A DNA stretch of 64,000 nucleotides, from NCBI RefSeq assembly GCF_004331075.1, contig NZ_SJNX01000005.1:62001-126000 (forward strand), read 5' to 3'. The translations under genes and the position numbers were made by a program. Positions 1-64,000 of this stretch are shown in pieces (positions within the stretch are counted from its first letter, which is position 1; the number at the start of each line of letters is the position of its first letter). The DNA comes from Acinetobacter brisouioides (GTDB taxonomy: Bacteria > Pseudomonadota > Gammaproteobacteria > Pseudomonadales > Moraxellaceae). Below the pieces are notes generated by a model. It saw only the letters and a program-made list of their open reading frames with translations. It was not told the origin of the DNA and made no database searches.

Positions 1-570
1 GACACCCCCTGCAACCACTTCTGAGGTTTGATTCCAAAATTTTCGTATGCCAAAGTACAGTAAAATAAACGCCACCACAAATACTGAACCGAAAATTACC
101 GTCAAGAAATTATGTGGAAATATCGCGTAAAAATTACCTTGATTATGACCAAATAAATCGTTGCCCTGTAGTGTAGAAGCAAGCAACATAAAGGCGATAA
201 ACGCGACAACCAAAAGGCTGACAATCGTGATTCCTGCTTTTTGATACAATTTACCAAAGGCATGGGGTGTGGCAAATTTTTGATATGTTTCTAAACGAAC
301 TTGCGCCATTGCCTGAGGAATATTCACCCCGAACTCATGCGGCGGAGCGTATTGGCAAGCATGCAGACACGCCCCACAGTTATGACAAAGATTTGCCATA
401 TAGTGAATATCAGCCTGATTAAACTCTAAACGTTTTGTCATTGCTGGAAATACAGCACAAAATGATTCGCAATAACGGCAAGCATTACAAATTTGCAAAG
501 CCTGTTTCACCTGTTCTTCATTGACCGTGAGCTGTACAACAGGAATTAAAGATTTTGATTGAGCATTCAT
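1..570 (-). CDS. tcuB: TcuB, tricarballylate oxidation electron-transfer protein (3' end outside window)
   Basis: Only the first 190 codons are present; the gene runs off the left edge. TcuB is the membrane iron-sulfur/heme partner that reoxidises the FAD of TcuA. The translated start (MNAQSKSLIPVV) leads into two cysteine clusters of ferredoxin type, CNACRYCESFC near residues 28-38 and CHNCGACLHAC near 57-67, and then into hydrophobic segments (GITIVSLLVVAFIAFMLL and NFLTVIFGSVFVVAVYF). The start ATG overlaps the tcuA stop by one base (TAATG), so the two are translationally coupled. Family assignment rests on the cysteine motifs, the membrane part and the tcuA neighbour. A more general citrate-utilisation or heterodisulfide-reductase-like electron carrier is the alternative. 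Confidence 0.85.
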   Translation of the reverse strand, partial: MNAQSKSLIPVVQLTVNEEQVKQALQICNACRYCESFCAVFPAMTKRLEFNQADIHYMANLCHNCGACLHACQYAPPHEFGVNIPQAMAQVRLETYQKFATPHAFGKLYQKAGITIVSLLVVAFIAFMLLASTLQGNDLFGHNQGNFYAIFPHNFLTVIFGSVFVVAFILLYFGIRKFWNQTSEVVAGGV

Positions 571-1982
571 TAAACAACCTCCTTATTGAAAGCAGGTTTT
601 TTCAAAGCAGAAAGTGCTGCATTTTTTCCTGCAATACGCCCAAATGTCGTACCGATCGACATACCTACACCTGCGGTATAGCCTTGCCCTAGTACATTTC
701 CAGCCATCATTTCTCCTGCCACATATAAATTCGGACTCGGGACTTGGTTAAAACGCACAGCCGCATCTTTTTCGACTTTCATTCCCAAGTAGGTAAATGT
801 AATCCCTGGTTTCAAGGCATAAGCGTAATAGGGTGGAGAATCTAAAGGCACTGCCCAATGCGTTTTGGCTGGGCTTAAATTTTCAGTATGGCAGTCGTCT
901 AAAATGGTGTGATTAAACTCACCCACGACACAAGCTTGATTAAAATCGTTGATAGTTTTTTCCAGCGTGTCTGGATCGAGATGGATCAGTGCTGCAAGTT
1001 CACGGATGGTATTGGCTTTACGACCTTCAAATACAGGCGGCATAAAGCGCCCAACTGATTTTGAGTCGATAATGGAGAAGCCAATTTGATGCGGTTGTTT
1101 CGCGACTAAGCGCCCCCAAATGGCATAACGTTTAGGCCAAAAATCCTCACCTTCATCATAGAAGCGCACTGCATTTTGATTGACCACAATCCCTAGAGAT
1201 ACACAGTCAATACGCGTACAAATTCCGCCATCATAAAGTGGCGCGCGGGCATCCACAGCAACACAGTGTGATTGAGATGGATCACCAATCACATCTGCAC
1301 CTTGCTCAATCATAAATTTGAGTAAAGTACCCTGATTAAAACGTGTTCCGCGAATAATAAAATTATCGGCAGGCCATTCACCCGCTTCATTTTGTCCCCA
1401 AGCTTCACGCAGCCATTCTAAATTTGATTCAAAGCCACCAGCGGCAAGTACACAAGATTTTGCTTCATACCGTGTTCCATCCTCAGCGATTGCTGCAATA
1501 AACCGAATACCATCCAACTCTAATTCTTTAATTTTGGTATTGTACCGAACGTCAACACCCAGATTTTCCGCGCTTCGAAAATACGCATTGACCAAAGCCT
1601 TACCGCCGCCCATAAAAAAGGCATTGGTACGTGCTACATGCAGTGCACCAGAGAGTGGCGGCTGGAAATTAACCCCTTGTTTTTTCATCCATTCGCGGCA
1701 AGTTTCTGTACTGCGGATGACGAGGCGTGCCAATTCTTCATTGGTTTTACCTCCTGTGACTTTGAGCAAATCTTGCCAATATTCTTCTTCTGGGTAAGCG
1801 TCGATCAACACATCTTGCGGCGCATTATGCATACAGCGTAAATTACGGGTATGTTGTGAATTACCACCACGCCATTCCTTAGGCGCGGCTTCAAGCAATA
1901 ATACTGATGCACCCTCTTCACGTGCAGTTATTGCTGCACATAAAGCGGCATTGCCACCACCAATTACAAGCACATCATACAT
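570..1982 (-). CDS. tcuA: TcuA, FAD-dependent tricarballylate dehydrogenase
   Basis: A 470-residue flavoprotein of the fumarate reductase/succinate dehydrogenase flavoprotein family. The N-terminus carries the dinucleotide-binding motif VLVIGGGNAALCAA followed by an acidic residue at the end of the second strand (LLLEAA). The C-terminus has the second FAD-contact region (LYVAGEMMAGNVLGQGYTAG). In the TcuABC pathway it oxidises tricarballylate to cis-aconitate, which enters the TCA cycle. It is cotranscribed with tcuB (one-base overlap). A good ribosome-binding site (AAGGG, about 8 bases before ATG) supports the start. Substrate assignment depends on the tcuB pairing; the fold alone would fit other FAD dehydrogenases. 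Confidence 0.88.
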   Translation of the reverse strand: MYDVLVIGGGNAALCAAITAREEGASVLLLEAAPKEWRGGNSQHTRNLRCMHNAPQDVLIDAYPEEEYWQDLLKVTGGKTNEELARLVIRSTETCREWMKKQGVNFQPPLSGALHVARTNAFFMGGGKALVNAYFRSAENLGVDVRYNTKIKELELDGIRFIAAIAEDGTRYEAKSCVLAAGGFESNLEWLREAWGQNEAGEWPADNFIIRGTRFNQGTLLKFMIEQGADVIGDPSQSHCVAVDARAPLYDGGICTRIDCVSLGIVVNQNAVRFYDEGEDFWPKRYAIWGRLVAKQPHQIGFSIIDSKSVGRFMPPVFEGRKANTIRELAALIHLDPDTLEKTINDFNQACVVGEFNHTILDDCHTENLSPAKTHWAVPLDSPPYYAYALKPGITFTYLGMKVEKDAAVRFNQVPSPNLYVAGEMMAGNVLGQGYTAGVGMSIGTTFGRIAGKNAALSALKKPAFNKEVV

Positions 1983-2301
1983 GTGATTTATCCCTTTATA
2001 TTTGGGACAAATTTAAGCGAAAATGCACCATGCAGTAAGGAGGCAAAAGCGATGGGGGGTTTAATATTTTTAAACACCAAATTATTTATATTTAAAAATA
2101 AAATACCTTTTTTATTGCATCAAATTGAGCCCGCAGATATTTAGAGCTTGTGAGGTTTTATGCATGCGCAGCATTATTGGTCAAACGACTCATTTAGCAG
2201 CTCTCAATTTCATCATTCTTAGTTCAAAATACTTAAACACCTTGCACCGCAAAGTACTCGCAAACATCTGTGAAACATCAACAGCCCCCATATAAGCCAA
2301 G
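1983..2301. other. Intergenic region between tcuA and its LysR-type regulator
   Basis: About 320 bases without a supportable ORF. It must hold the leftward promoter of tcuAB and probably the binding site of the LysR regulator encoded next door. A very AT-rich stretch (about 2064-2110) contains TTTAAAAAT-type repeats, but I could not define one convincing T-N11-A operator. Confidence 0.4.
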
Positions 2302-3231
2302 TCATTCAACTTTTTTCGCACTTGGCCAAGCCTGTTGTTCAATCAAATCATGAATACATGAACGAATCACTGCTTTGGCTGCCAAACTTGCAGGCGATAA
2401 TTCATCTTCAGGAAAGCTAATCAAATAATTGGTTCGGTCTATCGACGGGTCAACCACTTTTAAAAAATTTAAATGCTGATGGCGATGATTGATAAAAGCG
2501 CTGCCTGGTTGAATTGTTCCCACGCATAAATTGGAAACTGTATTCATCAGCAGGCTTAAACCATCAATTTCATAGGTTACATTCAACTCTATCTGTTGCT
2601 GTTCAACCAATTTTCTTAAACCATGATTGGTACTCGGCAAAACCAACGGTAGTTTCGCTAAAGCTTTTAAGGGAATGCTGCCCAATTTTAAATAATCTTC
2701 TAAATGATAAATTTTAAAAAAATCATCATTGGCACTCAAAAACATCGACTCTGAAACCAACGGCTGTAAAAACCAGTTTTTATCAATATCCTGACTAAAA
2801 ATAATGGCGATATCGAGCTGTCGGGAGTTAATTAATTGCACCAGATTACCCGATAAACTTTCAACCAAATGTACTTTGATATCGGGATAGCGTTCAGCCA
2901 TTATTTTAATAAAAGGAACAGCAAGAATTGATGCTGTACTTGGTGGAAAACCGACACTGACATAACCAACCAAACGTGAAGACTGTGCAGCTTCGACAGC
3001 TTGATTGGCATGACGTAAAACCAACTGTGCCTGTTTTAAAAACGCTAGTCCTGCAGGCGTTGGGGTGACACCCAATGCCGAACGCTGTAACAAACGTGTC
3101 GATAACTCAGACTCTAATTTTGAAATTTGCTGACTTAAAGCTGAAGTACCAACATCGAGTTTTTGGGCAGCTTTTCCGATACTACCCTGTTCAACAATCG
3201 TAACGAATGATTGTAGTTGTCTAAGTTCCAT
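2302..3231 (-). CDS. tcuR: LysR-family transcriptional regulator, probably TcuR
   Basis: A 309-residue LysR regulator. Residues 1-60 form the winged helix-turn-helix (MELRQLQSFVTIVEQGSIGK, then LDVGTSALSQQISKLE). From about residue 90 the periplasmic-binding-protein-like effector domain begins (VSVGFPPSTASILAVPFI). It lies directly upstream of tcuAB in the same orientation, with 320 bases between. By context it is the tricarballylate-responsive regulator TcuR. The HTH shows only the family; the effector is inferred from position. Confidence 0.7.
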   Translation of the reverse strand: MELRQLQSFVTIVEQGSIGKAAQKLDVGTSALSQQISKLESELSTRLLQRSALGVTPTPAGLAFLKQAQLVLRHANQAVEAAQSSRLVGYVSVGFPPSTASILAVPFIKIMAERYPDIKVHLVESLSGNLVQLINSRQLDIAIIFSQDIDKNWFLQPLVSESMFLSANDDFFKIYHLEDYLKLGSIPLKALAKLPLVLPSTNHGLRKLVEQQQIELNVTYEIDGLSLLMNTVSNLCVGTIQPGSAFINHRHQHLNFLKVVDPSIDRTNYLISFPEDELSPASLAAKAVIRSCIHDLIEQQAWPSAKKVE

Positions 3232-3507
3232 TGACTCTTCATTCCGTTATGAATTTGCGAGGAAATGCTATAGATGTTGATGTTAAAACAAATGCAAATC
3301 AATGTGTGGAATCAAACCTAGAATTTACATGCCAAAACCAGCTTTTAAATAATATTAATAGCCACTAAATTTTATGGTTTGAATCGTGCCTCATCGCATC
3401 AATAAACGCTTTTGCCATGCTGATATGCTCTTTATATTTCCCCAACAGGCAAAAAATGACCAATAAAAGAAACCTTATCAGCGCATCTTTTTCAGACTCC
3501 ACAGCAT

Positions 3508-3532
3508 AAAAAAACCACCCGAAGGTGGTTTT
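3508..3532 (-). terminator. Rho-independent terminator of the pnt operon
   Basis: On the minus strand, AAAACCACC, a TTCGG-type loop and GGTGGTTTT are followed by a T run. It lies 17 bases past the pntB stop. The rest of 3232-3507 is the regulator's upstream region, with no other feature seen. Confidence 0.85.
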
Positions 3533-3548
3533 ATAACGTCAGATTCAA

Positions 3549-5006
3549 TTAGTGACCTGTACCATTAATGGCTTTTGCCATATCTTCAACAACTTTTTTG
3601 GCATCACCAAACACCATCATGGTTTTTTCGTTATAGAACAAGTCATTGTCTAGGCCTGCATAACCTGTTGCCATAGAGCGCTTGATCACCATAATGGTAC
3701 GTGCTTTATGTGCTTCCAGAATTGGCATACCGTAGATTGGTGAACCTGGATCATCTTTTGCTGCTGGGTTTACGACATCATTTGCACCGATGACCAACAC
3801 CACGTCTGTTGCAGGAAAGTCAGAGTTAATCTCGTCCATTTCCAAGATGTCTTCATACGGAACGTCTGCTTCTGCCAACAAGACGTTCATGTGACCTGGC
3901 ATACGACCTGCTACAGGGTGAATCGCGAAGCGGACTTTAACCCCTTCTTCTTTCAGCAAGTTTGCCAGTTCTTTCACCGCATTTTGTGCGCGACCTTGTG
4001 CCATACCATAACCCGGTACAATCACGACGCTATCGGCATTTGACATCAGGAAGCCTGCATCGTCGGCTGAACCTGAGCGGTAGTTACGCTGTGCTTGCTC
4101 GCCTGTTGCTTTCGCCCCAGCAACTGCTGCACCACCCATTGCCCCACCAAACAAGACATTGAAAATGTTACGGTTCATGGCTCTACACATAATGTAAGAC
4201 AGAATTGCCCCCGAAGAACCAACCAATGAACCTGCCACAATCAGCATGTTATTTTCAAGGGTAAAACCAATCCCTGCTGCTGCCCAACCCGAGAAGGAGT
4301 TGAGAAGCGAGACCACCACGGGCATATCACCACCGCCAACTGGGGCAATCCAAACCCACCCCAACGCCAGTGCCAATGCTGTCATTGCCCAAAATGCCGA
4401 CATACTGCCTGTGCTAAAGAATAAAAATCCGCACACCAACATCGCAATAAACAAGGTTGCCTGTACAGGTTTTACCCAAGCACCCGCAATGGTTTTTGCC
4501 CATTTTTTCGCAGCCAGTTTGCCATAAGCAAACACGGATGCCGTGAAGGTAATCGCGCCCACGAAACAGCCCACAAACAATTCAAACAAGTGAACTTTGC
4601 TCATGTGTGCAGGCTGTACGCCTGCTGCGGTTAATGCTGCTTCATTTTGTGCAAATAAAACTGAAAGTTGGTTGTTGTGCAAGATAGCCGCAACCGCAAT
4701 TAGTACTGCAGACAAACCGACTAAAGAGTGCATTAATGCCACAGTTTCAGGCATTTGCGTCATAGGTACAGTACGCGCACGTGCAATACCAACCACCGCA
4801 CCCAATACCATCGCACCGCCAATCATCCAGACCACAGGATGGTCTGCTACAAAGAAGGTGCTCAATACAGCAATCGCCATTGCGATCATGCCGTAACGGT
4901 TACCTTTAATCGCCGTTTTCGGGCTTGATAAACCACGCAAAGTTAAAATAAACAGGACAGCACCAATCAGGTAGAACCAATCCGCATTCGCTCGAATAAA
5001 TTCCAT
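3549..5006 (-). CDS. pntB: NAD(P) transhydrogenase subunit beta
   Basis: A 485-residue subunit of the proton-translocating transhydrogenase, which passes hydride between NADH and NADP+ using the proton motive force. The first 270 residues are a series of membrane helices (domain II part). The C-terminal about 180 residues form the soluble NADP(H)-binding domain III, with the fingerprint SVVIVPGYGMAQGRAQNAV near residue 325 and VVLVIGANDVVNPAA near 405. The start follows directly on the stop of the upstream small subunit (TAA then ATG, no gap), so the three pnt genes form one leftward operon that ends in a strong terminator. Confidence 0.97.
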   Translation of the reverse strand: MEFIRANADWFYLIGAVLFILTLRGLSSPKTAIKGNRYGMIAMAIAVLSTFFVADHPVVWMIGGAMVLGAVVGIARARTVPMTQMPETVALMHSLVGLSAVLIAVAAILHNNQLSVLFAQNEAALTAAGVQPAHMSKVHLFELFVGCFVGAITFTASVFAYGKLAAKKWAKTIAGAWVKPVQATLFIAMLVCGFLFFSTGSMSAFWAMTALALALGWVWIAPVGGGDMPVVVSLLNSFSGWAAAGIGFTLENNMLIVAGSLVGSSGAILSYIMCRAMNRNIFNVLFGGAMGGAAVAGAKATGEQAQRNYRSGSADDAGFLMSNADSVVIVPGYGMAQGRAQNAVKELANLLKEEGVKVRFAIHPVAGRMPGHMNVLLAEADVPYEDILEMDEINSDFPATDVVLVIGANDVVNPAAKDDPGSPIYGMPILEAHKARTIMVIKRSMATGYAGLDNDLFYNEKTMMVFGDAKKVVEDMAKAINGTGH

Positions 5007-5333
5007 TTAGCCACCCTCTTTATTTTTTTGCTTTGGTTTGAACATTTCCAGCATACGTGCAGTGACCGCAAAGCCACCAAAAATATTAATACTGGCAAGA
5101 AACACCGCAATTGCACCCAACACACTCACCACATTAATGCTTTGGAACTGTACATTGGCATCAATACCAAGCGCAGGCATACCCACGGTTTGCAGCATTG
5201 CGCCGACTACAATAATCGACGACAAGGCATTGGTCACCGCCATCAACGGCGTATGCAAAGCAGGCGTTACCCCCCAAACCACGTAGTAACCGACAAAAAT
5301 CGCCAACACAAAAATCGTAATGGTTTCAACCAT
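5007..5333 (-). CDS. pntA2: NAD(P) transhydrogenase subunit alpha 2 (membrane part)
   Basis: A 108-residue protein with three to four hydrophobic segments ([33 protein letters not shown] and [18 protein letters not shown]) corresponding to the C-terminal membrane extension of E. coli PntA. In many non-enteric gammaproteobacteria and in Rhodospirillum this domain is a separate gene (often called pntAB), as here. It lies between pntA1 (11-base gap) and pntB (no gap). It forms the membrane proton channel with PntB. Confidence 0.95.
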
Positions 5334-5344
5334 GAGAATTCCCC

Positions 5345-6472
5345 TTAACCGCGCTTGAACAGCAGTGTGCCGCCATGAGTAACCAATAAGGCTTTTTGAA
5401 TTTCATCTTCTTGATTGATCAAGAAGTTCTTGTCTTTATCAAAAAGTGTTTCAAGGAAATTAAAAACGTTACGGGCATATAGAGCCGAAGCTTCTGTTGC
5501 CACCGTGGCTGGAATATTTGGAACACCCAGAATTTTCACGCCATTTTCAGTGGTCACGGTTTCACCGACTTTTGAACCTTCCACGTTACCGCCCGTTTCC
5601 ACTGCCATGTCCAAAATCACAGAACCTGCTTTCATTTTGGCAACAGTTTCCGCCTTGATCAGACGTGGTGCATTGCGCCCTGGCAACAGTGCTGTGGTAA
5701 TCACGATATCGGCATTGGCAACTGCTTTATCGACAATCGCGGCCTGATCCTTGATGTACTGCTCGCCTGGCATCCAGCCATAACCATTCTTTGCCGCATC
5801 GGCAGCACGCTGTTGTTCTTCTTCAGACATTGGAACATCGAGCCACTTACCCCCCAAAGACTCAACCTGATCTTTAGCCGTTGGACGCAAATCGGTGGCT
5901 TCAACCACAGCACCCAAACGCTTGGCCGTTGCAATCGCCTGCAAACCTGCGACACCCACCCCCATCACCACAACGCGTGCAGGTTTCACTGTACCCGCAG
6001 CAGTCATCAGCATCGGGAACATACGCTGGTATTCATTTGCAGCGAGCAGTACCGATTTATAGCCCGACAAGTTCGCCTGAGATGACAACACGTCCATGTT
6101 TTGTGCACGAGATAAAGTTCGAGGCAATAACTCCAATGCAAATGCTGAAATATGTTGGGTGGCAAACTGCTCAAGTTCAGTATTGCGATACGGGTCAAAC
6201 ATCGCAATGAGCGTTGTGTTTGCTGAAATCTTCTGGATTTCATCACCTTGGGGTGCGCGAACTTTCAAAATAATCTGACTGCCTTGATAGGCATCTTCAG
6301 CTATTGTCGCGCCAACCTGCGTATAAGCATCATCAAGATAGGCTGCTTTATGTCCTGCCCCTCTTTGAATGACAACGCTATGACCAGCGCCAACCAACTT
6401 CTTTACAGTTTCTGGGGTCGCTGCGACTCGACTTTCTCCAGCAACTGTTTCCATAGGAATTCCGATTTGCAT
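5345..6472 (-). CDS. pntA: NAD(P) transhydrogenase subunit alpha 1 (NAD-binding)
   Basis: A 375-residue soluble domain I of the transhydrogenase. The N-terminus matches the AlaDh/PNT domain ([19 protein letters not shown], with the VVIQRGAG motif). The NAD-binding Rossmann fingerprint is [20 protein letters not shown] near residues 168-187, followed by EATDLRP. It is the first gene of the leftward pntA1-pntA2-pntB operon, with its promoter in the 160 bases before the divergent DMT gene. Alanine dehydrogenase shares the fold, but the two downstream pnt genes settle the call. Confidence 0.97.
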
Positions 6473-6634
6473 TGAGCGTTTTCCTCAGGCTAGTTTGTGT
6501 GTTAAAAACATCGCAAACTGCAATGTTTCTCCCATTTTTTCTGCATATTGTTTGGATTCTAATCAAACTTTTTGAAAATACCACCCATTATTTATTTAAT
6601 AAATGACGATATTTCCATTTAATGCTTATTAAGC

Positions 6635-7630
6635 ATGACTCAAGAGTATAAAATAGGAAAGTTTTGCTTCATTTCAATGAAGATTAATTCTTCATCTTAT
6701 TCCATGCCTATTTCATTTTCACGTAACCAAATCGGTTCAGTTTTTGCGCTATGTGCTGCTTTTTTATTTAGCTCAAAAGCCATTTTTATTAAACAAGCTT
6801 ATGCCTTGTCATCTCAGGTTGATGCTACGGTCTTGATGGCACTTCGCATGGGCAGTGCTTTGCCTTTTTTTCTACTTATGGCATGGTATTTTCGCCAGCA
6901 AAGACAGGCTCTTCAGAGCAAAGACTGGGGACTTTTAGTCATTGCAGGCTTGTTAGGGTATTACTTTGCAAGTTGGCTGGATTTTATCGGTCTGATGTAC
7001 ATCAGTGCCTCTTTAGAGCGGATTATCTTGTTTTTGTATCCAACGCTCACTGTGCTGGCATCGAGCCTAATTTACAAACAACCTTTACGACTAAAAGCGT
7101 ATGTTGCCATTTTGCTAAGTTATGGAGGTACAGTGATTGTGATGCTGCAAGAGCAAAATCATGCACCAATGCAGAGCAATTTCTGGCTAGGAGCAAGTTT
7201 GGTCTTTGCGAGCGCAATTGCCTTCGCATGTTATTTACTCCTGACACCTCGCCTGATTGAGAAATTTGGTGCCTCGAATTTTACAGGTCTTGCACTAAGC
7301 ATAGCTTGCATTGGCACATTAGTACATTTTTTAATCGCAACACCACAACCTTTACATCTTTTGGCACAGCTTCCCGTAGGAGTTTGGGCTTATGGAATTG
7401 GGTTGGGTTTATTCGTTACGGTATTACCTACAGTTTTATTGATGCAAAGCATTGCCCGTATTGGTGCATCACAGTCCGCAATGATTGCCGCGATTGGCCC
7501 AATTCTGACTATCTTGCTCGCAGTATTATTCTTAAATGAACATCTCAATCTTTGGCAATGGCTTGGCTGTGCGCTGAATATTATTGGAATTATGCTGATT
7601 AGTCTGAGCAAGCATCGCTTGAAACACTAG
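6635..7630 (+). CDS. EamA/DMT-family transporter
   Basis: Up to 331 residues with ten predicted hydrophobic helices in two EamA repeats, for example VFALCAAFLFSSKAIFIKQA and WGLLVIAGLLGYYFASWLDF in the first and ASQSAMIAAIGPILTILLAV in the second. Members of the drug/metabolite transporter superfamily export metabolites or drugs; no substrate can be read from the sequence. The start is uncertain. ATG codons at 6635, 6677 and 6704 are all in frame with weak ribosome-binding sites, and 6704 (MPISFSRNQIGSV) fits the family's usual N-terminus best. Its 3' end overlaps the convergent soxR-like gene by 32 bases. Confidence 0.88.
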   Translation: MTQEYKIGKFCFISMKINSSSYSMPISFSRNQIGSVFALCAAFLFSSKAIFIKQAYALSSQVDATVLMALRMGSALPFFLLMAWYFRQQRQALQSKDWGLLVIAGLLGYYFASWLDFIGLMYISASLERIILFLYPTLTVLASSLIYKQPLRLKAYVAILLSYGGTVIVMLQEQNHAPMQSNFWLGASLVFASAIAFACYLLLTPRLIEKFGASNFTGLALSIACIGTLVHFLIATPQPLHLLAQLPVGVWAYGIGLGLFVTVLPTVLLMQSIARIGASQSAMIAAIGPILTILLAVLFLNEHLNLWQWLGCALNIIGIMLISLSKHRLKH

Positions 7631-8093
7631 CATCCAGCAGTGCCAAAATCTGCTGAAAATGTGCGCCAGCAGATTTTTCTGCCAAACAGTCATCAGGGTT
7701 ACGCAGTGGGCATTGATCTAAAGATAGACAACCACAACCAATACACCAATCCAATTGCTGCCTCAACTGTAACAAGGTTTGAATTTTTTCATCGAGTTGC
7801 GCTTTCCACAAAATCGACATGTGCTGCCAGTCCTGTTTGGAAGCAACTTGATGATCTGGCAAGACTGCAAACGCCTGTTTGACCTCATCTAAAGAAATAC
7901 CGACTGACTGTGCGACCTTAATAATCGCCACCCGACGTAGCATGGCACGTAAATAACGGCGCTGATTCCCATTGGTGCGGGTGCTCCAAATGAGTTGTTT
8001 TTCTTCATAAAAGCGTAGGCTCGCGACACTGACCCCGCTACGTTTTGCCAGTTCACCAATGCTGATCAATGATTGCTCTGAATTTTCCGACAT
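7599..8093 (-). CDS. soxR: SoxR-type redox-sensing MerR-family regulator
   Basis: A 164-residue regulator starting at the ATG at 8093; a longer frame reaches 8141 but reads through the operator. The MerR winged HTH is at residues 8-50 (ISIGELAKRSGVSVASLRFY). A dimerisation helix follows, then the [2Fe-2S] ligand set C-x2-C-x-C-x5-C (CIGCGCLSLDQC, residues 117-128), which defines SoxR. SoxR activates divergent genes when redox-cycling compounds oxidise its cluster. Outside the enterics it acts directly on a few efflux and detoxification genes rather than through SoxS, and no soxS is present here. Its target is evidently the adjacent rightward operon. Confidence 0.95.
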   Translation of the reverse strand: MSENSEQSLISIGELAKRSGVSVASLRFYEEKQLIWSTRTNGNQRRYLRAMLRRVAIIKVAQSVGISLDEVKQAFAVLPDHQVASKQDWQHMSILWKAQLDEKIQTLLQLRQQLDWCIGCGCLSLDQCPLRNPDDCLAEKSAGAHFQQILALLDASVSSDACSD

Positions 8094-8098
8094 TTTTA

Positions 8099-8129
8099 TT
8101 GACCTCAAGTTAACTTGAGCTTTGATACT
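8099..8129 (+). promoter_or_regulatory. SoxR-controlled promoter with 18-bp sox operator
   Basis: A near-perfect palindrome, CCTCAAGTTAACTTGAGC (8103-8120), matches the E. coli soxS operator core. It lies between a -35 box TTGACC (8099-8104) and a -10 box GATACT (8124-8129) separated by 19 bases. That over-long spacer is typical of MerR-family activated promoters. The promoter faces right toward the RidA-like/MFS operon; the soxR start codon is 6 bases to its left. Confidence 0.92.
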
Positions 8130-8161
8130 AGCATGACTCAATCTTGCACACGATCACGCAC

Positions 8162-8590
8162 ATGAAGACAACATCAGCACCCACAACATCTTGTTTAAAC
8201 ATTTTAAATCCAGAAACGCTCTACAATCCTCAGCCCTTTGCTTATAGCCATGTAGTTGAAGTGCAGAATTTTCGACGTATCTTACATATTGCTGGGCAAG
8301 GTGGAGAAACCAGTGACGGAGAGTTATCCCCCATTTTTGCCGAGCAAGTCTGGCAGGCTTTTCACAACCTTGAATCGGCCTTACATGCTGTTGATGCCAC
8401 ACTGCAAGATATTGCGGTGCTGCGCGTCTTGATTGTGGAACACTCGGTCAAAAAACATACTGTTTTGATTGAGATTATGCAGCAACTATGGCGTAATCAG
8501 GCTTTTCCTGCGTGTACCTTAATTCCTGTTTCAGGGCTCGCATTAACCGCTATGTTGTTTGAAGTTGAAGCAACCGCGTATACCCTTTAA
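8162..8590 (+). CDS. RidA/YjgF-family protein lacking the deaminase arginine
   Basis: About 142 residues starting at the ATG at 8162; a TTG at 8144 is also in frame but lies very close to the promoter. The fold signature of the Rid family is present (RRILHIAGQGG, then AVLRVLIVEH, then the C-terminal strand AMLFEVEATA). Canonical RidA enzymes use an arginine in a PxRT-type motif to hydrolyse reactive imines/enamines. Here the matching segment reads FPACTLIPVSGLAL, with Cys where Arg is expected. It therefore belongs to an arginine-less Rid subgroup and its activity is unknown. It is the first gene behind the SoxR promoter, which suggests a role in redox-cycler or drug detoxification. Confidence 0.8.
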   Translation: MKTTSAPTTSCLNILNPETLYNPQPFAYSHVVEVQNFRRILHIAGQGGETSDGELSPIFAEQVWQAFHNLESALHAVDATLQDIAVLRVLIVEHSVKKHTVLIEIMQQLWRNQAFPACTLIPVSGLALTAMLFEVEATAYTL

Positions 8591-8606
8591 CGCTCCGAGG
8601 CAGTTT

Positions 8607-9809
8607 ATGCATGACACTCTCGATATTAGTCAAAACAAGAAATTGCTCTGGCTGATGGCACTGGCTTGCGGTTTGACTGCGGGTGCCAATTATTTCAGCC
8701 AGCCACTCATTCATTCTATTCAGCAATCCTTTCAAGTCGATGCTGCACAAGCCCAGTTGACTGTGACACTGGCACAACTCTCTTATGCTTTAGGTTTGCT
8801 CTTGATTGTTCCACTGGGGGATATTGCCAATAAACGCAAATTCATTCCTGGACTGATGTGTCTGGCAGGTATCGGATTATGTTTGTGTGCCTGTGCGGTC
8901 AACCTCCCCATGCTTTGGCTTGGCACCATGATGACAGGGTTGTTTTCAGTTGCAGCACAGGTGCTAATTCCCTTTGCAACGATGGCTGTCAAACCTGAAA
9001 AAATCGGTGAAGTAGTGGGCTTCCTAATGAGCGGGTTACTGGTGGGAATTTTACTGTCCACCAGTTTGTCTGGGCTACTCTCGAATTTGGTTCACTGGAA
9101 ACTGATTTACATTTTAAGCGCGATTTTAATTTTTATTTTGGCGTATCTGTTACAACGCGAATTGCCTTATGTCATGCGCCAGAAAATGTCTTATCTAGAA
9201 ATTTTTAAGTCTATGGCCGTGCTGATCGTAGAAGAACGTCGCCTGAACTTTCGTGCCTACGTTGGCGCAGGGGCATTTGCCTCCATGAGTGTGATTTATT
9301 CCACCATTGCTATGTATTTGTCTTCCGCACCGTTTCATTTGGCAGACTCGCTGATTGGCATGGTCAGTCTGGTCGGTGTGTTTGGGGCACTTTCAGCGCG
9401 CTATGTCGGGAAATATGCTGATCGGGGGTATGGCAATCTGTTTACAGGTTTGGGCTGTATCTTACTGCTCTCTAGCTGGGTTATGTTTTATTATTCAAGC
9501 CACAGTATTTGGCTCTATATTCTCGGCTTTGCAACGACGAACTTAGGGCTTGCCTTTGTACATTCTTGCAATCAAAACATTATTTTCCGCATCCGCCCTA
9601 CTGCCAAATCTCGCCTGAACTCGATTTATATGACGCTGTATTTTTCAGGCGCAGCCACAGGTTCAGCACTGGGTACTTATGCATGGAATCACGGCGGTTG
9701 GGTCTATACCTGTTGGGTTGGTTTAGGGCTAGCCGTATTTTGTAGCAGCTTTGCCCTGATTGATTTTGTCTGTTATGGCAAACGTGTCCAAGCTTCTCAA
9801 CACACCTGA
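8607..9809 (+). CDS. MFS transporter, probable SoxR-controlled efflux pump
   Basis: A 400-residue major facilitator protein with about 12 hydrophobic helices. Start at the ATG at 8607, preceded by CCGAGG six bases upstream; a longer frame from 8559 lies inside the previous gene. The loop after helix 2 reads PLGDIANKRKFIPG, a version of the MFS signature (G-x3-D/N-R/K-x-G-R/K-R/K). It resembles the AraJ/YnfM-like 12-helix DHA efflux group. It sits 16 bases after the RidA-like gene behind the sox operator. SoxR regulons outside enterics commonly contain an MFS or RND exporter, so export of redox-active compounds is the likely role. Its end overlaps the convergent neighbour by 13 bases. Confidence 0.9.
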   Translation: MHDTLDISQNKKLLWLMALACGLTAGANYFSQPLIHSIQQSFQVDAAQAQLTVTLAQLSYALGLLLIVPLGDIANKRKFIPGLMCLAGIGLCLCACAVNLPMLWLGTMMTGLFSVAAQVLIPFATMAVKPEKIGEVVGFLMSGLLVGILLSTSLSGLLSNLVHWKLIYILSAILIFILAYLLQRELPYVMRQKMSYLEIFKSMAVLIVEERRLNFRAYVGAGAFASMSVIYSTIAMYLSSAPFHLADSLIGMVSLVGVFGALSARYVGKYADRGYGNLFTGLGCILLLSSWVMFYYSSHSIWLYILGFATTNLGLAFVHSCNQNIIFRIRPTAKSRLNSIYMTLYFSGAATGSALGTYAWNHGGWVYTCWVGLGLAVFCSSFALIDFVCYGKRVQASQHT

Positions 9810-10447
9810 ATCACGGGATAAAAGGGTTTTTTCCAGTCTAGTGCCTGCCCATGTTCCAGCAAGACCAGCATAAACTGACTGAGCAAGGTCATTAAAATTT
9901 GGCTGGCGGTATTTAGATGTTTCCGCATGATCACGCTATTGCAAGTCGAGCCGCCATGCATGATTTGATTATGCAAAGTAGATAAACGATCAAAGATAAT
10001 CAGCAACAGTTCCATCGTGTTTTTCTGGGCAAAGGCATGTTGTACGCGCTGTTGATCTGCATGAAAATGCACTTTCCAGCTTTGCTCATCAATATTCTGA
10101 TTTTGAAAGTCCCAAAGTTTTTGATAGACATACGGATTATTTGACCAATCCGCCATCGCCTGACTACAACGTTCCCAAACACAATGTTCAATACGCTGCT
10201 CTTGATCCAGCTGGTACAATCTGAGCAAAAACTGCTTGAGGTGCTGTTGATCTTCATCAAAAACCTCATGCAGGTTTTCTATATAAATGGCATTGAAAGC
10301 AATCCATAAACTGACAAAACGCAAATCTGCATCATCATCCAGCTCTTTGGCTTTTCTTAACCAACTTAATCCCCGTTGCATTCTCAAATTAAAATTTACT
10401 GAATAGAGATGCTTATGTTTTTTAAAAATTTCTTCTAATAAATACAT
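9797..10447 (-). CDS. HEPN-like domain protein with altered R-x4-H motif
   Basis: A 216-residue, all-helical, soluble protein. The segment FDRLSTLHNQIMHGGSTCNS (residues 152-171) matches the pattern RNQ-x2-HGG-x-TxNS that I recall from a widespread family of HEPN-like proteins. WIAFNAIY near residue 49 is a second conserved patch. HEPN domains often act as RNases through R-x4-6-H; here the arginine position holds His159 and the distal His164 is kept. No adjacent MNT nucleotidyltransferase or other partner is present, so this is a stand-alone gene. It is convergent with the MFS gene. Function unknown. Confidence 0.65.
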   Translation of the reverse strand: MYLLEEIFKKHKHLYSVNFNLRMQRGLSWLRKAKELDDDADLRFVSLWIAFNAIYIENLHEVFDEDQQHLKQFLLRLYQLDQEQRIEHCVWERCSQAMADWSNNPYVYQKLWDFQNQNIDEQSWKVHFHADQQRVQHAFAQKNTMELLLIIFDRLSTLHNQIMHGGSTCNSVIMRKHLNTASQILMTLLSQFMLVLLEHGQALDWKKPFYPVIQVC

Positions 10448-10597
10448 CGCTTTAACCTTGGCTAAGCATTTTATTTAAGCATACGCCAATCTGTTTTTCA
10501 CATCAATTCGTCACTATGACTGGTCGCACCATTTATCAATCGGGCTTACTTTTCAGCAGGTTTTTGGCAGAAAATCCATGCGTTTAGAATAACTGCC

Positions 10598-10631
10598 AAA
10601 AAAAAGCCCGATACAAGTATCGGGCTTTTTT
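10598..10631 (-). terminator. Terminator of the gcvHPT operon
   Basis: AAAAAGCCCGATAC, a short loop and GTATCGGGCTTTTTT form a long stem with T runs on both strands, 13 bases past the gcvT stop. It could also work on the other strand. Confidence 0.92.
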
Positions 10632-10643
10632 CTTAACACTTAA

Positions 10644-11762
10644 TTAACCACGGTAATAGCGCTGTGCAACAAATGGCATTTTCACCACCTTCATTGCTAC
10701 GAGTTTATTACGCACTTTAGCAAACAGCTCTGTACCTTCTTTGGCATGGGCAATGTCAACATAACCCATCGCAATCGGGCTTGCCAAACTTGGGGCAAAA
10801 CCACCACTGGTCACTTGTCCAAGCACTTGTCCGTCCTGATCGACAATTTCCGCACCTTCACGTACTGGCATACGATCTAAAATTTGGAAACCAACACGTT
10901 TTTGAGCAACACCTTGCTGCATTTGCGCTTGAATAGTCGCAGCACCTGCATAACCACCTTCACGCTCACCACCCGCGCGGCGAACTTTAGAGATCGCCCA
11001 AAGTAGGTTTGCTTCAACAGGAGTTTTGGTTTGGTCCATATCATGACCATACAAGCACAAACCTGCTTCCAAACGTAGTGAGTCACGTGCACCCAAACCG
11101 ATCAGTGCCACTTCAGGCTCTGCAATCAAGGCTTTTGCCAAGGCTTCTACATCACCGCTCGCCACTGAAATTTCGTAGCCATCTTCACCTGTATAACCTG
11201 TACGGCTCACGATGCATTCAACACCGTTTAGCTGTACACGCTTGATTTGCATAAAACGCATTTCTGCAACTTCAGGGTTAAAACGTGCCAAAACAGTTGC
11301 CGCTTCAGGACCTTGCAATGCAAGTAAAGCACGCTCGGCAAATTGCTCAACGATTTCACATTGACCTGTCAAGTGCGCGCGCATATGTGCCAAGTCTTGC
11401 TCTTTACATGCAGCGTTGACCACCAGATACAACTCGTCTTGAGACAGACGTGCCACCATCAAGTCATCCAAGATGCCACCTTGCGGATTGGTAAACAGTG
11501 CATAACGTTGCATACCTTCAGGCAAATCCTCAATATCAACTGGTACAAGGCTTTCTAAAGCACGGGCTGCATTTTCACCACGTAGAAATACTTGTCCCAT
11601 GTGCGATACATCAAACAGACCTGCATGTTCACGGGTATGTAAATGTTCTTTAAGCACACCAGCTGCATATTGTACAGGCATGTTGTAACCTGCAAACGGC
11701 ACCATTTTTGCGCCATGCTCAATATGCAACGCCGCCAATGGCGTATTTTTTAATTCAGACAT
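10644..11762 (-). CDS. gcvT: Glycine cleavage system T protein (aminomethyltransferase)
   Basis: A 372-residue aminomethyltransferase. It takes the aminomethyl group from lipoylated GcvH and passes the one-carbon unit to tetrahydrofolate, releasing ammonia. Family motifs visible: MVPFAGYNMPVQY near residue 20, HTREHAGLFDVSHMGQ near 42-57, and RTGYTGEDGYEI near 192-203. The C-terminal barrel contains VGFQILDRMPVREG and GQVTSGGFAPSL. It is the last gene of a gcvH-gcvP-gcvT operon, two bases after gcvP. Confidence 0.97.
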   Translation of the reverse strand: MSELKNTPLAALHIEHGAKMVPFAGYNMPVQYAAGVLKEHLHTREHAGLFDVSHMGQVFLRGENAARALESLVPVDIEDLPEGMQRYALFTNPQGGILDDLMVARLSQDELYLVVNAACKEQDLAHMRAHLTGQCEIVEQFAERALLALQGPEAATVLARFNPEVAEMRFMQIKRVQLNGVECIVSRTGYTGEDGYEISVASGDVEALAKALIAEPEVALIGLGARDSLRLEAGLCLYGHDMDQTKTPVEANLLWAISKVRRAGGEREGGYAGAATIQAQMQQGVAQKRVGFQILDRMPVREGAEIVDQDGQVLGQVTSGGFAPSLASPIAMGYVDIAHAKEGTELFAKVRNKLVAMKVVKMPFVAQRYYRG

Positions 11763-11764
11763 GC

Positions 11765-14617
11765 TTAGTCCTCATAATTGCTGATGCTTGGGCAAGCACA
11801 GATTAAGTTACGGTCGCCATACACGTTATCGACACGTCCAACAGGTGACCAGTATTTGCTTTCCACCAATTCAGGTAATGGATATACCGCTTGTTCACGT
11901 GAATATGGATGTGCCCATTCGCCAGTCAATTCTTGTGCCGTATGTGGCGCATTTTTTAACGGGTTGTCTTGTGCGTCCAACTCGCCTGTCGTCACTTGCT
12001 GAATTTCTTCAGCAATTTTGTTCATGGCATTGATGAAGCGCTCAAGCTCATACAAGCTTTCACTTTCAGTCGGCTCAACCATGAGCGTACCCGCAACCGG
12101 GAATGACATAGTCGGTGCATGGAAACCAAAGTCGATCAGACGTTTTGCAACGTCATCTACGGTAATACCGCTGGTTTCTTTCAGACCACGCAAGTCCAAA
12201 ATACATTCGTGTGCAACCAGATCATGGCTACCTGTGTACAACACAGGGTAAGCTGCGTTTAGACGTTTTGCCACGTAGTTAGCATTTAAAATTGCCATTG
12301 CCGATGCTTGACGCAAACCTTTACCACCCATCATACGGATATACATCCATGTGATTGGTAAAATGCTCGCACTACCAAACGGCGCAGCACTTACTGCATT
12401 GGTTTTACGGCTTAAATGATAGCTATGACCTGGCATAAATGGCTTCAAGTGCTCTTTCACACCAATCGGGCCAACACCTGGTCCACCACCACCATGTGGA
12501 ATACAGAAAGTTTTGTGCAAGTTCAAGTGTGATACATCACCACCAAACTGACCTGGTGCACACAAGCCCACCATTGCGTTCATGTTTGCGCCATCGATAT
12601 ACACCTGACCGCCATGCTCATGCACGATGTCACAGATTTCACGTACCGCATGTTCAAATACACCGTGTGTTGACGGGTAAGTGATCATTAAGGCTGCAAG
12701 GTCTTGGCTGTGTTGTTCAGCTTTGCTACGCAAGTCTTCAACATCGACGTTACCGTTGTCATCACATGCGACAACCACAACTTTCATGCCCGCCATGCTC
12801 GCAGTTGCAGGGTTAGTACCGTGCGCAGACTGTGGAATCAAGCAGATGTTACGCTGACCTTCACCACGGCTAGCATGATAACCACGGATTGCAAGCAAGC
12901 CTGAATATTCACCTTGTGAACCTGCATTTGGCTGAAGCGAAATCGCATCATAACCTGTTGCCGCACATAGCATTTGCTCAAGCTGATTGACCATTTCTAC
13001 ATAGCCTTGCGCCTGTGCAAGTGGTGCAAATGGATGCAGGTTACCAAATTCTGGCCATGTAATTGGCAGCATTTCGCTGGCTGCATTCAACTTCATGGTA
13101 CATGAACCTAGTGGAATCATGCTGCGGTCAAGTGCCAAATCTTTATCTGCCAAACGACGCAAATAGCGCATTAGCTCAGTTTCGCTGTGATGCGTATTGA
13201 AAATTGCATGTTGCAAAATCGCGCTTTCGCGAAGTAATGCCGTTGGCAATGCAGATGTGTAAGCTGCCGCAACAGCTTCAAATTCAGGTGCAGTTTGACC
13301 TTGTGCAAACAGTGCCCAAAGTGCAGCAACGTGTTCAGGGGTCGTGGTTTCATCAAGTGAAATACCCACTTGAGTTGCATCAATTTCACGCAAGTTGATT
13401 TCTTGTGCACGTGCAGCTTCAAGCACGGCTGCCGCATCGACTTGAGTCAAGGTCAATGTATCAAAGAATGCGTTATTGCTAACATTGACACCCAACTGTT
13501 TCAAGCCTTGTGCCAAGATCGCAGTTAAAGCGTGTGTACGTTCAGCAATCTCTTTTAAGCCTTGTGGCCCATGATAAACTGCGTACATGCTGGCAATGTT
13601 GGCAAGCAACACTTGAGCAGTACAGATGTTACTGGTCGCTTTTTCACGGCGGATATGCTGTTCACGCGTTTGTAATGCCAAACGTAGTGCAGGCTTACCC
13701 AAACGGTCAATCGACATCCCCACAACACGACCAGGCATATCACGTTTGTAAGCATCTTTCGTTGCAAAGTAAGCTGCGTGTGGGCCACCAAAGCCCATTG
13801 GTACACCAAAACGCTGCGCTGTACCAATCGCAACATCAGCACCCCACTCACCTGGTGCTTTCAATACAGTCAGTGCCAACAAGTCAGCAGACACAGCAAC
13901 CAAGGCATTTACACTATGCACTTGCTCAACCAAAGCTGCGTAGTCATACACTTCACCTGTGCTTGCAGGGTATTGTAATAACACACCGAAGAATTCAGCA
14001 AAGTCAGCAACTTGTTGCTCGTCACCTACCACAACTTCGATACCGAGTGGCTCAGCACGGGTACGTAAAACATCTAAAGTTTGTGGATGGCAGTGCAATG
14101 ATGCAAAGAATTTGTTGGCTTTTTTGTTTTTAGATACACGCTTACAGAAAGTCATGGCTTCTGCACAAGCGGTTGCTTCATCTAGCAAAGACGCATTTGA
14201 AATCGACAAACCTGTCAAATCCGAGATCATGGTCTGGAAGTTTAACAATGCTTCAAGACGACCTTGAGAAATTTCAGGTTGGTACGGTGTATATGCCGTA
14301 TACCATGCTGGATTTTCCAGCAAGTTACGCAAAATTGGCGCAGGCGTATGAGTTGGGTAATAACCCTGACCAATATGGCTACGGAAAATCTGGTTTTTCT
14401 GAGCGATGGCTTTGAGTTCTGCCAAAGCCTGTTCTTCACTCACACCATCGGTGCTTTCAAGCACGTTAGTGTTTTTAATTGAATCTGGAATCACTGCTGC
14501 AATTAATGCTTCAAGGTCACTATAACCCAATGCATTCAGCATGTGCTGCTGTTCAGTTGCCGTTGGCCCGATATGACGGCTAACGAAACTGTTGGTATTG
14601 TTAAAATTAATGCTCAT
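11765..14617 (-). CDS. gcvP: Glycine dehydrogenase (decarboxylating), P protein
   Basis: A 950-residue full-length single-chain P protein. It decarboxylates glycine using PLP and loads the aminomethyl group onto the lipoyl arm of GcvH. The N-terminus is typical ([20 protein letters not shown]). The PLP lysine is in [18 protein letters not shown], and the glycine-rich run follows directly. The substrate-side motif [15 protein letters not shown] is also present. It lies ten bases after gcvH and two before gcvT. Confidence 0.98.
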
Positions 14618-14626
14618 GCCAACCCC

Positions 14627-15001
14627 TTAAGAATGAATAAATGCGTCATAAGCATCTGCATCTAGCAATTCAGCAAATGCTGCGCTGTCGTCGGCTTTCA
14701 TACGGAAAAACCAGCCTGCGCCCATGGCATCTTCATTTACGGTTTCTGGTGCATTGACCAATGCTTCATTGATTTCTAACACTTCGCCAGATAATGGCAT
14801 ATCAATGTTACTGGCAGCTTTCACTGACTCAATCACAGCAACTTCTTCACCTTTGCTGTACGCTTGAAGTTCAGGCAGTTCAATATAAACCACATCACCC
14901 AAAGCATCTTGTGCATGCTCAGTAATACCTACGGTAATGCTACCGTCTTCTTCTAAACGTAACCATTCATGCTCAGTGGTAAAACGAATTGTTGACGCCA
15001 T
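14627..15001 (-). CDS. gcvH: Glycine cleavage system H protein
   Basis: A 124-residue lipoyl carrier protein. The lipoylation site is Lys61 in VAVIESVKAASNI, set in the usual hammerhead fold (HEWLRLEEDGSITVGITEHA at the N-terminus). It shuttles the aminomethyl intermediate between GcvP and GcvT. It is the first gene of the operon. The start is supported by TGAGGAA seven bases upstream. A tandem glycine riboswitch lies about 270 bases upstream in the leader. Confidence 0.98.
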   Translation of the reverse strand: MASTIRFTTEHEWLRLEEDGSITVGITEHAQDALGDVVYIELPELQAYSKGEEVAVIESVKAASNIDMPLSGEVLEINEALVNAPETVNEDAMGAGWFFRMKADDSAAFAELLDADAYDAFIHS

Positions 15002-15271
15002 GACAAATTCCTCAGTCCTTCACCCTAAAAGGCAATTAATTGCAGAAAATTTACTCATTTTTCAAATACATAAAAGCACAATGCTTTACAGCCCGGGCAT
15101 AGCTAAAAATAAAAGGCAGCATGCGACCAGACCACCTTGATATTCAAGGGAGTAATTGAAAACCTAATGGGAAAGTACGGAAGTTGTAACAACTAAGAAC
15201 GCTAAACATGTCAGTTGCGAGATGCGACATATGACCACCCAATTCCATAAGTGAGTAAATATGCCCCATCT

Positions 15272-15455
15272 GTATATGTACCTGAGAGCTTCAACTTGTA
15301 GCAAAAAAGTATGGCTACAAATTTTCCTCCTTCGGTGAATCACGCTATGCAGGTGATTTCTCTCCAGATTTTTGAGATAGATTACAGTCCTTTTGCCTGA
15401 GAGTTTCCGGGGTCGTTGCTCCTTCGGCGAGCCTATGGGTGACTTCTCTCCTGTA
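15272..15455 (-). promoter_or_regulatory. Tandem glycine riboswitch (gcvT RNA) in the gcvHPT leader
   Basis: Read on the minus strand, two aptamers follow each other. The first (about 15455 to 15383) has GGAGAGAAGTCACC, CCGAAGGAGCAA and AACTCTCAGGCAAAAGGAC. The second (about 15370 to 15272) has GGAGAGAAATCACC, CCGAAGGAGGAAAAT and AAGCTCTCAGGTAC. The linker between them is short, as in cooperative glycine riboswitches. In this class glycine binding usually turns on gcv expression. The switching mechanism in the 270-base stretch to gcvH is not evident; I see no classical terminator with a T run there. Confidence 0.95.
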
Positions 15456-15764
15456 ATGCGCGTATTTAAGCATAAACAATGCCAAAATTTCTATATAGAC
15501 CTAAGTTATATTTCCGATTATTTACAGTCAGCACACCGCAAATTAAACGATAGGTCAATATTCCAAAGCCATCTTATTTTTAGGTAGAAAAATTCAAAAC
15601 CAGATTCATTCTCGCCAATATATTTTCTACTCAATGTCTGATTTTATATAAATCCCACCCCACATCATGATGCATCGATAGTGTATTTGATTTCTTCAAA
15701 ATATTGGCTTGCACACCTGTCCTTCTTATCTACTCTCTCAGCGCTGCGCGGTCATAACCTTTTA

Positions 15765-15908
15765 TCAGCAAGAGATTGTGGTTCTTTGAGATTCATACTG
15801 GACTAATTCGGGTACAAATTTGACATCATCAGTTGTGCGATTGCCAATAAAAAATTGAACAGGATGACCATGGGCAGCAACGGCTAAATGATTTTTTGAG
15901 CTATCTCC
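15765..15908 (-). pseudogene. IS5-family transposase relic
   Basis: Within a 700-base gene-free stretch (15456-16166), the minus strand encodes about 47 residues without stop, including NHLAVAAHGHPVQFFIGNRT and then DDVKFVPELVQYES. This resembles the region after the first catalytic Asp in IS5-type DDE transposases (TKIHxxVDxxGNP…DVxxAPEL). It ends at a TGA (15765-15767). Neither the catalytic remainder nor clear terminal inverted repeats are visible. I read it as a decayed internal fragment. The rest of the stretch shows nothing I can name. Confidence 0.6.
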
Positions 15909-16166
15909 CTATTTTTTTACACAGAAAACCCAAAAAAACCTCTCATAAAACCCTTATTTTCAACAATCAAAAATCAGGTCAACAAGCATGGCTTTTGTAT
16001 CCTTTTACAGCGCTTTTGTTGCATTTTTAACCAATGACATTGCTTAAAAAAACAACAGATTTTAAGGTGAAAGTTAGTTAGTACTCCATTCTGACAAAAA
16101 AGTAAAAACGATATTTCTACAAATAGGAAGTAAGCAATAAATGATGACATAAGAGGATTGAATAAC

Positions 16167-17732
16167 ATGAATAATTTTTTTGCTGGAGGCCCTCAGGGAT
16201 CGCATCCTGACGCCATATATTATTGGAATCAGTTCCAACCCATCTTAGCAGTTGTGGTCATTTTACTTGTCGGCTGGGTGATCGCTTTACTCATCGCCGC
16301 TGGGGTAAAAAAACTTCTGCATCAGCTCAACACCAATCATCGACTTTCTTCAGCAACCACCCAAAATACAGCCAATTTTCCTGATATTGAACAGATTATT
16401 TCCAAGATCGTGTTCTGGTTTATCATGATCATCGCCGTGATTGCTGCATTGAATGTGCTTAATCTCAACAGTGTCAGTGGGCCATTTAGTAATATGCTTG
16501 CCCAAGTGTTGGCTTTTATTCCGAGCCTACTTGCTGCAATTGCAGTCGGTTTTATTGCATGGATTTTAGCTCAGCTGATTCGGATGGGCTTACAGCGTAT
16601 TTTGAGTCATACACAACTTGATGAAAAGCTAAGTGCAGAAGTGGGTGTTCGCCCAATCAGCCAAAATATTGCGGATATTATTTACTGGCTGGTGTTGTTA
16701 CTGTTCCTTCCAGTAGTCTTATCGCTTCTCGGTCTGACTGGTTTACTCATACCAGTAGAAAATATGGTGAACGAAGTCGTATTGTTCCTGCCAAATATGT
16801 TTATCGCAGGTGTGATTGTCTTTGTTGGTTATATTCTGGCAAACATTGTGCGTGGCATGGTTGAAGGTTTGCTACGCAGTTTAGATATTCAAACCCAGGC
16901 GCAAAAAATTGGGCTGTTCAAAACAGGGAATCTGCCCCATTTACTCGGTTCTTTTGTCTTCACCCTGATTATTATTACCGCACTGATTATTGCTTTTGAG
17001 GCTTTAGGTATTCAAGCCATTTCACGACCAGCAACCGCGATGCTGTCTGAAATTATGAATGCTATTCCACAGATCATTGCTGCTGGCTTGATTTTGGTGA
17101 TTGCCTATGTCGTGTCACGTTTTGTCGCACAGTTGGTCAGTGAACTGGTCGCTGGGACTGGTGTAGATGAGATTCCTGCCAAACTGGATCTACAACGCTT
17201 TTTAGGTGCAACTAAAGTTTCAAGTGCGGTGGGTACACTGATTATATTTTTCACCATGTTGTTTGCAATCTCTGAGGCAGCGCACCGTTTAGGCTTGGAG
17301 CAGGTCAGCGGTTTGATCTCGATGTTTATCCATTTTGGTAGCAATATTCTATTGGGTGCAGTGATTTTGGTGATCGGCTTCTGGTTAGCCAATCTCGTTG
17401 CCAATACGCTGCAACGTGGAGAGCATAACTGTTCCCGTTGGTTAGGCAGTTTAGTCCGCATCCTCATTTTAGGGTTAGTTATCGCAATGGGCCTACGTGC
17501 GATGGGGATTGCCGATTCGATTGTGAATTTGGCCTTTGGTTTAACCTTGGGTTCAGTGGCTGTTGCCTTTGCTTTAGCTTTCGGTCTGGGTGGTCGCCAA
17601 CCTGCAGAACGGTTGTTAACCGACTTGTTAGATAAAGCCAAACAACAAGCAAATAAACCTTGCGACTCAACCAACCCGACAGAAAAAGAGACCAACATCT
17701 CTCAGCCACCCGACAAAAAAGATGATCTTTAA
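16167..17732 (+). CDS. Mechanosensitive-channel-like protein with conserved TM-helix repeats
   Basis: A 521-residue membrane protein starting at the ATG at 16167 behind AAGAGG; an in-frame TTG at 16158 is too close to that site. It carries repeated helix pairs of the form FIPSLLAAIAVGFIAWILAQL, LPNMFIAGVIVFVGYILANI and IPQIIAAGLILVIAYVVSRF. Each looks like the conserved TM helix found in MscS-related proteins of Pseudomonas and cyanobacteria. The C-terminal helix VAVAFALAFGLGGRQPAERL is the MscS-like pore-end signature, but no typical MscS beta/alpha-beta cytoplasmic domain follows. Mechanosensitive gating is inferred from family. It is a single gene with its own terminator. Confidence 0.75.
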   Translation: MNNFFAGGPQGSHPDAIYYWNQFQPILAVVVILLVGWVIALLIAAGVKKLLHQLNTNHRLSSATTQNTANFPDIEQIISKIVFWFIMIIAVIAALNVLNLNSVSGPFSNMLAQVLAFIPSLLAAIAVGFIAWILAQLIRMGLQRILSHTQLDEKLSAEVGVRPISQNIADIIYWLVLLLFLPVVLSLLGLTGLLIPVENMVNEVVLFLPNMFIAGVIVFVGYILANIVRGMVEGLLRSLDIQTQAQKIGLFKTGNLPHLLGSFVFTLIIITALIIAFEALGIQAISRPATAMLSEIMNAIPQIIAAGLILVIAYVVSRFVAQLVSELVAGTGVDEIPAKLDLQRFLGATKVSSAVGTLIIFFTMLFAISEAAHRLGLEQVSGLISMFIHFGSNILLGAVILVIGFWLANLVANTLQRGEHNCSRWLGSLVRILILGLVIAMGLRAMGIADSIVNLAFGLTLGSVAVAFALAFGLGGRQPAERLLTDLLDKAKQQANKPCDSTNPTEKETNISQPPDKKDDL

Positions 17733-17750
17733 TCGGGCTGAAATCCGCTA

Positions 17751-17783
17751 AAAACAATGACCACACACTGTGGTCATTGTTTT
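17751..17783 (+). terminator. Terminator after the MscS-like gene
   Basis: AAAACAATGACCACA, a short centre and TGTGGTCATTGTTTT form a near-perfect palindrome of about 15-base arms ending in T residues, 19 bases past the stop. Confidence 0.88.
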
Positions 17784-18316
17784 ATGCTCACCAGCCCTGT
17801 TACGAAGTCGCCAGTAACATTCAGGGTTGAATTTAGAATGTCTGATACAACCCAAATGCAAGCTTTCCATAAGAACATCTAAAATTCACTCAAAATAAGA
17901 AGATGCGTAAATTCCATTTTCCTCAATGCAGCATATTCCAAAATATGAGTCGATTTAATTTTTGTGATACTATGCCGCGCAATTGAAAAGCCCTGAATAC
18001 GCTTAAATCCGCAGAGTGTCGCTTTGGACATCAGCCACTTTTCTGAAGATTGAGTAATGGTATTTTTCTATTCATTTTTCAGGATTTCTCACTATTTTAA
18101 GCTGTGGTTTGCAACTTCATTTTTTATCTTTTTACATTTCAAACTCGGTTTTTATATCGACCGTTGTGATTGATTATTTTTTAGAAGATAACCATGAGTT
18201 CATTTGGAAAACTGTAGGGCGTGATAGGTCGCACACATTTTTCAAACATAAAATAGGCTAAAATAGTGGTTCGTTCATATTCTCTATGTAACATTGATTC
18301 AACAGGTTGGTTTTAA
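17784..18316. other. Gene-free stretch upstream of dusA
   Basis: About 530 bases with no supportable ORF. An extended -10-like element TGTGATACT is visible at about 17960, pointing right and followed by a moderately GC-rich tract. It could start a small RNA, but no clear -35 box or terminator confirms one. The dusA promoter must lie near the right end. Confidence 0.3.
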
Positions 18317-19333
18317 ATGAATATCTCGCAAAGCACTGAAATCAAGCAACACCCCCGCATCAGTGTTGCGCCGATGATGGACTGGACAACCAAAGACTAT
18401 CGATATTTTGCTCGCCTGTTTAACCCAAATGTCGTGCTTTATACTGAAATGGTGACCACGGGCGCAATTATTTATGGTGATGCGCCACGTCATTTAAACT
18501 TCAATCAGCAAGAACACCCGATTGTGCTGCAACTGGGCGGCTCAGATCCCAAAGAGCTTGCCACCTGTAGCAAAATGGCACAAGACTGGGGTTACGATGA
18601 AATTAACCTGAATGTTGGCTGCCCAAGCGACCGCGTACAAAACAATAAAATCGGCGCATGTCTCATGGCAGAACCTGAACTGGTGGCTGAATGTATTGCC
18701 ACCATGCAACATGCCGTGCAAATTCCTGTACATGTCAAACACCGCATCGGGATTGATGACATGCAGTCTTATGAGGAAATGCTACATTTTGTCGATACGG
18801 TTGCTCAAATAGGCTGTACGCATTTTGTGGTACATGCCCGTATTGCATTACTCAAAGGCTTATCGCCAAAAGAAAACCGTGAAGTTCCCCCTTTACGCTA
18901 TGAAGATGTTTACCGCTTAAAACAAGACCGTCCACACCTGTTTATTGAAATTAATGGCGGGATAAAAACCGTTGCTGAAACCAAAGCGCATCTGGAACAT
19001 GTTGATGGAGTCATGATCGGGCGCGAAGCCTATCACAATCCATATTTGCTGGCAGAACTGGGCGAGCTGTGGAATCTCGACATGCCTGACCGTTTTGAGA
19101 TCATGCAGCAAATGTTGCCCTATATTCAGCAACGTCTTGCCGAAGGTGCACCATTGTCGATTATTACCCGTCATATTTTAGGTTTATTTCAAAACCTGCC
19201 AGGCGCACGCAAATGGCGTCAGGCGCTCAGCGGTGGCAATGCCAAAACCTTTGCCGATGTTGAACAGGCGATTGATAACATTCAGGCAGCGATGAAACGT
19301 ACAGAAGATTATCTACGAGAAGCACAGCTTTAA
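18317..19333 (+). CDS. dusA: tRNA dihydrouridine(20/20a) synthase DusA
   Basis: A 338-residue FMN-dependent reductase that converts uridine 20/20a in the tRNA D-loop to dihydrouridine. The TIM-barrel start ISVAPMMDWTTKDYRYFARL is typical of DusA, and the catalytic cysteine lies in NLNVGCPSDRVQNNKIGACL near residue 100. HFVVHARIALLKGLSPKENR and GGIKTVAETKAHL are further family motifs, with the phosphate-binding GVMIGREAYHNPY after them. It is monocistronic. dusA is a known integration hotspot in proteobacteria, but its 5' end here shows no inserted element. Confidence 0.97.
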   Translation: MNISQSTEIKQHPRISVAPMMDWTTKDYRYFARLFNPNVVLYTEMVTTGAIIYGDAPRHLNFNQQEHPIVLQLGGSDPKELATCSKMAQDWGYDEINLNVGCPSDRVQNNKIGACLMAEPELVAECIATMQHAVQIPVHVKHRIGIDDMQSYEEMLHFVDTVAQIGCTHFVVHARIALLKGLSPKENREVPPLRYEDVYRLKQDRPHLFIEINGGIKTVAETKAHLEHVDGVMIGREAYHNPYLLAELGELWNLDMPDRFEIMQQMLPYIQQRLAEGAPLSIITRHILGLFQNLPGARKWRQALSGGNAKTFADVEQAIDNIQAAMKRTEDYLREAQL

Positions 19334-19341
19334 ATATTTTT

Positions 19342-19374
19342 CTCAGCAGTATCGAGTATGTTGATACTGCTGAG
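19342..19374. terminator. Stem-loop downstream of dusA
   Basis: CTCAGCAGTATC and GATACTGCTGAG form a perfect 12-bp stem with a 9-base loop, eight bases after the dusA stop. Only a weak T-rich tail follows, so terminator function is likely but not certain. Confidence 0.7.
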
Positions 19375-19487
19375 CATTTGTTTCCATTTTTATAAGTATG
19401 GTGTTCTTTACATTTAAAAAGACGCGTTTCAATGTGATCAAAAGATATGCATACAGCTCTACAGTGAAGGTATGCACAAATCAGACA

Positions 19488-20258
19488 TCAAACTGATTTT
19501 TTACGAAGTGCTTCAAGCTTTTTCAGCACTTCAGCCACCGCGATCATGGCAAAACTTGATGTCACCACCACCGCCGAGCCATAGCCACCACAGCGCAAGC
19601 CCGCACTTGGGCAAACATCAGCGCTGGAAAATGGATTATCAATCGAGTAAACACAGGTAATCCCAAACTTGTCTTTGGGCTTTTTACAAATGCCTTTACT
19701 GCGTAACTGGGCACGCAGTTTTGCCAGCATCGGGTCTTGTTCTGTTTTGGACAAATCCGCCACACGGATTTTCAGTGGATCAAGTTTGCCGCCTGCACCA
19801 CCTGACACAATCAACGGAATCTTGTTAAAACGGCAGTGCAACATCAAGGCAAGTTTGGCTTTGACATCATCAATACAGTCCAGAATCACATCAGGCACAT
19901 CAAGCAAAAGTTCTTTGACATTTTCAGGGCTAAGATAATCATCAATGACGTCGACCTGCATCCGTGGGTTAATCTGACGACAACGCTCTGCCATCACCGC
20001 AACTTTATCATGCCCCAGTGTCGAACTGATGGCAGGTAACTGGCGGTTAATATTGGATGATGCAATCACGTCCATATCGACCAGTGTTAAACGCCCAATA
20101 CCTGTACGCGCCAAGGCTTCTACAGCCCAACTCCCCACACCGCCAATGCCGATCACCATGACATGGCTTTGTTCAAAATGGTTGAAATTCGGCTCACCAT
20201 AAATTTTGGCAACACCTGCAAAACGGCGGTCATATTCATCATGAGCAAGATCGGTCAT
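19488..20258 (-). CDS. tcdA: tRNA threonylcarbamoyladenosine dehydratase (TcdA/CsdL)
   Basis: A 256-residue E1-like protein. The ATP-binding motif VMVIGIGGVGSWAVEALART lies near residues 29-48, followed by LTLVDMDVIASSNINRQ, as in ThiF/MoeB/TcdA. The family member TcdA dehydrates t6A37 of ANN-decoding tRNAs to the cyclic form ct6A. CVYSIDNPFSSADVC near residue 200 and the C-terminal GSAVVVTSSFAMIAVAEVL agree with the YgdL/TcdA branch rather than ThiF or MoeB, which lie in biosynthetic operons. It is monocistronic. Confidence 0.92.
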   Translation of the reverse strand: MTDLAHDEYDRRFAGVAKIYGEPNFNHFEQSHVMVIGIGGVGSWAVEALARTGIGRLTLVDMDVIASSNINRQLPAISSTLGHDKVAVMAERCRQINPRMQVDVIDDYLSPENVKELLLDVPDVILDCIDDVKAKLALMLHCRFNKIPLIVSGGAGGKLDPLKIRVADLSKTEQDPMLAKLRAQLRSKGICKKPKDKFGITCVYSIDNPFSSADVCPSAGLRCGGYGSAVVVTSSFAMIAVAEVLKKLEALRKKSV

Positions 20259-20327
20259 AGCGCTAACATTTTAGGAATTGAAAGACAGGGCGGCTATTTT
20301 ACTGCTTTTTGCAACTTAGGGGGAATG

Positions 20328-20359
20328 AAAAAAGCGCCCAGAATGACTCGACGCTTTTT
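20328..20359. terminator. Hairpin between tcdA and acnA
   Basis: AAAAAAGCGC and GCGT/CGCTTTTTC pair across a 14-base loop. It lies about 100 bases past the acnA stop on the minus strand. A second small hairpin, TTTCTCC-TTATA-GGAGAAA, is at about 20399-20417. Either could end acnA transcription. Confidence 0.5.
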
Positions 20360-20457
20360 CTCTAGAACATCAATAGACTGCTTTCACCAATCCCTTGTGT
20401 TTCTCCTTATAGGAGAAAAATAAAGAGGTTATAAATCATGCTGAAGGAAGTCCAATA

Positions 20458-23223
<2,766 letters not shown>

Positions 23224-23312
23224 ACGGGAATCCTCCGATTCGGCATTTTATTTTTAGGCGTCCTTTCTTCTTTACTGTATGCCGATTTAACTTGAGAAGT
23301 GTTCTGTTTTGG

Positions 23313-24146
23313 TTAGAGCATGTTGGTCTTTGCAAGTGGCAAAACATCTAAGGTATTTTGCCAAATTTTTTCAGCTAAAGGCTCAATAGGCAGATTCAGG
23401 CTCTGTGCCAGACCTTCGAGTACAAAAGGCAAATTCACAGGCGTATTGCGCGTGCGCTGCTCAGTTAAAGTCTGACAACATAAGGGGGTCATATCAGGAC
23501 AGTCAGTTTCTAAAACTAGATGTTCCACTCCCACAGCCTGTACCACCTGATGCAATTTCTTGGCATTCGGGTTGGTAATCTGTCCTGTAACACCCAGTTT
23601 AAAACCCATCTGAATAAAAGCTTTGGCTTCTTCAATGCCACCGCTAAAAGCATGGGCAATCCCACCTTGCTGAAAACGCTGTTTTTTTAACAGGGCCAAA
23701 ACATCTGCATGACTTTTGCGAATATGTAACAAGACAGGTAAACCAAACTGCTGTGCCAGTTCTAGTTGCGCAGCAAAATACTGTTTTTGTTTTTGTAATA
23801 ATTCAGGCTGCTTATGCTGTTTTAAAAACGTATCTAAACCTATTTCCCCCACAGCCACACAGGTTTGCTGTCTCAGCATATGCTCTAAATGCTGTAAATG
23901 TTCTGGCTGATGCTGCTCAATATAAAATGGATGTAACCCAGGTGCCAGATAACTTTGCGGCACATTACTCCACTGCTGAAGTTGTTGATATGTTGCCAAT
24001 AAATCATCAAAACGTGACTGTACAAACCCAATCAACACCAAAGCTTTTACCCCAGCCTGTTTCGCAGCACGTGCCAACGGTTCCCGATCTGAATCAAACT
24101 CAGGAACATCAAAATGGGTATGGGTATCAAATAAAGCCAAACTCAT
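23313..24146 (-). CDS. TatD-family metal-dependent hydrolase (YjjV-like)
   Basis: A 277-residue TIM-barrel hydrolase. Metal ligands of the TatD family are present: ALFDTHTHFD at the N-terminus, AVGEIGLD near residue 97, LLHIRKSH near 140, AHAFSGG near 164 and LETDCPDM near 213. TatD proteins are 3'-5' exonucleases or general phosphodiesterase-like enzymes; the cellular substrate here is unknown. The start codon overlaps the stop of the upstream lipoprotein gene by four bases (ATGA), so the two are translationally coupled. Confidence 0.9.
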   Translation of the reverse strand: MSLALFDTHTHFDVPEFDSDREPLARAAKQAGVKALVLIGFVQSRFDDLLATYQQLQQWSNVPQSYLAPGLHPFYIEQHQPEHLQHLEHMLRQQTCVAVGEIGLDTFLKQHKQPELLQKQKQYFAAQLELAQQFGLPVLLHIRKSHADVLALLKKQRFQQGGIAHAFSGGIEEAKAFIQMGFKLGVTGQITNPNAKKLHQVVQAVGVEHLVLETDCPDMTPLCCQTLTEQRTRNTPVNLPFVLEGLAQSLNLPIEPLAEKIWQNTLDVLPLAKTNML

Positions 24147-25075
24147 GTTGAACGCTGGGCTGGGCTGGCAGTTTTAGCCTGCGTGGTATCTGGTTTTGGT
24201 AAATATTCAGGTTTCAAAATACCTTTTAACTGTGAGTATGGAATGGTAAAACTTGGCATCCCAACCACATAAGGCCCAATTTCATACTCAGCATATTGCA
24301 GCACCAAACCTTGCGAACTGAGATAAAAATTATTACTGAGTTTAAATGGCCAAGCATCTTCATAGTCTTTGAGATTGTCTGCCAGTTTTTGTGTCTCCAC
24401 CCATTGTGAAAACTGCTGATGTAACTGTTTTAACAAGGCATTTCTATGATCTGGCAATAAAATATCATTCAAATAAAGCTGCTGTTTGTGTTTTAAATCA
24501 AATGTTAAATATTGCTGGGCGGCAGCCCCATGCGCCCCACCCAGAAAACTATCTGAATTGAGTTGTACGGTGACCAAATTCTCCTGTTTCCGCAAAATTT
24601 TGGGCTGAACATGAAAACTGATTTGCGGATTGGCATTGATCTTTTTCAGTTCCTGATCCAGTGCCAAAAATGCTTTGGCATATTGCTGCACTTGCTGATG
24701 CAAATCGGCAGTTTGAGGTTCTGATGCCACAAGATCTGAAGCTGCTGGGTTGATCGTAGTTAAATCCAGATTATTCCGTAAGGTCGCAATAATCGCCGCA
24801 TCCACCTGTTGATCAATAAAGGCATAATTGGTTTTTAAACGCTGCACTTGAAACTCAGGACAATTTTTACCTTCACAGGCAGGAAGCTGCACAGGAATAT
24901 TGTCTAAATTGGCAGTAAACTCAAAAGGCGCAGGTTTATTTTTAACATGTGTCAGCTGTGGGGATGACACAGGCTGCTCTGCATCATCATTTTTTTTCTG
25001 ACAGGCACTCAAGCATAAACTCGCACTAAGCACCGATATAGAGAATAGGATCGAGAGATTTTTATGCAACATCAA
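24143..25075 (-). CDS. Lipoprotein with RsiV/DUF3298-like domain
   Basis: A 310-residue predicted lipoprotein. The signal peptide (about 25 residues) ends in the lipobox LSAC-QKKNDD. The mature part holds a CEGKNC pair near residue 68-73 and, near residue 175, FLGGAHGAAAQQYLTFDLKH with LNDILLP after it. The GGAHG turn and following strand are typical of DUF3298/DUF4163 (RsiV-like) domains. It is coupled to the TatD gene downstream and follows a paralogous lipoprotein. Either of two successive ATGs could be the start. Function unknown; an envelope role is inferred from the signal. Confidence 0.75.
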   Translation of the reverse strand: MMLHKNLSILFSISVLSASLCLSACQKKNDDAEQPVSSPQLTHVKNKPAPFEFTANLDNIPVQLPACEGKNCPEFQVQRLKTNYAFIDQQVDAAIIATLRNNLDLTTINPAASDLVASEPQTADLHQQVQQYAKAFLALDQELKKINANPQISFHVQPKILRKQENLVTVQLNSDSFLGGAHGAAAQQYLTFDLKHKQQLYLNDILLPDHRNALLKQLHQQFSQWVETQKLADNLKDYEDAWPFKLSNNFYLSSQGLVLQYAEYEIGPYVVGMPSFTIPYSQLKGILKPEYLPKPDTTQAKTASPAQRST

Positions 25076-25140
25076 TGCCGCCTTATTGTCATGCTTTTAA
25101 TTAAAATAACGCCATTTAGTTCACAGTGTTGTATTGTTTT

Positions 25141-25953
25141 TTAAAACATTTTGTGAAAAACATCGGCTTTGAGCATTTGCTGGGTTTGCTGCTTGTTCAG
25201 GAAAATTTCTAACTGCTTGGCATCTTTCACAATTTCATTGGCACGGTAATGTAACCCCACCCCTTCACCATCAAAAAACCAGTCGGCTTGTCCCCAGTGC
25301 AATTTTTTCGGAGCAGCGAGCTGTACATTCTTGCTTTGTTTTTTGAGCCATTGCTGGTAGGCACTTTGAACAACTCCATCAAATGCCACCTGTTGCTTGG
25401 GCTCAATCACATCTAAAATTTTCAGATCTTTTTGCAGCTTACGGTCGGCAACAAAAAAGTACTGCCGTTCTTTGATTTCGACATCTGCCTGCCGACTACT
25501 CACTTGCATCTGAAGCAAAACATACTGGTTGCGCTGGGAAGCTACACGGGTTTGTATATGTAACCGATACGGCTGATTGGCTGAAAATTCATGTTGCCAG
25601 TCATCTGACTTTTTCACATAAGCATTAATGGCTTGTTGCAAGCTTAAGTTTTGTTTTAAGCCAATCTGGGTTTGTACCACCTTGCTCTGATTTGTCATGA
25701 TCCAGTGGTTAAGCCATGTATCTTTGGTGACTAAGCCTTGAATATCAATATCAATACAGTTTTTCTTTTCACAAAATGGCAACGCATATTCAGCACGTTT
25801 AGTCTGAATATCGAGATAAGGCAACACATCGGGATTGCTATTTTGTGTGCTGCTGGCTGCTTGTTCTTGTTGTTTGGCAGGTTCTTTATGACATGCACTC
25901 AGTAACAATACGCTCGACAATATTGCCATGATGAGTGTTTGCTGTTGTTTCAT
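25141..25953 (-). CDS. Lipoprotein paralogous to the next gene
   Basis: About 270 residues. The start MKQQQTLIM at 25953 gives a compact signal peptide ending in the lipobox LLSAC-HKEPAK; a frame beginning at 25974 would add seven residues. The mature part has a CEKKNC pair in the same place as CEGKNC of the neighbour, and a similar order of segments (QTRVASQRNQYVLLQMQVSS; WFFDGEGVGLHYRANEI). This indicates a tandem duplication. It lacks the GGAHG turn of its neighbour. Role unknown. Confidence 0.7.
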   Translation of the reverse strand: MKQQQTLIMAILSSVLLLSACHKEPAKQQEQAASSTQNSNPDVLPYLDIQTKRAEYALPFCEKKNCIDIDIQGLVTKDTWLNHWIMTNQSKVVQTQIGLKQNLSLQQAINAYVKKSDDWQHEFSANQPYRLHIQTRVASQRNQYVLLQMQVSSRQADVEIKERQYFFVADRKLQKDLKILDVIEPKQQVAFDGVVQSAYQQWLKKQSKNVQLAAPKKLHWGQADWFFDGEGVGLHYRANEIVKDAKQLEIFLNKQQTQQMLKADVFHKMF

Positions 25954-26023
25954 GTGTTTAGTCCATTGATCCATTTTGGAAAAAACAGCCTCTCAAAAGA
26001 AGCTGTTTTTAATATTACTCAAC

Positions 26024-27613
26024 TTAGTGTTCGCGAGTATTACGGAACTGAATATCAGGATAGCGTTCTTGCATGATCTGTAAATTTACACGGCTCGGTG
26101 CAAGATAAGTCAAATGCCCACCGCCATCGACAGACAACTGGTCGTGCGCTTTTTTCTTAAATTCATTGAATTTCTTTTCATCATCACAAGAGACCCAACG
26201 CACCGTGTTGATGTTGACTGGCTCATAAATACAGTCCACTTTGTATTCTTCTTTCAAGCGGTAAGCAACCACGTCAAACTGAAGTACACCGACTGCGCCC
26301 ACAATCAGGTCATTGCTGTTTTGTGGCATAAACACTTGTGTTGCGCCTTCTTCAGACAACTCTTTGAGACCTTTTTGCAGTTGTTTCGACTTCAATGGGT
26401 CTCTCAAACGTACGCGGCGGAACATTTCTGGCGCAAAGTGTGGAATCCCCGTGAAATGCAGGTTTTCGCCACTGGTAAAAGTATCCCCAATCTGAATCGT
26501 ACCGTGGTTATGTAAACCAATAATGTCGCCAGGCCATGCTTCTTCTAAATGCTCACGCTCACCTGCCAAAAAGGTTAAAGCATCTGAAATACGCACATCT
26601 TTACCAAGACGTACATGATTCATTTTCAAGCCTTTTTCGTATTTCCCTGAGCAAATACGCATAAAGGCAATACGGTCACGGTGTTTCGGATCCATATTGG
26701 CTTGAATTTTAAAGACAAACCCAGAGAAACCTTCTTCACTTGCTTCAACAGGACGCTCTTGCGTTGGGTGTGCTTTAGGTTCGGGTGCCCATTGAAGAAA
26801 AGCATCCAGAACATGATCCACTGCAAAGTTACCCAAAGCTGTACCAAACAGGACGGGTGTTTGTTTGCCTTGCAAGAACAGCTCACGATCTAACGGTTCA
26901 TTCGCCATTTGCACCAATTCGAGCGATTCCTCAAATGCAGCAAATGCCAATTCTCCTACTTTTTCACGAATATCGGGATAATCATAACCATCACGTACTT
27001 CAATATCAGTAATGGTTGAACCAAAACCTGCTTTATAAACGTAGAGTTTATTTTCTAATAAATTATATACACCTGCGAAATCACGCCCCATCCCCAATGG
27101 CCAAGTAATCGGCACACATTGAATTTTTAGCACGTTTTCAATTTCATCAAGCAACTCTAAAGGTTCACGAATTTCGCGGTCCATTTTGTTGACGAAAGAA
27201 ATAATCGGCGTATCACGCATACGACAGACTTCCATCAATTTGATGGTTCGATCCTCGACCCCTTTTGCACCATCAATCACCATCAATGCAGAGTCAACCG
27301 CTGTCAAAGTACGGTAAGTATCTTCTGAGAAGTCTTCATGCCCCGGAGTGTCAAGCAAATTAATAACATGATTTTTATAAGGAAACTGCATCACGGAGGT
27401 GGTAATGGAAATCCCGCGTTCTTTTTCCATTTCCATCCAGTCAGAAGTTGCTGCACGGTCGGACTTACGGCTTTTCACCATTCCTGCAACCTGAATGGCT
27501 TTCCCCCATAACAGCAATTTTTCTGTCATCGTGGTTTTACCCGCATCGGGGTGGGAAATAATAGCAAAAGTCCTACGAGCCTTTACTTGCTTGACTAATT
27601 CGTCTTTAAACAT
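26024..27613 (-). CDS. prfC: Peptide chain release factor 3
   Basis: A 529-residue class II release factor GTPase that recycles RF1/RF2 from the ribosome. G motifs: [13 protein letters not shown] (P-loop, residues 18-30), DTPGHEDFS and FVNKMDRE. The start is the ATG at 27613 ([16 protein letters not shown]); an in-frame extension to 27649 has no family support. The first about 20 codons and the upstream region come from the integrated element, because the host's own version of this end lies at 50285-50359. The reading frame is fully restored by the insertion, so RF3 should be made, perhaps under a different promoter. Confidence 0.97.
27549..27568. other. attL core within prfC codons 16-22
   Basis: GGGTGGGAAATAATAGCAAA here matches 50295-50314 at 19 of 20 bases. 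The site encodes the FAIISHP part just before the P-loop of RF3. This is the same part of prfC used by the SXT/R391 family of integrative elements (known from that literature). Confidence 0.85.
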
Positions 27614-27881
27614 AAGGTAAATCTTCAATATGTACACAGTTTTGTACACACTTATAAATGTGTATCAAGCCAGTGAAGTGATAACTTAAAATTGGCGCAA
27701 TTGTAGCAGATTTCTAGATGTTGTATTCGAGCATTACTTATTCAAGAAGAGTTAGTCATTCAGAGTCAATATCAAATTAGTTTTAAAATATTTTCGCAAC
27801 CAAAACTAGTAAAATAAGAAATGAAAAGTAAATTGAAAATTTGTTAAGATTCGTGAAAGTTAATACATTTAAATCTTTCAA

Positions 27882-28655
27882 ATGAGCATTCTGATGTCAG
27901 TAATAAAAAAAATACTCCCTTTAACTTTTTTATTCGGAGGTAGCATTTCTTATACTCATGCTGATTTGGTTGAATTAAATTCAACAACTACAGATAGGAT
28001 TGAGATGCTTACAAGCACATTAGCAAATGGGACATATGCAGATTCAGACGATTCTTCAAAAACCACTCAATTTAATACTGAAATTAGTGAATCTCCTCAG
28101 GTAGTTTTACAAGAAGACTATAAGCATCTAAATATTAAACCTTTATATAAAAATTCTGTAGTCAAGTACTTTCCAAAAAGTCGAGAGTATTATGAAATAA
28201 AAAAATTCCCAAATAACATACACATGTACAAAAGTACAGATGAAAATTTTGCTTTATTCTTAGATCTTGATATGGACGATCCATATAAAAGCGCCTGGTC
28301 AGTCAATTGTCAGATAGATCAAATTACTGATGAAAAAATATGCGCTGTACTGAAATACGAATTTATGTTGATGCGCTCTTCAAAAACAGGATGGTCTTTG
28401 ACAGTCAGTAAAGAAATTGAACGACTCAATACGTATCGCTATCATTATTTAAGAGTAGATAAAAATACACCATTCAAGACAAAATTGATCTTTAATGGCA
28501 CATCCGTTAATCCAATTATTAATCAAATGAAAAATGGTCAGACTCTCTATACTCGTTTTTATGAATGGAGCGACTTTTACGAGGAAACCATTTCTTTATA
28601 TGGATTTTCAGCTGCTTATGAAACAATGAATTTAATATACTCTCAACTAAAATAA
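27882..28655 (+). CDS. Putative secreted protein, unknown function
   Basis: 257 residues. A signal peptide is likely: positively charged start (VIKK), hydrophobic core (ILPLTFLFGGSIS) and a cleavage site after YTHA. ATG codons at 27882 and 27894 are both possible. The mature part is acidic and tyrosine-rich with two cysteines (VNCQIDQITDEKICAV). I recognise no domain. It is the first cargo gene at the left end of the island, in very AT-rich DNA, and is followed by its own hairpin. A periplasmic or outer-membrane location is inferred from the signal only. Confidence 0.6.
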   Translation: MSILMSVIKKILPLTFLFGGSISYTHADLVELNSTTTDRIEMLTSTLANGTYADSDDSSKTTQFNTEISESPQVVLQEDYKHLNIKPLYKNSVVKYFPKSREYYEIKKFPNNIHMYKSTDENFALFLDLDMDDPYKSAWSVNCQIDQITDEKICAVLKYEFMLMRSSKTGWSLTVSKEIERLNTYRYHYLRVDKNTPFKTKLIFNGTSVNPIINQMKNGQTLYTRFYEWSDFYEETISLYGFSAAYETMNLIYSQLK

Positions 28656-28708
28656 AAAACATGAGTTGATATTCTTCAAAATATTAAGCCTATAGGACTT
28701 TTAGTACA

Positions 28709-28735
28709 GGGAAATCCACCTTTTTTTGTGGATTC
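28709..28735 (+). terminator. Hairpin after the secreted-protein gene
   Basis: GGAAATCCAC and GTGGATTCC pair around a T-rich loop, about 55 bases after the stop. The stem is clear, but the T run is in the loop rather than behind it. Confidence 0.5.
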
Positions 28736-28783
28736 CTGCCATCATATGTCATTAGAATTTTTTTAATCTAATAGCATACCTGC

Positions 28784-28806
28784 TATAATTAGACGAGTTA
28801 GTGAGG
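28784..28806 (+). promoter_or_regulatory. Extended -10 promoter and ribosome-binding site of the 52-codon ORF
   Basis: TGCTATAAT (28781-28789) is a perfect extended -10. GAGG at 28803-28806 is eight bases before ATG. An inverted repeat ATTAGA…TCTAAT (about 28751-28772) lies in the -35 area and could be an operator. Confidence 0.6.
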
Positions 28807-28814
28807 ATATTTCT

Positions 28815-28973
28815 ATGAATACTAGAAAAACCACCAAAAAAATTAGTAAAACACGTATTTACCGTGCAGTAGCCAGTTCTAGTGCTATTGAAACAGGTCA
28901 TTCAATTCAATCAATTGAAGCTCGCCTAAAAAATAATATTAGCAAATATAGTCACTTAACTCTAGCTCAATAA
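28815..28973 (+). CDS. Small protein, possible VbhA-like antitoxin of the adjacent Fic protein
   Basis: 52 residues starting MNTRKTTKKISKTRIYRAVA, with a good ribosome-binding site and an extended -10 promoter. The segment AVASSSAIETGHSIQSIEAR resembles the helix of small Fic antitoxins (VbhA, YhfG), whose inhibitory motif is S/T-x3-E-G/N. Here SSAIE-T-G gives S-x3-E, with the G one place later. The stop overlaps the convergent fic stop by seven bases. VbhA-type antitoxins normally precede their toxin in the same operon, so a convergent partner would be unusual. The ORF itself is well supported; the antitoxin role is inference. Confidence 0.55.
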   Translation: MNTRKTTKKISKTRIYRAVASSSAIETGHSIQSIEARLKNNISKYSHLTLAQ

Positions 28974-29584
28974 TTACTGATTAAAATATCTCTGACTAAC
29001 CTCTCTATGTGTTGGTAGTCTCCTGCGACACCTGCTTGTATTGAGCCAAAATAAAAATTCTTATGTTTATCCCAAAGTGAGTAATCCAAGGGCTCATATC
29101 CTGCTTGTGTCGCCATGACATCCATGACCAAACGGGAAATACGACCATTCCCTTCCCGGAAGGGATGAATCAAAATAAACTCCACATGGCTTTTTGCTAA
29201 AAAACTAATTAAAGTTTCAGTATCCATAGCATTTAATTGGCCATACGAATCCAAAAACTCACTTTCAAAGGGCTTGATTTGTTTCGATAAAAATTGGGCC
29301 GCGGCAAAGCGAAAATCACCTTTAGACATATCGACTGTTCTTAGATTACCAGCCCAAGAATATATGGGTTTTAGCCACTTTCGGTGCCAGTCCATAATGT
29401 CCTGAAAAGACAACTGTTCTATAGAAAATTCATTGGCAAAAATGTAGTTATACAATTGAAGTAATAAATGCTCTTCAGCTTCCTGCATTTCTGTTTCAGA
29501 AGTGATACCGAGTTTGTTCTTCAGCACTCGCCCATTTGAACCTAGTTCATAATCACCTTCAGTTGTACAAATTGAATATTTCAA
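28967..29584 (-). CDS. Fic-domain protein (probable AMP-transferase)
   Basis: 205 residues forming little more than a Fic fold. The active-site motif is complete: HPFREGNGRISR near residues 139-150, matching HPFx(D/E)GNGRxxR. The flap region before it is KPIYSWAGNLRTVDMSKGDF. Fic enzymes usually transfer AMP from ATP to a target protein. No inhibitory S/T-x3-E-G/N helix is visible inside the protein, so if active it should need a separate antitoxin, for which the convergent 52-residue ORF is a candidate. It lies in the island's defence-type cargo next to a second fic gene. Confidence 0.9.
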   Translation of the reverse strand: MKYSICTTEGDYELGSNGRVLKNKLGITSETEMQEAEEHLLLQLYNYIFANEFSIEQLSFQDIMDWHRKWLKPIYSWAGNLRTVDMSKGDFRFAAAQFLSKQIKPFESEFLDSYGQLNAMDTETLISFLAKSHVEFILIHPFREGNGRISRLVMDVMATQAGYEPLDYSLWDKHKNFYFGSIQAGVAGDYQHIERLVRDILISNY

Positions 29585-29784
29585 ATGTGCTTTTCCTTCT
29601 TAAACAACTTTTTTAGTTAGCATACGTCAGGATAATAGTGAATACCCATATTAGAATCATGATTAGATTTAAATTATAGGGCATCTCTTCATCTTGAAGA
29701 AAAAACTTTATGGATAGTTGCATGTCATTCAAGAAGTTTATTTTCCCATCTAAGCTTAATCTACTTAAACGTCACTTGAGATTT

Positions 29785-30816
29785 TTATTTACTCGTCTTC
29801 CTATACTTTTGCTTCGGGCTTTTTGGTTTATCTGGAATCATACGTTCAATTAAACCTGCTTCTATTGCAGGATTCAGGTAATTCTTTTGGAAAGTTGCTC
29901 TGTGAGTTAAACCCACAAATTGCATCAACTCAGCCAAGGTATAATCATCTTGCCCTAATGCTGAAATTAAACGCTGTACTTGATCACTGAGTTCTTTATG
30001 GACATGTATGCCAGCTTGAGCGGTAACATGATCGCTAGCTTGAGCGGTGTCTTGATCGTTTTGTGTAGAGTCAAGGATTGCATCTAAAATCATCTGCAAA
30101 ATGAATTCAATAAATGGTGCTGAATCAGTACGATCTGTACTTGCTTGCAATGCTTCGTAATAAGCTTTTTGATTTTGATAGATCAGACTTTCAACTGGGA
30201 TATTGGCAAAGATTGAATTCCACCCACTCAGGATCAATGTTTGCCATAGTCTACCCATTCGGCCATTACCATCTGCAAATGGATGGATAAATTCAAACTC
30301 ATAATGAAATACTGAACTTTGGATTAGTGGATGTATTTCTCTATCATTTAACCATTCTAGTAAATCAGCCATTAAACGTGGAACTTGATTGGCAGGTGGA
30401 GCCATATGTACCACTCGATCACCTGACATTACGCCCACACCACCATGACGATATTGACCGATTTCATCAATCAAGCCTGTCATTAAAATTTGATGTGCTT
30501 GTAATAAGTCTACTTCTTGGCTTGGCTGCCATTGTTGAAATGCTTCATAGGCTTTAATGGCATTGCGCACTTCCTGAACTTCTTTCGGAGGTGCAATCAC
30601 AGTCTTACCATTTAGAATCGCCGTGATTTGTTCTGTACTTAACGTATTCCCTTCTATCGCAAGTGAACCTTGAATAGTACGGATACGATTGGCTTTTCTG
30701 AGTTTTAAGCTGTCCTGAATTTCCTCTAAAACAGTCAAACGCCCTATATTCTCACTGATCTGAGCAATCAGATGAATGATTTTTGAGGTGATGGTATAAG
30801 GCGGTTGGTATTTCAT
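29785..30816 (-). CDS. Fic-family protein with N-terminal inhibitory motif and C-terminal wHTH
   Basis: 343 residues. The N-terminal helix has GSLAIEGNTLS near residue 50, a perfect S-x3-E-G inhibitory motif (class II, self-inhibited). The active site HPFADGNGRMGR lies near residue 177. The C-terminus (residues about 265-330, LISALGQDDYTLAELMQFVG then THRATFQKNYLNPAIEAGLI) looks like a winged helix. It starts one base after the hsdR stop, so it is the last gene of the hsd operon. Fic genes are often found inside type I restriction-modification loci; the reason is not established. Autoregulation through the wHTH is possible. Confidence 0.9.
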   Translation of the reverse strand: MKYQPPYTITSKIIHLIAQISENIGRLTVLEEIQDSLKLRKANRIRTIQGSLAIEGNTLSTEQITAILNGKTVIAPPKEVQEVRNAIKAYEAFQQWQPSQEVDLLQAHQILMTGLIDEIGQYRHGGVGVMSGDRVVHMAPPANQVPRLMADLLEWLNDREIHPLIQSSVFHYEFEFIHPFADGNGRMGRLWQTLILSGWNSIFANIPVESLIYQNQKAYYEALQASTDRTDSAPFIEFILQMILDAILDSTQNDQDTAQASDHVTAQAGIHVHKELSDQVQRLISALGQDDYTLAELMQFVGLTHRATFQKNYLNPAIEAGLIERMIPDKPKSPKQKYRKTSK

Positions 30817-30817
30817 A

Positions 30818-33800
30818 CTAAATTTTTCCCCCTACCCCTTTAAACTTTTCAACGAACGCTGCAATTTTTTGAAAAATGCTCTGCTTTTTGGTTAAGTATT
30901 GTGGGTTTAATGGACTCATTTTAGGCAGAATAGCATTGAGCTCAGTGCCATTATCACTGGCAAATTCCCGTTTCAGCGAGGTCGCAATATAACGTCTCGC
31001 TGCATCCTCATTCAGGTTCTCGGCGCCAATCAGTTCTTGTACTTCACGCTGTTGTTCTGCTTGAGCAAAGGTGAAGAAAGTATCAATCACGCTAGCCTTA
31101 TCACCAATCTGATCTAAGTCTGTTTGATTAATAAAATCGACCAGTAGACTTTCTTTGGCACGGTTGCCTAGGTTAGCACGGATCACTCGGCGCACATCCT
31201 CAACTAACGTTGCCTTATCTTTCACCTTTTTATTGTTCTCAAAAATCAGCTCTAGAATGTAATCCAGATTGATTTCTTGTGATTTCAGCAAGTCTACTTC
31301 AAAAACTACATCATCCCAATCAATGGTCGATTTTTCTTTTTGTTCAGCCAATTTTTCCCGACGTAACCAATCACGAATATCATTATAAGTGGAACGGTAA
31401 TCTTGGATTTTTCGTTCAGCTGGCATCTGAATGGTTTGCAAGGCTGACAGATCCTCATCGCTTAAGTAATGTTGGGTCTTGAATACTTCAACTGCCACAA
31501 GGTCATTCGCATCAACATTCTGCAAAGCCTTTAGGCTGGCGTATTCATCGTAGTTTTGCAACACATTTTCTACACGCAAGTATTCGCCAAATAATTTCGT
31601 AAAGGCTTTTTTATCTGATTCTTTAAAAATTTCATCGGGGTTAGGAAAGCGTTGTTCTAATTCTTTCACAATATCCACAAAACCGCGCCGTGCATCACCA
31701 GTCACCACATCGGTAAAGCCTTCCATGTATTCCTTATAACTTTTTTCTAGCACCACATTCTTAGTGTTTTTATCACCAAATAAAGTAATCGCATCAATGG
31801 TCGCTTGCTCTAGGTCTCGAAAAGTAACAATATTGCCGAACGTTTTGGTGGCATCATAAATACGATTGGTACGCGAATAGGCCTGCATCAACCCATGATA
31901 ACGTAGATTTTTATCTACAAATAAAGTGTTAAGCGTAGGGGCATCGAATCCTGTCAGGAACATCCCTACCACAATCAGCAAATCTATTTCTTTGGCTTTG
32001 ACTTGCTTGGCAAGATCACGGTAATAATTTTGAAAACCCTTACTATCAACACTAAAATTGGTTTTAAACAATTTATTGTAGTCCGCAATTGCGGCGTTTA
32101 AAAACTCTTTTGCACTACTGTTCATGGCTGAAATATCAAAACTTTCATCCTGAATATCACCTACGGCATCTTGCTCCTCATTGGCTGCAAAGGAAAAAAT
32201 AGTGGCAATCTTTAAAGGCTTGTCACTGTTTTTTTGCAGGTTGTTGAGTGACTCATAATACAGCTTGGCAGCTTCTACACTACTGACGGCAAACATGGCA
32301 TTAAAGCCCTTGCTACCCGCTTGTAAGCGGTGCGTTTTCTGGCGGAAATTCTTCAGGATGTACTGGCTAATTTCACGGATGCGGTCGGGATGCAATAAGG
32401 CTTGTTTGTTTTCCGCTGCACTGAGTTTTTTCTCATCCTGTTCGGTTTCGATGATTTTAAACTGTGGACGTACATCATTGTAGTCCACTTTAAATTTCAG
32501 CACTTTCTCATCACGAATCGCATCGGTGATGACATAAGAATGCAACTCACGGCCAAATACGCTGGCTGTAGTTTCAGCACTAAGGGCGTTTTGTGGAAAA
32601 ATAGGCGTACCCGTAAAGCCAAACTGATAGTACTTTTTAAACTTCTTCTTCAGGTTTTTCTGAGCTTCACCAAACTGGCTGCGATGACATTCATCAAAAA
32701 TAAATACTACTTGCTTGTTATAAATGGGCAAGTCACCTTCACTTTTAATCAGGTTATTGAGTTTTTGGATGGTGGTGACAATAATTTTATTATCATCTTT
32801 ATCCAAGTTCCGTTTTAAACCTGCGGTACTGTCTGAACCATTGACGCTATCGGGCGAAAAGCGCTGGTATTCTTTCATGGTCTGATAATCAAGGTCTTTG
32901 CGATCTACCACAAAAAAAACCTTGTCAATAAAATCCAGCTCAGTTGCTAAACGTGCTGCTTTAAAACTGGTCAAGGTTTTGCCAGAACCTGTAGTGTGCC
33001 AAATAAAACCGCCACTTTCGGTATTGTTCCAGTTTTTGGCTTGATACGAACTTTGGACTTTCCACAAAATGCGCTCGGTAGCCGCAATCTGGTAAGGACG
33101 CATCACCAACAAGGTATCGCTGATATCAAAAACAGAGTAATGCAGCAGCACATTCAGCAAAGTATTTTTTTGGAAAAAAGTAGCCGTGAAGTCCTTCAGA
33201 TCTTTGATTAGGCTATTATCGGCCTTGGCCCAGTTCATAGTGAAGTCGAAACTATTTTTATTACGTGTCGTCGTATTGGCAAAATAACGACTATCAGTCC
33301 CATTAGAAATCACAAACAGCTGTAAATATTTATAGAGGGAATTTTCGCTATTAAAACTTTCTTTGCTGTAACGGTGTACCTGATTAAAAGCTTCACGGAT
33401 GGCGATGCCACGTTTTTTTAGTTCGACCTGCACCAAAGGCAAGCCATTTACTAAAATGGTGACATCGTAACGGTTTGCATGGCTGCCTTTTTGCTCAAAC
33501 TGCTTAATCACCTGCACTTTATTACGAGCAACATTCTTCTTATCTAAAAGGTAGATGTTTTGAATATGCCCATCATCAAAGACAAAATCATGAATATAGT
33601 CGTCATGAATCTTGCGGGTTTTATCAACAATACTGTCACTCGGTCTATCCAAATAGATTTCAACAAAGCGTAACCATTCGCCATCAGAAAACTGTACGTT
33701 ATTCAATGCTTGAAGTTGCTCACGTACATTTGCCAACAAAGCTTTAGCATTGTTTAAAATGGGCAAATATTCATAGCCTTGATTGACCAAGTCCTGAATG

Positions 33801-33916
33801 AATTCGCGCTCTAAATCCCCTTCACTTTGGTAGCTGTCAACCGCTTGCCATTCTTTGCAATATTTATCTAAGACAATAAAATTGTTAGTTTCGGCAATAG
33901 GCTTATAATTAGTCAT
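30818..33916 (-). CDS. hsdR: Type I restriction enzyme, HsdR subunit (type IC-like)
   Basis: 1032 residues from the ATG at 33916 ([13 protein letters not shown]), which has GGAATC upstream; an in-frame extension to 33958 is less likely. The N-terminal nuclease shows [19 protein letters not shown], with the E-x-K of a PD-(D/E)xK site. The SF2 motor follows: Walker [21 protein letters not shown]-like box [12 protein letters not shown], motif III TGTPIF and a later motif VI region [10 protein letters not shown]. Length and order match EcoR124I HsdR. HsdR pulls DNA with ATP and cuts it after collision. It is fourth in the hsdM-hsdS-RelSpo-hsdR-fic operon. Confidence 0.96.
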
Positions 33917-33976
33917 GGTTTTGATTCCATTGATTTTTGACCGAGAAGATAGGTCCAAAGTGATTTTTAGAATTTT

Positions 33977-34537
33977 TTAGATAAAATTGCGTTTAAATTT
34001 TTCGTGATTTTCAATATTGCTTTGAATATCTTCATGATTCCAAATTTGCAATTCCCAAGGGAAATAAAAATTACTTCTGTTTTTAAAGTAGATATGCAAA
34101 CCACGATAGCCTTCTTTATCCCGCAAATACCAGTTTTTAAGGTTAAGTTCATCTTGCCAGTCATCTAGCAAATCCATCACGCTGTCAATTTCTTCAGTCG
34201 TTAAAATAATACGTGCACCAAAAATATCATTAAGCCAATTGTTTACAGGATATTGGTCTTCACGAGCAGAATAGCGCTGTATTTTGTCATCAATACTTTC
34301 ACGGGTTTTTACTCGGTAAAAATATTTGATGTCTATATCTGCGGTCATCAGGTAGTCATTAATGCTTTCGTGTAAGGTTAAACGGTATTTATAAATATGC
34401 GCAGCAGGCACGTGCCTAATGGTTTTAGAGAGGTTAATTTTCTCAATTTTGCCATGTTCAAAATAATCCTTGGAAAAATCACGGTGCAAACGATTGACTT
34501 CGCGAATGAGTTGTTTAACTTGACCAATTTTTTCCAT
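33977..34537 (-). CDS. RelA/SpoT-type (small alarmone synthetase-like) protein inside the hsd operon
   Basis: 186 residues from the ATG at 34537, preceded by GGAG; an in-frame TTG at 34552 is the alternative. Synthetase-like motifs in order: YRVKTRESIDDKI near residue 76 (R-x-K…S…K), LNDIFGARIIL near 102 (Mg-binding D and the G-x-R), KEGYRGLHIYF near 140 and PWELQIW near 160 (E-x-Q-x, with Trp where Arg is usual). No HD hydrolase, TGS or ACT domain. The protein may make (p)ppGpp-like nucleotides or pyrophosphorylate another target, as toxic SAS enzymes do. It lies 18 bases after hsdS and about 60 before hsdR, embedded in the operon. Confidence 0.8.
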   Translation of the reverse strand: MEKIGQVKQLIREVNRLHRDFSKDYFEHGKIEKINLSKTIRHVPAAHIYKYRLTLHESINDYLMTADIDIKYFYRVKTRESIDDKIQRYSAREDQYPVNNWLNDIFGARIILTTEEIDSVMDLLDDWQDELNLKNWYLRDKEGYRGLHIYFKNRSNFYFPWELQIWNHEDIQSNIENHEKFKRNFI

Positions 34538-34555
34538 GTTGGTGCTCCACAAATG

Positions 34556-35929
34556 TCAATGTGATTGGATAGAGGATTGAGGAAAACTTAACAGCAAATC
34601 ACGATAATACTCGTACTGTTTTTGGCGTAGCTCAATTTCACGCGGTAAACCTTCAGTAATTGAACTGGTTAAAGTATCGAATTTATCTAAAATAGTGACA
34701 ATTCGCTTTTGCTCATCAAGGTGAGGAATTGGAACATAAAAAGAAAAGAGTTTACTACTTTCAATAGATGCTACAGATCCGCCTGTTTTCCTAGCTGCCC
34801 GCAAAATATCCTCCCCTCTTGATCTAATCATATGTGCAAGGTAACTAGGCATAATATGGTTGTGTGGTATTACAGCTTTCATGTCTTGATTAAGTGCAAC
34901 AGGTACAGGAATTAGTGCACTTGGCAGTAATTTATCTAAAATACTTGAGCGAACAACTATTGCAATTGAGTTTGCTGGTACTAACTTTGTCGAAGAGTTT
35001 TCAATCGCATCTTCGGTAATATAGTCCTGAGCTGAATCAACAATTGGTCGCCCCATATCTTTAGGCGAAACCCATGGGATAGTTCCATTTTCCCAATAAT
35101 CACTATGGCTTTTAGATGGAGTTCCCCCACCGTACCAAGTACCAACATCTCTCAACGTCATCCATTTAGCCTCTATCCGCCGTCCGCTCTCGTCCGCTCT
35201 CGTCCGCTCTCGTCCGCTCTCGTCCGCTCTCGTCCGCTCTCGTCCGCTCTCGTCCGAAGGCGATTGTGCTTCGCTCATATCAAATGTCAATAATTTATCT
35301 CTAAAATATTGATATTGTTGATTTCTCAGTTTAAGCTCCGCAGTCAGCTCCGCAGTCAGCTCCGCAGTCATAGCAGTAAATGCATCCAAAATTCGTACAA
35401 TTTCGGCTTGAATTTCAAGGGATTTTTTAGGATTCTCTGGGCTTGGAATGGGGATTTGAAATTTTCTAAAACCATCCATATCTACAGAGGCAAAACTTGA
35501 CATCGTTGTATTTTTTTTACACCAATCTGCCAATAAAAAACAATAATAAAAAATAAACTTCATATCAAAAACTTTTACATAGCTATCTTTCAAACTTAAA
35601 TTGGTAAACCTTTGATTTGCCAAATATGGAACAGTAATTAATGCATGTTCACCAATCGTGGCCGATGTTGAAATTATGATGGAATTGGCAGGAAATAATT
35701 TCCCCCCTTTTACAGCACTTTCCGAGATTTTTTGTAATGAGTCTCCAAGGATTTGACCATTCTCGCGGATGTCATCCATCCTAAACCACGGAACAGAACC
35801 ATTTTCCCAAAATTCTTTTTTTGATGTCGATGGTGTATAGCCATTTTTTAAATGAAATATTTCTGAAACTGCTTTCCATTCAACCTGTGCGCCATCAAGT
35901 AGCTTTTGCATAAAATCTGTATTACTCAT
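34556..35929 (-). CDS. hsdS: Type I specificity subunit HsdS with two tandem-repeat switches
   Basis: 457 residues, longer than the about 400 usual for type IC. First target-recognition half: residues 1-175. Central conserved helix ([11 protein letters not shown]…[16 protein letters not shown], 181-216) contains three TAEL units at 188-199, the same repeat that sets spacer length in EcoR124I/II. Next is a low-complexity linker of [10 protein letters not shown] units (226-251), coded by a 10-nt repeat. Second half starts at [13 protein letters not shown] (257) and ends in a second conserved helix ([11 protein letters not shown]…[16 protein letters not shown]). The start overlaps the hsdM stop (ATGA). 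As sequenced, the frame is open and full length. Confidence 0.95.
35181..35256 (-). repeat. 10-nt tandem repeat in hsdS, 7.6 copies (phase-variation candidate)
   Basis: Seven perfect CGTCCGCTCT units (plus-strand notation) plus a partial CGTCCG. Ten is not a multiple of three, so gain or loss of one unit shifts the hsdS frame. Both alternative frames stop at once on the downstream side: TAG at 35173-35175 or TAA at 35166-35168. The ATG of the second half lies at 35159-35161. Confidence 0.95.
35335..35370 (-). repeat. 12-nt TAEL repeat in hsdS, three copies
   Basis: Three perfect GCTCCGCAGTCA units (plus-strand notation) encode [12 protein letters not shown]. In EcoR124I (two copies) and EcoR124II (three) the copy number changes the spacer of the recognised sequence by one base pair. 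Slippage here stays in frame. Confidence 0.95.
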
Positions 35930-37479
35930 ACCACGTCTTCCCCTTCAATCTCTGCCACTATCGCATCAATCTCTTTACGAAGTTGATCAATTTTAGTCAC
36001 AGTGGTTTTTAACTCGGCATTAAGCTGAAAAATATCCACCTTTTCACGCGTGTCTTTGGCTTCAACATAGCTACTCACGGACAGATTATAATCGTTGGAT
36101 TGAATCGCCTCTAAAGGTACAGACTGGGCAAAATGGTCTAAATTGGCCTTGCTGTCAAACACCTGCATGATCTGTTCAATGTGTTCATTTGTCAGAGTAT
36201 TGGTATTGGTTTCTTTTTTGAATAACCCACCAGCATCTATAAACTGGGTTGTAGTGTCTGTTTTATGTTTGGATAGAACCAGAATGGTGACAGCAATGGT
36301 GGTGCCATAAAACAAGTTCGATGCAAGCGAAATGACCGTTTCTACATAGTTATTATCTACCAAATATTGGCGAATTTTCTGCTCAGCACCACCTCGGTAA
36401 AAAATACCAGGGAAGCACACAATGGCCGCTCGACCCTTAGCAGATAAATAACTTAAGGTATGAAGCACAAAGGCAAAATCGGCTTTAGATTTGGGAGCAA
36501 GTACGCCTGCTGGGGCAAAGCGTTCATCATTGATTAAGGTTGGGTCGTCCGAGCCAATCCACTTCACCGAATACGGTGGGTTAGACACAATCGCATCAAA
36601 AGGTTTATCATCGCCAAAGTGAGGTTCTCTTAAGGTGTCGCCCAACTGGATATTAAACTTATCGTAATTGATATTGTGTAAAAACATATTCATACGCGCA
36701 AGGTTATAGGTCGTATGATTGAGCTCTTGTCCAAAAAAACCGTCTTCTATAATGTGAGCATCAAAATGTTTTTTGGCTTGTAAAAGTAAAGAACCCGAAC
36801 CACAAGCAGGATCATAAATTTTATTGACGCTGGTTTGTTTGTGCATGGCAAGCTGGGCAATCAACTTTGACACATGCTGCGGAGTAAAAAATTCTCCTCC
36901 TGATTTTCCTGCATTGGCTGCATAGTTAGAAATCAGAAACTCGTAAGCATCACCAAACAGGTCGATATGACTGCCTTGAAAATCCCCAAAATCTAACCCT
37001 GCTACGCCCTTGAGCACAGCAGCCAAGCGGATATTTTTATCTTTGACAGTATTACCCAAACGGTTACTGGTTGTGTCAAAGTCAGCAAATAGGCCTTTAA
37101 TGTCCTGCTCCGACGGGTAGCCATTGGCAGAACTTTCTATAGCAGCAAAGATAGCAGCTAAGTCAGTATTCAAACTCTCGTTATTATTCGCATTTTTAGC
37201 AATATTGCCGAACAATTGACTTGGGTAGATGAAGTAACCCTTGGTTTTAATCGCATCGTCTTTGATATCTGTAGTAATAACTTGGTCAGAAAGTTCAGCA
37301 TATTTAATGCTGTCGTCACCGCCTTCGATATAACTGGCAAAATTTTCACTAATAAAACGATAAAATAGCGTACCTAAAACATATTGCTTGAAGTCCCAGC
37401 CATCAACTGCGCCACGGACATCGTTGGCTATCTGCCAGATTTGGCGTTGCAGTGCTGCGCGTTGTTGGGTACTGGTCAT
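35926..37479 (-). CDS. hsdM: Type I DNA methyltransferase, HsdM subunit
   Basis: 517 residues, N6-adenine methyltransferase of the restriction-modification complex. The N-terminal HsdM helical domain ([20 protein letters not shown]…[12 protein letters not shown]) is followed by the AdoMet site [16 protein letters not shown] near 222 and the catalytic motif [11 protein letters not shown] near 297. [20 protein letters not shown] is typical of type IC. The C-terminal tail carries a coiled-coil-like stretch for binding HsdS. It is the first gene of the five-gene operon, with a perfect inverted repeat about 40 bases upstream. Confidence 0.97.
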
Positions 37480-37519
37480 TTACAAATCCTGTAAAAAAAA
37501 TAAGAATCAAAGTTAAAAC

Positions 37520-37545
37520 GAATATTAACCTATAAGTTAATATTC
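37520..37545 (-). promoter_or_regulatory. Perfect inverted repeat upstream of hsdM, possible operator
   Basis: GAATATTAAC, six bases, GTTAATATTC: two perfect 10-base arms, 41 bases before the hsdM start and within its promoter area. It is AT-rich and not followed by a T run, so an operator is more likely than a terminator. The regulator is unknown. Confidence 0.6.
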
Positions 37546-37610
37546 AAATACAAGATAAATCAACAATTAGACCTGATTACCCACTCATTCATTTAGCATC
37601 AGGCAGATAT

Positions 37611-37636
37611 AAAAAATAAAGGGAGCCGAAGCTCCC
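37611..37636 (-). terminator. Terminator of the RDF-like gene or its readthrough partner
   Basis: GGGAGC-TTCG-GCTCCC followed on the minus strand by TTTATTTTTT: a classic terminator 30 bases past the stop of the gene at 37666, shielding the hsd operon from upstream transcription. Confidence 0.9.
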
Positions 37637-37665
37637 AAGTTTATCAATTCTGTAATTCAACCATC

Positions 37666-38568
37666 TTAATTCACCACCCTCACACTCTGCTGCAACCCCT
37701 GCTGAATATCCTGCACAAACCCTTCAGGTGAACCTTGTTGCTCTACCGTCAGGTTCTGCTCTTGTTCAGGAAAGTACTCCTCCAGCACGTCTAACCCTTC
37801 TTGTATATCCATCTCAAACCGTGCATTGGCAAAACCTCGTCTGGCGATATGATCCAGTGCCTCCTGATAAAACCCTGCCTGCTTGCTCTGTTCATCAATT
37901 TGCTTGGCTTGAGTAATGGCATCATTCAGGCTAATACCCTCTCGTAAAGTTAGATCCACGTAGTACACCGGCTGGCGATAGCTTTGTGTGGTACTTTTCC
38001 CTCTTAAAGTGAGTTGCAATGGTAGGCACGACAGTAAGCCTCCTGAAGCTGCACTGTAGTAACTCAACCGTGCTGCCAAAGTCCGAATACTGTTAAAGCC
38101 TGTGGTTCTAAAGATAAATGTTCCAAACTCATCCGAGTCATCCAAATTCACATGCAAACGTCCATAAGGCTTGCAATTCCCTCCTTGAGCCAATGGACAT
38201 AAATCAGGTGATGGACAGGGATGTTGCTCGACCCCTTGATTGGTTAAACGTTGGCAGGTTTCACCATTACCTACACAAACAGGTCGACCGGTCTGCCGAT
38301 CGAATAGGCTGTACTCCGCACGTAAGTTTAAATCAGGATCATTAAAGATCATTCTAACTGGAATGGTTCTAAGTTTTTGATTGGGTGCCTGCGCCCGAAG
38401 TTGTTCATCTAATGGATGTTTTATCCAGCCACTCTCTTTACTTTGAATCTGGGAAGTAATGGTGAACTGATCATCTTTTTCAGGTAGACGTTTGCCATTC
38501 TTTTCTACCATACGGCCAATACTGATACGTCCCAGAGCCGGTGGTGTAATCGCTAAACCTTTAATCAT
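37666..38568 (-). CDS. Recombination-directionality-factor-like / putative metal-binding protein
   Basis: 300 residues. A cysteine-rich centre (VCVGNGETC, then HPCPSPDLCPLAQGGNCKPYGR, about residues 95-130) suggests a bound metal. It is followed by GTFIFRTTGFNSIRTLAARL and LLSCLPLQLTL, a pattern I associate with phage phiC31 gp3-like directionality factors and the 'hydrolase or metal-binding' proteins of integrative elements. Its neighbours (YqaJ nuclease, DUF932) are the usual company of this family on mobile elements. The DNA-level role is inferred from family and context; no enzymatic motif is evident. Confidence 0.6.
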   Translation of the reverse strand: MIKGLAITPPALGRISIGRMVEKNGKRLPEKDDQFTITSQIQSKESGWIKHPLDEQLRAQAPNQKLRTIPVRMIFNDPDLNLRAEYSLFDRQTGRPVCVGNGETCQRLTNQGVEQHPCPSPDLCPLAQGGNCKPYGRLHVNLDDSDEFGTFIFRTTGFNSIRTLAARLSYYSAASGGLLSCLPLQLTLRGKSTTQSYRQPVYYVDLTLREGISLNDAITQAKQIDEQSKQAGFYQEALDHIARRGFANARFEMDIQEGLDVLEEYFPEQEQNLTVEQQGSPEGFVQDIQQGLQQSVRVVN

Positions 38569-38670
38569 GGTTTGTAACTCCTAATATTTTTTTACTGCTG
38601 ACCTTTTGTTATGTAAACAAATACAAAACCATTTAAAGATCAGATGAAATGCAAAGACCGCCATTATTAG

Positions 38671-38698
38671 TCCACCGCTCCTTCGGGAGTCGGTGGAT
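38671..38698. terminator. Strong hairpin with TTCG loop after the YqaJ gene
   Basis: TCCACCG-CTCC-TTCG-GGAG-T-CGGTGGA forms an 11-bp stem with one bulge. It lies about 50 bases past the YqaJ stop on the minus strand. No strong T run follows on that strand, so terminator strength is uncertain. Confidence 0.6.
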
Positions 38699-38750
38699 TG
38701 GGGTGGTTTTTTGCGCTTTTGGGAAGATTGGAAATATCAACGTTATGGAT

Positions 38751-39791
38751 TCAGTCATCGCTATAGATCTGAAAACGTCGTGTACCTGCTTTGTTTTGCG
38801 GAAACTGCTCAAGCATTTCAGGATGAAGTTTGAGTAAGGCTTTACTGTCTAAGCTGATTGAATCTTTGGATTTCTTCCACGTCACTGAACCATTGGCAAA
38901 GGTTGCTCGTTCAGCATCCCCGATCAACATCTGGATTTGATGCTTAGTTTCATCAAAGTTATTTTGATGTTTTTCAATCTGAAGTTTTTCTTGGGTCAGT
39001 TGAGTAAACAACTGATTGGCTTGTTCGTTATGACTCAAGTCTTCAACAGTCAACGGAATATGTTGTGGATAAAGCTGCTGTATTGCTTTAGCTGCCGATT
39101 CACTGGCATCCACATCAGGCGGTGTGTCTTTTTCCACACACTCCCAGAAGTAACTTTCTGCATTGATGATATGCTGGATCACGGATTCGGAACGAGTCAC
39201 TTTGAAAATTTTAGTTTCATGTCCACAGATCAGCACACAAACATGTGCCGCCTGTTTACCTGTCACTGCCAATTGATGTTGTACCTGACACAATACATAT
39301 AAAGGCACGCCATCTCGCCAAAGTTTTGCGCCGTACTCACCTGCTGTTTTGCATTCCAGAATTTGGACTTCATTGCTACCCACAACGGAGTAGTCCAGAT
39401 TGGCAAGCATAAAATGCTTATCAGGATCTGGATGCTGAAGCACTGCATTGATTCTGCGTACCTTGTTATTGGTATGCATGCTGTAGTACTCAGCTACCAA
39501 TGGCTCTAGCTGCTTACCCCAATATAGAGGAGCTACACCTGAACTTTCATCTTCAATCGATTGTTTGACTCGCCCTGTCTTGATCATCCAAAGTTCGAGC
39601 ATCGACATATAGGGATTCAATCCACAGGCTGCTGCACAATCACTACTGCCAATGCCTTGTCGTCTGACTTCAAGCCAGTCAGATTGAGTCATATTTTTGG
39701 TATTGACCAAGCGTTTTGCTGTAAACAATTTTGGGGCAATAAAGGGTTTACTGGCTTGTTGAAGGGATGGGTTTAATATTGCTGTATTCAT
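38751..39791 (-). CDS. YqaJ-family viral recombinase / phage-type exonuclease
   Basis: 346 residues from the ATG at 39791, with GAGGAAG upstream; in-frame codons reach 39848 but overlap this site. The lambda-exonuclease-like core shows WLEVRRQGIGSSDCAAACGL near residue 40, LYWGKQLEPLVAEYY near 90 and the nuclease D/E-x-K as VQILECKTAGEYGAKLW near 150. YqaJ nucleases resect double-strand ends for single-strand annealing recombination in phages and ICEs. The C-terminal part is helical (EQANQLFTQLTQEKLQIEKH). It lies between DUF932 and RDF-like genes; no Bet/RecT/Erf annealing protein is recognised nearby. Confidence 0.85.
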   Translation of the reverse strand: MNTAILNPSLQQASKPFIAPKLFTAKRLVNTKNMTQSDWLEVRRQGIGSSDCAAACGLNPYMSMLELWMIKTGRVKQSIEDESSGVAPLYWGKQLEPLVAEYYSMHTNNKVRRINAVLQHPDPDKHFMLANLDYSVVGSNEVQILECKTAGEYGAKLWRDGVPLYVLCQVQHQLAVTGKQAAHVCVLICGHETKIFKVTRSESVIQHIINAESYFWECVEKDTPPDVDASESAAKAIQQLYPQHIPLTVEDLSHNEQANQLFTQLTQEKLQIEKHQNNFDETKHQIQMLIGDAERATFANGSVTWKKSKDSISLDSKALLKLHPEMLEQFPQNKAGTRRFQIYSDD

Positions 39792-39838
39792 ATCTTGCTT
39801 CCTCATTTTTATATGGGTGATGGCAAATAAAGGGCATA

Positions 39839-39865
39839 AAAAAACCACACCCGAAGATGTGGTTT
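39839..39865 (-). terminator. Terminator after the DUF932 gene
   Basis: AAACCACATC-TTCGGG-TGTGGTTTTTT on the minus strand, about 83 bases past the DUF932 stop and just before the YqaJ gene. Confidence 0.8.
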
Positions 39866-39947
39866 AATTATTTTTAAAATGTAAATTTAGCTTTAAAATC
39901 GCTAATATAGGTCTAACTTTCCATTGCAAAAAACTTAACTTTCTACG

Positions 39948-40991
39948 CTATGACACCATGCGTAAAGCCTGCTCCAGTCCACGTTGTTTGATCGCTGCTC
40001 CTGCACCAAACCAAGCTGAATCCAATCGATGATCTGTACTCATGGCACGACGCTCGTGATCGATAAATTCCGTGATTGAACAGAGTAATCCGTAAGCCGT
40101 GTCCTTAGACGATGAAAGTGTTGCACCTCGTCCCTGACCATTAAACATGTCCATTGCTTTAGTCATCGCCTTGGCATTTGGCTCAGCTTTTTCCTTGGCA
40201 TTTGCCTGCGCTGCCTGAGTCGCAAAATCACGGTAGAACTGGATGATGTTGTCCTCTTGATCAACAATGCTCATCGTGGTGTTGTTAAACACTGCATCGA
40301 AATAAGCAGCTGCTTCACCTTGGGTGACTTTACGCTGACTGAGCTGCTTCATCTCATACATGTGTTCATCCCATGCACGAACTGAAATACCCAATTGCTG
40401 TTTGACCTTATCTGCATCAAACTTGGTGCTATGCGGAACTTTCACTACACCTGCACTACTGTTCTGACCACGTAAAGCAATCGCCAAGGTGTTGTTGCAG
40501 ACGACACGGATGGAAGTGAATTGTGCTGTTGTGGCAAGCGTACCGTCACATGCAGTTGCAAGAAGAATATAGCCATTGCTGACATCCTTTCCTTTTAGTG
40601 CTGCACTTTGTCCAGTACGTGCCAATGCCCAAAATTTCTTGCCGCCTTTAAGCACACCTGCGGTTTCCAGCTCAAAGCCTGATTGTTCAGTTAAATCACG
40701 ATAGAACTCTAAGATCTCGCGAGGTTGGACTTCCTGAAAACGTTGGCTAACGACTGACAACGGTGCATGGGTATCAGAACGGTACAGTACGCGCTGTTCT
40801 TCATACGGCATGATGATGCTTTGCCCACGTTCATTCTGTGCCATATAACTGACATTGGATGACTCGATACGCCAGTCCATGCCTGCCTGTTGTGCCCAAA
40901 CTTCAATCGGTTGGTTTTGACTCAGTTGATTCCCTAGTCCATGCCAAGGGGTTTCACCGACATAAGCCATTTGTTCAAGTTGATGTGCCAT
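39948..40991 (-). CDS. DUF932 / phage-plasmid-like protein
   Basis: 347 residues. The N-terminus HQLEQMAYVGETPWHGLGNQ is the hallmark of the DUF932 (TIGR03299) family common on plasmids, phages and ICEs. Further conserved segments: VSQRFQEVQPREILEFYRDL, GKKFWALARTG, and the central VCNNTLAIAL. Its function is not established; the family often travels with recombination genes, as here. A single leftward gene with its own terminator. Confidence 0.88.
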   Translation of the reverse strand: MAHQLEQMAYVGETPWHGLGNQLSQNQPIEVWAQQAGMDWRIESSNVSYMAQNERGQSIIMPYEEQRVLYRSDTHAPLSVVSQRFQEVQPREILEFYRDLTEQSGFELETAGVLKGGKKFWALARTGQSAALKGKDVSNGYILLATACDGTLATTAQFTSIRVVCNNTLAIALRGQNSSAGVVKVPHSTKFDADKVKQQLGISVRAWDEHMYEMKQLSQRKVTQGEAAAYFDAVFNNTTMSIVDQEDNIIQFYRDFATQAAQANAKEKAEPNAKAMTKAMDMFNGQGRGATLSSSKDTAYGLLCSITEFIDHERRAMSTDHRLDSAWFGAGAAIKQRGLEQALRMVS

Positions 40992-41035
40992 AGTTTTATT
41001 CCTTTTTAAAATAATGTTAAAAATTGGATCTGTTC

Positions 41036-41323
41036 TTAATTCAGATATTGGATGGGGAACTTTTGGTAGCAGTTATGACAGAAGCACAAGCTTTGCTGCG
41101 GAGGTGTACTTTGCTCTGTAAATGAATTAAACAAACCACCAAGTACAGTTCCTGCAATTCCTCCAACGATGGGAGGCAGGTTCAAAGACTTCGCAACAGT
41201 TGTGCCTAAGGCACCTAATGCTGCGGGTGATGCAAGATTTGATAATGTTGAATTTGCTTGTTGTATGTTTGCTTCAACAATCATGATGTCGGTTGAACGA
41301 CAAAAGGGACAATTCAAGCTCAT
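41036..41323 (-). CDS. Small double zinc-knuckle, glycine-zipper protein
   Basis: 95 residues from the ATG at 41323, which has AGGAG six bases before it. A longer frame to 41383 would translate through a hairpin and is rejected. CPFC lies at the N-terminus and CHNC at the C-terminus, so a zinc ribbon could be formed from the two ends. Between them is a hydrophobic glycine-rich segment (LPPIVGGIAGTVLGGLFNSF) that may cross or dip into the membrane. I do not recognise the family. Part of the island's leftward gene series. Confidence 0.6.
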   Translation of the reverse strand: MSLNCPFCRSTDIMIVEANIQQANSTLSNLASPAALGALGTTVAKSLNLPPIVGGIAGTVLGGLFNSFTEQSTPPQQSLCFCHNCYQKFPIQYLN

Positions 41324-41348
41324 GACTCGACTCCTAAATTCAGGGCAT

Positions 41349-41375
41349 AAAAAAGCCTGTACGATGACAGGCTTT
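41349..41375. terminator. Hairpin upstream of the zinc-knuckle gene
   Basis: AAAGCCTGT-ACGATG-ACAGGCTTT, a 9-bp perfect stem with A run on one side and T on the other. It could end transcription coming from the right on the minus strand. Confidence 0.65.
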
Positions 41376-41526
41376 GATTCCATATTTTCATGTGTACTCG
41401 AAAGAGCTTCATGATTCTCATTAGGATGTTATGTACTTGAAATAATTTAGAATGTGATTCAACTTATTCGTTGATTTGTTATATAAAATCAGTACGATAA
41501 AAAAATACAAAAATAGCTTTAAAATT

Positions 41527-41850
41527 ATGACACACATTCGAATTTCAGATTTTTGTGCAAAGCATGGATACACGGAGCATCAAATCAGACATGCCACTCG
41601 TACAGGTAAATTAGAAAGAGTTACTAAAGGAATCGTGGACGAACAACATGCGCTTAAAGCGATGTCTTACGCCAAACCGTTAAAGGCAAAAAAACAGACA
41701 AAGACTGCAACTGATACTGTCGGTCAACCAGATCACCTTGCATTATCAAACCCAACTTCAGAAAGACCTGAATTTTTATCTTTGGAATGGTTTAAGTCAA
41801 AGATGGGATCTGTAAAAGAAGGGGGGCGTGTTTTCCCTCCTGATGAATGA
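41527..41850 (+). CDS. Small putative DNA-binding protein
   Basis: About 107 residues from the ATG at 41527; an upstream in-frame TTG at 41476 is less likely. The N-terminus ISDFCAKHGYTEHQIRHATRTGKL has the look of a short helix-turn-helix or excisionase-like fold followed by a strand (ERVTKGIVDEQHAL). The middle is rich in Lys, Thr and Pro, and the tail ends MGSVKEGGRVFPPDE. No family is recognised. It is the only rightward gene in this part and could regulate its neighbours. A GC-rich hairpin follows the stop. Confidence 0.5.
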   Translation: MTHIRISDFCAKHGYTEHQIRHATRTGKLERVTKGIVDEQHALKAMSYAKPLKAKKQTKTATDTVGQPDHLALSNPTSERPEFLSLEWFKSKMGSVKEGGRVFPPDE

Positions 41851-41872
41851 TTTGCGTAAAGTACATTTGATT

Positions 41873-41897
41873 ACAAAGGGGGTGTACCCCCCTTTGT
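41873..41897 (+). terminator. GC-rich hairpin after the small DNA-binding gene
   Basis: ACAAAGGGGG-TGTAC-CCCCCTTTGT, 10-bp perfect arms, 22 bases after the stop. No T run follows. Confidence 0.55.
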
Positions 41898-41961
41898 ACT
41901 TTCAGATATTCAGCTAAATATAATATTTACCTTTGTGCCATCTCCTGACACTTTCAATAAA

Positions 41962-43173
41962 TCATTCAATTGCTTTAACCTCAACCAAGTCTGGCAGTTG
42001 ATAATCATCAAAATTCTTATGCTTTAAGTAATGGCGGTACATTTGACTAAAAATAGATAAAGCTTTCTGCTCAAGTTGATGCTGCTTCCCTCTTTCATTT
42101 AGCACAAAAAAACGCTGCTTCAATTCATCCTCAAACTCATCAGAAAATAAATATTGGTATTTATTTATAACAACAAAATCCATGCCTGTATCATCTCGGC
42201 CAAGAGCGTCTTGTCTAAACAATCTTTGCAAAAGAATCAGGATGATACTTTCTTCATCTGTTTCAGCTTCACGCTCCGCCTCATTCATCAGATGGTAAAA
42301 TGAATTCCATGTTTCATATTCCCCCTGATGGACATCATCAATTCGATAAAATAAATTGCTGGTCTTTCTCGACGTGATTAATGGCAATTCATGACCTTGA
42401 GGTGGCATAGCAAAGGCATGAGTCTGATCATAACTACTGGTAAACAAAACTGCTTTAAACTGCTCATTAAAACTCATTGCCTGATCAAATTTTTGCTCCA
42501 AACATAAAGTATAGTATTTTTCTAAAGCAGCTTGCGCACGTTCAAAATAAGACTGGTATACCATAAGCAATGCTTGCTGTTTGGCACGGATTTTATTGTT
42601 TGCTTGAATCTCTTTTTTGATCACTATTTCGTGTTTAGCAAGCACTGCATAACACCAGTGTAAAACCCAGTATAGTGCTAAGGCTAAGCTTTTCTTTTTG
42701 TTATTTTCTACATACTCAAGGCTATCAATCAACTCAATGATGCTGTCTAAATGAGCTAATACAGATTCATCTGTGTTATAGAGTTCCCGAAGCATAGCGA
42801 TCAATTGGTCAGGATGTCGAATACACTCTCCCTCCCCCTTAAAACCATGCATTGTCAGCTGGGCAACAAGTCCACCTAAAATATAGAAATGCTCTTTACT
42901 GTTTAAACCTGTTTTCTTACAGATGAGCTGTTCAAGTGCTTGATCAAGTCCAATGTGATGATTCCAGCCTACAGGCTGATAAGTCGGAACATTCAAAAAA
43001 AGACGAGTAGAAACGAAGCCAACTTGCTGAAAATGATATTTATCTAAACCACATAGACAAGCAAGCAAATCATAGCCATGTGAAGATTTTAATGGCTCAA
43101 ATTCACAATTATAAAAAGCGATTTCTGAATTAAGACGCTCAACGAGAGATTTCGTATGCTTTGCGATTGGCAT
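41962..43173 (-). CDS. Island protein of unknown function
   Basis: 403 residues from the ATG at 43173 (MPIAKHTKSLVERLNS), supported by AAGGAT seven bases upstream; a longer frame to 43194 is possible. The protein is soluble and helix-rich, with conserved-looking HHIGLDQALEQLICKKTGLN, LGGLVAQLTMHGFKGEGECI and YQSYFERAQAALEKYYTLCL. I cannot assign a family. The AT-rich composition matches the surrounding island. The stretch 43174-43566 to its right holds no clear gene apart from the open frame described for the next one. Confidence 0.55.
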   Translation of the reverse strand: MPIAKHTKSLVERLNSEIAFYNCEFEPLKSSHGYDLLACLCGLDKYHFQQVGFVSTRLFLNVPTYQPVGWNHHIGLDQALEQLICKKTGLNSKEHFYILGGLVAQLTMHGFKGEGECIRHPDQLIAMLRELYNTDESVLAHLDSIIELIDSLEYVENNKKKSLALALYWVLHWCYAVLAKHEIVIKKEIQANNKIRAKQQALLMVYQSYFERAQAALEKYYTLCLEQKFDQAMSFNEQFKAVLFTSSYDQTHAFAMPPQGHELPLITSRKTSNLFYRIDDVHQGEYETWNSFYHLMNEAEREAETDEESIILILLQRLFRQDALGRDDTGMDFVVINKYQYLFSDEFEDELKQRFFVLNERGKQHQLEQKALSIFSQMYRHYLKHKNFDDYQLPDLVEVKAIE

Positions 43174-43566
43174 GACTGATCCTTTAAGATTCACTCAATA
43201 TAAGGTGCACAGCTTTAAACCTCATATCGGGATCAAAAGATCACAGTTATGAATAAATGTTTATAAAAAGAAGTTTTAACTGTTTTTTTTACTAATTGCT
43301 GTGCTAGTAGGGTCAATATCACCTGTAGCAGATTATTTACTATGCTTATTTTGATGTCAACTCGAATCTACATCATTTGATTTTTTCTTTTTAGTGCCGA
43401 ACTTTATAAGCTTGTTTGGCTAAAACCAGCCATGATTTTATCATTCAAATGCTGATCTACATCGTCAGTCGATTTTGACAGACCATTTACTCAAAGCACA
43501 CTCAAAATTAAGCAAGCACAGTCATTTCTCGATAATTGGGATAAACATCCTGAAGTACTCACTGCC

Positions 43567-43932
43567 ATGATGGAATCCGATATTGATCCCAACAATCCTG
43601 AATATAGTAATAATATTCCGATGGAGATGGAGCAACCAGAGGTATCAGTTCGTGCCAGAATTAATAGTCGGGAATCTCAATCAGCGTTTAACGTGTCTGG
43701 GGCAATTGAGTATATTTTGGAAATTCAGTCCATCACTGAACAACCCTTCTCTTTACAGGGATTAAATATTAATCGTGGTCGCTGTGGTTTTTATACAGGA
43801 GATTTCTATAGCAAAATTCCGGTGCAAATGAACTATAGCTCTAGTGTATCTTATCTGCTGAAATATCTTGGTAATCAGGTACTTGAAGCTGAAATGATTA
43901 CAGATCAAGGTAATGTAAATCCGTCGTTCTAA
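43567..43932 (+). CDS. Short acidic protein, possibly 5'-truncated
   Basis: 121 residues from the first ATG. It is acidic at the start (SDIDPNNPEYSNN) and strand-rich afterwards (VSVRARINSRESQSAF, EYILEIQSITEQPF). The same frame stays open for 37 codons upstream, back to a TGA at 43453-43455, and reads like protein (VDFDRPFTQSTLKIKQAQSF, then LDNWDKHPEVLTA). It contains no ATG, GTG or TTG. The gene may therefore be a 3' fragment of a longer one whose start was lost. Function unknown. Confidence 0.4.
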   Translation: MMESDIDPNNPEYSNNIPMEMEQPEVSVRARINSRESQSAFNVSGAIEYILEIQSITEQPFSLQGLNINRGRCGFYTGDFYSKIPVQMNYSSSVSYLLKYLGNQVLEAEMITDQGNVNPSF

Positions 43933-43945
43933 TAGCAAGATAGAA

Positions 43946-43972
43946 GAGAACACTTCTGTTTGCAGTGTTCTC
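43946..43972. terminator. Hairpin between convergent genes
   Basis: GAGAACACT and AGTGTTCTC pair across a 9-base loop. It lies between the stop at 43932 and the stop of the leftward gene at 43989, so it may serve both. Confidence 0.6.
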
Positions 43973-43988
43973 CACTTAAAATTAATAA

Positions 43989-44921
43989 TTAAAGACCTCT
44001 ACGCCATTCCACCTCATACTGACCTGTGCCAAAAGTCCTCATTTGTGGAGATGTTTTTACACGTAAATGTTGGTCTTCTTTTTCAGGATTAACCAAATAC
44101 ATCGCTGCACGAATAGCATTTGTAAATTGTATTGGTTGATCGCGATGGATCATTCCAATCCCAAGCAAACTATTTTTATCAAATTTTTCTTTGTTTTCTT
44201 TGGTATTACAATTGTAGTAAGTACCCTGTTGATTGGTGATTTGCACCCAATACTCAGCCACCTGTTTTGCTAAACCTGAATCTTCATGATGTCTATTCCC
44301 ATCGTAGATGAGTAATAGATGACAATGATAGCCTTTTTTAGCACCCTGCTCTAATGCCCAAGCAAAACCTTGTAAACCACTAAAACAGGTATCCTTATTT
44401 GACATTCGATTGCGTAGTATTCTCAATGCCTCATAAAAATCTTCTATGTCCCAATAAACTTGTTTTGCTTTAAGAATACCAATATCTACCCGTACAAACA
44501 GCAATCTAGCATAGTGTGTAAGCAGTTGCTTGAGGTAGTATTCAAGCTTAAAACGATTACTTTGTTCTTGATATTGAAAATCTAATTTTTCTCGTAACGC
44601 ATTTTTCATCTCATACTGAATCATGCCCTGAATATAAAAAATATGATTCAGTTCAAACTTAAGAATATCTGTATACATTTGGAAATCGAGTTTTTCCATG
44701 ATGTAATCAACAAGAACGATGACTCTTTTAAAAACTCGTATGATTCTAGAATAAGTAAAATCTTCTCTGTAAATCTGCTTAAACCATACTATTGCTTCCA
44801 GCAACTCTCGTTTGAATTCTTCATGATCATCAACAAATTGCTCATGGCATGTACTGACCATAAAATCTTCTATGGAAATAAGAATAGATGATTCATTTTC
44901 TAATGGACTATTCTGGGACAT
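43989..44921 (-). CDS. Inovirus Gp2/YagK-YfjJ-like protein A
   Basis: 310 residues from the ATG at 44921, behind AAGAGAG; a longer frame reaches 44951. The C-terminal half has the family pattern: LLFVRVDIGILK, GFAWALEQGAKKGYHCHLLL (with an H-x-H), AEYWVQITNQQGTYYN, a lone Arg helix (AIRAAMYLVNPE) and the ending MRTFGTGQYEVEWRRG. Such proteins are found in filamentous phages, cryptic prophages (YagK, YfjJ of E. coli) and satellites. A role in replication is suspected for some, but not proven. It diverges from a paralogue across an AT-rich repeat region. Confidence 0.75.
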   Translation of the reverse strand: MSQNSPLENESSILISIEDFMVSTCHEQFVDDHEEFKRELLEAIVWFKQIYREDFTYSRIIRVFKRVIVLVDYIMEKLDFQMYTDILKFELNHIFYIQGMIQYEMKNALREKLDFQYQEQSNRFKLEYYLKQLLTHYARLLFVRVDIGILKAKQVYWDIEDFYEALRILRNRMSNKDTCFSGLQGFAWALEQGAKKGYHCHLLLIYDGNRHHEDSGLAKQVAEYWVQITNQQGTYYNCNTKENKEKFDKNSLLGIGMIHRDQPIQFTNAIRAAMYLVNPEKEDQHLRVKTSPQMRTFGTGQYEVEWRRGL

Positions 44922-44989
44922 TTGGATTCTCTCTTGAAACATAAGGTTCATATGTAAGGGAGAGATATAAAATTTTACTGATCATGTTT

Positions 44990-45020
44990 CTCAGCAGGAT
45001 GTTGTAGTCATCCTGCTGAG
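44990..45020. other. Perfect 12-bp stem-loop between divergent Gp2-like genes
   Basis: CTCAGCAGGATG-TTGTAGT-CATCCTGCTGAG. It lies upstream of both divergent genes, so it is not an ordinary terminator for either. It shares the CTCAGCAG arm start with the stem-loop after dusA (19342-19374). Confidence 0.6.
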
Positions 45021-45171
45021 CTGAATAAGCTCATAGACTTTGGAACATACTATAGGGTTAGTTCTAAATGTTTTACACTGTGTCATTGGTACATGATCTA
45101 TAGCCCATTTGAGTATGGGCTATACTGTGCTAAGCAACTCACTGTATTGAATTAACTAGATAAGATATTGT

Positions 45172-45283
45172 TTATATTATTAATATATATTACTTATAGT
45201 TAATAATATATATTACCTGTTAAGTATCTTAATCTGTTGTTTCGATAAGTTCGTTCATCTACATAACGCTAATCGCCGATGTA
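45172..45283. other. AT-rich repeat region, possible replication origin or operator
   Basis: The 13-mer TAATATATATTAC occurs at 45181-45193 and again at 45204-45216, 23 bases apart (about two helical turns), inside an almost pure AT tract. A palindrome CCGAT-GT-ATCGG follows at 45272-45283. The whole sits between two divergent Gp2-like genes, 380 bases apart. Origin function is a guess from position and composition. Confidence 0.4.
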
Positions 45284-45330
45284 TCGGATTTTGCTTAGGC
45301 TAAAGTTACGCCACTTTTTATTTTAGAGCT

Positions 45331-46380
45331 ATGATGAATAACCTTAACCCCCCCTCTACTACTCAAGATGAAAATTTAACAAAAAGCGTAGGTTCTCAGG
45401 GAACTTATGAGCTTAAAGTATTTAATGAAAATGAAGCATATCGTCAACTTGAAATCATTCAGCTCATTTTACATATAAGAAAATTTGAAAAAAAACCTAT
45501 CTACTTACCACATCAAAAAAAGCAAAATATTTATTCGATTGCTGATAAAAATATACATGACTCACTCCGAAGAATTGATCCTCACTACTTTGAAGATGAA
45601 ACTTGCACAAGTCCTGAAGTGGACTTATTTCGCAAGGTATTGAAAGAAAATATAACGCTTCATCATTTAACAGTTAGTCAGAGTGATTTTTGGATTAGAA
45701 GTCATAATGATGCTATCGCCCTAGCACCCAATCAATTTATTTTAAAAGCTGAAATTTTAAATGACTTTTGCCATCAGATTGCCTGTTCAATTGCAAGCGA
45801 TACAAGCTATCGAAAAGCACTCCAGTTACGCCAAGAAAAAAGCATCAATCAGAACAAGAAGATCAAACGACTGGTTAAAAAATTATTAAATACATTCAGA
45901 AGATTACTTATCATTAAAATGGATTTTTCCATACATACTGATCATACAGTCACGCTTGAATTATTAAAAACTTACCTGCGGATGTTCATCAAAAAACTTC
46001 ATGCACCGAATGATATAGTTCCGCCCATTGTTGGTTTTGTTTGGAAATTAGAATACTCAGTATTGAAAAGATATCACTATCATTTTCTATTTTTCATGGA
46101 TGCGAATACTTTTATAGAAGATAAAAACTTTGCCGATAAACTTGGTGAATTATGGCAAAACATAACCTTAAAAAAAGGGATTTATCAAAGCTTCAATCAT
46201 GACAAGCGAGTTGATAAAAATCTTGCTATTGGTATGCTCACTTACGATGATCAAGAAAAAATTGATGCATTACATGTGATGATTGATCACATTACCAAAA
46301 CAGAGCAATTCATCATAGAAAAAGGGCAAATTAATCAACGAACTTTTGGTTATAGCACTCGTAAGTACGCAACAAGGTAA
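45331..46380 (+). CDS. Inovirus Gp2/YagK-YfjJ-like protein B
   Basis: 349 residues. The C-terminal half repeats the plan of protein A: LLIIKMDFSIHTDHTVTLEL, IVGFVWKLEYSVLKRYHYHF (H-x-H kept as HYH), LGELWQNITLKKGIYQSFNH, and the ending QRTFGYSTRKY. The N-terminal part (residues 1-110) is unlike protein A. The start has TAGAG six bases before. It diverges from protein A and is followed 112 bases later by a third, more distant relative. Confidence 0.72.
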   Translation: MMNNLNPPSTTQDENLTKSVGSQGTYELKVFNENEAYRQLEIIQLILHIRKFEKKPIYLPHQKKQNIYSIADKNIHDSLRRIDPHYFEDETCTSPEVDLFRKVLKENITLHHLTVSQSDFWIRSHNDAIALAPNQFILKAEILNDFCHQIACSIASDTSYRKALQLRQEKSINQNKKIKRLVKKLLNTFRRLLIIKMDFSIHTDHTVTLELLKTYLRMFIKKLHAPNDIVPPIVGFVWKLEYSVLKRYHYHFLFFMDANTFIEDKNFADKLGELWQNITLKKGIYQSFNHDKRVDKNLAIGMLTYDDQEKIDALHVMIDHITKTEQFIIEKGQINQRTFGYSTRKYATR

Positions 46381-46492
46381 ATCAAGTACCCTATAATGAT
46401 TTACCTAAATTTTGCAGAAGAGTAGTTCAAAATATTTTAGAATCTACTTTCATCAAGATAGGAACACTATCAACTTGAATAATAGAGTTTTT

Positions 46493-47485
46493 ATGAGCAT
46501 GCAAATAGACCCAATAGATTTGAAATTCACTCACGATCAAATATATTTCTGTGTTAATGAACACAACCTACTCACCATGCAAAAAATTTCAGAAATCATC
46601 ACAAACCCAAGTTACAGCCCCTTCAAATTAAAAACGACCAAAAAGGGTAAGTACTATGTCAGTAATAGTCCTCATACAGATCACATATTTGAACTTTTAC
46701 AAAATTTTCCTGGCATAAGTTCTGTGTTACTCGAACATCCATTATTCAAGCTCAGTCGAAGTGTTAGGGCATTACAAAAAGCTTATTCAAACTTAGGATA
46801 TGAATTGGATCAACCAATTAATCCTTTGCTGTTGCCTCATGAGCAATACGTCAACGCTATTTTGCCTATTGTAAATGGATTCGTAAATGAATTAAAAAGA
46901 GACTCAACGAGTCGAATGGCAATGACTGACAGACACCAACGCTTAGAACTAATTAATGAGATAAAAAAAGCAAACGCGCGTGTAATGAAAAAGCTTTTTA
47001 AAACCCAGCAGCGATTTAACCTTAATATTTTTACATATATATTCCATATGGATAAATGTGAATCACGTGATAAACCGTTTATTGAGCAAGGGCTTACACA
47101 ACAAATTTCAAAAATGATTGATCAATTTCATGAAAATTACAAATCAGAAATTTTAGAATTATTTTTTCGAGTTCAACGTGATTTATCAAATAATTATGTA
47201 CTGACTGTATATAGTGCAACAGAACGTGAATGTGAACCGCTTTCAATGAAAGATTTCATTCCTCTACGAAATGGCAATTCTCTCATCATCACCCCTCACT
47301 CCAATATTACATTAAGCGCTCATGAAGTCGATTATCCGATGGATATTCAGGATGTTGAGGGCACAAATGAAAAAAGATGGAAAGCGATCTTCAGCGAACT
47401 ACTTGCAAAATACCACTATGTCTATTATGAATCTGAATATGTATCGCCCAAATTCATTTACAAAGATTGTAGCACTAACTATTAA
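46493..47485 (+). CDS. Diverged Gp2-like protein C, unknown function
   Basis: 330 residues if started at the ATG at 46493; an in-frame TTG at 46412 would add 27. The order of segments is like that of its two neighbours (helical N-terminus, then NLNIFTYIFHMDKCE, LELFFRVQRDLSNNYVLTVY), but the H-x-H motif and the RTFG ending are missing. I read it as a degenerate or repurposed paralogue, although the similarity is too weak to be sure. It is transcribed with protein B. Confidence 0.5.
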   Translation: MSMQIDPIDLKFTHDQIYFCVNEHNLLTMQKISEIITNPSYSPFKLKTTKKGKYYVSNSPHTDHIFELLQNFPGISSVLLEHPLFKLSRSVRALQKAYSNLGYELDQPINPLLLPHEQYVNAILPIVNGFVNELKRDSTSRMAMTDRHQRLELINEIKKANARVMKKLFKTQQRFNLNIFTYIFHMDKCESRDKPFIEQGLTQQISKMIDQFHENYKSEILELFFRVQRDLSNNYVLTVYSATERECEPLSMKDFIPLRNGNSLIITPHSNITLSAHEVDYPMDIQDVEGTNEKRWKAIFSELLAKYHYVYYESEYVSPKFIYKDCSTNY

Positions 47486-47551
47486 TTGTGAAAGATTGGA
47501 CACACTATTTTGTTAATTTTACAAATAAATCAATAAAACATATATTTACAT

Positions 47552-48448
47552 TCAATTTGCATTTAATAAAATTTCCTTCAATATTTCAGGTTGGCTCCTC
47601 AACTCATGAATAATGGTTTCGGCTATGTAGCCACCACTGTAAGGCATTTTATACTTGGATTTTTCCATCTCTTTAGACGGATATTTTGACTTGAGTATTT
47701 GCTTCAGATTATTAATTTCTTTCTTTAATTCTTCTATTTGTTTAGAAGTTGAAGCTGTTCTTGGTTTTCTCCGTATACCCACAAAATCCGCATTGGTTTG
47801 CTTCGTTGACAGTTTACTCTGCTGCTCTAATTCCTTTAGTTTTTTTTGCTTAAGCACAAGTTCAGACTGAAGCCAGTCAACATCGTAATCCTCAAAAGCC
47901 TTAATAAGATCATCAATAATAAAATTCACCGCCTGATTCGGGTTATCCCATTTACCCCGCTGTACGACCTGTTCCCTTAATATGCGATAAATAATTTCCC
48001 GTCTTGGGTATAAATGCTTGTCATAGCGGGCTTTGACTGCAAGCGTTGCTTTTGCACTTCTGGCAAGTTTATGATTCTGAATAAATTCCAATCCACCCAG
48101 CAATTGCACATAGGCAATTAAAATGTCTGAATATTGTCTTTGAAACATTTTGGCAGGCAAGTTGCTCACCTCAACCTTCAATGTATAAATCAGCATTAAG
48201 AGCTCAGCGATTTGAAATGGTTTAAAGGGAATAGTTTCTCCCATCATTTCTTGACGAAAAGCCATGAGCTCACTCAATAGAAAATCATTCTGCTGCATTC
48301 TTCTTATGTTTTTTTCTTTTTTATCAATATATGTTTGATCCTCATTTGCTATTGACTCATCATCCAGTTCACACTGATAGTAGTAGCAAAAATTTAACCA
48401 TATATCCTGCTCAAGCAGACTGAGGTCTGATATTTTTTTATTAATCAT
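47552..48448 (-). CDS. Island protein with coiled coils, unknown function
   Basis: 298 residues, strongly charged. The N-terminal 150 residues are helical (LLEQDIWLNFCYYYQCELDD, FKPFQIAELLMLIYTLKVEV). Two coiled-coil stretches follow: LQSELVLKQKKLKELEQQSK near residue 195 and KQIEELKKEINNLKQILKSK near 235. The tail SGGYIAETIIHELRSQPEIL may be a binding helix. No family recognised. It lies between the Gp2-like genes and the regulator/integrase end. Confidence 0.5.
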   Translation of the reverse strand: MINKKISDLSLLEQDIWLNFCYYYQCELDDESIANEDQTYIDKKEKNIRRMQQNDFLLSELMAFRQEMMGETIPFKPFQIAELLMLIYTLKVEVSNLPAKMFQRQYSDILIAYVQLLGGLEFIQNHKLARSAKATLAVKARYDKHLYPRREIIYRILREQVVQRGKWDNPNQAVNFIIDDLIKAFEDYDVDWLQSELVLKQKKLKELEQQSKLSTKQTNADFVGIRRKPRTASTSKQIEELKKEINNLKQILKSKYPSKEMEKSKYKMPYSGGYIAETIIHELRSQPEILKEILLNAN

Positions 48449-48657
48449 AATTTATTTAAATACAGATGATTAAAGTAGAATAATACTACTATATTTTTAG
48501 ATGCACGTACTGCTCTTTCCCCCCTTTTTCTTTGTGACTAAACTGAATCTATCAACAGAAAAAATTGAATTTTTAATACTAATCGAGTCACCTCAAAACG
48601 AGCCAGATTAGCGATTTATTTTTTCTTCTACTGATTAACACTTTCAAGGAAAAAGGT

Positions 48658-48879
48658 ATGGGTTATCTCACATCAAAAGAAATCAGGCACAAGCTTAAAA
48701 ACTGTTCCGCTTCTACATTATGGCGTTACCAACAAGCAAATCAAAAAATGTTCAAGCAACCTATGCCACAACCTATCAAAAAATGTGCAGGCTCTACTAG
48801 CCTTTGGGATGAAGAAACATTTAACGAATGGCTACTCAAATATTTCAATAATAATCAAATTGGCAATCTATCTAACTAG
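48658..48879 (+). CDS. AlpA-like regulator / excisionase candidate
   Basis: 73 residues. YLTSKEIRHKLKNCSASTLWRYQQ is a MerR-like helix-turn-helix of the AlpA kind. The wing part reads MFKQPMPQPIKKCAGSTSLWDEETFNEWL, where AlpA proteins have FPxPxxxG…xWxxxEVxxWL. AlpA controls the integrase and excision of the cryptic prophage CP4-57. Its 3' end overlaps the convergent integrase gene by eight bases, an arrangement that suits control of excision. Confidence 0.75.
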   Translation: MGYLTSKEIRHKLKNCSASTLWRYQQANQKMFKQPMPQPIKKCAGSTSLWDEETFNEWLLKYFNNNQIGNLSN

Positions 48880-50071
48880 ATAGATTGCTTAGTTTTTTCC
48901 ACCATTTCTTATATGCTTTTGACATTTCCTTTTGATAATCATAATAGTCATATGTCCCCTGCTCCCCAGGCATTACATGACCAACCATTAATTCAGCAAC
49001 ATCCCTACTCGTAAATGCACTAAAATTTGTCCTAGCTGTACGCCGTAAATCATGCATAGACCAATGATCCATTTCAACTTTATAGTTCTTACGTGCAAAT
49101 TGCATGAAATTATAAGGGGTATCTGTTGGACCACTGCGCCCCATTGGTTCTTTACTATTTTCATGTGGAAAAATGTATTCAGAATTGCTTAAATCAATTG
49201 CTGACTGAAGCCACGGCTTAATCTCTTCAATAATTGGTCGAACAATATTTCCCTTACTTTCTCCTGTCTTATGATTTTCATACGGTACTGTCCATACATT
49301 CTTACTAAAATCAAATTCTGATTTACGTGCAAGCCTCAACTCACTATACCGATTACCATAAAACAAGCATAACTTTAGAAATAAAACATTCCGTAATGAT
49401 GTTCTAGACTCATCACAAATTTTAAAAATTAAAGATAATTCATCATCCCTTAACACTCGAACTGTTTTATTTTTCTTAATATTTAAGTCACGTTTACCAG
49501 TGATATGTCGTATAGGATTTTGCTCAATTAATTTTCGATTAATCCCCCAATCCAAACACTGCTTTGTATTAGTTAGGATGCGATCGGTTATTGATGGTGA
49601 CTGTTTAAATTGCTCTTCCAGCAAATCCAGCCACATGTGCAACGTAATTTGCTCAGCAGGAATGCTTCCTAATTTAGGAAAAACATATAGTTCAAATGAC
49701 CTCAGATATTGATCTGCATTCTTTTTATTAGGAATACTATATTTAGTGTGCCACTCTCTAAATAAAGCTTCAAATGTAATAGCCTCTGTGATCTTGTGAA
49801 GCTCTACCTTTTTGTGAATACGTGGGTCATGTCCTTTTTCTAATATTGCTTTCATTTTTTGCAATTCAGTACGAGCCTCTTTAAGACTCATATTTGGATA
49901 TGTTCCTAAGTCTAAACGAGCTTGTTTATCGTTGTATCGAAAACGCATCTGAAAAGTGAGCTTTCCTTTTTGCGATACACGAACACTTAGACCAGCTTGA
50001 TCAGGCTCCGTATGTATTGCCGAACGTTCACGATCCAAATTCTTCTTAAGCCACGTATCTGTTAGAGGCAT
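48872..50071 (-). CDS. Tyrosine recombinase (P4-type integrase)
   Basis: 399 residues from the ATG at 50071 (MPLTDTWLKKNLDRERSAIH), which has GGTGGAG before it; the longer frame to 50143 is rejected. The N-terminal DUF4102-like arm-binding domain shows QKGKLTFQMRFRYNDKQARL and LGTYPNMSLKEARTEL. The catalytic domain has FYGNRYSELRLA (first Arg), HDLRRTARTNF (His-x-x-Arg), ELMVGHVMPG and the nucleophile region GTYDYYDYQKEMSKAY. It lies about 220 bases from attR and reads inward. It should integrate the element into the prfC 5' end. Confidence 0.95.
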   Translation of the reverse strand: MPLTDTWLKKNLDRERSAIHTEPDQAGLSVRVSQKGKLTFQMRFRYNDKQARLDLGTYPNMSLKEARTELQKMKAILEKGHDPRIHKKVELHKITEAITFEALFREWHTKYSIPNKKNADQYLRSFELYVFPKLGSIPAEQITLHMWLDLLEEQFKQSPSITDRILTNTKQCLDWGINRKLIEQNPIRHITGKRDLNIKKNKTVRVLRDDELSLIFKICDESRTSLRNVLFLKLCLFYGNRYSELRLARKSEFDFSKNVWTVPYENHKTGESKGNIVRPIIEEIKPWLQSAIDLSNSEYIFPHENSKEPMGRSGPTDTPYNFMQFARKNYKVEMDHWSMHDLRRTARTNFSAFTSRDVAELMVGHVMPGEQGTYDYYDYQKEMSKAYKKWWKKLSNLSS

Positions 50072-50284
50072 TTTACTCCACCTGTGTACATATTTTTTTA
50101 AAAAGGCTAATCTTAGAAAACATGTACACATATATGTACACAAACATACTGACTAGACTTGAAATCTATTGAATGGGGTTGAATGATACTTTAAATTAAG
50201 AATAACAATATTTTTATATTTTTACAGCACTTAGATTATTTTTATTATTGCATTTGAAATGAATTGAATGAGCTTGAATAGGTA

Positions 50285-50359
50285 TCAGGTATTTGGGTGG
50301 GAAATGATAGCAAATGTACGGCGTTGGGCGACCTGAGCCACCAATTCATCTTTAAACAT
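50285..50359 (-). pseudogene. Displaced original 5' end of prfC
   Basis: ATG at 50359 followed by 24 codons reading [24 protein letters not shown] and then TGA. The first 22 residues match RF3 ([22 protein letters not shown]) and then diverge exactly at the attachment core. It is the host's own prfC start, separated from its gene by the insertion. Its promoter should still be present to the right and now reads into the island. Confidence 0.92.
50295..50314. other. attR core
   Basis: GGGTGGGAAATGATAGCAAA, one mismatch to attL at 27549-27568. The mismatch falls inside the core, so the crossover lay on one side of it. Confidence 0.85.
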
Positions 50360-50906
50360 GAGAGCAATCTTCAATATGTACGCAGTTTTGTACCTATTTA
50401 AACATGAGTACAAAACAGAAAATATAGGGATTCAAAATTGGCGTCATTGTAGCAGATTTAAGAATTTCTGTTGATGGATTGTTGATTTACCTAAATTGTT
50501 CATATTGAATCAAATTTTGAAAGCATATTGCCTGTTTGGTGATATTCACTCGCCTAAGCACTTCAAAATAATCTAAAAATTAAACAGATGTAAATTTTGT
50601 CATTAAAATCAGCACATCATCTAAAATACGAGAACTGCTATTATTTCAACTTAAGCTGAGTTGAGTCTGAGAAAGATTAAACGGAACACACAAAATCACT
50701 GCATGGATTAATGAAAGAAGTTCACTCTAAATAATAAAAGGTGCTCCAATCTCAGAAGCACCTCTATCTCTGTCCGATTAAACACTGATCGTTAATAAAC
50801 TTCTTTCATCATGACCATAACCTCTTTGTTTTCTCCCTGAGCAAAATGAAATCTATTTCAATGCCGCGCAAGATAAATAAAAGAGGTGCATAAAAGAAGT
50901 CTAATC
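50360..50906. other. Former prfC upstream region and kup terminator
   Basis: 50360-50470 resembles 27614-27720 (prfC leader supplied by the element), so the native prfC promoter must be here. The rest has no ORF. On the minus strand AGGTGCT…AGCACCT with TTTATTATTT behind it (50739-50763) makes a plausible terminator for kup. Confidence 0.65.
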
Positions 50907-52757
50907 TTACAAAACGACCTGCGTACCCAGTTGAACCGTCCTATTTGGTGGCAATCCAAAATATTGATGAATTTCACCAGCTTGTCTAAACAATATATTA
51001 AACACATTAAATTCAACATGATTTAAAAAGTTACCATTATTAATAATAATGGTATCTGAAACAAAAAAGGTTGTTGACATTAAATCAAATTCCCAATCAT
51101 GTAACTTTAACCCTTCAATCAATGGAACTAAATAAGGGTATTCTCTAAAACCAAAATAAACGGTGACTTGATAGAAATTATCAAATACTTCATTCACTTT
51201 AACTTTATCTTCATTCGGTACATAAGGGGAATTTAAAGTTTCAACGGTTAAAGAAATATTATATTCATGAATAACTTGATAATGCTTTAAATTATGCAGT
51301 AAAGCATTTGGAATAAGATCCTTATCTGAAGTTAAATAAATAGCAGTTCCACTAACTTTATGAATCCCCTGATTTAATATATTAGGCAATATATCCAAAT
51401 TCAAACTTTGGTTTCGACGCTCTTCTTTTAAATAGTGCATCCCCTTTTGCCAAATAAAGAGAATCGAAAATACCAAACATCCAATTAAAATTGGTAACCA
51501 AGCTCCAGTTGCAATTTTGGTCAAGTTTGAAATAACAAAACCCATTTCAATGATCAGGAACAATCCGAGTAAACATAATTTAAAATAAGATGCTTTATAA
51601 AGGAGCTGCATATAAATCAACAGAATCGTTGTAATTAACATCGTTCCTGATACAGCAAGACCATAAGCTGATGCTAAAGCCCCTGATGATTTAAATGTAA
51701 CAACAAGGAAAATAACCCCGAGTAACATTAACCAGTTAATAAAGGGAATATAAACCTGACCTTTTTCTTGATCAGATGTGTGTAAAAAATTAATTCGGGG
51801 CAAAAGGCTTAAGCGAGATGCCTCTAATGTCAGTGAAAATGTTCCCGAGATAGTCGCTTGCGATGCGATAACCGTTGCAAAAGTTGCAAGAATAACTAAA
51901 AAGATTAAACCTGATGAAGGCATAAGCAGGAAAAATGGATTATTAATTGCATCGGGCTTATGCATTAATAAAGCACCTTGCCCCAAATAGTTTAAAGTTA
52001 GACTTGGCCAAACTAAACCATACCATGCAACACGAATCGCACGTGCACCAAAATGCCCCATATCGGCATATAGAGCTTCGCCACCCGTTAATGCTAAAAA
52101 TACTGCTGATAGTAAAAATATACCTTCTTTGGGCTGATTAAAAAAGAACTGTACTGCATAAAATGGATTAAATGCATATAGTACACTAGGGTTTATAAAT
52201 ATTTCTTTTAAACCTAATATACCAAGCGTTAAAAACCAAATAATCATAATTGGCCCAAATAATAATCCCCCAATCTTTTGAGTTCCATAACGCTGAAACA
52301 AAAAAAGCATAATCAGCACGCTAATGGTGATAGGAATAATCCATGATTTGAACTGTATGGTAATCAGCTCCGTCCCTTCTATTGCTGAAAGCACAGAGAT
52401 TGCAGGCGTAATAAAAGCATCAGCATAAAACAACCCAGCTGCAAATAACCCGAGCAATAAGACAACACGGGCTTGTTTCGAGCCTGGTTTTATTTTTTTC
52501 AGAACTAATGCTAACAGTGATAAAACCCCTCCCTCACCATTATTATTATATTGCATCACCACGCTAATATACTTAACCGTAACAATCAGAAGAACCGACC
52601 AAATGAATGCCGATAAAACTGATAATATGTTCATTTCATTTAAAGCAAGACCGTGTAAAAAGGCTTCTTTAAATGAGTAGAGCGGGCTAGTACCAATGTC
52701 TCCATACACGACCCCCAGAGCAGCCAGTGCAAGGCCACTTATTTTTTTATTTGACAT
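50907..52757 (-). CDS. kup: Potassium uptake protein Kup
   Basis: 616 residues from the ATG at 52757 (MSNKKISGLALAALGVVYGD); an in-frame TTG at 52772 is the alternative. Kup/HAK/KT family K+/H+ symporter of the inner membrane. The family signature is GVVYGDIGTSPLYSFKEAF near residue 16-34. About 12 hydrophobic helices fill residues 1-430 (LFAAGLFYADAFITPAISVL), followed by a cytoplasmic C-terminal domain of about 190 residues. It is monocistronic with a hairpin downstream. Before the island arrived it would have been the direct neighbour of prfC. Confidence 0.97.
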   Translation of the reverse strand: MSNKKISGLALAALGVVYGDIGTSPLYSFKEAFLHGLALNEMNILSVLSAFIWSVLLIVTVKYISVVMQYNNNGEGGVLSLLALVLKKIKPGSKQARVVLLLGLFAAGLFYADAFITPAISVLSAIEGTELITIQFKSWIIPITISVLIMLFLFQRYGTQKIGGLLFGPIMIIWFLTLGILGLKEIFINPSVLYAFNPFYAVQFFFNQPKEGIFLLSAVFLALTGGEALYADMGHFGARAIRVAWYGLVWPSLTLNYLGQGALLMHKPDAINNPFFLLMPSSGLIFLVILATFATVIASQATISGTFSLTLEASRLSLLPRINFLHTSDQEKGQVYIPFINWLMLLGVIFLVVTFKSSGALASAYGLAVSGTMLITTILLIYMQLLYKASYFKLCLLGLFLIIEMGFVISNLTKIATGAWLPILIGCLVFSILFIWQKGMHYLKEERRNQSLNLDILPNILNQGIHKVSGTAIYLTSDKDLIPNALLHNLKHYQVIHEYNISLTVETLNSPYVPNEDKVKVNEVFDNFYQVTVYFGFREYPYLVPLIEGLKLHDWEFDLMSTTFFVSDTIIINNGNFLNHVEFNVFNILFRQAGEIHQYFGLPPNRTVQLGTQVVL

Positions 52758-52951
52758 ACTCTTACTATCCAAATTGGATTATTCGAGATTATATTCTTAT
52801 TTTTCTAATAGCTAAAGACTTGACAGATTCGATCAATATCAATGTTTTTATATATTTCACAATTCAATAAGTAAATTAAATAAGTAAAATTAAATATCCT
52901 TCATATTTCTGATATCGAGTTATTTTTACTCCAATTTATATTTTAACGAAA

Positions 52952-53851
52952 TCAATCATTCACCCAACTTTGATTAATCATTTCAATTAAAGTTTTATTT
53001 AATTTCTTCTGATTAATTTGAAACAATTTAATATTTTCTTCTAATAATTCTTCGCTTTGACCATCAGATGCACTTAAAAAGCGTTTAAAAAAACTTTGAT
53101 AACGATATTCTGAGATATCACCTGTAATATCTGCCCCAATCAGTTTTCCTTTAAGCTGTATAATTAAGTCTTTTAAATGCTGCTCTAAAAAATACCCCTG
53201 ATCCCAATTGGTCATTACCGCATCTTTTGATAAAACATCTTTATCAATTGAAAGATAAGTTTTTAGATTTAACGATGATATTTCTGTTAAAAATTCTTGC
53301 ATTAAATCATCTGGGTTTTGAAAATTAAACCAAGCATCTGAAGCCCCAATCCATCGAGTCCAGCTGGCATTTTGCTGAATGCTCCAATAATGCAGCTTGC
53401 CATGACGAAGTGGCGACCAATGATTTTCCCAAGCATGTTTCCAACCAATATCACTTGAACCGATACCAATGACATCAATACGCGCAATCTGAGGTAATAA
53501 GCTCGCCCAATACACCCAAGACCCACAGTGGATACCGAATGGATAACGCATATTATCTGGATGATTATCACAAACAATTAAATGAAATGGCTCAGCATCT
53601 TTTAATCTATTGAGCAAATATTGAGTGATATGATGATAATCCCCGCTCCCAATTAATGTGCAACCGAGCGCTGTATTTTGAGGCAACTGATCCGTCAAAT
53701 AGCTAGACAATTGATTAAACTGAGTCCATTTACAACCAAAGCGAATCATCTCTTGCCAAGAACCCAAATCGAGGTTCAATGCATTTTCAGGAATTCCTGT
53801 CGAATCATCAAAATTTAGAACAACGGACTGGCGTATCTGCTGGCTGCTCAT
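52952..53851 (-). CDS. Arginase/ureohydrolase-fold protein
   Basis: 299 residues. The three metal-binding patches of the arginase-deacetylase fold are recognisable in altered form: LIGSGDYHHITQYL (for GGDHS), LIVCDNHPDNM (for DAHxD) and TYLSIDKDVLSKD (for SxDxDxxDP), with GADITGDISEY after them. It may hydrolyse a guanidino or amide substrate, but the altered motifs make arginase itself doubtful. The start overlaps the stop of the acyltransferase-like gene by four bases (ATGA), so the two work together. Confidence 0.7.
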   Translation of the reverse strand: MSSQQIRQSVVLNFDDSTGIPENALNLDLGSWQEMIRFGCKWTQFNQLSSYLTDQLPQNTALGCTLIGSGDYHHITQYLLNRLKDAEPFHLIVCDNHPDNMRYPFGIHCGSWVYWASLLPQIARIDVIGIGSSDIGWKHAWENHWSPLRHGKLHYWSIQQNASWTRWIGASDAWFNFQNPDDLMQEFLTEISSLNLKTYLSIDKDVLSKDAVMTNWDQGYFLEQHLKDLIIQLKGKLIGADITGDISEYRYQSFFKRFLSASDGQSEELLEENIKLFQINQKKLNKTLIEMINQSWVND

Positions 53852-54924
53852 GATTTTGACTCCTGCGATTGCTCATACCAATGTGTATCAGATTCAAATA
53901 AATGACGCATCTTTCTTAAAATAAAGCGGAGTATCGGTCGACGAATCCAAACCAAGTGCCGTGTAAAAGTAAAACTTGCTCCAAGTTTTGATTTCACCTC
54001 TGGGTCAGTCCAACCTGCAACATAAAATTTTAGATGACGCTGCTTCGCATAGTCTAAATTGACAAACCAACTAACAAAATACAAATTATAATCAATCGCT
54101 AGTGCATAGTTTAGGCCAATATATTTGTCGATTAAATTATTATTATATTCATAGCAAATATTATAACCCACTAAAATATCATCTTTCCAATAGAGAAAAA
54201 CTTTTCCGCCACTGTTCGGATCTTGCAAAATATTATCAAAAAATTCTGAACGCAATAAATCAAAATGAATTTCACTCTGATTATAAACAGCCAAATAAAG
54301 TTCATATAAATGAGTACGAAAATCGTGATTTTTAAAAACATCAGATCCTGTATCTACAATTTCTAATCTTAATTCATCCAAATTTTTTAATTTTCTTTTT
54401 AAATTTTTTCGCCGACTTTTAGAAAATCGAGATAAATAATCTTCACGATCTTCAAAATCAATTGCAACATAAGCTAAAGCCTGCCCTTCTAAAGATAAAA
54501 ATCCTCGTTTTTCAGCAGCACTAATTAAATTTAGACTATATTGGTTTTCAAATTCTGTTAATAATGGTGAGTTTAATGGCAAATCTTTAATAATCTTTAA
54601 CGTATTGTTTTTTGAATTTTTTTTCAGATTTTCTACAATTTCATCAATCTGATAATCTTTTGGTAAAAGCGTGTACTCAGTGACTGTTGTCCCAATAAAA
54701 CACGTTGAAAGATAAAGTAGTTTCCCCCAAAATTTATATCCAAATATAGCTTCAACTTTTTTTCGAACAGGTATATCTAACGTGGTTAACAAATTAAACT
54801 GTGTCGTAAAATACGGTAAACCCTCTTTTGAATCTTGTGCTTCAAAAGTTTCTGGTGGGTATTTTAAAAAGGTATCAATTAAAGATTGAGGCTCTAACTG
54901 ATTAAGATTAATTTTTACACTCAT
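53848..54924 (-). CDS. GNAT/FemAB-like acyltransferase
   Basis: 358 residues. The C-terminal half (residues 160-330) has the look of the GNAT-fold 'CelD/BioF2' group: YLSRFSKSRRKNLKRKLKNL, then VFLYWKDDILVGYNICYEYN, GLNYALAIDYNLYFVSWFVN and LKFYVAGWTDPEVKSKLGAS. These proteins move acyl or aminoacyl groups onto amines in lipids, polysaccharides or peptidoglycan precursors. The N-terminal third is a separate, unassigned domain. It is coupled to the arginase-fold gene downstream. Confidence 0.7.
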   Translation of the reverse strand: MSVKINLNQLEPQSLIDTFLKYPPETFEAQDSKEGLPYFTTQFNLLTTLDIPVRKKVEAIFGYKFWGKLLYLSTCFIGTTVTEYTLLPKDYQIDEIVENLKKNSKNNTLKIIKDLPLNSPLLTEFENQYSLNLISAAEKRGFLSLEGQALAYVAIDFEDREDYLSRFSKSRRKNLKRKLKNLDELRLEIVDTGSDVFKNHDFRTHLYELYLAVYNQSEIHFDLLRSEFFDNILQDPNSGGKVFLYWKDDILVGYNICYEYNNNLIDKYIGLNYALAIDYNLYFVSWFVNLDYAKQRHLKFYVAGWTDPEVKSKLGASFTFTRHLVWIRRPILRFILRKMRHLFESDTHWYEQSQESKS

Positions 54925-55123
54925 ATATTAAATAAGTTTTAACCAGAAGTTGATATGACTTTTAACTTATTTATTTTACTCTAATAAGTGTAAAAAATAT
55001 CAGTTTTGAAATGTACTACAATTCATCATCGCTATTTAGCGGATAAAGTACATTCGTCATATTAAAAAGAATAGCTGAATGATTATTCAACTATTCTTTT
55101 TAAACCTAAAAATTCATCAGTAC

Positions 55124-55206
55124 GAAGAAAGCGCTTTCTTCACACCAATGACTCATGAGGCGCCTTTCATTCATCTGTTGTATTTCCGCTATGAGAGAAA
55201 TACAAC
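55124..55206. other. Two palindromes downstream of the class III aminotransferase
   Basis: GAAGAAAGCGCTTTCTTC (55124-55141) is a perfect 18-bp palindrome without loop, more like a protein-binding site. GTTGTATTTC…GAAATACAAC (55177-55206) has 10-bp arms and a 10-base loop and could end aminotransferase transcription. Both are in the 320-base gap before the GNAT-like gene, whose promoter must also be here. Confidence 0.5.
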
Positions 55207-55247
55207 GAGAGGGATAAATCACAATGAAAGAGGTCTACTGTTGTAGA

Positions 55248-56627
55248 TTAAAGCTCTTTTTTTGCGCGAACTAATAACTGTTCTAGCAATACCATTGCTT
55301 GATCAATTTCAGCTCTAGAAATTTCAAGGTTTGGTGCAAACGTAATTACGTTTTTATAGTATCCGCCAACATCAAGCACTAGGCCACATTTTTGACCTTC
55401 ATACTCAAGCGTACCAGATAATCCAATGTCCACCATTTTGTCGAGAAGTTCTTTATTTGGTGTAAAGCCATCAGTCTGACAAATTTCAGCACGAAGCGCT
55501 AAACCTAGACCATCGACATCACCAATTTCACAGTGACGTGTTTGAAGATCTTTCAGGCCTTCCAAGAAGTAAGCACCACTTTCCATGATCTGTTTCTCAT
55601 AGTCTTTTTCAGCAAGCATTTTCATGACTTCAAGACCAACAGCTGTACCTAGTGGGTTTGACGCAAATGTTGAATGCGTAGATCCTACTGGGAAAGTGAC
55701 AGGGTTAATCATTTCTTCTTTTGCCCAAACACCTGCCAATGGGTTTAAACCATTTGTCAGTGCTTTACCAAAGACAACGACGTCAGGTGTGATATCAAAA
55801 TGTTCAAATGACCATAGTTTACCAGTACGGTAGAAGCCCATTTGAATTTCATCAACCACAAGTAAAATACCATGATCATCCAGCACTTTTTTCAGTTCTG
55901 GATAGAAATTCATTGGTGGAATGACATAACCGCCAGTCCCCTGAATCGTTTCAATGTAGAAAGCTGCAAATTCACTTTCACGAACTTTCGGATCCCAAAC
56001 ACCATGATATTCGTTTTCAAATAAGCGACGGAATTCTGCAACAAGTTTTACTGCATATTCTTCTGGTGTCATGCCTTTTGGACGGCGGAACGGGTATGGG
56101 AAAGGAATAAATTGAGCACGTTCACCAAAATGACCATAACGACGGCGATAACGATAGCTAGAAGTAATTGATGAAGCACCTAATGTACGTCCATGATAAC
56201 CACCTTCAAACGCAAACATTCTGCTTTTGCCTTTGCAGAAATTACGGACTAACTTAAGCGAATCTTCGATTGACTGAGAACCACCAACGTTATAATGGAT
56301 ACGCCCCTGCACCCCTGTTTTTTTCAAGATATCTTCAGCAAGTACTTTACTGAGTTCAATTTTTGTAGGGTGCAAATACTGGCTTGCAATTTGCGGTAAG
56401 GTATTAATTTGATTAATTAATGCTTGATCTAAGCGTGGGTTTTTATAACCAAAATTTACTGCTGAATACCACATTTGTAGATCAAGGTAAGGTGTACCAT
56501 GATCATCAAAGACATAACTACCTTGGCAATCTGTAAAAATTTTCGGGGGGTTTACATAATGAACAGTATCTCCATGAGAGCAATATTTTGCTTCATCTGC
56601 TAATAGTTGAGCTTCATTAATTGTCAT
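55248..56627 (-). CDS. Class III PLP-dependent aminotransferase
   Basis: 459 residues of the ornithine/GABA/acetylornithine aminotransferase group. Visible marks: YLDLQMWYSAVNFGYKNPRL near residue 47, RIHYNVGGSQSIEDSLKL (phosphate-binding area), FAFEGGYHGRTLGASS, LLVVDEIQMGFYRTGKLW (cofactor Asp) and the PLP lysine in VVVFGKALTNGLNPL. The substrate is not readable; 'aspartate aminotransferase family' is the usual database label. It is monocistronic, and in the same orientation as the GNAT/arginase pair. Confidence 0.9.
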   Translation of the reverse strand: MTINEAQLLADEAKYCSHGDTVHYVNPPKIFTDCQGSYVFDDHGTPYLDLQMWYSAVNFGYKNPRLDQALINQINTLPQIASQYLHPTKIELSKVLAEDILKKTGVQGRIHYNVGGSQSIEDSLKLVRNFCKGKSRMFAFEGGYHGRTLGASSITSSYRYRRRYGHFGERAQFIPFPYPFRRPKGMTPEEYAVKLVAEFRRLFENEYHGVWDPKVRESEFAAFYIETIQGTGGYVIPPMNFYPELKKVLDDHGILLVVDEIQMGFYRTGKLWSFEHFDITPDVVVFGKALTNGLNPLAGVWAKEEMINPVTFPVGSTHSTFASNPLGTAVGLEVMKMLAEKDYEKQIMESGAYFLEGLKDLQTRHCEIGDVDGLGLALRAEICQTDGFTPNKELLDKMVDIGLSGTLEYEGQKCGLVLDVGGYYKNVITFAPNLEISRAEIDQAMVLLEQLLVRAKKEL

Positions 56628-56769
56628 GAGACCTATCCTTTTTGGTAGTTATACCGTATGTTTACTGTTCAATTATTCGATGCATTCCACTGGTCTTTTC
56701 AAACGAAATAGAAGCACATTTGTTCATTTCTACGGCATAAAATTTAAAAGCAGTTTCCTGAAATTCAGC

Positions 56770-57528
56770 TTAAAATTTAAAAACCACCCCTAAAGAAGGT
56801 GAAAAATCTACACGTTTTTTAATTACAGGGCTGCTATATTGTTGATTTGATAGATAATTTATATTCATACCACCATAAATATTCCATTTCTTATTTAAAT
56901 TATAATTAAAGTTCAAATCCATATAGGGCTGAAGACTATCTTTAGGGTGATATTCAGTTACCCCACTATTACGCGCTTCAACTGCACTTACGCCATAATA
57001 ATAATCATTATATTGACTATTACTCCATTGATAACCGAGCTCTGGGTAAAAAGACCATTTCCCAGTATTTAATTCAGCTAAATAAGAAAGTGTCGCTACG
57101 GTTCCCTTGCTTCGAGATAAAACATCTGTACCAATTTGTGCTTTAAACCCGCCAAATGGCGTAATTCGCATATAACTTGCACCAGACATGACAGACCATT
57201 TTTTTGTTTTTAAAGCGTTTAATTTTCCAGAAGGACTAAAATAACTGTCATCATAATAAGCATTTAATCTAAATTGGTTCTGATCATTATTTAAAAGATA
57301 GACCCCGAGCTCATCACCTTCCACGTAAATTTTTTTATTGTCATAGAAAATAGTAGGTAAAACACTCATCCAAACCGTTTTTCCTTTATAGGCCTGAAAA
57401 TCCAGAGAAGTATTCAGTCCTACACTCAGGGCAACAGGCTCTTCTGCATAGCTATAATTACACCAAGAATTGAGTGCTATTAAGATAAAAAAATATATCT
57501 TATTGTTTCTAGAAAATAAATGAATCAT
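56770..57528 (-). CDS. MipA/OmpV-family outer membrane protein
   Basis: 252 residues with a signal peptide (KIYFFILIALNSWCNYSYA-EEP). The mature part consists of alternating hydrophobic/polar strands typical of a beta-barrel, with YYYGVSAVEARNSGVTEYHP as the MipA/OmpV signature and a C-terminal ending LGVVFKF with terminal Phe for outer-membrane insertion. MipA proteins are scaffold or diffusion channels of unclear role. It sits at the divergent junction with the rightward operon, 320 bases away. Confidence 0.85.
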   Translation of the reverse strand: MIHLFSRNNKIYFFILIALNSWCNYSYAEEPVALSVGLNTSLDFQAYKGKTVWMSVLPTIFYDNKKIYVEGDELGVYLLNNDQNQFRLNAYYDDSYFSPSGKLNALKTKKWSVMSGASYMRITPFGGFKAQIGTDVLSRSKGTVATLSYLAELNTGKWSFYPELGYQWSNSQYNDYYYGVSAVEARNSGVTEYHPKDSLQPYMDLNFNYNLNKKWNIYGGMNINYLSNQQYSSPVIKKRVDFSPSLGVVFKF

Positions 57529-57847
57529 AAAATTAGATCAAATTTTGATTGACGCTCAAAATATATCGATTATTCTTTTTATCAATCATTTAACACAAAT
57601 CAGATACAAAAGTAAAAAATTCATTCAAATATTCTATATATTTTATTATTTAGCATAATTTCAAAATATATATTAATTTTTCAAATATTTAGCTTCTAGT
57701 ACATTGGTTACCAAAATAAATTCCACCCAGAGTTTTTAGGCTTAGGTCCGAGATAATAAGGAATATTTAAGGTTTAAGCGATATGTTGCAAATCAAATTT
57801 TCTTCAATGTGCTGAAGAAAAAAATAATTAAACGCTGTGAGGCATAT
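57529..57847. other. Divergent promoter region between mipA-like gene and rightward operon
   Basis: 320 AT-rich bases without an ORF. The promoters of both sides must lie here; I see no conserved operator. Confidence 0.4.
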
Positions 57848-58561
57848 ATGTTGCTTATCCGTCACAATCTCCCTTCTTCGGCTCAATGGCATATTCTATG
57901 TGATTTTGACGGGACGATTAGTTTAAATGATACAACAGACACATTATTAGAAACTTTTGCAAAACCTGGCTGGGTAGAAATAGAACAAGAGTGGGAACAA
58001 GGAAAGATTGGCTCCAAGATCTGTATGCAGCGTCAGATTGAATTACTCGACATGTCTAAAAATGAACTCTATCAATGCTTAGATCATATTGAAATTGATA
58101 CAGATTTTATTGATTTTGTACACATGACAACCGCACACAAGATTCCATTAACCATTGTGAGTGATGGCATGGATGTCGTGATTAAATATATTTTAAAAAA
58201 GTATGATCTTGCAGATTTACCTATTATTGCAAATCATTTGGTTCAAGTAAGCGAACGCAACTGGAAACTTGAATTTCCAAATACAAATCAGCGCTGTATT
58301 AGTCAAAGCGGAACATGTAAATGCAAAGTGGCTGAACAACATTTTCAGGAACAGATTATTTTGATTGGTGATGGTCGTTCAGACTTTTGCCTTGCGGAAA
58401 CAGCAGATTATGTTTTTGCAAAAAAATCCATGATTAATCATTGTATTGAAAAAAACATTGAGCATACTGCATTTAAATCGTTTATTGAAATTCAGGAGCA
58501 ATTGGTGCAACTGATTCATAGCGATGAAGAGCATGGTCGTTTAGCTGTGGTGACTGTATGA
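57848..58561 (+). CDS. MtnX-like HAD-family phosphatase
   Basis: 237 residues from the ATG at 57848, with GAGG six bases before; a GTG at 57809 is in frame but weaker. HAD motif I HILCDFDGTISLNDTTDTLL near residue 16, motif II TIVSDGMDVVIKYIL (Ser and following Asp) and motif IV IILIGDGRSDFCLAE are all present. This is the layout of the HAD-IB/MtnX phosphatases, which act on small phosphorylated metabolites. No other methionine-salvage gene is near, so the MtnX substrate is unlikely. It is the first of five tightly packed genes. Confidence 0.85.
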   Translation: MLLIRHNLPSSAQWHILCDFDGTISLNDTTDTLLETFAKPGWVEIEQEWEQGKIGSKICMQRQIELLDMSKNELYQCLDHIEIDTDFIDFVHMTTAHKIPLTIVSDGMDVVIKYILKKYDLADLPIIANHLVQVSERNWKLEFPNTNQRCISQSGTCKCKVAEQHFQEQIILIGDGRSDFCLAETADYVFAKKSMINHCIEKNIEHTAFKSFIEIQEQLVQLIHSDEEHGRLAVVTV

Positions 58562-59439
58562 TTTCAGATAATTCATTTTTTCTTTCTGGTAATCGTACTG
58601 GTATTTTACTGATTCATGGTTTAACAGGGACACCCAATGAAATGCGTGGGATTGCCCGTTCATTTCATCAGGCGGGTTACAGTGTTTACGGTGTTCAACT
58701 GGCAGGTCACTGTGGTGATATCGAAGATCTGGTTCAAACCCGTTGGGAGGACTGGTATGCCAGCGTATGTGAGGGTGCAAAGAAACTTAAACAGCACGTT
58801 GACCAAATTTATGTCAGTGGTTTGTCTATGGGCGCACTACTGGCTTTAAAATATGCCTCTGAACATCCTGTAAATGGTGTGATTTCTTACAGCCCGACAT
58901 TTCAGTATGATGGCTGGAGTGTTCCACTTTGGTCAAAAATTCTTGCACCAATTGCACTTCCAATTGTTTATCATTTAAATATTGGTCGCCATAATACATT
59001 TGATGAAGCTGAACCTTACGGCATTTGTAATGAGTCTCTACGTGCGCGTATTGTAAATGCAATGAACAGTGGTGATAGTAGTGAAGCTGGATTACCAGGT
59101 AATCCTTGGCATTCCTTATATCAACTGCAGCGTTTATCGCGCAATGTCAGAAAAAACTTGCATAAAATTACAGCACCCTCTCTTTGCTTGCATGCCTATA
59201 ATGATGATATTTCACATCGTCGTAATAGCCAGATTGTTTATAATCAGGTATCGGGATTGAAACAAGTCATTTGGCTTAAAAATAGTTACCATATGATCAC
59301 GATTGATAACGATCGCAAACAAGTGGTTGAAGAATCATTAAGCTTCATACAAAAAATTGATAAAAAATTGACGAATAGCAACACCAAATCATTCACTCAG
59401 TCACTAGAGCTTGAGCAAAAGTTAGGTCATATTGCATGA
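58558..59439 (+). CDS. Alpha/beta hydrolase, Est30-like carboxylesterase
   Basis: 293 residues. Oxyanion segment ILLIHGLTGTPNEMRG near residue 20, nucleophile Ser in YVSGLSMGALLAL near 93, acid Asp in LCLHAYNDDISHRRNS and His in KNSYHMITIDNDRKQV, a set typical of the Est30/monoacylglycerol-lipase-like carboxylesterases. It overlaps the HAD gene by four bases and the next gene by four (ATGA both times). The substrate is probably an acyl or ester-linked product of the same pathway. Confidence 0.88.
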   Translation: MISDNSFFLSGNRTGILLIHGLTGTPNEMRGIARSFHQAGYSVYGVQLAGHCGDIEDLVQTRWEDWYASVCEGAKKLKQHVDQIYVSGLSMGALLALKYASEHPVNGVISYSPTFQYDGWSVPLWSKILAPIALPIVYHLNIGRHNTFDEAEPYGICNESLRARIVNAMNSGDSSEAGLPGNPWHSLYQLQRLSRNVRKNLHKITAPSLCLHAYNDDISHRRNSQIVYNQVSGLKQVIWLKNSYHMITIDNDRKQVVEESLSFIQKIDKKLTNSNTKSFTQSLELEQKLGHIA

Positions 59440-59795
59440 CTCCACTTGTGATCGGTGCATGGATTATCACCATTCTGATTGATACCGTTGGACAGCTCGC
59501 TTTTAAAGCTGCTGCTTCAGAAAGCGCGGAACACTCAGGTATTGAACACTGGAAATCAATGCTAAAGCGACCATGGCTTTGGATTGGAATTTTTTGTTAC
59601 GTTTTTGAATTTGTGGCTTGGCTTGCCTTTTTATCTCTTGTGCCATTATCTGATGGCATCATGCTAGGCAGCATCAATATTGTGGTCATTATGCTTGCTG
59701 GACGACTATTTTTTAATGAAAAACTATCCAGAAATAGATTAATAGGTGTCGTTCTAATTTCGATTGGCGTCACAATTGTGGGGTTAGGCGCATGA
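59436..59795 (+). CDS. Half-size EamA/SMR-type transporter, subunit 1 (ArnE/F-like)
   Basis: 119 residues with four hydrophobic helices (VIGAWIITILIDTVGQLAFK, LWIGIFCYVFEFVAWLAFL, GIMLGSINIVVIMLAGRLFF and GVVLISIGVTIVGLG). The size and layout match SMR/ArnE/ArnF-type half-transporters, which work in pairs. It overlaps both neighbours by four bases. The next gene encodes the likely partner. ArnE/ArnF flip undecaprenyl-linked aminoarabinose across the inner membrane; a similar flippase or export role is inferred. Confidence 0.82.
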   Translation: MTPLVIGAWIITILIDTVGQLAFKAAASESAEHSGIEHWKSMLKRPWLWIGIFCYVFEFVAWLAFLSLVPLSDGIMLGSINIVVIMLAGRLFFNEKLSRNRLIGVVLISIGVTIVGLGA

Positions 59796-60196
59796 AATCT
59801 TTTTATATTATTGGCTTTTTAGTGCTCATGATGTTTGACACCCTAGCACAGATCAGTTTCAAATTTGCATCTGTACATGCCATGCCACTTTCATTTGATT
59901 TTCCTTGGCTGATTCGAGTATTTACTCATCCATGGATTTATGGGGCATTTGTCGGGTATATCGGGGCATTTTTTACCTGGATGACGCTATTAAAATATGC
60001 ACCAGTCGGCCCTGCTTTTGCAGCATCGCACCTTGAGCTGATTAGTGTCACTCTACTGTCTATATGGTTATTTAACGAACCTCTAACATTCATCAAAATC
60101 ATTGGCGCACTATTTATTATTGCTGGTGTCTTCTTTTTAGCTAGAGATGAATCTAAAACCGATGTAGAAAACATCCCTTATAACATCCATTCTTAA
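59792..60196 (+). CDS. Half-size EamA/SMR-type transporter, subunit 2 (ArnE/F-like)
   Basis: 134 residues with four hydrophobic helices (FYIIGFLVLMMFDTLAQISF, WIYGAFVGYIGAFFTWMTLL, HLELISVTLLSIWLFNEPL and IIGALFIIAGVFFLARDE). It shares the 'D-T-x-x-Q-x-x-F-K' first-helix motif with subunit 1 (DTVGQLAFK, DTLAQISFK), which supports a heterodimer. A four-base overlap joins it to subunit 1, and two bases separate it from the DegT gene. Confidence 0.82.
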   Translation: MKSFYIIGFLVLMMFDTLAQISFKFASVHAMPLSFDFPWLIRVFTHPWIYGAFVGYIGAFFTWMTLLKYAPVGPAFAASHLELISVTLLSIWLFNEPLTFIKIIGALFIIAGVFFLARDESKTDVENIPYNIHS

Positions 60197-60198
60197 CT

Positions 60199-61410
60199 AT
60201 GAATACAGAGATCCCCCCTACAAATGGTTTGCCTATTTTATTTAGGGATCTTCTTTCTTTTGGACATAAATATGATTTGGCGAGTTCAATCGCCAACCTT
60301 TTACAGATACCGACTCCAGCGCTGACTTGCTCGGGAACCGTTGCCTTGATGGTTGCCTTAAAGACGCTACAATCTATACATCCTAAAAAAAACCAAGTCA
60401 TCATTCCCGCGTGGACATGCCCATTAGTTCCATTAGCTATAGAAAAGATGGGCTTAACGCCTATTTTATGCGATCTGAAAAAAGATCATTTTGATTATGA
60501 TCTGAACGAACTCGAATTAAAAACAAACGCTAACACACTCGCAATTATTGCAACTCATATAGCGGGCCTAGTCTGTGATTTAGCGGGTATCCAACACATC
60601 GCAGATCAACATCAAACTTATGTGATTGAAGATGCGGCACAAGCCATGGGCGCTCAGTATCATCATCAAAGTGTTGGATTATTTGGAGACATCGGCTTTT
60701 TTAGCCTCGCTTTCGGTAAAGGACTCACCAGTGCCGAAGGTGGGATCTTGTTTAGTAAAAATCCAGAATTGCAGCAAAAATTACATGCCGCATGTCAAGA
60801 TTTGCCTGTGCTCAAAGACTGGGAATTGAAAAGGATGATCGAGTTAGTCGGTTATACTTTTTTGTATCGACCTTCAACACTTAGCCTGATTTATGGAAAT
60901 AGTTTACGTCGTGCTTTAAAAAATAATGATGAAATTACGGCTGTAGGAGATGATTTCGATCAGAATGACATTCCAGTTCATCGCTTAGGTCAATGGAGAA
61001 GTCAGGTTGCGGCTTCTGCGATATCCCGATTACCTGAGCATTGGCAAAAAGCACAGCATCAGGCAAGATCTAGAATTGAAAGACTCAAACAACTACCTCA
61101 CATTCAGGTTTTTGAAGAACAAACCGATAGTCGCTCTAACTTTCCATTTATTTTATTACTTACAGACCGACCTGAGTTAGCACAAGCTATTTTGGCCAAG
61201 CTATGGACTCAAGGCTTGGGTGTAACCAAATTATTTGTACGAGCGATACATCAATACCCCAATCTCGCGCATTTAAATACATCTTTGCCACAAGCAGAAA
61301 GTTTTGCGCAAAGGTGTTTTAGTATTTCTAATTCGGCTTGGTTAAATGATGGTGAATTTGAGAAGATTTACAGCGTCATTGAAAATACGATTCATTCTTA
61401 TAAAAAATAG
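60199..61410 (+). CDS. DegT/DnrJ/EryC1-family PLP aminotransferase-like protein
   Basis: 403 residues. PLP-binding features: TPALTCSGTVALMVALKTL near residue 36, VIEDAAQAMGAQYHHQSVG near 142 and the lysine in FFSLAFGKGLTSAEGG near 175, as in DegT enzymes that make aminosugars. The mid-part HRLGQWRSQVAASAISRLPE also fits. ArnB belongs to this family and acts with ArnE/F. Here too the gene follows a half-transporter pair, but no ArnA, ArnC or ArnT is nearby. The amino acceptor is unknown. Last gene of the operon. Confidence 0.82.
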   Translation: MNTEIPPTNGLPILFRDLLSFGHKYDLASSIANLLQIPTPALTCSGTVALMVALKTLQSIHPKKNQVIIPAWTCPLVPLAIEKMGLTPILCDLKKDHFDYDLNELELKTNANTLAIIATHIAGLVCDLAGIQHIADQHQTYVIEDAAQAMGAQYHHQSVGLFGDIGFFSLAFGKGLTSAEGGILFSKNPELQQKLHAACQDLPVLKDWELKRMIELVGYTFLYRPSTLSLIYGNSLRRALKNNDEITAVGDDFDQNDIPVHRLGQWRSQVAASAISRLPEHWQKAQHQARSRIERLKQLPHIQVFEEQTDSRSNFPFILLLTDRPELAQAILAKLWTQGLGVTKLFVRAIHQYPNLAHLNTSLPQAESFAQRCFSISNSAWLNDGEFEKIYSVIENTIHSYKK

Positions 61411-61702
61411 ACCTATTGCATCATAGCGTCTATGCTTTATTTTTCTCTCTAGGCAACAGAGAAAGATACTTTAAAAGCGCAAGAAGAATAAAACTGGCTC
61501 ATGAAAAAATTTCATCCACCATTTTTATTCGGCCGATTAAATAGCGCAAAATACTTACTGAACTGCCCTTAAATGGATTCATGAATATTTTAGGGTACAC
61601 ATCATCAATCTCATGTATTCCCTACGATGCCCATCTTGGCTCGACTCGCTTTTAACGATGCAAAGCCTGTTCCAGAAATAAGGTCTGCTCTTTTGATATT
61701 TC

Positions 61703-63766
61703 TTAACTGGTATATATAGCAAATTTGTGTTCTAACACTTCTTTAGGAAATGGTTTTCCCAATAAAAAGCCCTGAAATTGCTGGCAGCCTAAACGGTTGA
61801 GAATTTCCAGTTGTTCTTCAGTTTCAATGCCTTCAGCCGTAATAGTTAAACCCAAATTTCGAGTGAGCTGAATCAAGCTGGCTAAAATCAACTCGTCTTT
61901 TGAACCACGATGTAAGTCTTTAATAAAAGCTCGATCAATCTTCAATTCATTGACTGGCAAATCTTTCAAATATAAGAAACTTGAGTGACCTGTACCAAAG
62001 TCATCAATGGAGAGTTTTACACCTAACTTACGGATTTTCTGAAAAATCTCGATACTTGAGTCAATATGATGCATGGCAGTGCTTTCAGTAATTTCGATAA
62101 TCAAATGGTTTGTATCAATCTGATATTCTTCAATATACTGCTTTAAAGTTTGTATCAGTGATTTATGTTCAACTTGAACTGCCGACAAGTTAATCGAAAT
62201 TGGATAAAAGTTTTGCTCTTGTTGTTCCCACAATTGAATTTGTTTACAGGCTTGTTCCATGACCCAATACCCCAAAGGGATGATTAATCCTGTTTTTTCT
62301 GCCAAGGGGATAAACATATTTGGACCAAGCAGTCCCATTTTAGGATGCTGCCAGCGAATTAATGCTTCAACACCACAAATTTTACGGTATTTATTAAATT
62401 TCGGCTGATAAAATAAAACAAACTGATCTTCTTCAATAGCCTTAAAGAGATCATTAATCAGTTTGGATTGATGGCGTTCTTCATATTGTTCAATATTATA
62501 ACTAAAGACACTATAAGTATTACGTCCCTGCTCTTTAGATGCCAGCATCGCAATATCTGCATGCATTAATAATTCTTGCAGCTGCTCACCATGTTCAGGA
62601 TACATTGCGATACCAATACTTGCGGTAATATTAATATTACGCCCTGAAATACTAAAACCATGCTGAATATCTGACAGAATTGTCTGTGCTAATTGTTCCG
62701 CCTGAGCAACAGAAGAATGCTCGGCAATCAGCAAAAACTCATCTCCGCTAATACGTAACAATGTCTGGCGTTCTGCAATTTGATCACTGATGCGATTGGC
62801 AAATTGCACCAACAACTGATCCCCCACATGATGACCAAATGCGTCATTAATGGATTTAAAACGATCTAAGTCAATGTAGATCACCGCAATTTGCTGACGA
62901 TGCAAACGGTGCTCAGCCAAAATCATTTTGACATAATCATTTAAATACAAACGGTTCGGCAGCTGGGTTAAAGTGTCATGCGTTGTTAAGTGCGTTAACT
63001 CTTTATGAACTTCTGTCAGTTGACGATTTCGTTCTTCTAACCGTAATTCTAGTAATGCCACAAAAAATGCAGCAATCAGAATTAGGCAGGCAACAATTAC
63101 TATACCGAGTATCACAATATGACCAGATGTTGTTGTTTGGAGTAAATGGCTACTTTTTATATTAAAATGCGCCGCTCTTATGCCCACGTAGTGCATTGCT
63201 ACAATACTAAAAGCCATCGTAAAAGCGACAGATATTTTTAAGATAAAAGCATTTTTTTGCACATTTTTTAATCTAAAAGCTAACCATAAGCTCGCTCCAG
63301 ACCCAAAAATCGCAATCATGACTAAAATTCCAGTTAACAAGACATCATATTGAACTGTCTGTTTTGGAGGAATGAATGTCATCATGGTAAAATAATGGGT
63401 CAAAAAAACACCACTTCCAATACCTATAGCCCCCAAACCTAGAGCATAACGCTCAAGTTTAGGCTGCATCAGTAACCAAGTGGCGCAGAGCGCAGCGGCT
63501 AGCATACTTAAATATGACGGGAGTAACAGCCATTTATGCAGAAAAAAGCTATTTGATAATTGTATCACCCACATACCGAAAAACTGTAAAGACCACAGAA
63601 CTAATGCAGAAAAAATAACATTTATTGAAATGATAGTTTTCTTATGTTGCTGATATAAGAAAAATTTAAACAATAAGCTCTGTAATGTAATCATGGCATA
63701 GCAGATCAATATTGTTACAACCATAGCGCCCATAACCAAACTGACGTCATCATTGAGTGCTGTCAT
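61703..63766 (-). CDS. MHYT-GGDEF-EAL cyclic-di-GMP protein
   Basis: 687 residues. The N-terminal 240 form the seven-helix MHYT sensor, with LTHYFTM at 122-128 and MHYVG at 191-195 (metal-binding motif). The GGDEF domain (about 255-420) has the signature as SGDEF at 340-344, so the first Gly is Ser. The EAL domain (430-680) is well kept: VEALIRW at 466-472, ITESTAM and DDFGTGHSSF. Phosphodiesterase activity is likely; cyclase activity cannot be excluded because SGDEF variants can be active. It is monocistronic. The 292 bases between it and the DegT gene hold no gene. Confidence 0.93.
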   Translation of the reverse strand: MTALNDDVSLVMGAMVVTILICYAMITLQSLLFKFFLYQQHKKTIISINVIFSALVLWSLQFFGMWVIQLSNSFFLHKWLLLPSYLSMLAAALCATWLLMQPKLERYALGLGAIGIGSGVFLTHYFTMMTFIPPKQTVQYDVLLTGILVMIAIFGSGASLWLAFRLKNVQKNAFILKISVAFTMAFSIVAMHYVGIRAAHFNIKSSHLLQTTTSGHIVILGIVIVACLILIAAFFVALLELRLEERNRQLTEVHKELTHLTTHDTLTQLPNRLYLNDYVKMILAEHRLHRQQIAVIYIDLDRFKSINDAFGHHVGDQLLVQFANRISDQIAERQTLLRISGDEFLLIAEHSSVAQAEQLAQTILSDIQHGFSISGRNINITASIGIAMYPEHGEQLQELLMHADIAMLASKEQGRNTYSVFSYNIEQYEERHQSKLINDLFKAIEEDQFVLFYQPKFNKYRKICGVEALIRWQHPKMGLLGPNMFIPLAEKTGLIIPLGYWVMEQACKQIQLWEQQEQNFYPISINLSAVQVEHKSLIQTLKQYIEEYQIDTNHLIIEITESTAMHHIDSSIEIFQKIRKLGVKLSIDDFGTGHSSFLYLKDLPVNELKIDRAFIKDLHRGSKDELILASLIQLTRNLGLTITAEGIETEEQLEILNRLGCQQFQGFLLGKPFPKEVLEHKFAIYTS

Positions 63767-64000
63767 TTCATATACCCAAATTTGTTTTTGTAATTGGCCT
63801 GCTTTTTTTTCAAAAGCCTATTCATAAAAACCAGAAAAAACATGATTAGATGTTAACAGAATCATTTTTAGCGCAAATTCAAAGTAGATATCACGGTTAT
63901 TTCAAAATTTAATTCTTATTTAATATTAATCTGTTTTAGTTTAAAAAAATACTCCTAAGCTAGTTTATTTAAAAATTCACTTCGTTTCATATTTCCAGCA
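63767..64000. other. Right-end region upstream of the GGDEF-EAL gene
   Basis: 234 AT-rich bases to the window edge. They include the leftward promoter of the GGDEF-EAL gene; no other feature is visible. Confidence 0.4.

Follow-up and report, generated by a model that had tools for sequence, protein, structure and literature searches.

The hsd operon and its genes

The window, meaning the whole stretch of 64,000 nucleotides of Acinetobacter brisouioides analysed here, carries an operon composed of hsdM, hsdS, a small gene called rel, and hsdR (Table 1). HsdM shares 435 of 516 residues (84%) with the HsdM subunit of EcoR124 (7bst_D), and HsdR finds the EcoR124 subunit as its top match with an E value of 0; by sequence, the system is therefore of type IC and belongs to the EcoR124 family. 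According to the available part of PMC10030836, subunits of the type IC family are usually more than 70% similar to a family member, a value that HsdM exceeds. The central region of HsdS holds three tandem TAEL units, as is characteristic of type IC, and the hsdR gene within the operon is of the same family.

The best PDB match of HsdS is the EcoR124 HsdS, both by sequence and by fold (Foldseek rank 1). Residues 253-453 are identical to the C-terminal half of the EcoR124 protein at 149 of 201 positions (74%), which suggests RTCG as the second half-site, while TRD1 differs from that of EcoR124. The best PDB match of the Rel protein is the toxSAS toxin FaRel2 (E 4.8e-7), and we regard rel as a passenger in the hsd operon.

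Table 1. Genes and sequence features of the hsd operon in the window.
Feature	Position	Strand	Basis
hsdM, type IC methyltransferase subunit	35926..37479	-	PF02384, PF12161; EcoR124 HsdM match (7bst_D)
hsdS, 457 aa, two TRDs	34556..35929	-	PF01420 in two stretches
rel, small RelA/SpoT-domain protein, 186 aa, between hsdS and hsdR	33977..34537	-	PF04607
hsdR, type IC restriction subunit	30818..33916	-	TIGR00348; EcoR124 HsdR 2w00, E = 0
TAEL tract, three perfect 12-nt units, inside helix 1 (model helix 167-214)	35335..35370	-	sequence, TRF, model
10-nt slippage array CGGACGAGAG, 7.6 perfect units	35181..35256	-	TRF
TAG stop, reached when n = 0 mod 3	35173..35175	-	simulation; same offset in 7/7 alleles
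TAA stop, reached when n = 2 mod 3	35166..35168	-	simulation
Second-half ORF, internal in-frame ATG 35161-35159, TRD2 and helix 2, 201 aa	34556..35161	-	frame analysis
GAGG, weak candidate ribosome-binding site 8 nt before the internal ATG	35170..35173	-	sequence; inference

Two repeat tracts in one hsdS gene

An earlier note on this DNA had claimed that three TAEL units and a 7.6-unit 10-nt array, separated by about 80 bases, occupy the same hsdS gene. Both arrays were found by TRF to be perfect, and the gap between them measures 77-78 bases. The TAEL array was reported at 35334-35370 (3.1 copies, 100% match, score 74) and the 10-nt array with the same 100% match and a score of 152. Among the 32 TRF rows in the window, the 10-nt array has the highest score and the TAEL array is joint second, tied at 74 with a row at 45165-45216 that is made of imperfect copies. 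The 10-nt unit contains no stop codon in any frame, and the array is translated as a linker of a repeated 10-residue unit. A chance repeat was ruled out, as the same array occurs at the same place in seven alleles (see below). A role as a promoter or regulatory repeat was likewise rejected, since the array is coding and sits between two domains; the region holds 27 promoter-like sites, against 27.2 in shuffled sequences.

In what follows, n is the number of full CGGACGAGAG units, and reading frames were computed by simulating repeat numbers. Full-length HsdS is obtained when n = 1 mod 3, as with the natural n = 7, which gives 457 aa. Lengthening the window gene by one unit yields a protein of 257 aa, and shortening it by one unit yields 248 aa. 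Since the repeat is free of stops, every slip that breaks the frame gives the first half plus a short tail, while three-unit steps preserve the frame and add just 10 linker residues. The simulated counts bore out the prediction that a one-unit slip runs at once into TAG or TAA, and the computed lengths agree with the half-HsdS of about 255 residues, containing TRD1 and the TAEL helix, that had been proposed. The TAG is in natural use in the alleles of A. kyonggiensis and A. colistiniresistens. In the three alleles that carry a different TRD2, the second stop is TGA instead of TAA at an identical offset, and no natural use of a stop at this offset was seen among the seven alleles.

The earlier note had overlooked that the second half of the gene is itself open, with an in-frame ATG behind a GAGG. 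This ATG lies 4 nt past the TAA and 11 nt past the TAG, and the second-half ORF is open in both naturally split alleles. Within 20 codons after the array, five of the seven alleles have an in-frame ATG, four of these five being close relatives; A. gerneri and A. bouvetii lack it. The GAGG belongs to a linker motif present in all seven alleles, including those without the internal ATG; its assignment as a ribosome-binding site is therefore weak, and this counts against the idea of a restart. A slipped hsdS may yield two halves instead of one truncated protein, as judged from the reading frames.

Predicted structure of the linker region

The HsdS model was calculated with AlphaFold2 from 21 sequences, reduced from 27 (L149 and L156 were dropped for stops, and L148, L165, L180, and L182 were also left out), and reached a mean pLDDT of 69.8 and a pTM of 0.53. 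In this model, the TAEL units lie within a helix spanning residues 167-214, residues 220-250 have pLDDT values below 50, and TRD2 starts near residue 254. Much of TRD2 also falls below 50 (271-316 and 328-343), so low confidence alone is no proof that the linker is disordered. Its reading as an insert comes from the alignment with relatives; together with the model, this predicts that the array encodes an unstructured insert between helix 1, the first dimerisation helix, and TRD2.

Among plasmid relatives, eight loci were inspected (7 of 1503 protein-match records and 1 of 20 array-region records). They carry 2-3 TAEL-type units, and none of the eight has the 10-nt array. In one of them, L127, hsdS is broken after 264 aa, and an IS5 transposase is annotated downstream. 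An array of at least three 10-nt units was likewise absent from the 53 HsdS relatives in viral_contigs, in the stretch scanned. Location of the operon on a known plasmid was considered and rejected: the hsdM-hsdS query matched 17 of 72,556 plasmid records, all at 60-80% identity and none covering 80%, and a distant search of the array region gave 20 records, again none covering 80%, in searches that may omit records very near the window's own genome.

Natural variation among Acinetobacter alleles

Of 175 genomes of the genus, 6 contain the two-unit pattern of the 10-nt array; one more (G224, locus L078) has just one unit, at the corresponding position in hsdS. In genome_contigs, 19 stretches match the two-unit pattern. 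Five of them carry one of the two tested HsdS strings, all from Acinetobacter and with 3.6-18.6 units; in the other 14, with 2.3-5.8 units, both strings are missing. The earlier note had proposed counting both repeats in related genomes, and both tracts indeed differ between alleles (Table 2), in data that comprise one assembly per species, mostly drafts. Four further loci, L077 (genome G197), L082, L083, and L084, have no array and were not included in the comparison of seven alleles.

Table 2. Repeat numbers and predicted products of the seven hsdS alleles.
Allele	TAEL units	n	Product
Window allele	3	7	full length
A. higginsii CIP 70.18	2	7	full length
A. colistiniresistens NIPH 2036	3	18 (186-base perfect repeat in a draft assembly; size may be wrong)	ends at TAG, 288 aa
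A. kyonggiensis ANC 5109	4	3	ends at TAG, 242 aa
A. gerneri	3	4	full length
A. bouvetii	3	7	full length
G224 (L078)	3	1	full length

Five of the seven alleles are full length (n = 1, 4, 7, 7, and 7) and two are truncated at the TAG (n = 3 and 18). In both split alleles (L081 and L075), the second half, hsdM, rel, and hsdR are all open. Compared by eye, the seven alleles show three TRD1s and three TRD2s around one shared central cassette.

The alignment of four operons (window, A. higginsii, A. colistiniresistens, and A. kyonggiensis) covered hsdM through hsdR, a span of 6.63-6.77 kb. In all six pairwise comparisons, indels occur at the two tracts only, and the substitution counts are 2, 38, 40, 106, 108, and 138. 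The lowest count belongs to A. colistiniresistens and A. higginsii: over 6650 bp, both substitutions lie outside hsdS, while the TAEL numbers are 3 and 2 and the arrays have 18 and 7 units. As the other five pairs show 38-138 substitutions, only this one pair is nearly identical. In A. gerneri (4 copies) and A. bouvetii (7 copies), GATC stands instead of GAGC throughout the array, and the one unit in G224 is of the GATC type as well; such uniformity is expected where arrays turn over by slippage.

The array-less locus L077 (G197:C13:225000-234500) matches the window at 99% in rel and 97% in hsdR over 4176 bases, and carries other TRDs and two TAEL units. On sequence grounds, hsdS seems to have been exchanged here by recombination inside the operon.

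Comparison with known systems

The closest known case is the NgoAV hsdS gene of N. gonorrhoeae, which has 0-3 LEAT repeats and a frameshifting poly-G tract, and whose PacBio motifs vary with both (available parts of PMC6789123 and PMC9577141). The combination of tetrapeptide repeats and a truncating tract in one hsdS is thus already known, and the earlier note, which knew of each device only by itself, is contradicted by PMC6789123. Like NgoAV, the Acinetobacter gene has central tetra-amino-acid repeats followed by a frameshifting simple repeat past the first half. The tetrapeptide number differs between close relatives (2, 3, 3, and 4 in the four operons), and a non-triplet repeat past the first half toggles between full-length and truncated HsdS. 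In the passages on NgoAV, the truncated HsdS is active with a palindromic motif, the full-length form is active with another motif, and the spacer and half-site depend on both repeats.

The two genes also differ. The Acinetobacter gene has a 10-nt array instead of poly-G and TAEL instead of LEAT, and its three-unit length steps fall in an inserted linker. The hsdS2 of NgoAV in strain FA1090 is described, in the part seen, as not encoding an active protein, whereas the second half in the window is complete and has its own ATG, as known from its sequence. What sets the Acinetobacter gene apart is the 10-nt unit, the tolerant inserted linker, the intact second half, and the occurrence in several Acinetobacter species with different TRDs.

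In EcoR124I and EcoR124II, two and three TAEL units give spacers of N6 and N7, respectively (excerpt of PMC3874165). The window system resembles this pair in HsdM, in the C-terminal half of HsdS, and in TAEL numbers of 2 or 3, and differs in TRD1 and in the array, which is missing from the aligned PDB sequence. No natural frameshift switch in EcoR124I or EcoR124II was described in the portions of the literature examined. The same excerpt of PMC3874165 reports that the half-HsdS proteins of EcoR124I delta-50 and EcoDXXI homodimerise and read palindromes, and that co-expression of the EcoDXXI halves restores wild-type activity. In these proteins, a TRD1 half stays active and homodimerises after most of TRD2 is lost; a frame-broken Acinetobacter gene likewise leaves a TRD1 half. 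They differ from what is proposed here in being mutants with no reversible natural switch, and they retain part of TRD2, as far as the excerpt describes them.

Simple repeats occur in about 7.9% of hsdS genes (excerpt of PMC7394358). This repeat of Acinetobacter hsdS was not found in the literature searched, the Atack 2020 repeat survey lying outside it, and a text search of papers for the letters of the repeat gave only unrelated titles among the matches listed. Literature on phase-variable hsdS in Acinetobacter contained nothing on the window gene, by titles and the beginnings of abstracts, and the word Acinetobacter is absent from the main text of PMC7394358 and PMC13076061, in the parts available.

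Proposed mechanism and alternative explanations

We consider it likely that this type IC HsdS is governed by two independent slippage tracts, with the TAEL repeat setting the spacer and the 10-nt array toggling between fused and separate halves. The TAEL copy number would determine how long the first dimerisation helix is and thereby the spacer of the bipartite target, two units giving N6 and three N7 by analogy with EcoR124I/II. The analogy is strained by the four units of A. kyonggiensis, which exceed the 2-3 units in the available part of PMC3874165. When n = 1 mod 3, the two TRDs would be fused in one chain; at any other n, translation would end just past the array, leaving an N-terminal half with TRD1 and the TAEL helix. 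Dimers of this half would be expected to recognise the TRD1 half-site as a palindrome. Against the analogy with half-HsdS proteins, the stop precedes TRD2 here, while the EcoR124I and EcoDXXI half mutants retain part of it; for a stop before TRD2, NgoAV is the closer case. The claim of two specificity layers in one gene stands as regards anatomy, frames, and natural variation. Its other part, a change of methylation motif by either tract, is argued by analogy with EcoR124I/II, EcoDXXI, and NgoAV, and we infer likewise that slippage causes the length differences, that the homodimer is active, and that expression or phage defence may be affected.

It must be considered that the truncated alleles could be mere loss of function, which counts against a dual switch. 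One alternative is plain ON/OFF phase variation: the slipped HsdS would be inactive, the array would turn off both modification and restriction, and the TAEL number would matter only in the ON state. Simple repeats in Type III mod genes and in the hsdM of non-typeable H. influenzae do act in this way (excerpt of PMC7394358), and the half proteins of Acinetobacter would bear some 20-70 extra linker residues, the natural split products being 242 and 288 aa. However, activity is known for type IC halves of comparable length in EcoR124I delta-50, EcoDXXI, and NgoAV (excerpt of PMC3874165), the array sits between the halves and away from the start codon, and both split alleles keep an open second half; we therefore hold this explanation to be unlikely. 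Even less probable, in our judgement, is a length-tolerant linker without any switching role, the frame-broken alleles being assembly errors or dying copies. It would fit with variation known from assemblies only, mostly drafts, in which perfect repeats are error-prone, and with five of seven alleles being in frame. Yet A. kyonggiensis is out of frame with an array of merely 36 bases and has open hsdM, second half, rel, and hsdR, and a 10-nt unit is ill-suited to such a linker, as two-thirds of its lengths break the frame.

A more elaborate possibility, which we put forward only tentatively, is that the array switches the covalent linkage of the halves: a restart at the internal ATG would make both, and TAEL would shift the spacers. 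The ribosome would halt 4 or 11 nt before the ATG behind the GAGG and then restart. If so, TRD1-TRD1, TRD1-TRD2, and TRD2-TRD2 pairs could form, and one repeat step could replace the single motif by a blend of as many as three, constituting a combinatorial epigenetic switch within one gene.

If the dual-slippage mechanism holds, an operon common to several Acinetobacter species would retarget methylation in two ways by replication slippage. Mixed epigenetic states could then exist in one clone, with a bearing on phage defence, DNA exchange, and perhaps expression. The gene shows that the NgoAV arrangement extends beyond gonococci. The natural variants with very little other difference provide material for testing both tracts against motifs, and the intact second half offers a direct way into the question of fused versus free TRDs.

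The rel slot and other features

Rel matches occur in 19 of 175 genomes, and 8 of the 19 lie in the hsd operons described here. Seven other Acinetobacter loci (L118-L124) carry Rel relatives with 61-66% identity, and no relative of the window hsd genes was found within about 1.5 kb of them (blastp, ORFs of at least 80 aa). From this distribution, Rel may have entered the hsd operon as a mobile module. Array-less type IC operons in three Acinetobacter genomes (L020, L022, and L082) and at L028, of the same order, have a PF13166 AAA_13 protein in the rel slot, and the gene that follows hsdS in plasmid CP057689 bears the annotation 'anticodon nuclease'. The PF13166 protein presumably resembles the anticodon nuclease PrrC. 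By its position, Rel may be another kind of guard toxin directed at tRNA that occupies the slot of PrrC, an arrangement not described in the portions of the toxSAS and type I restriction literature examined.

Among the 53 HsdS relatives in viral_contigs, seven (L140, L169, L171, L175, L183, L185, and L186) have a (GACA)n tract, 7-16 units long, with another half-HsdS behind it; an anchored pattern search returned the same seven contigs and no others. In six of them, a complete two-TRD HsdS precedes the tract, while in L186 only 106 aa are open before it. At the TAEL position, five have an exact 12-nt tandem and L140 a degenerate protein repeat, while no repeat was seen in L186. The tract is in frame in L169 and L183, so that three-TRD proteins result (628 and 634 aa); the remaining five have the last half in a different frame, which amounts to a normal HsdS plus a separate half. 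These genes resemble the Acinetobacter hsdS in being HsdS relatives with a frameshifting tract, and differ in that (GACA)n lies behind the second half, so that a third half is gained or lost, rather than between halves 1 and 2.

Elsewhere on the minus strand of the window, two Fic/DOC-domain proteins (PF02661) follow hsdR at 28967-30816, the first having SoFic as its best PADLOC match, and a glycine riboswitch (RF00504, 69.7 bits) lies at 15375-15463.
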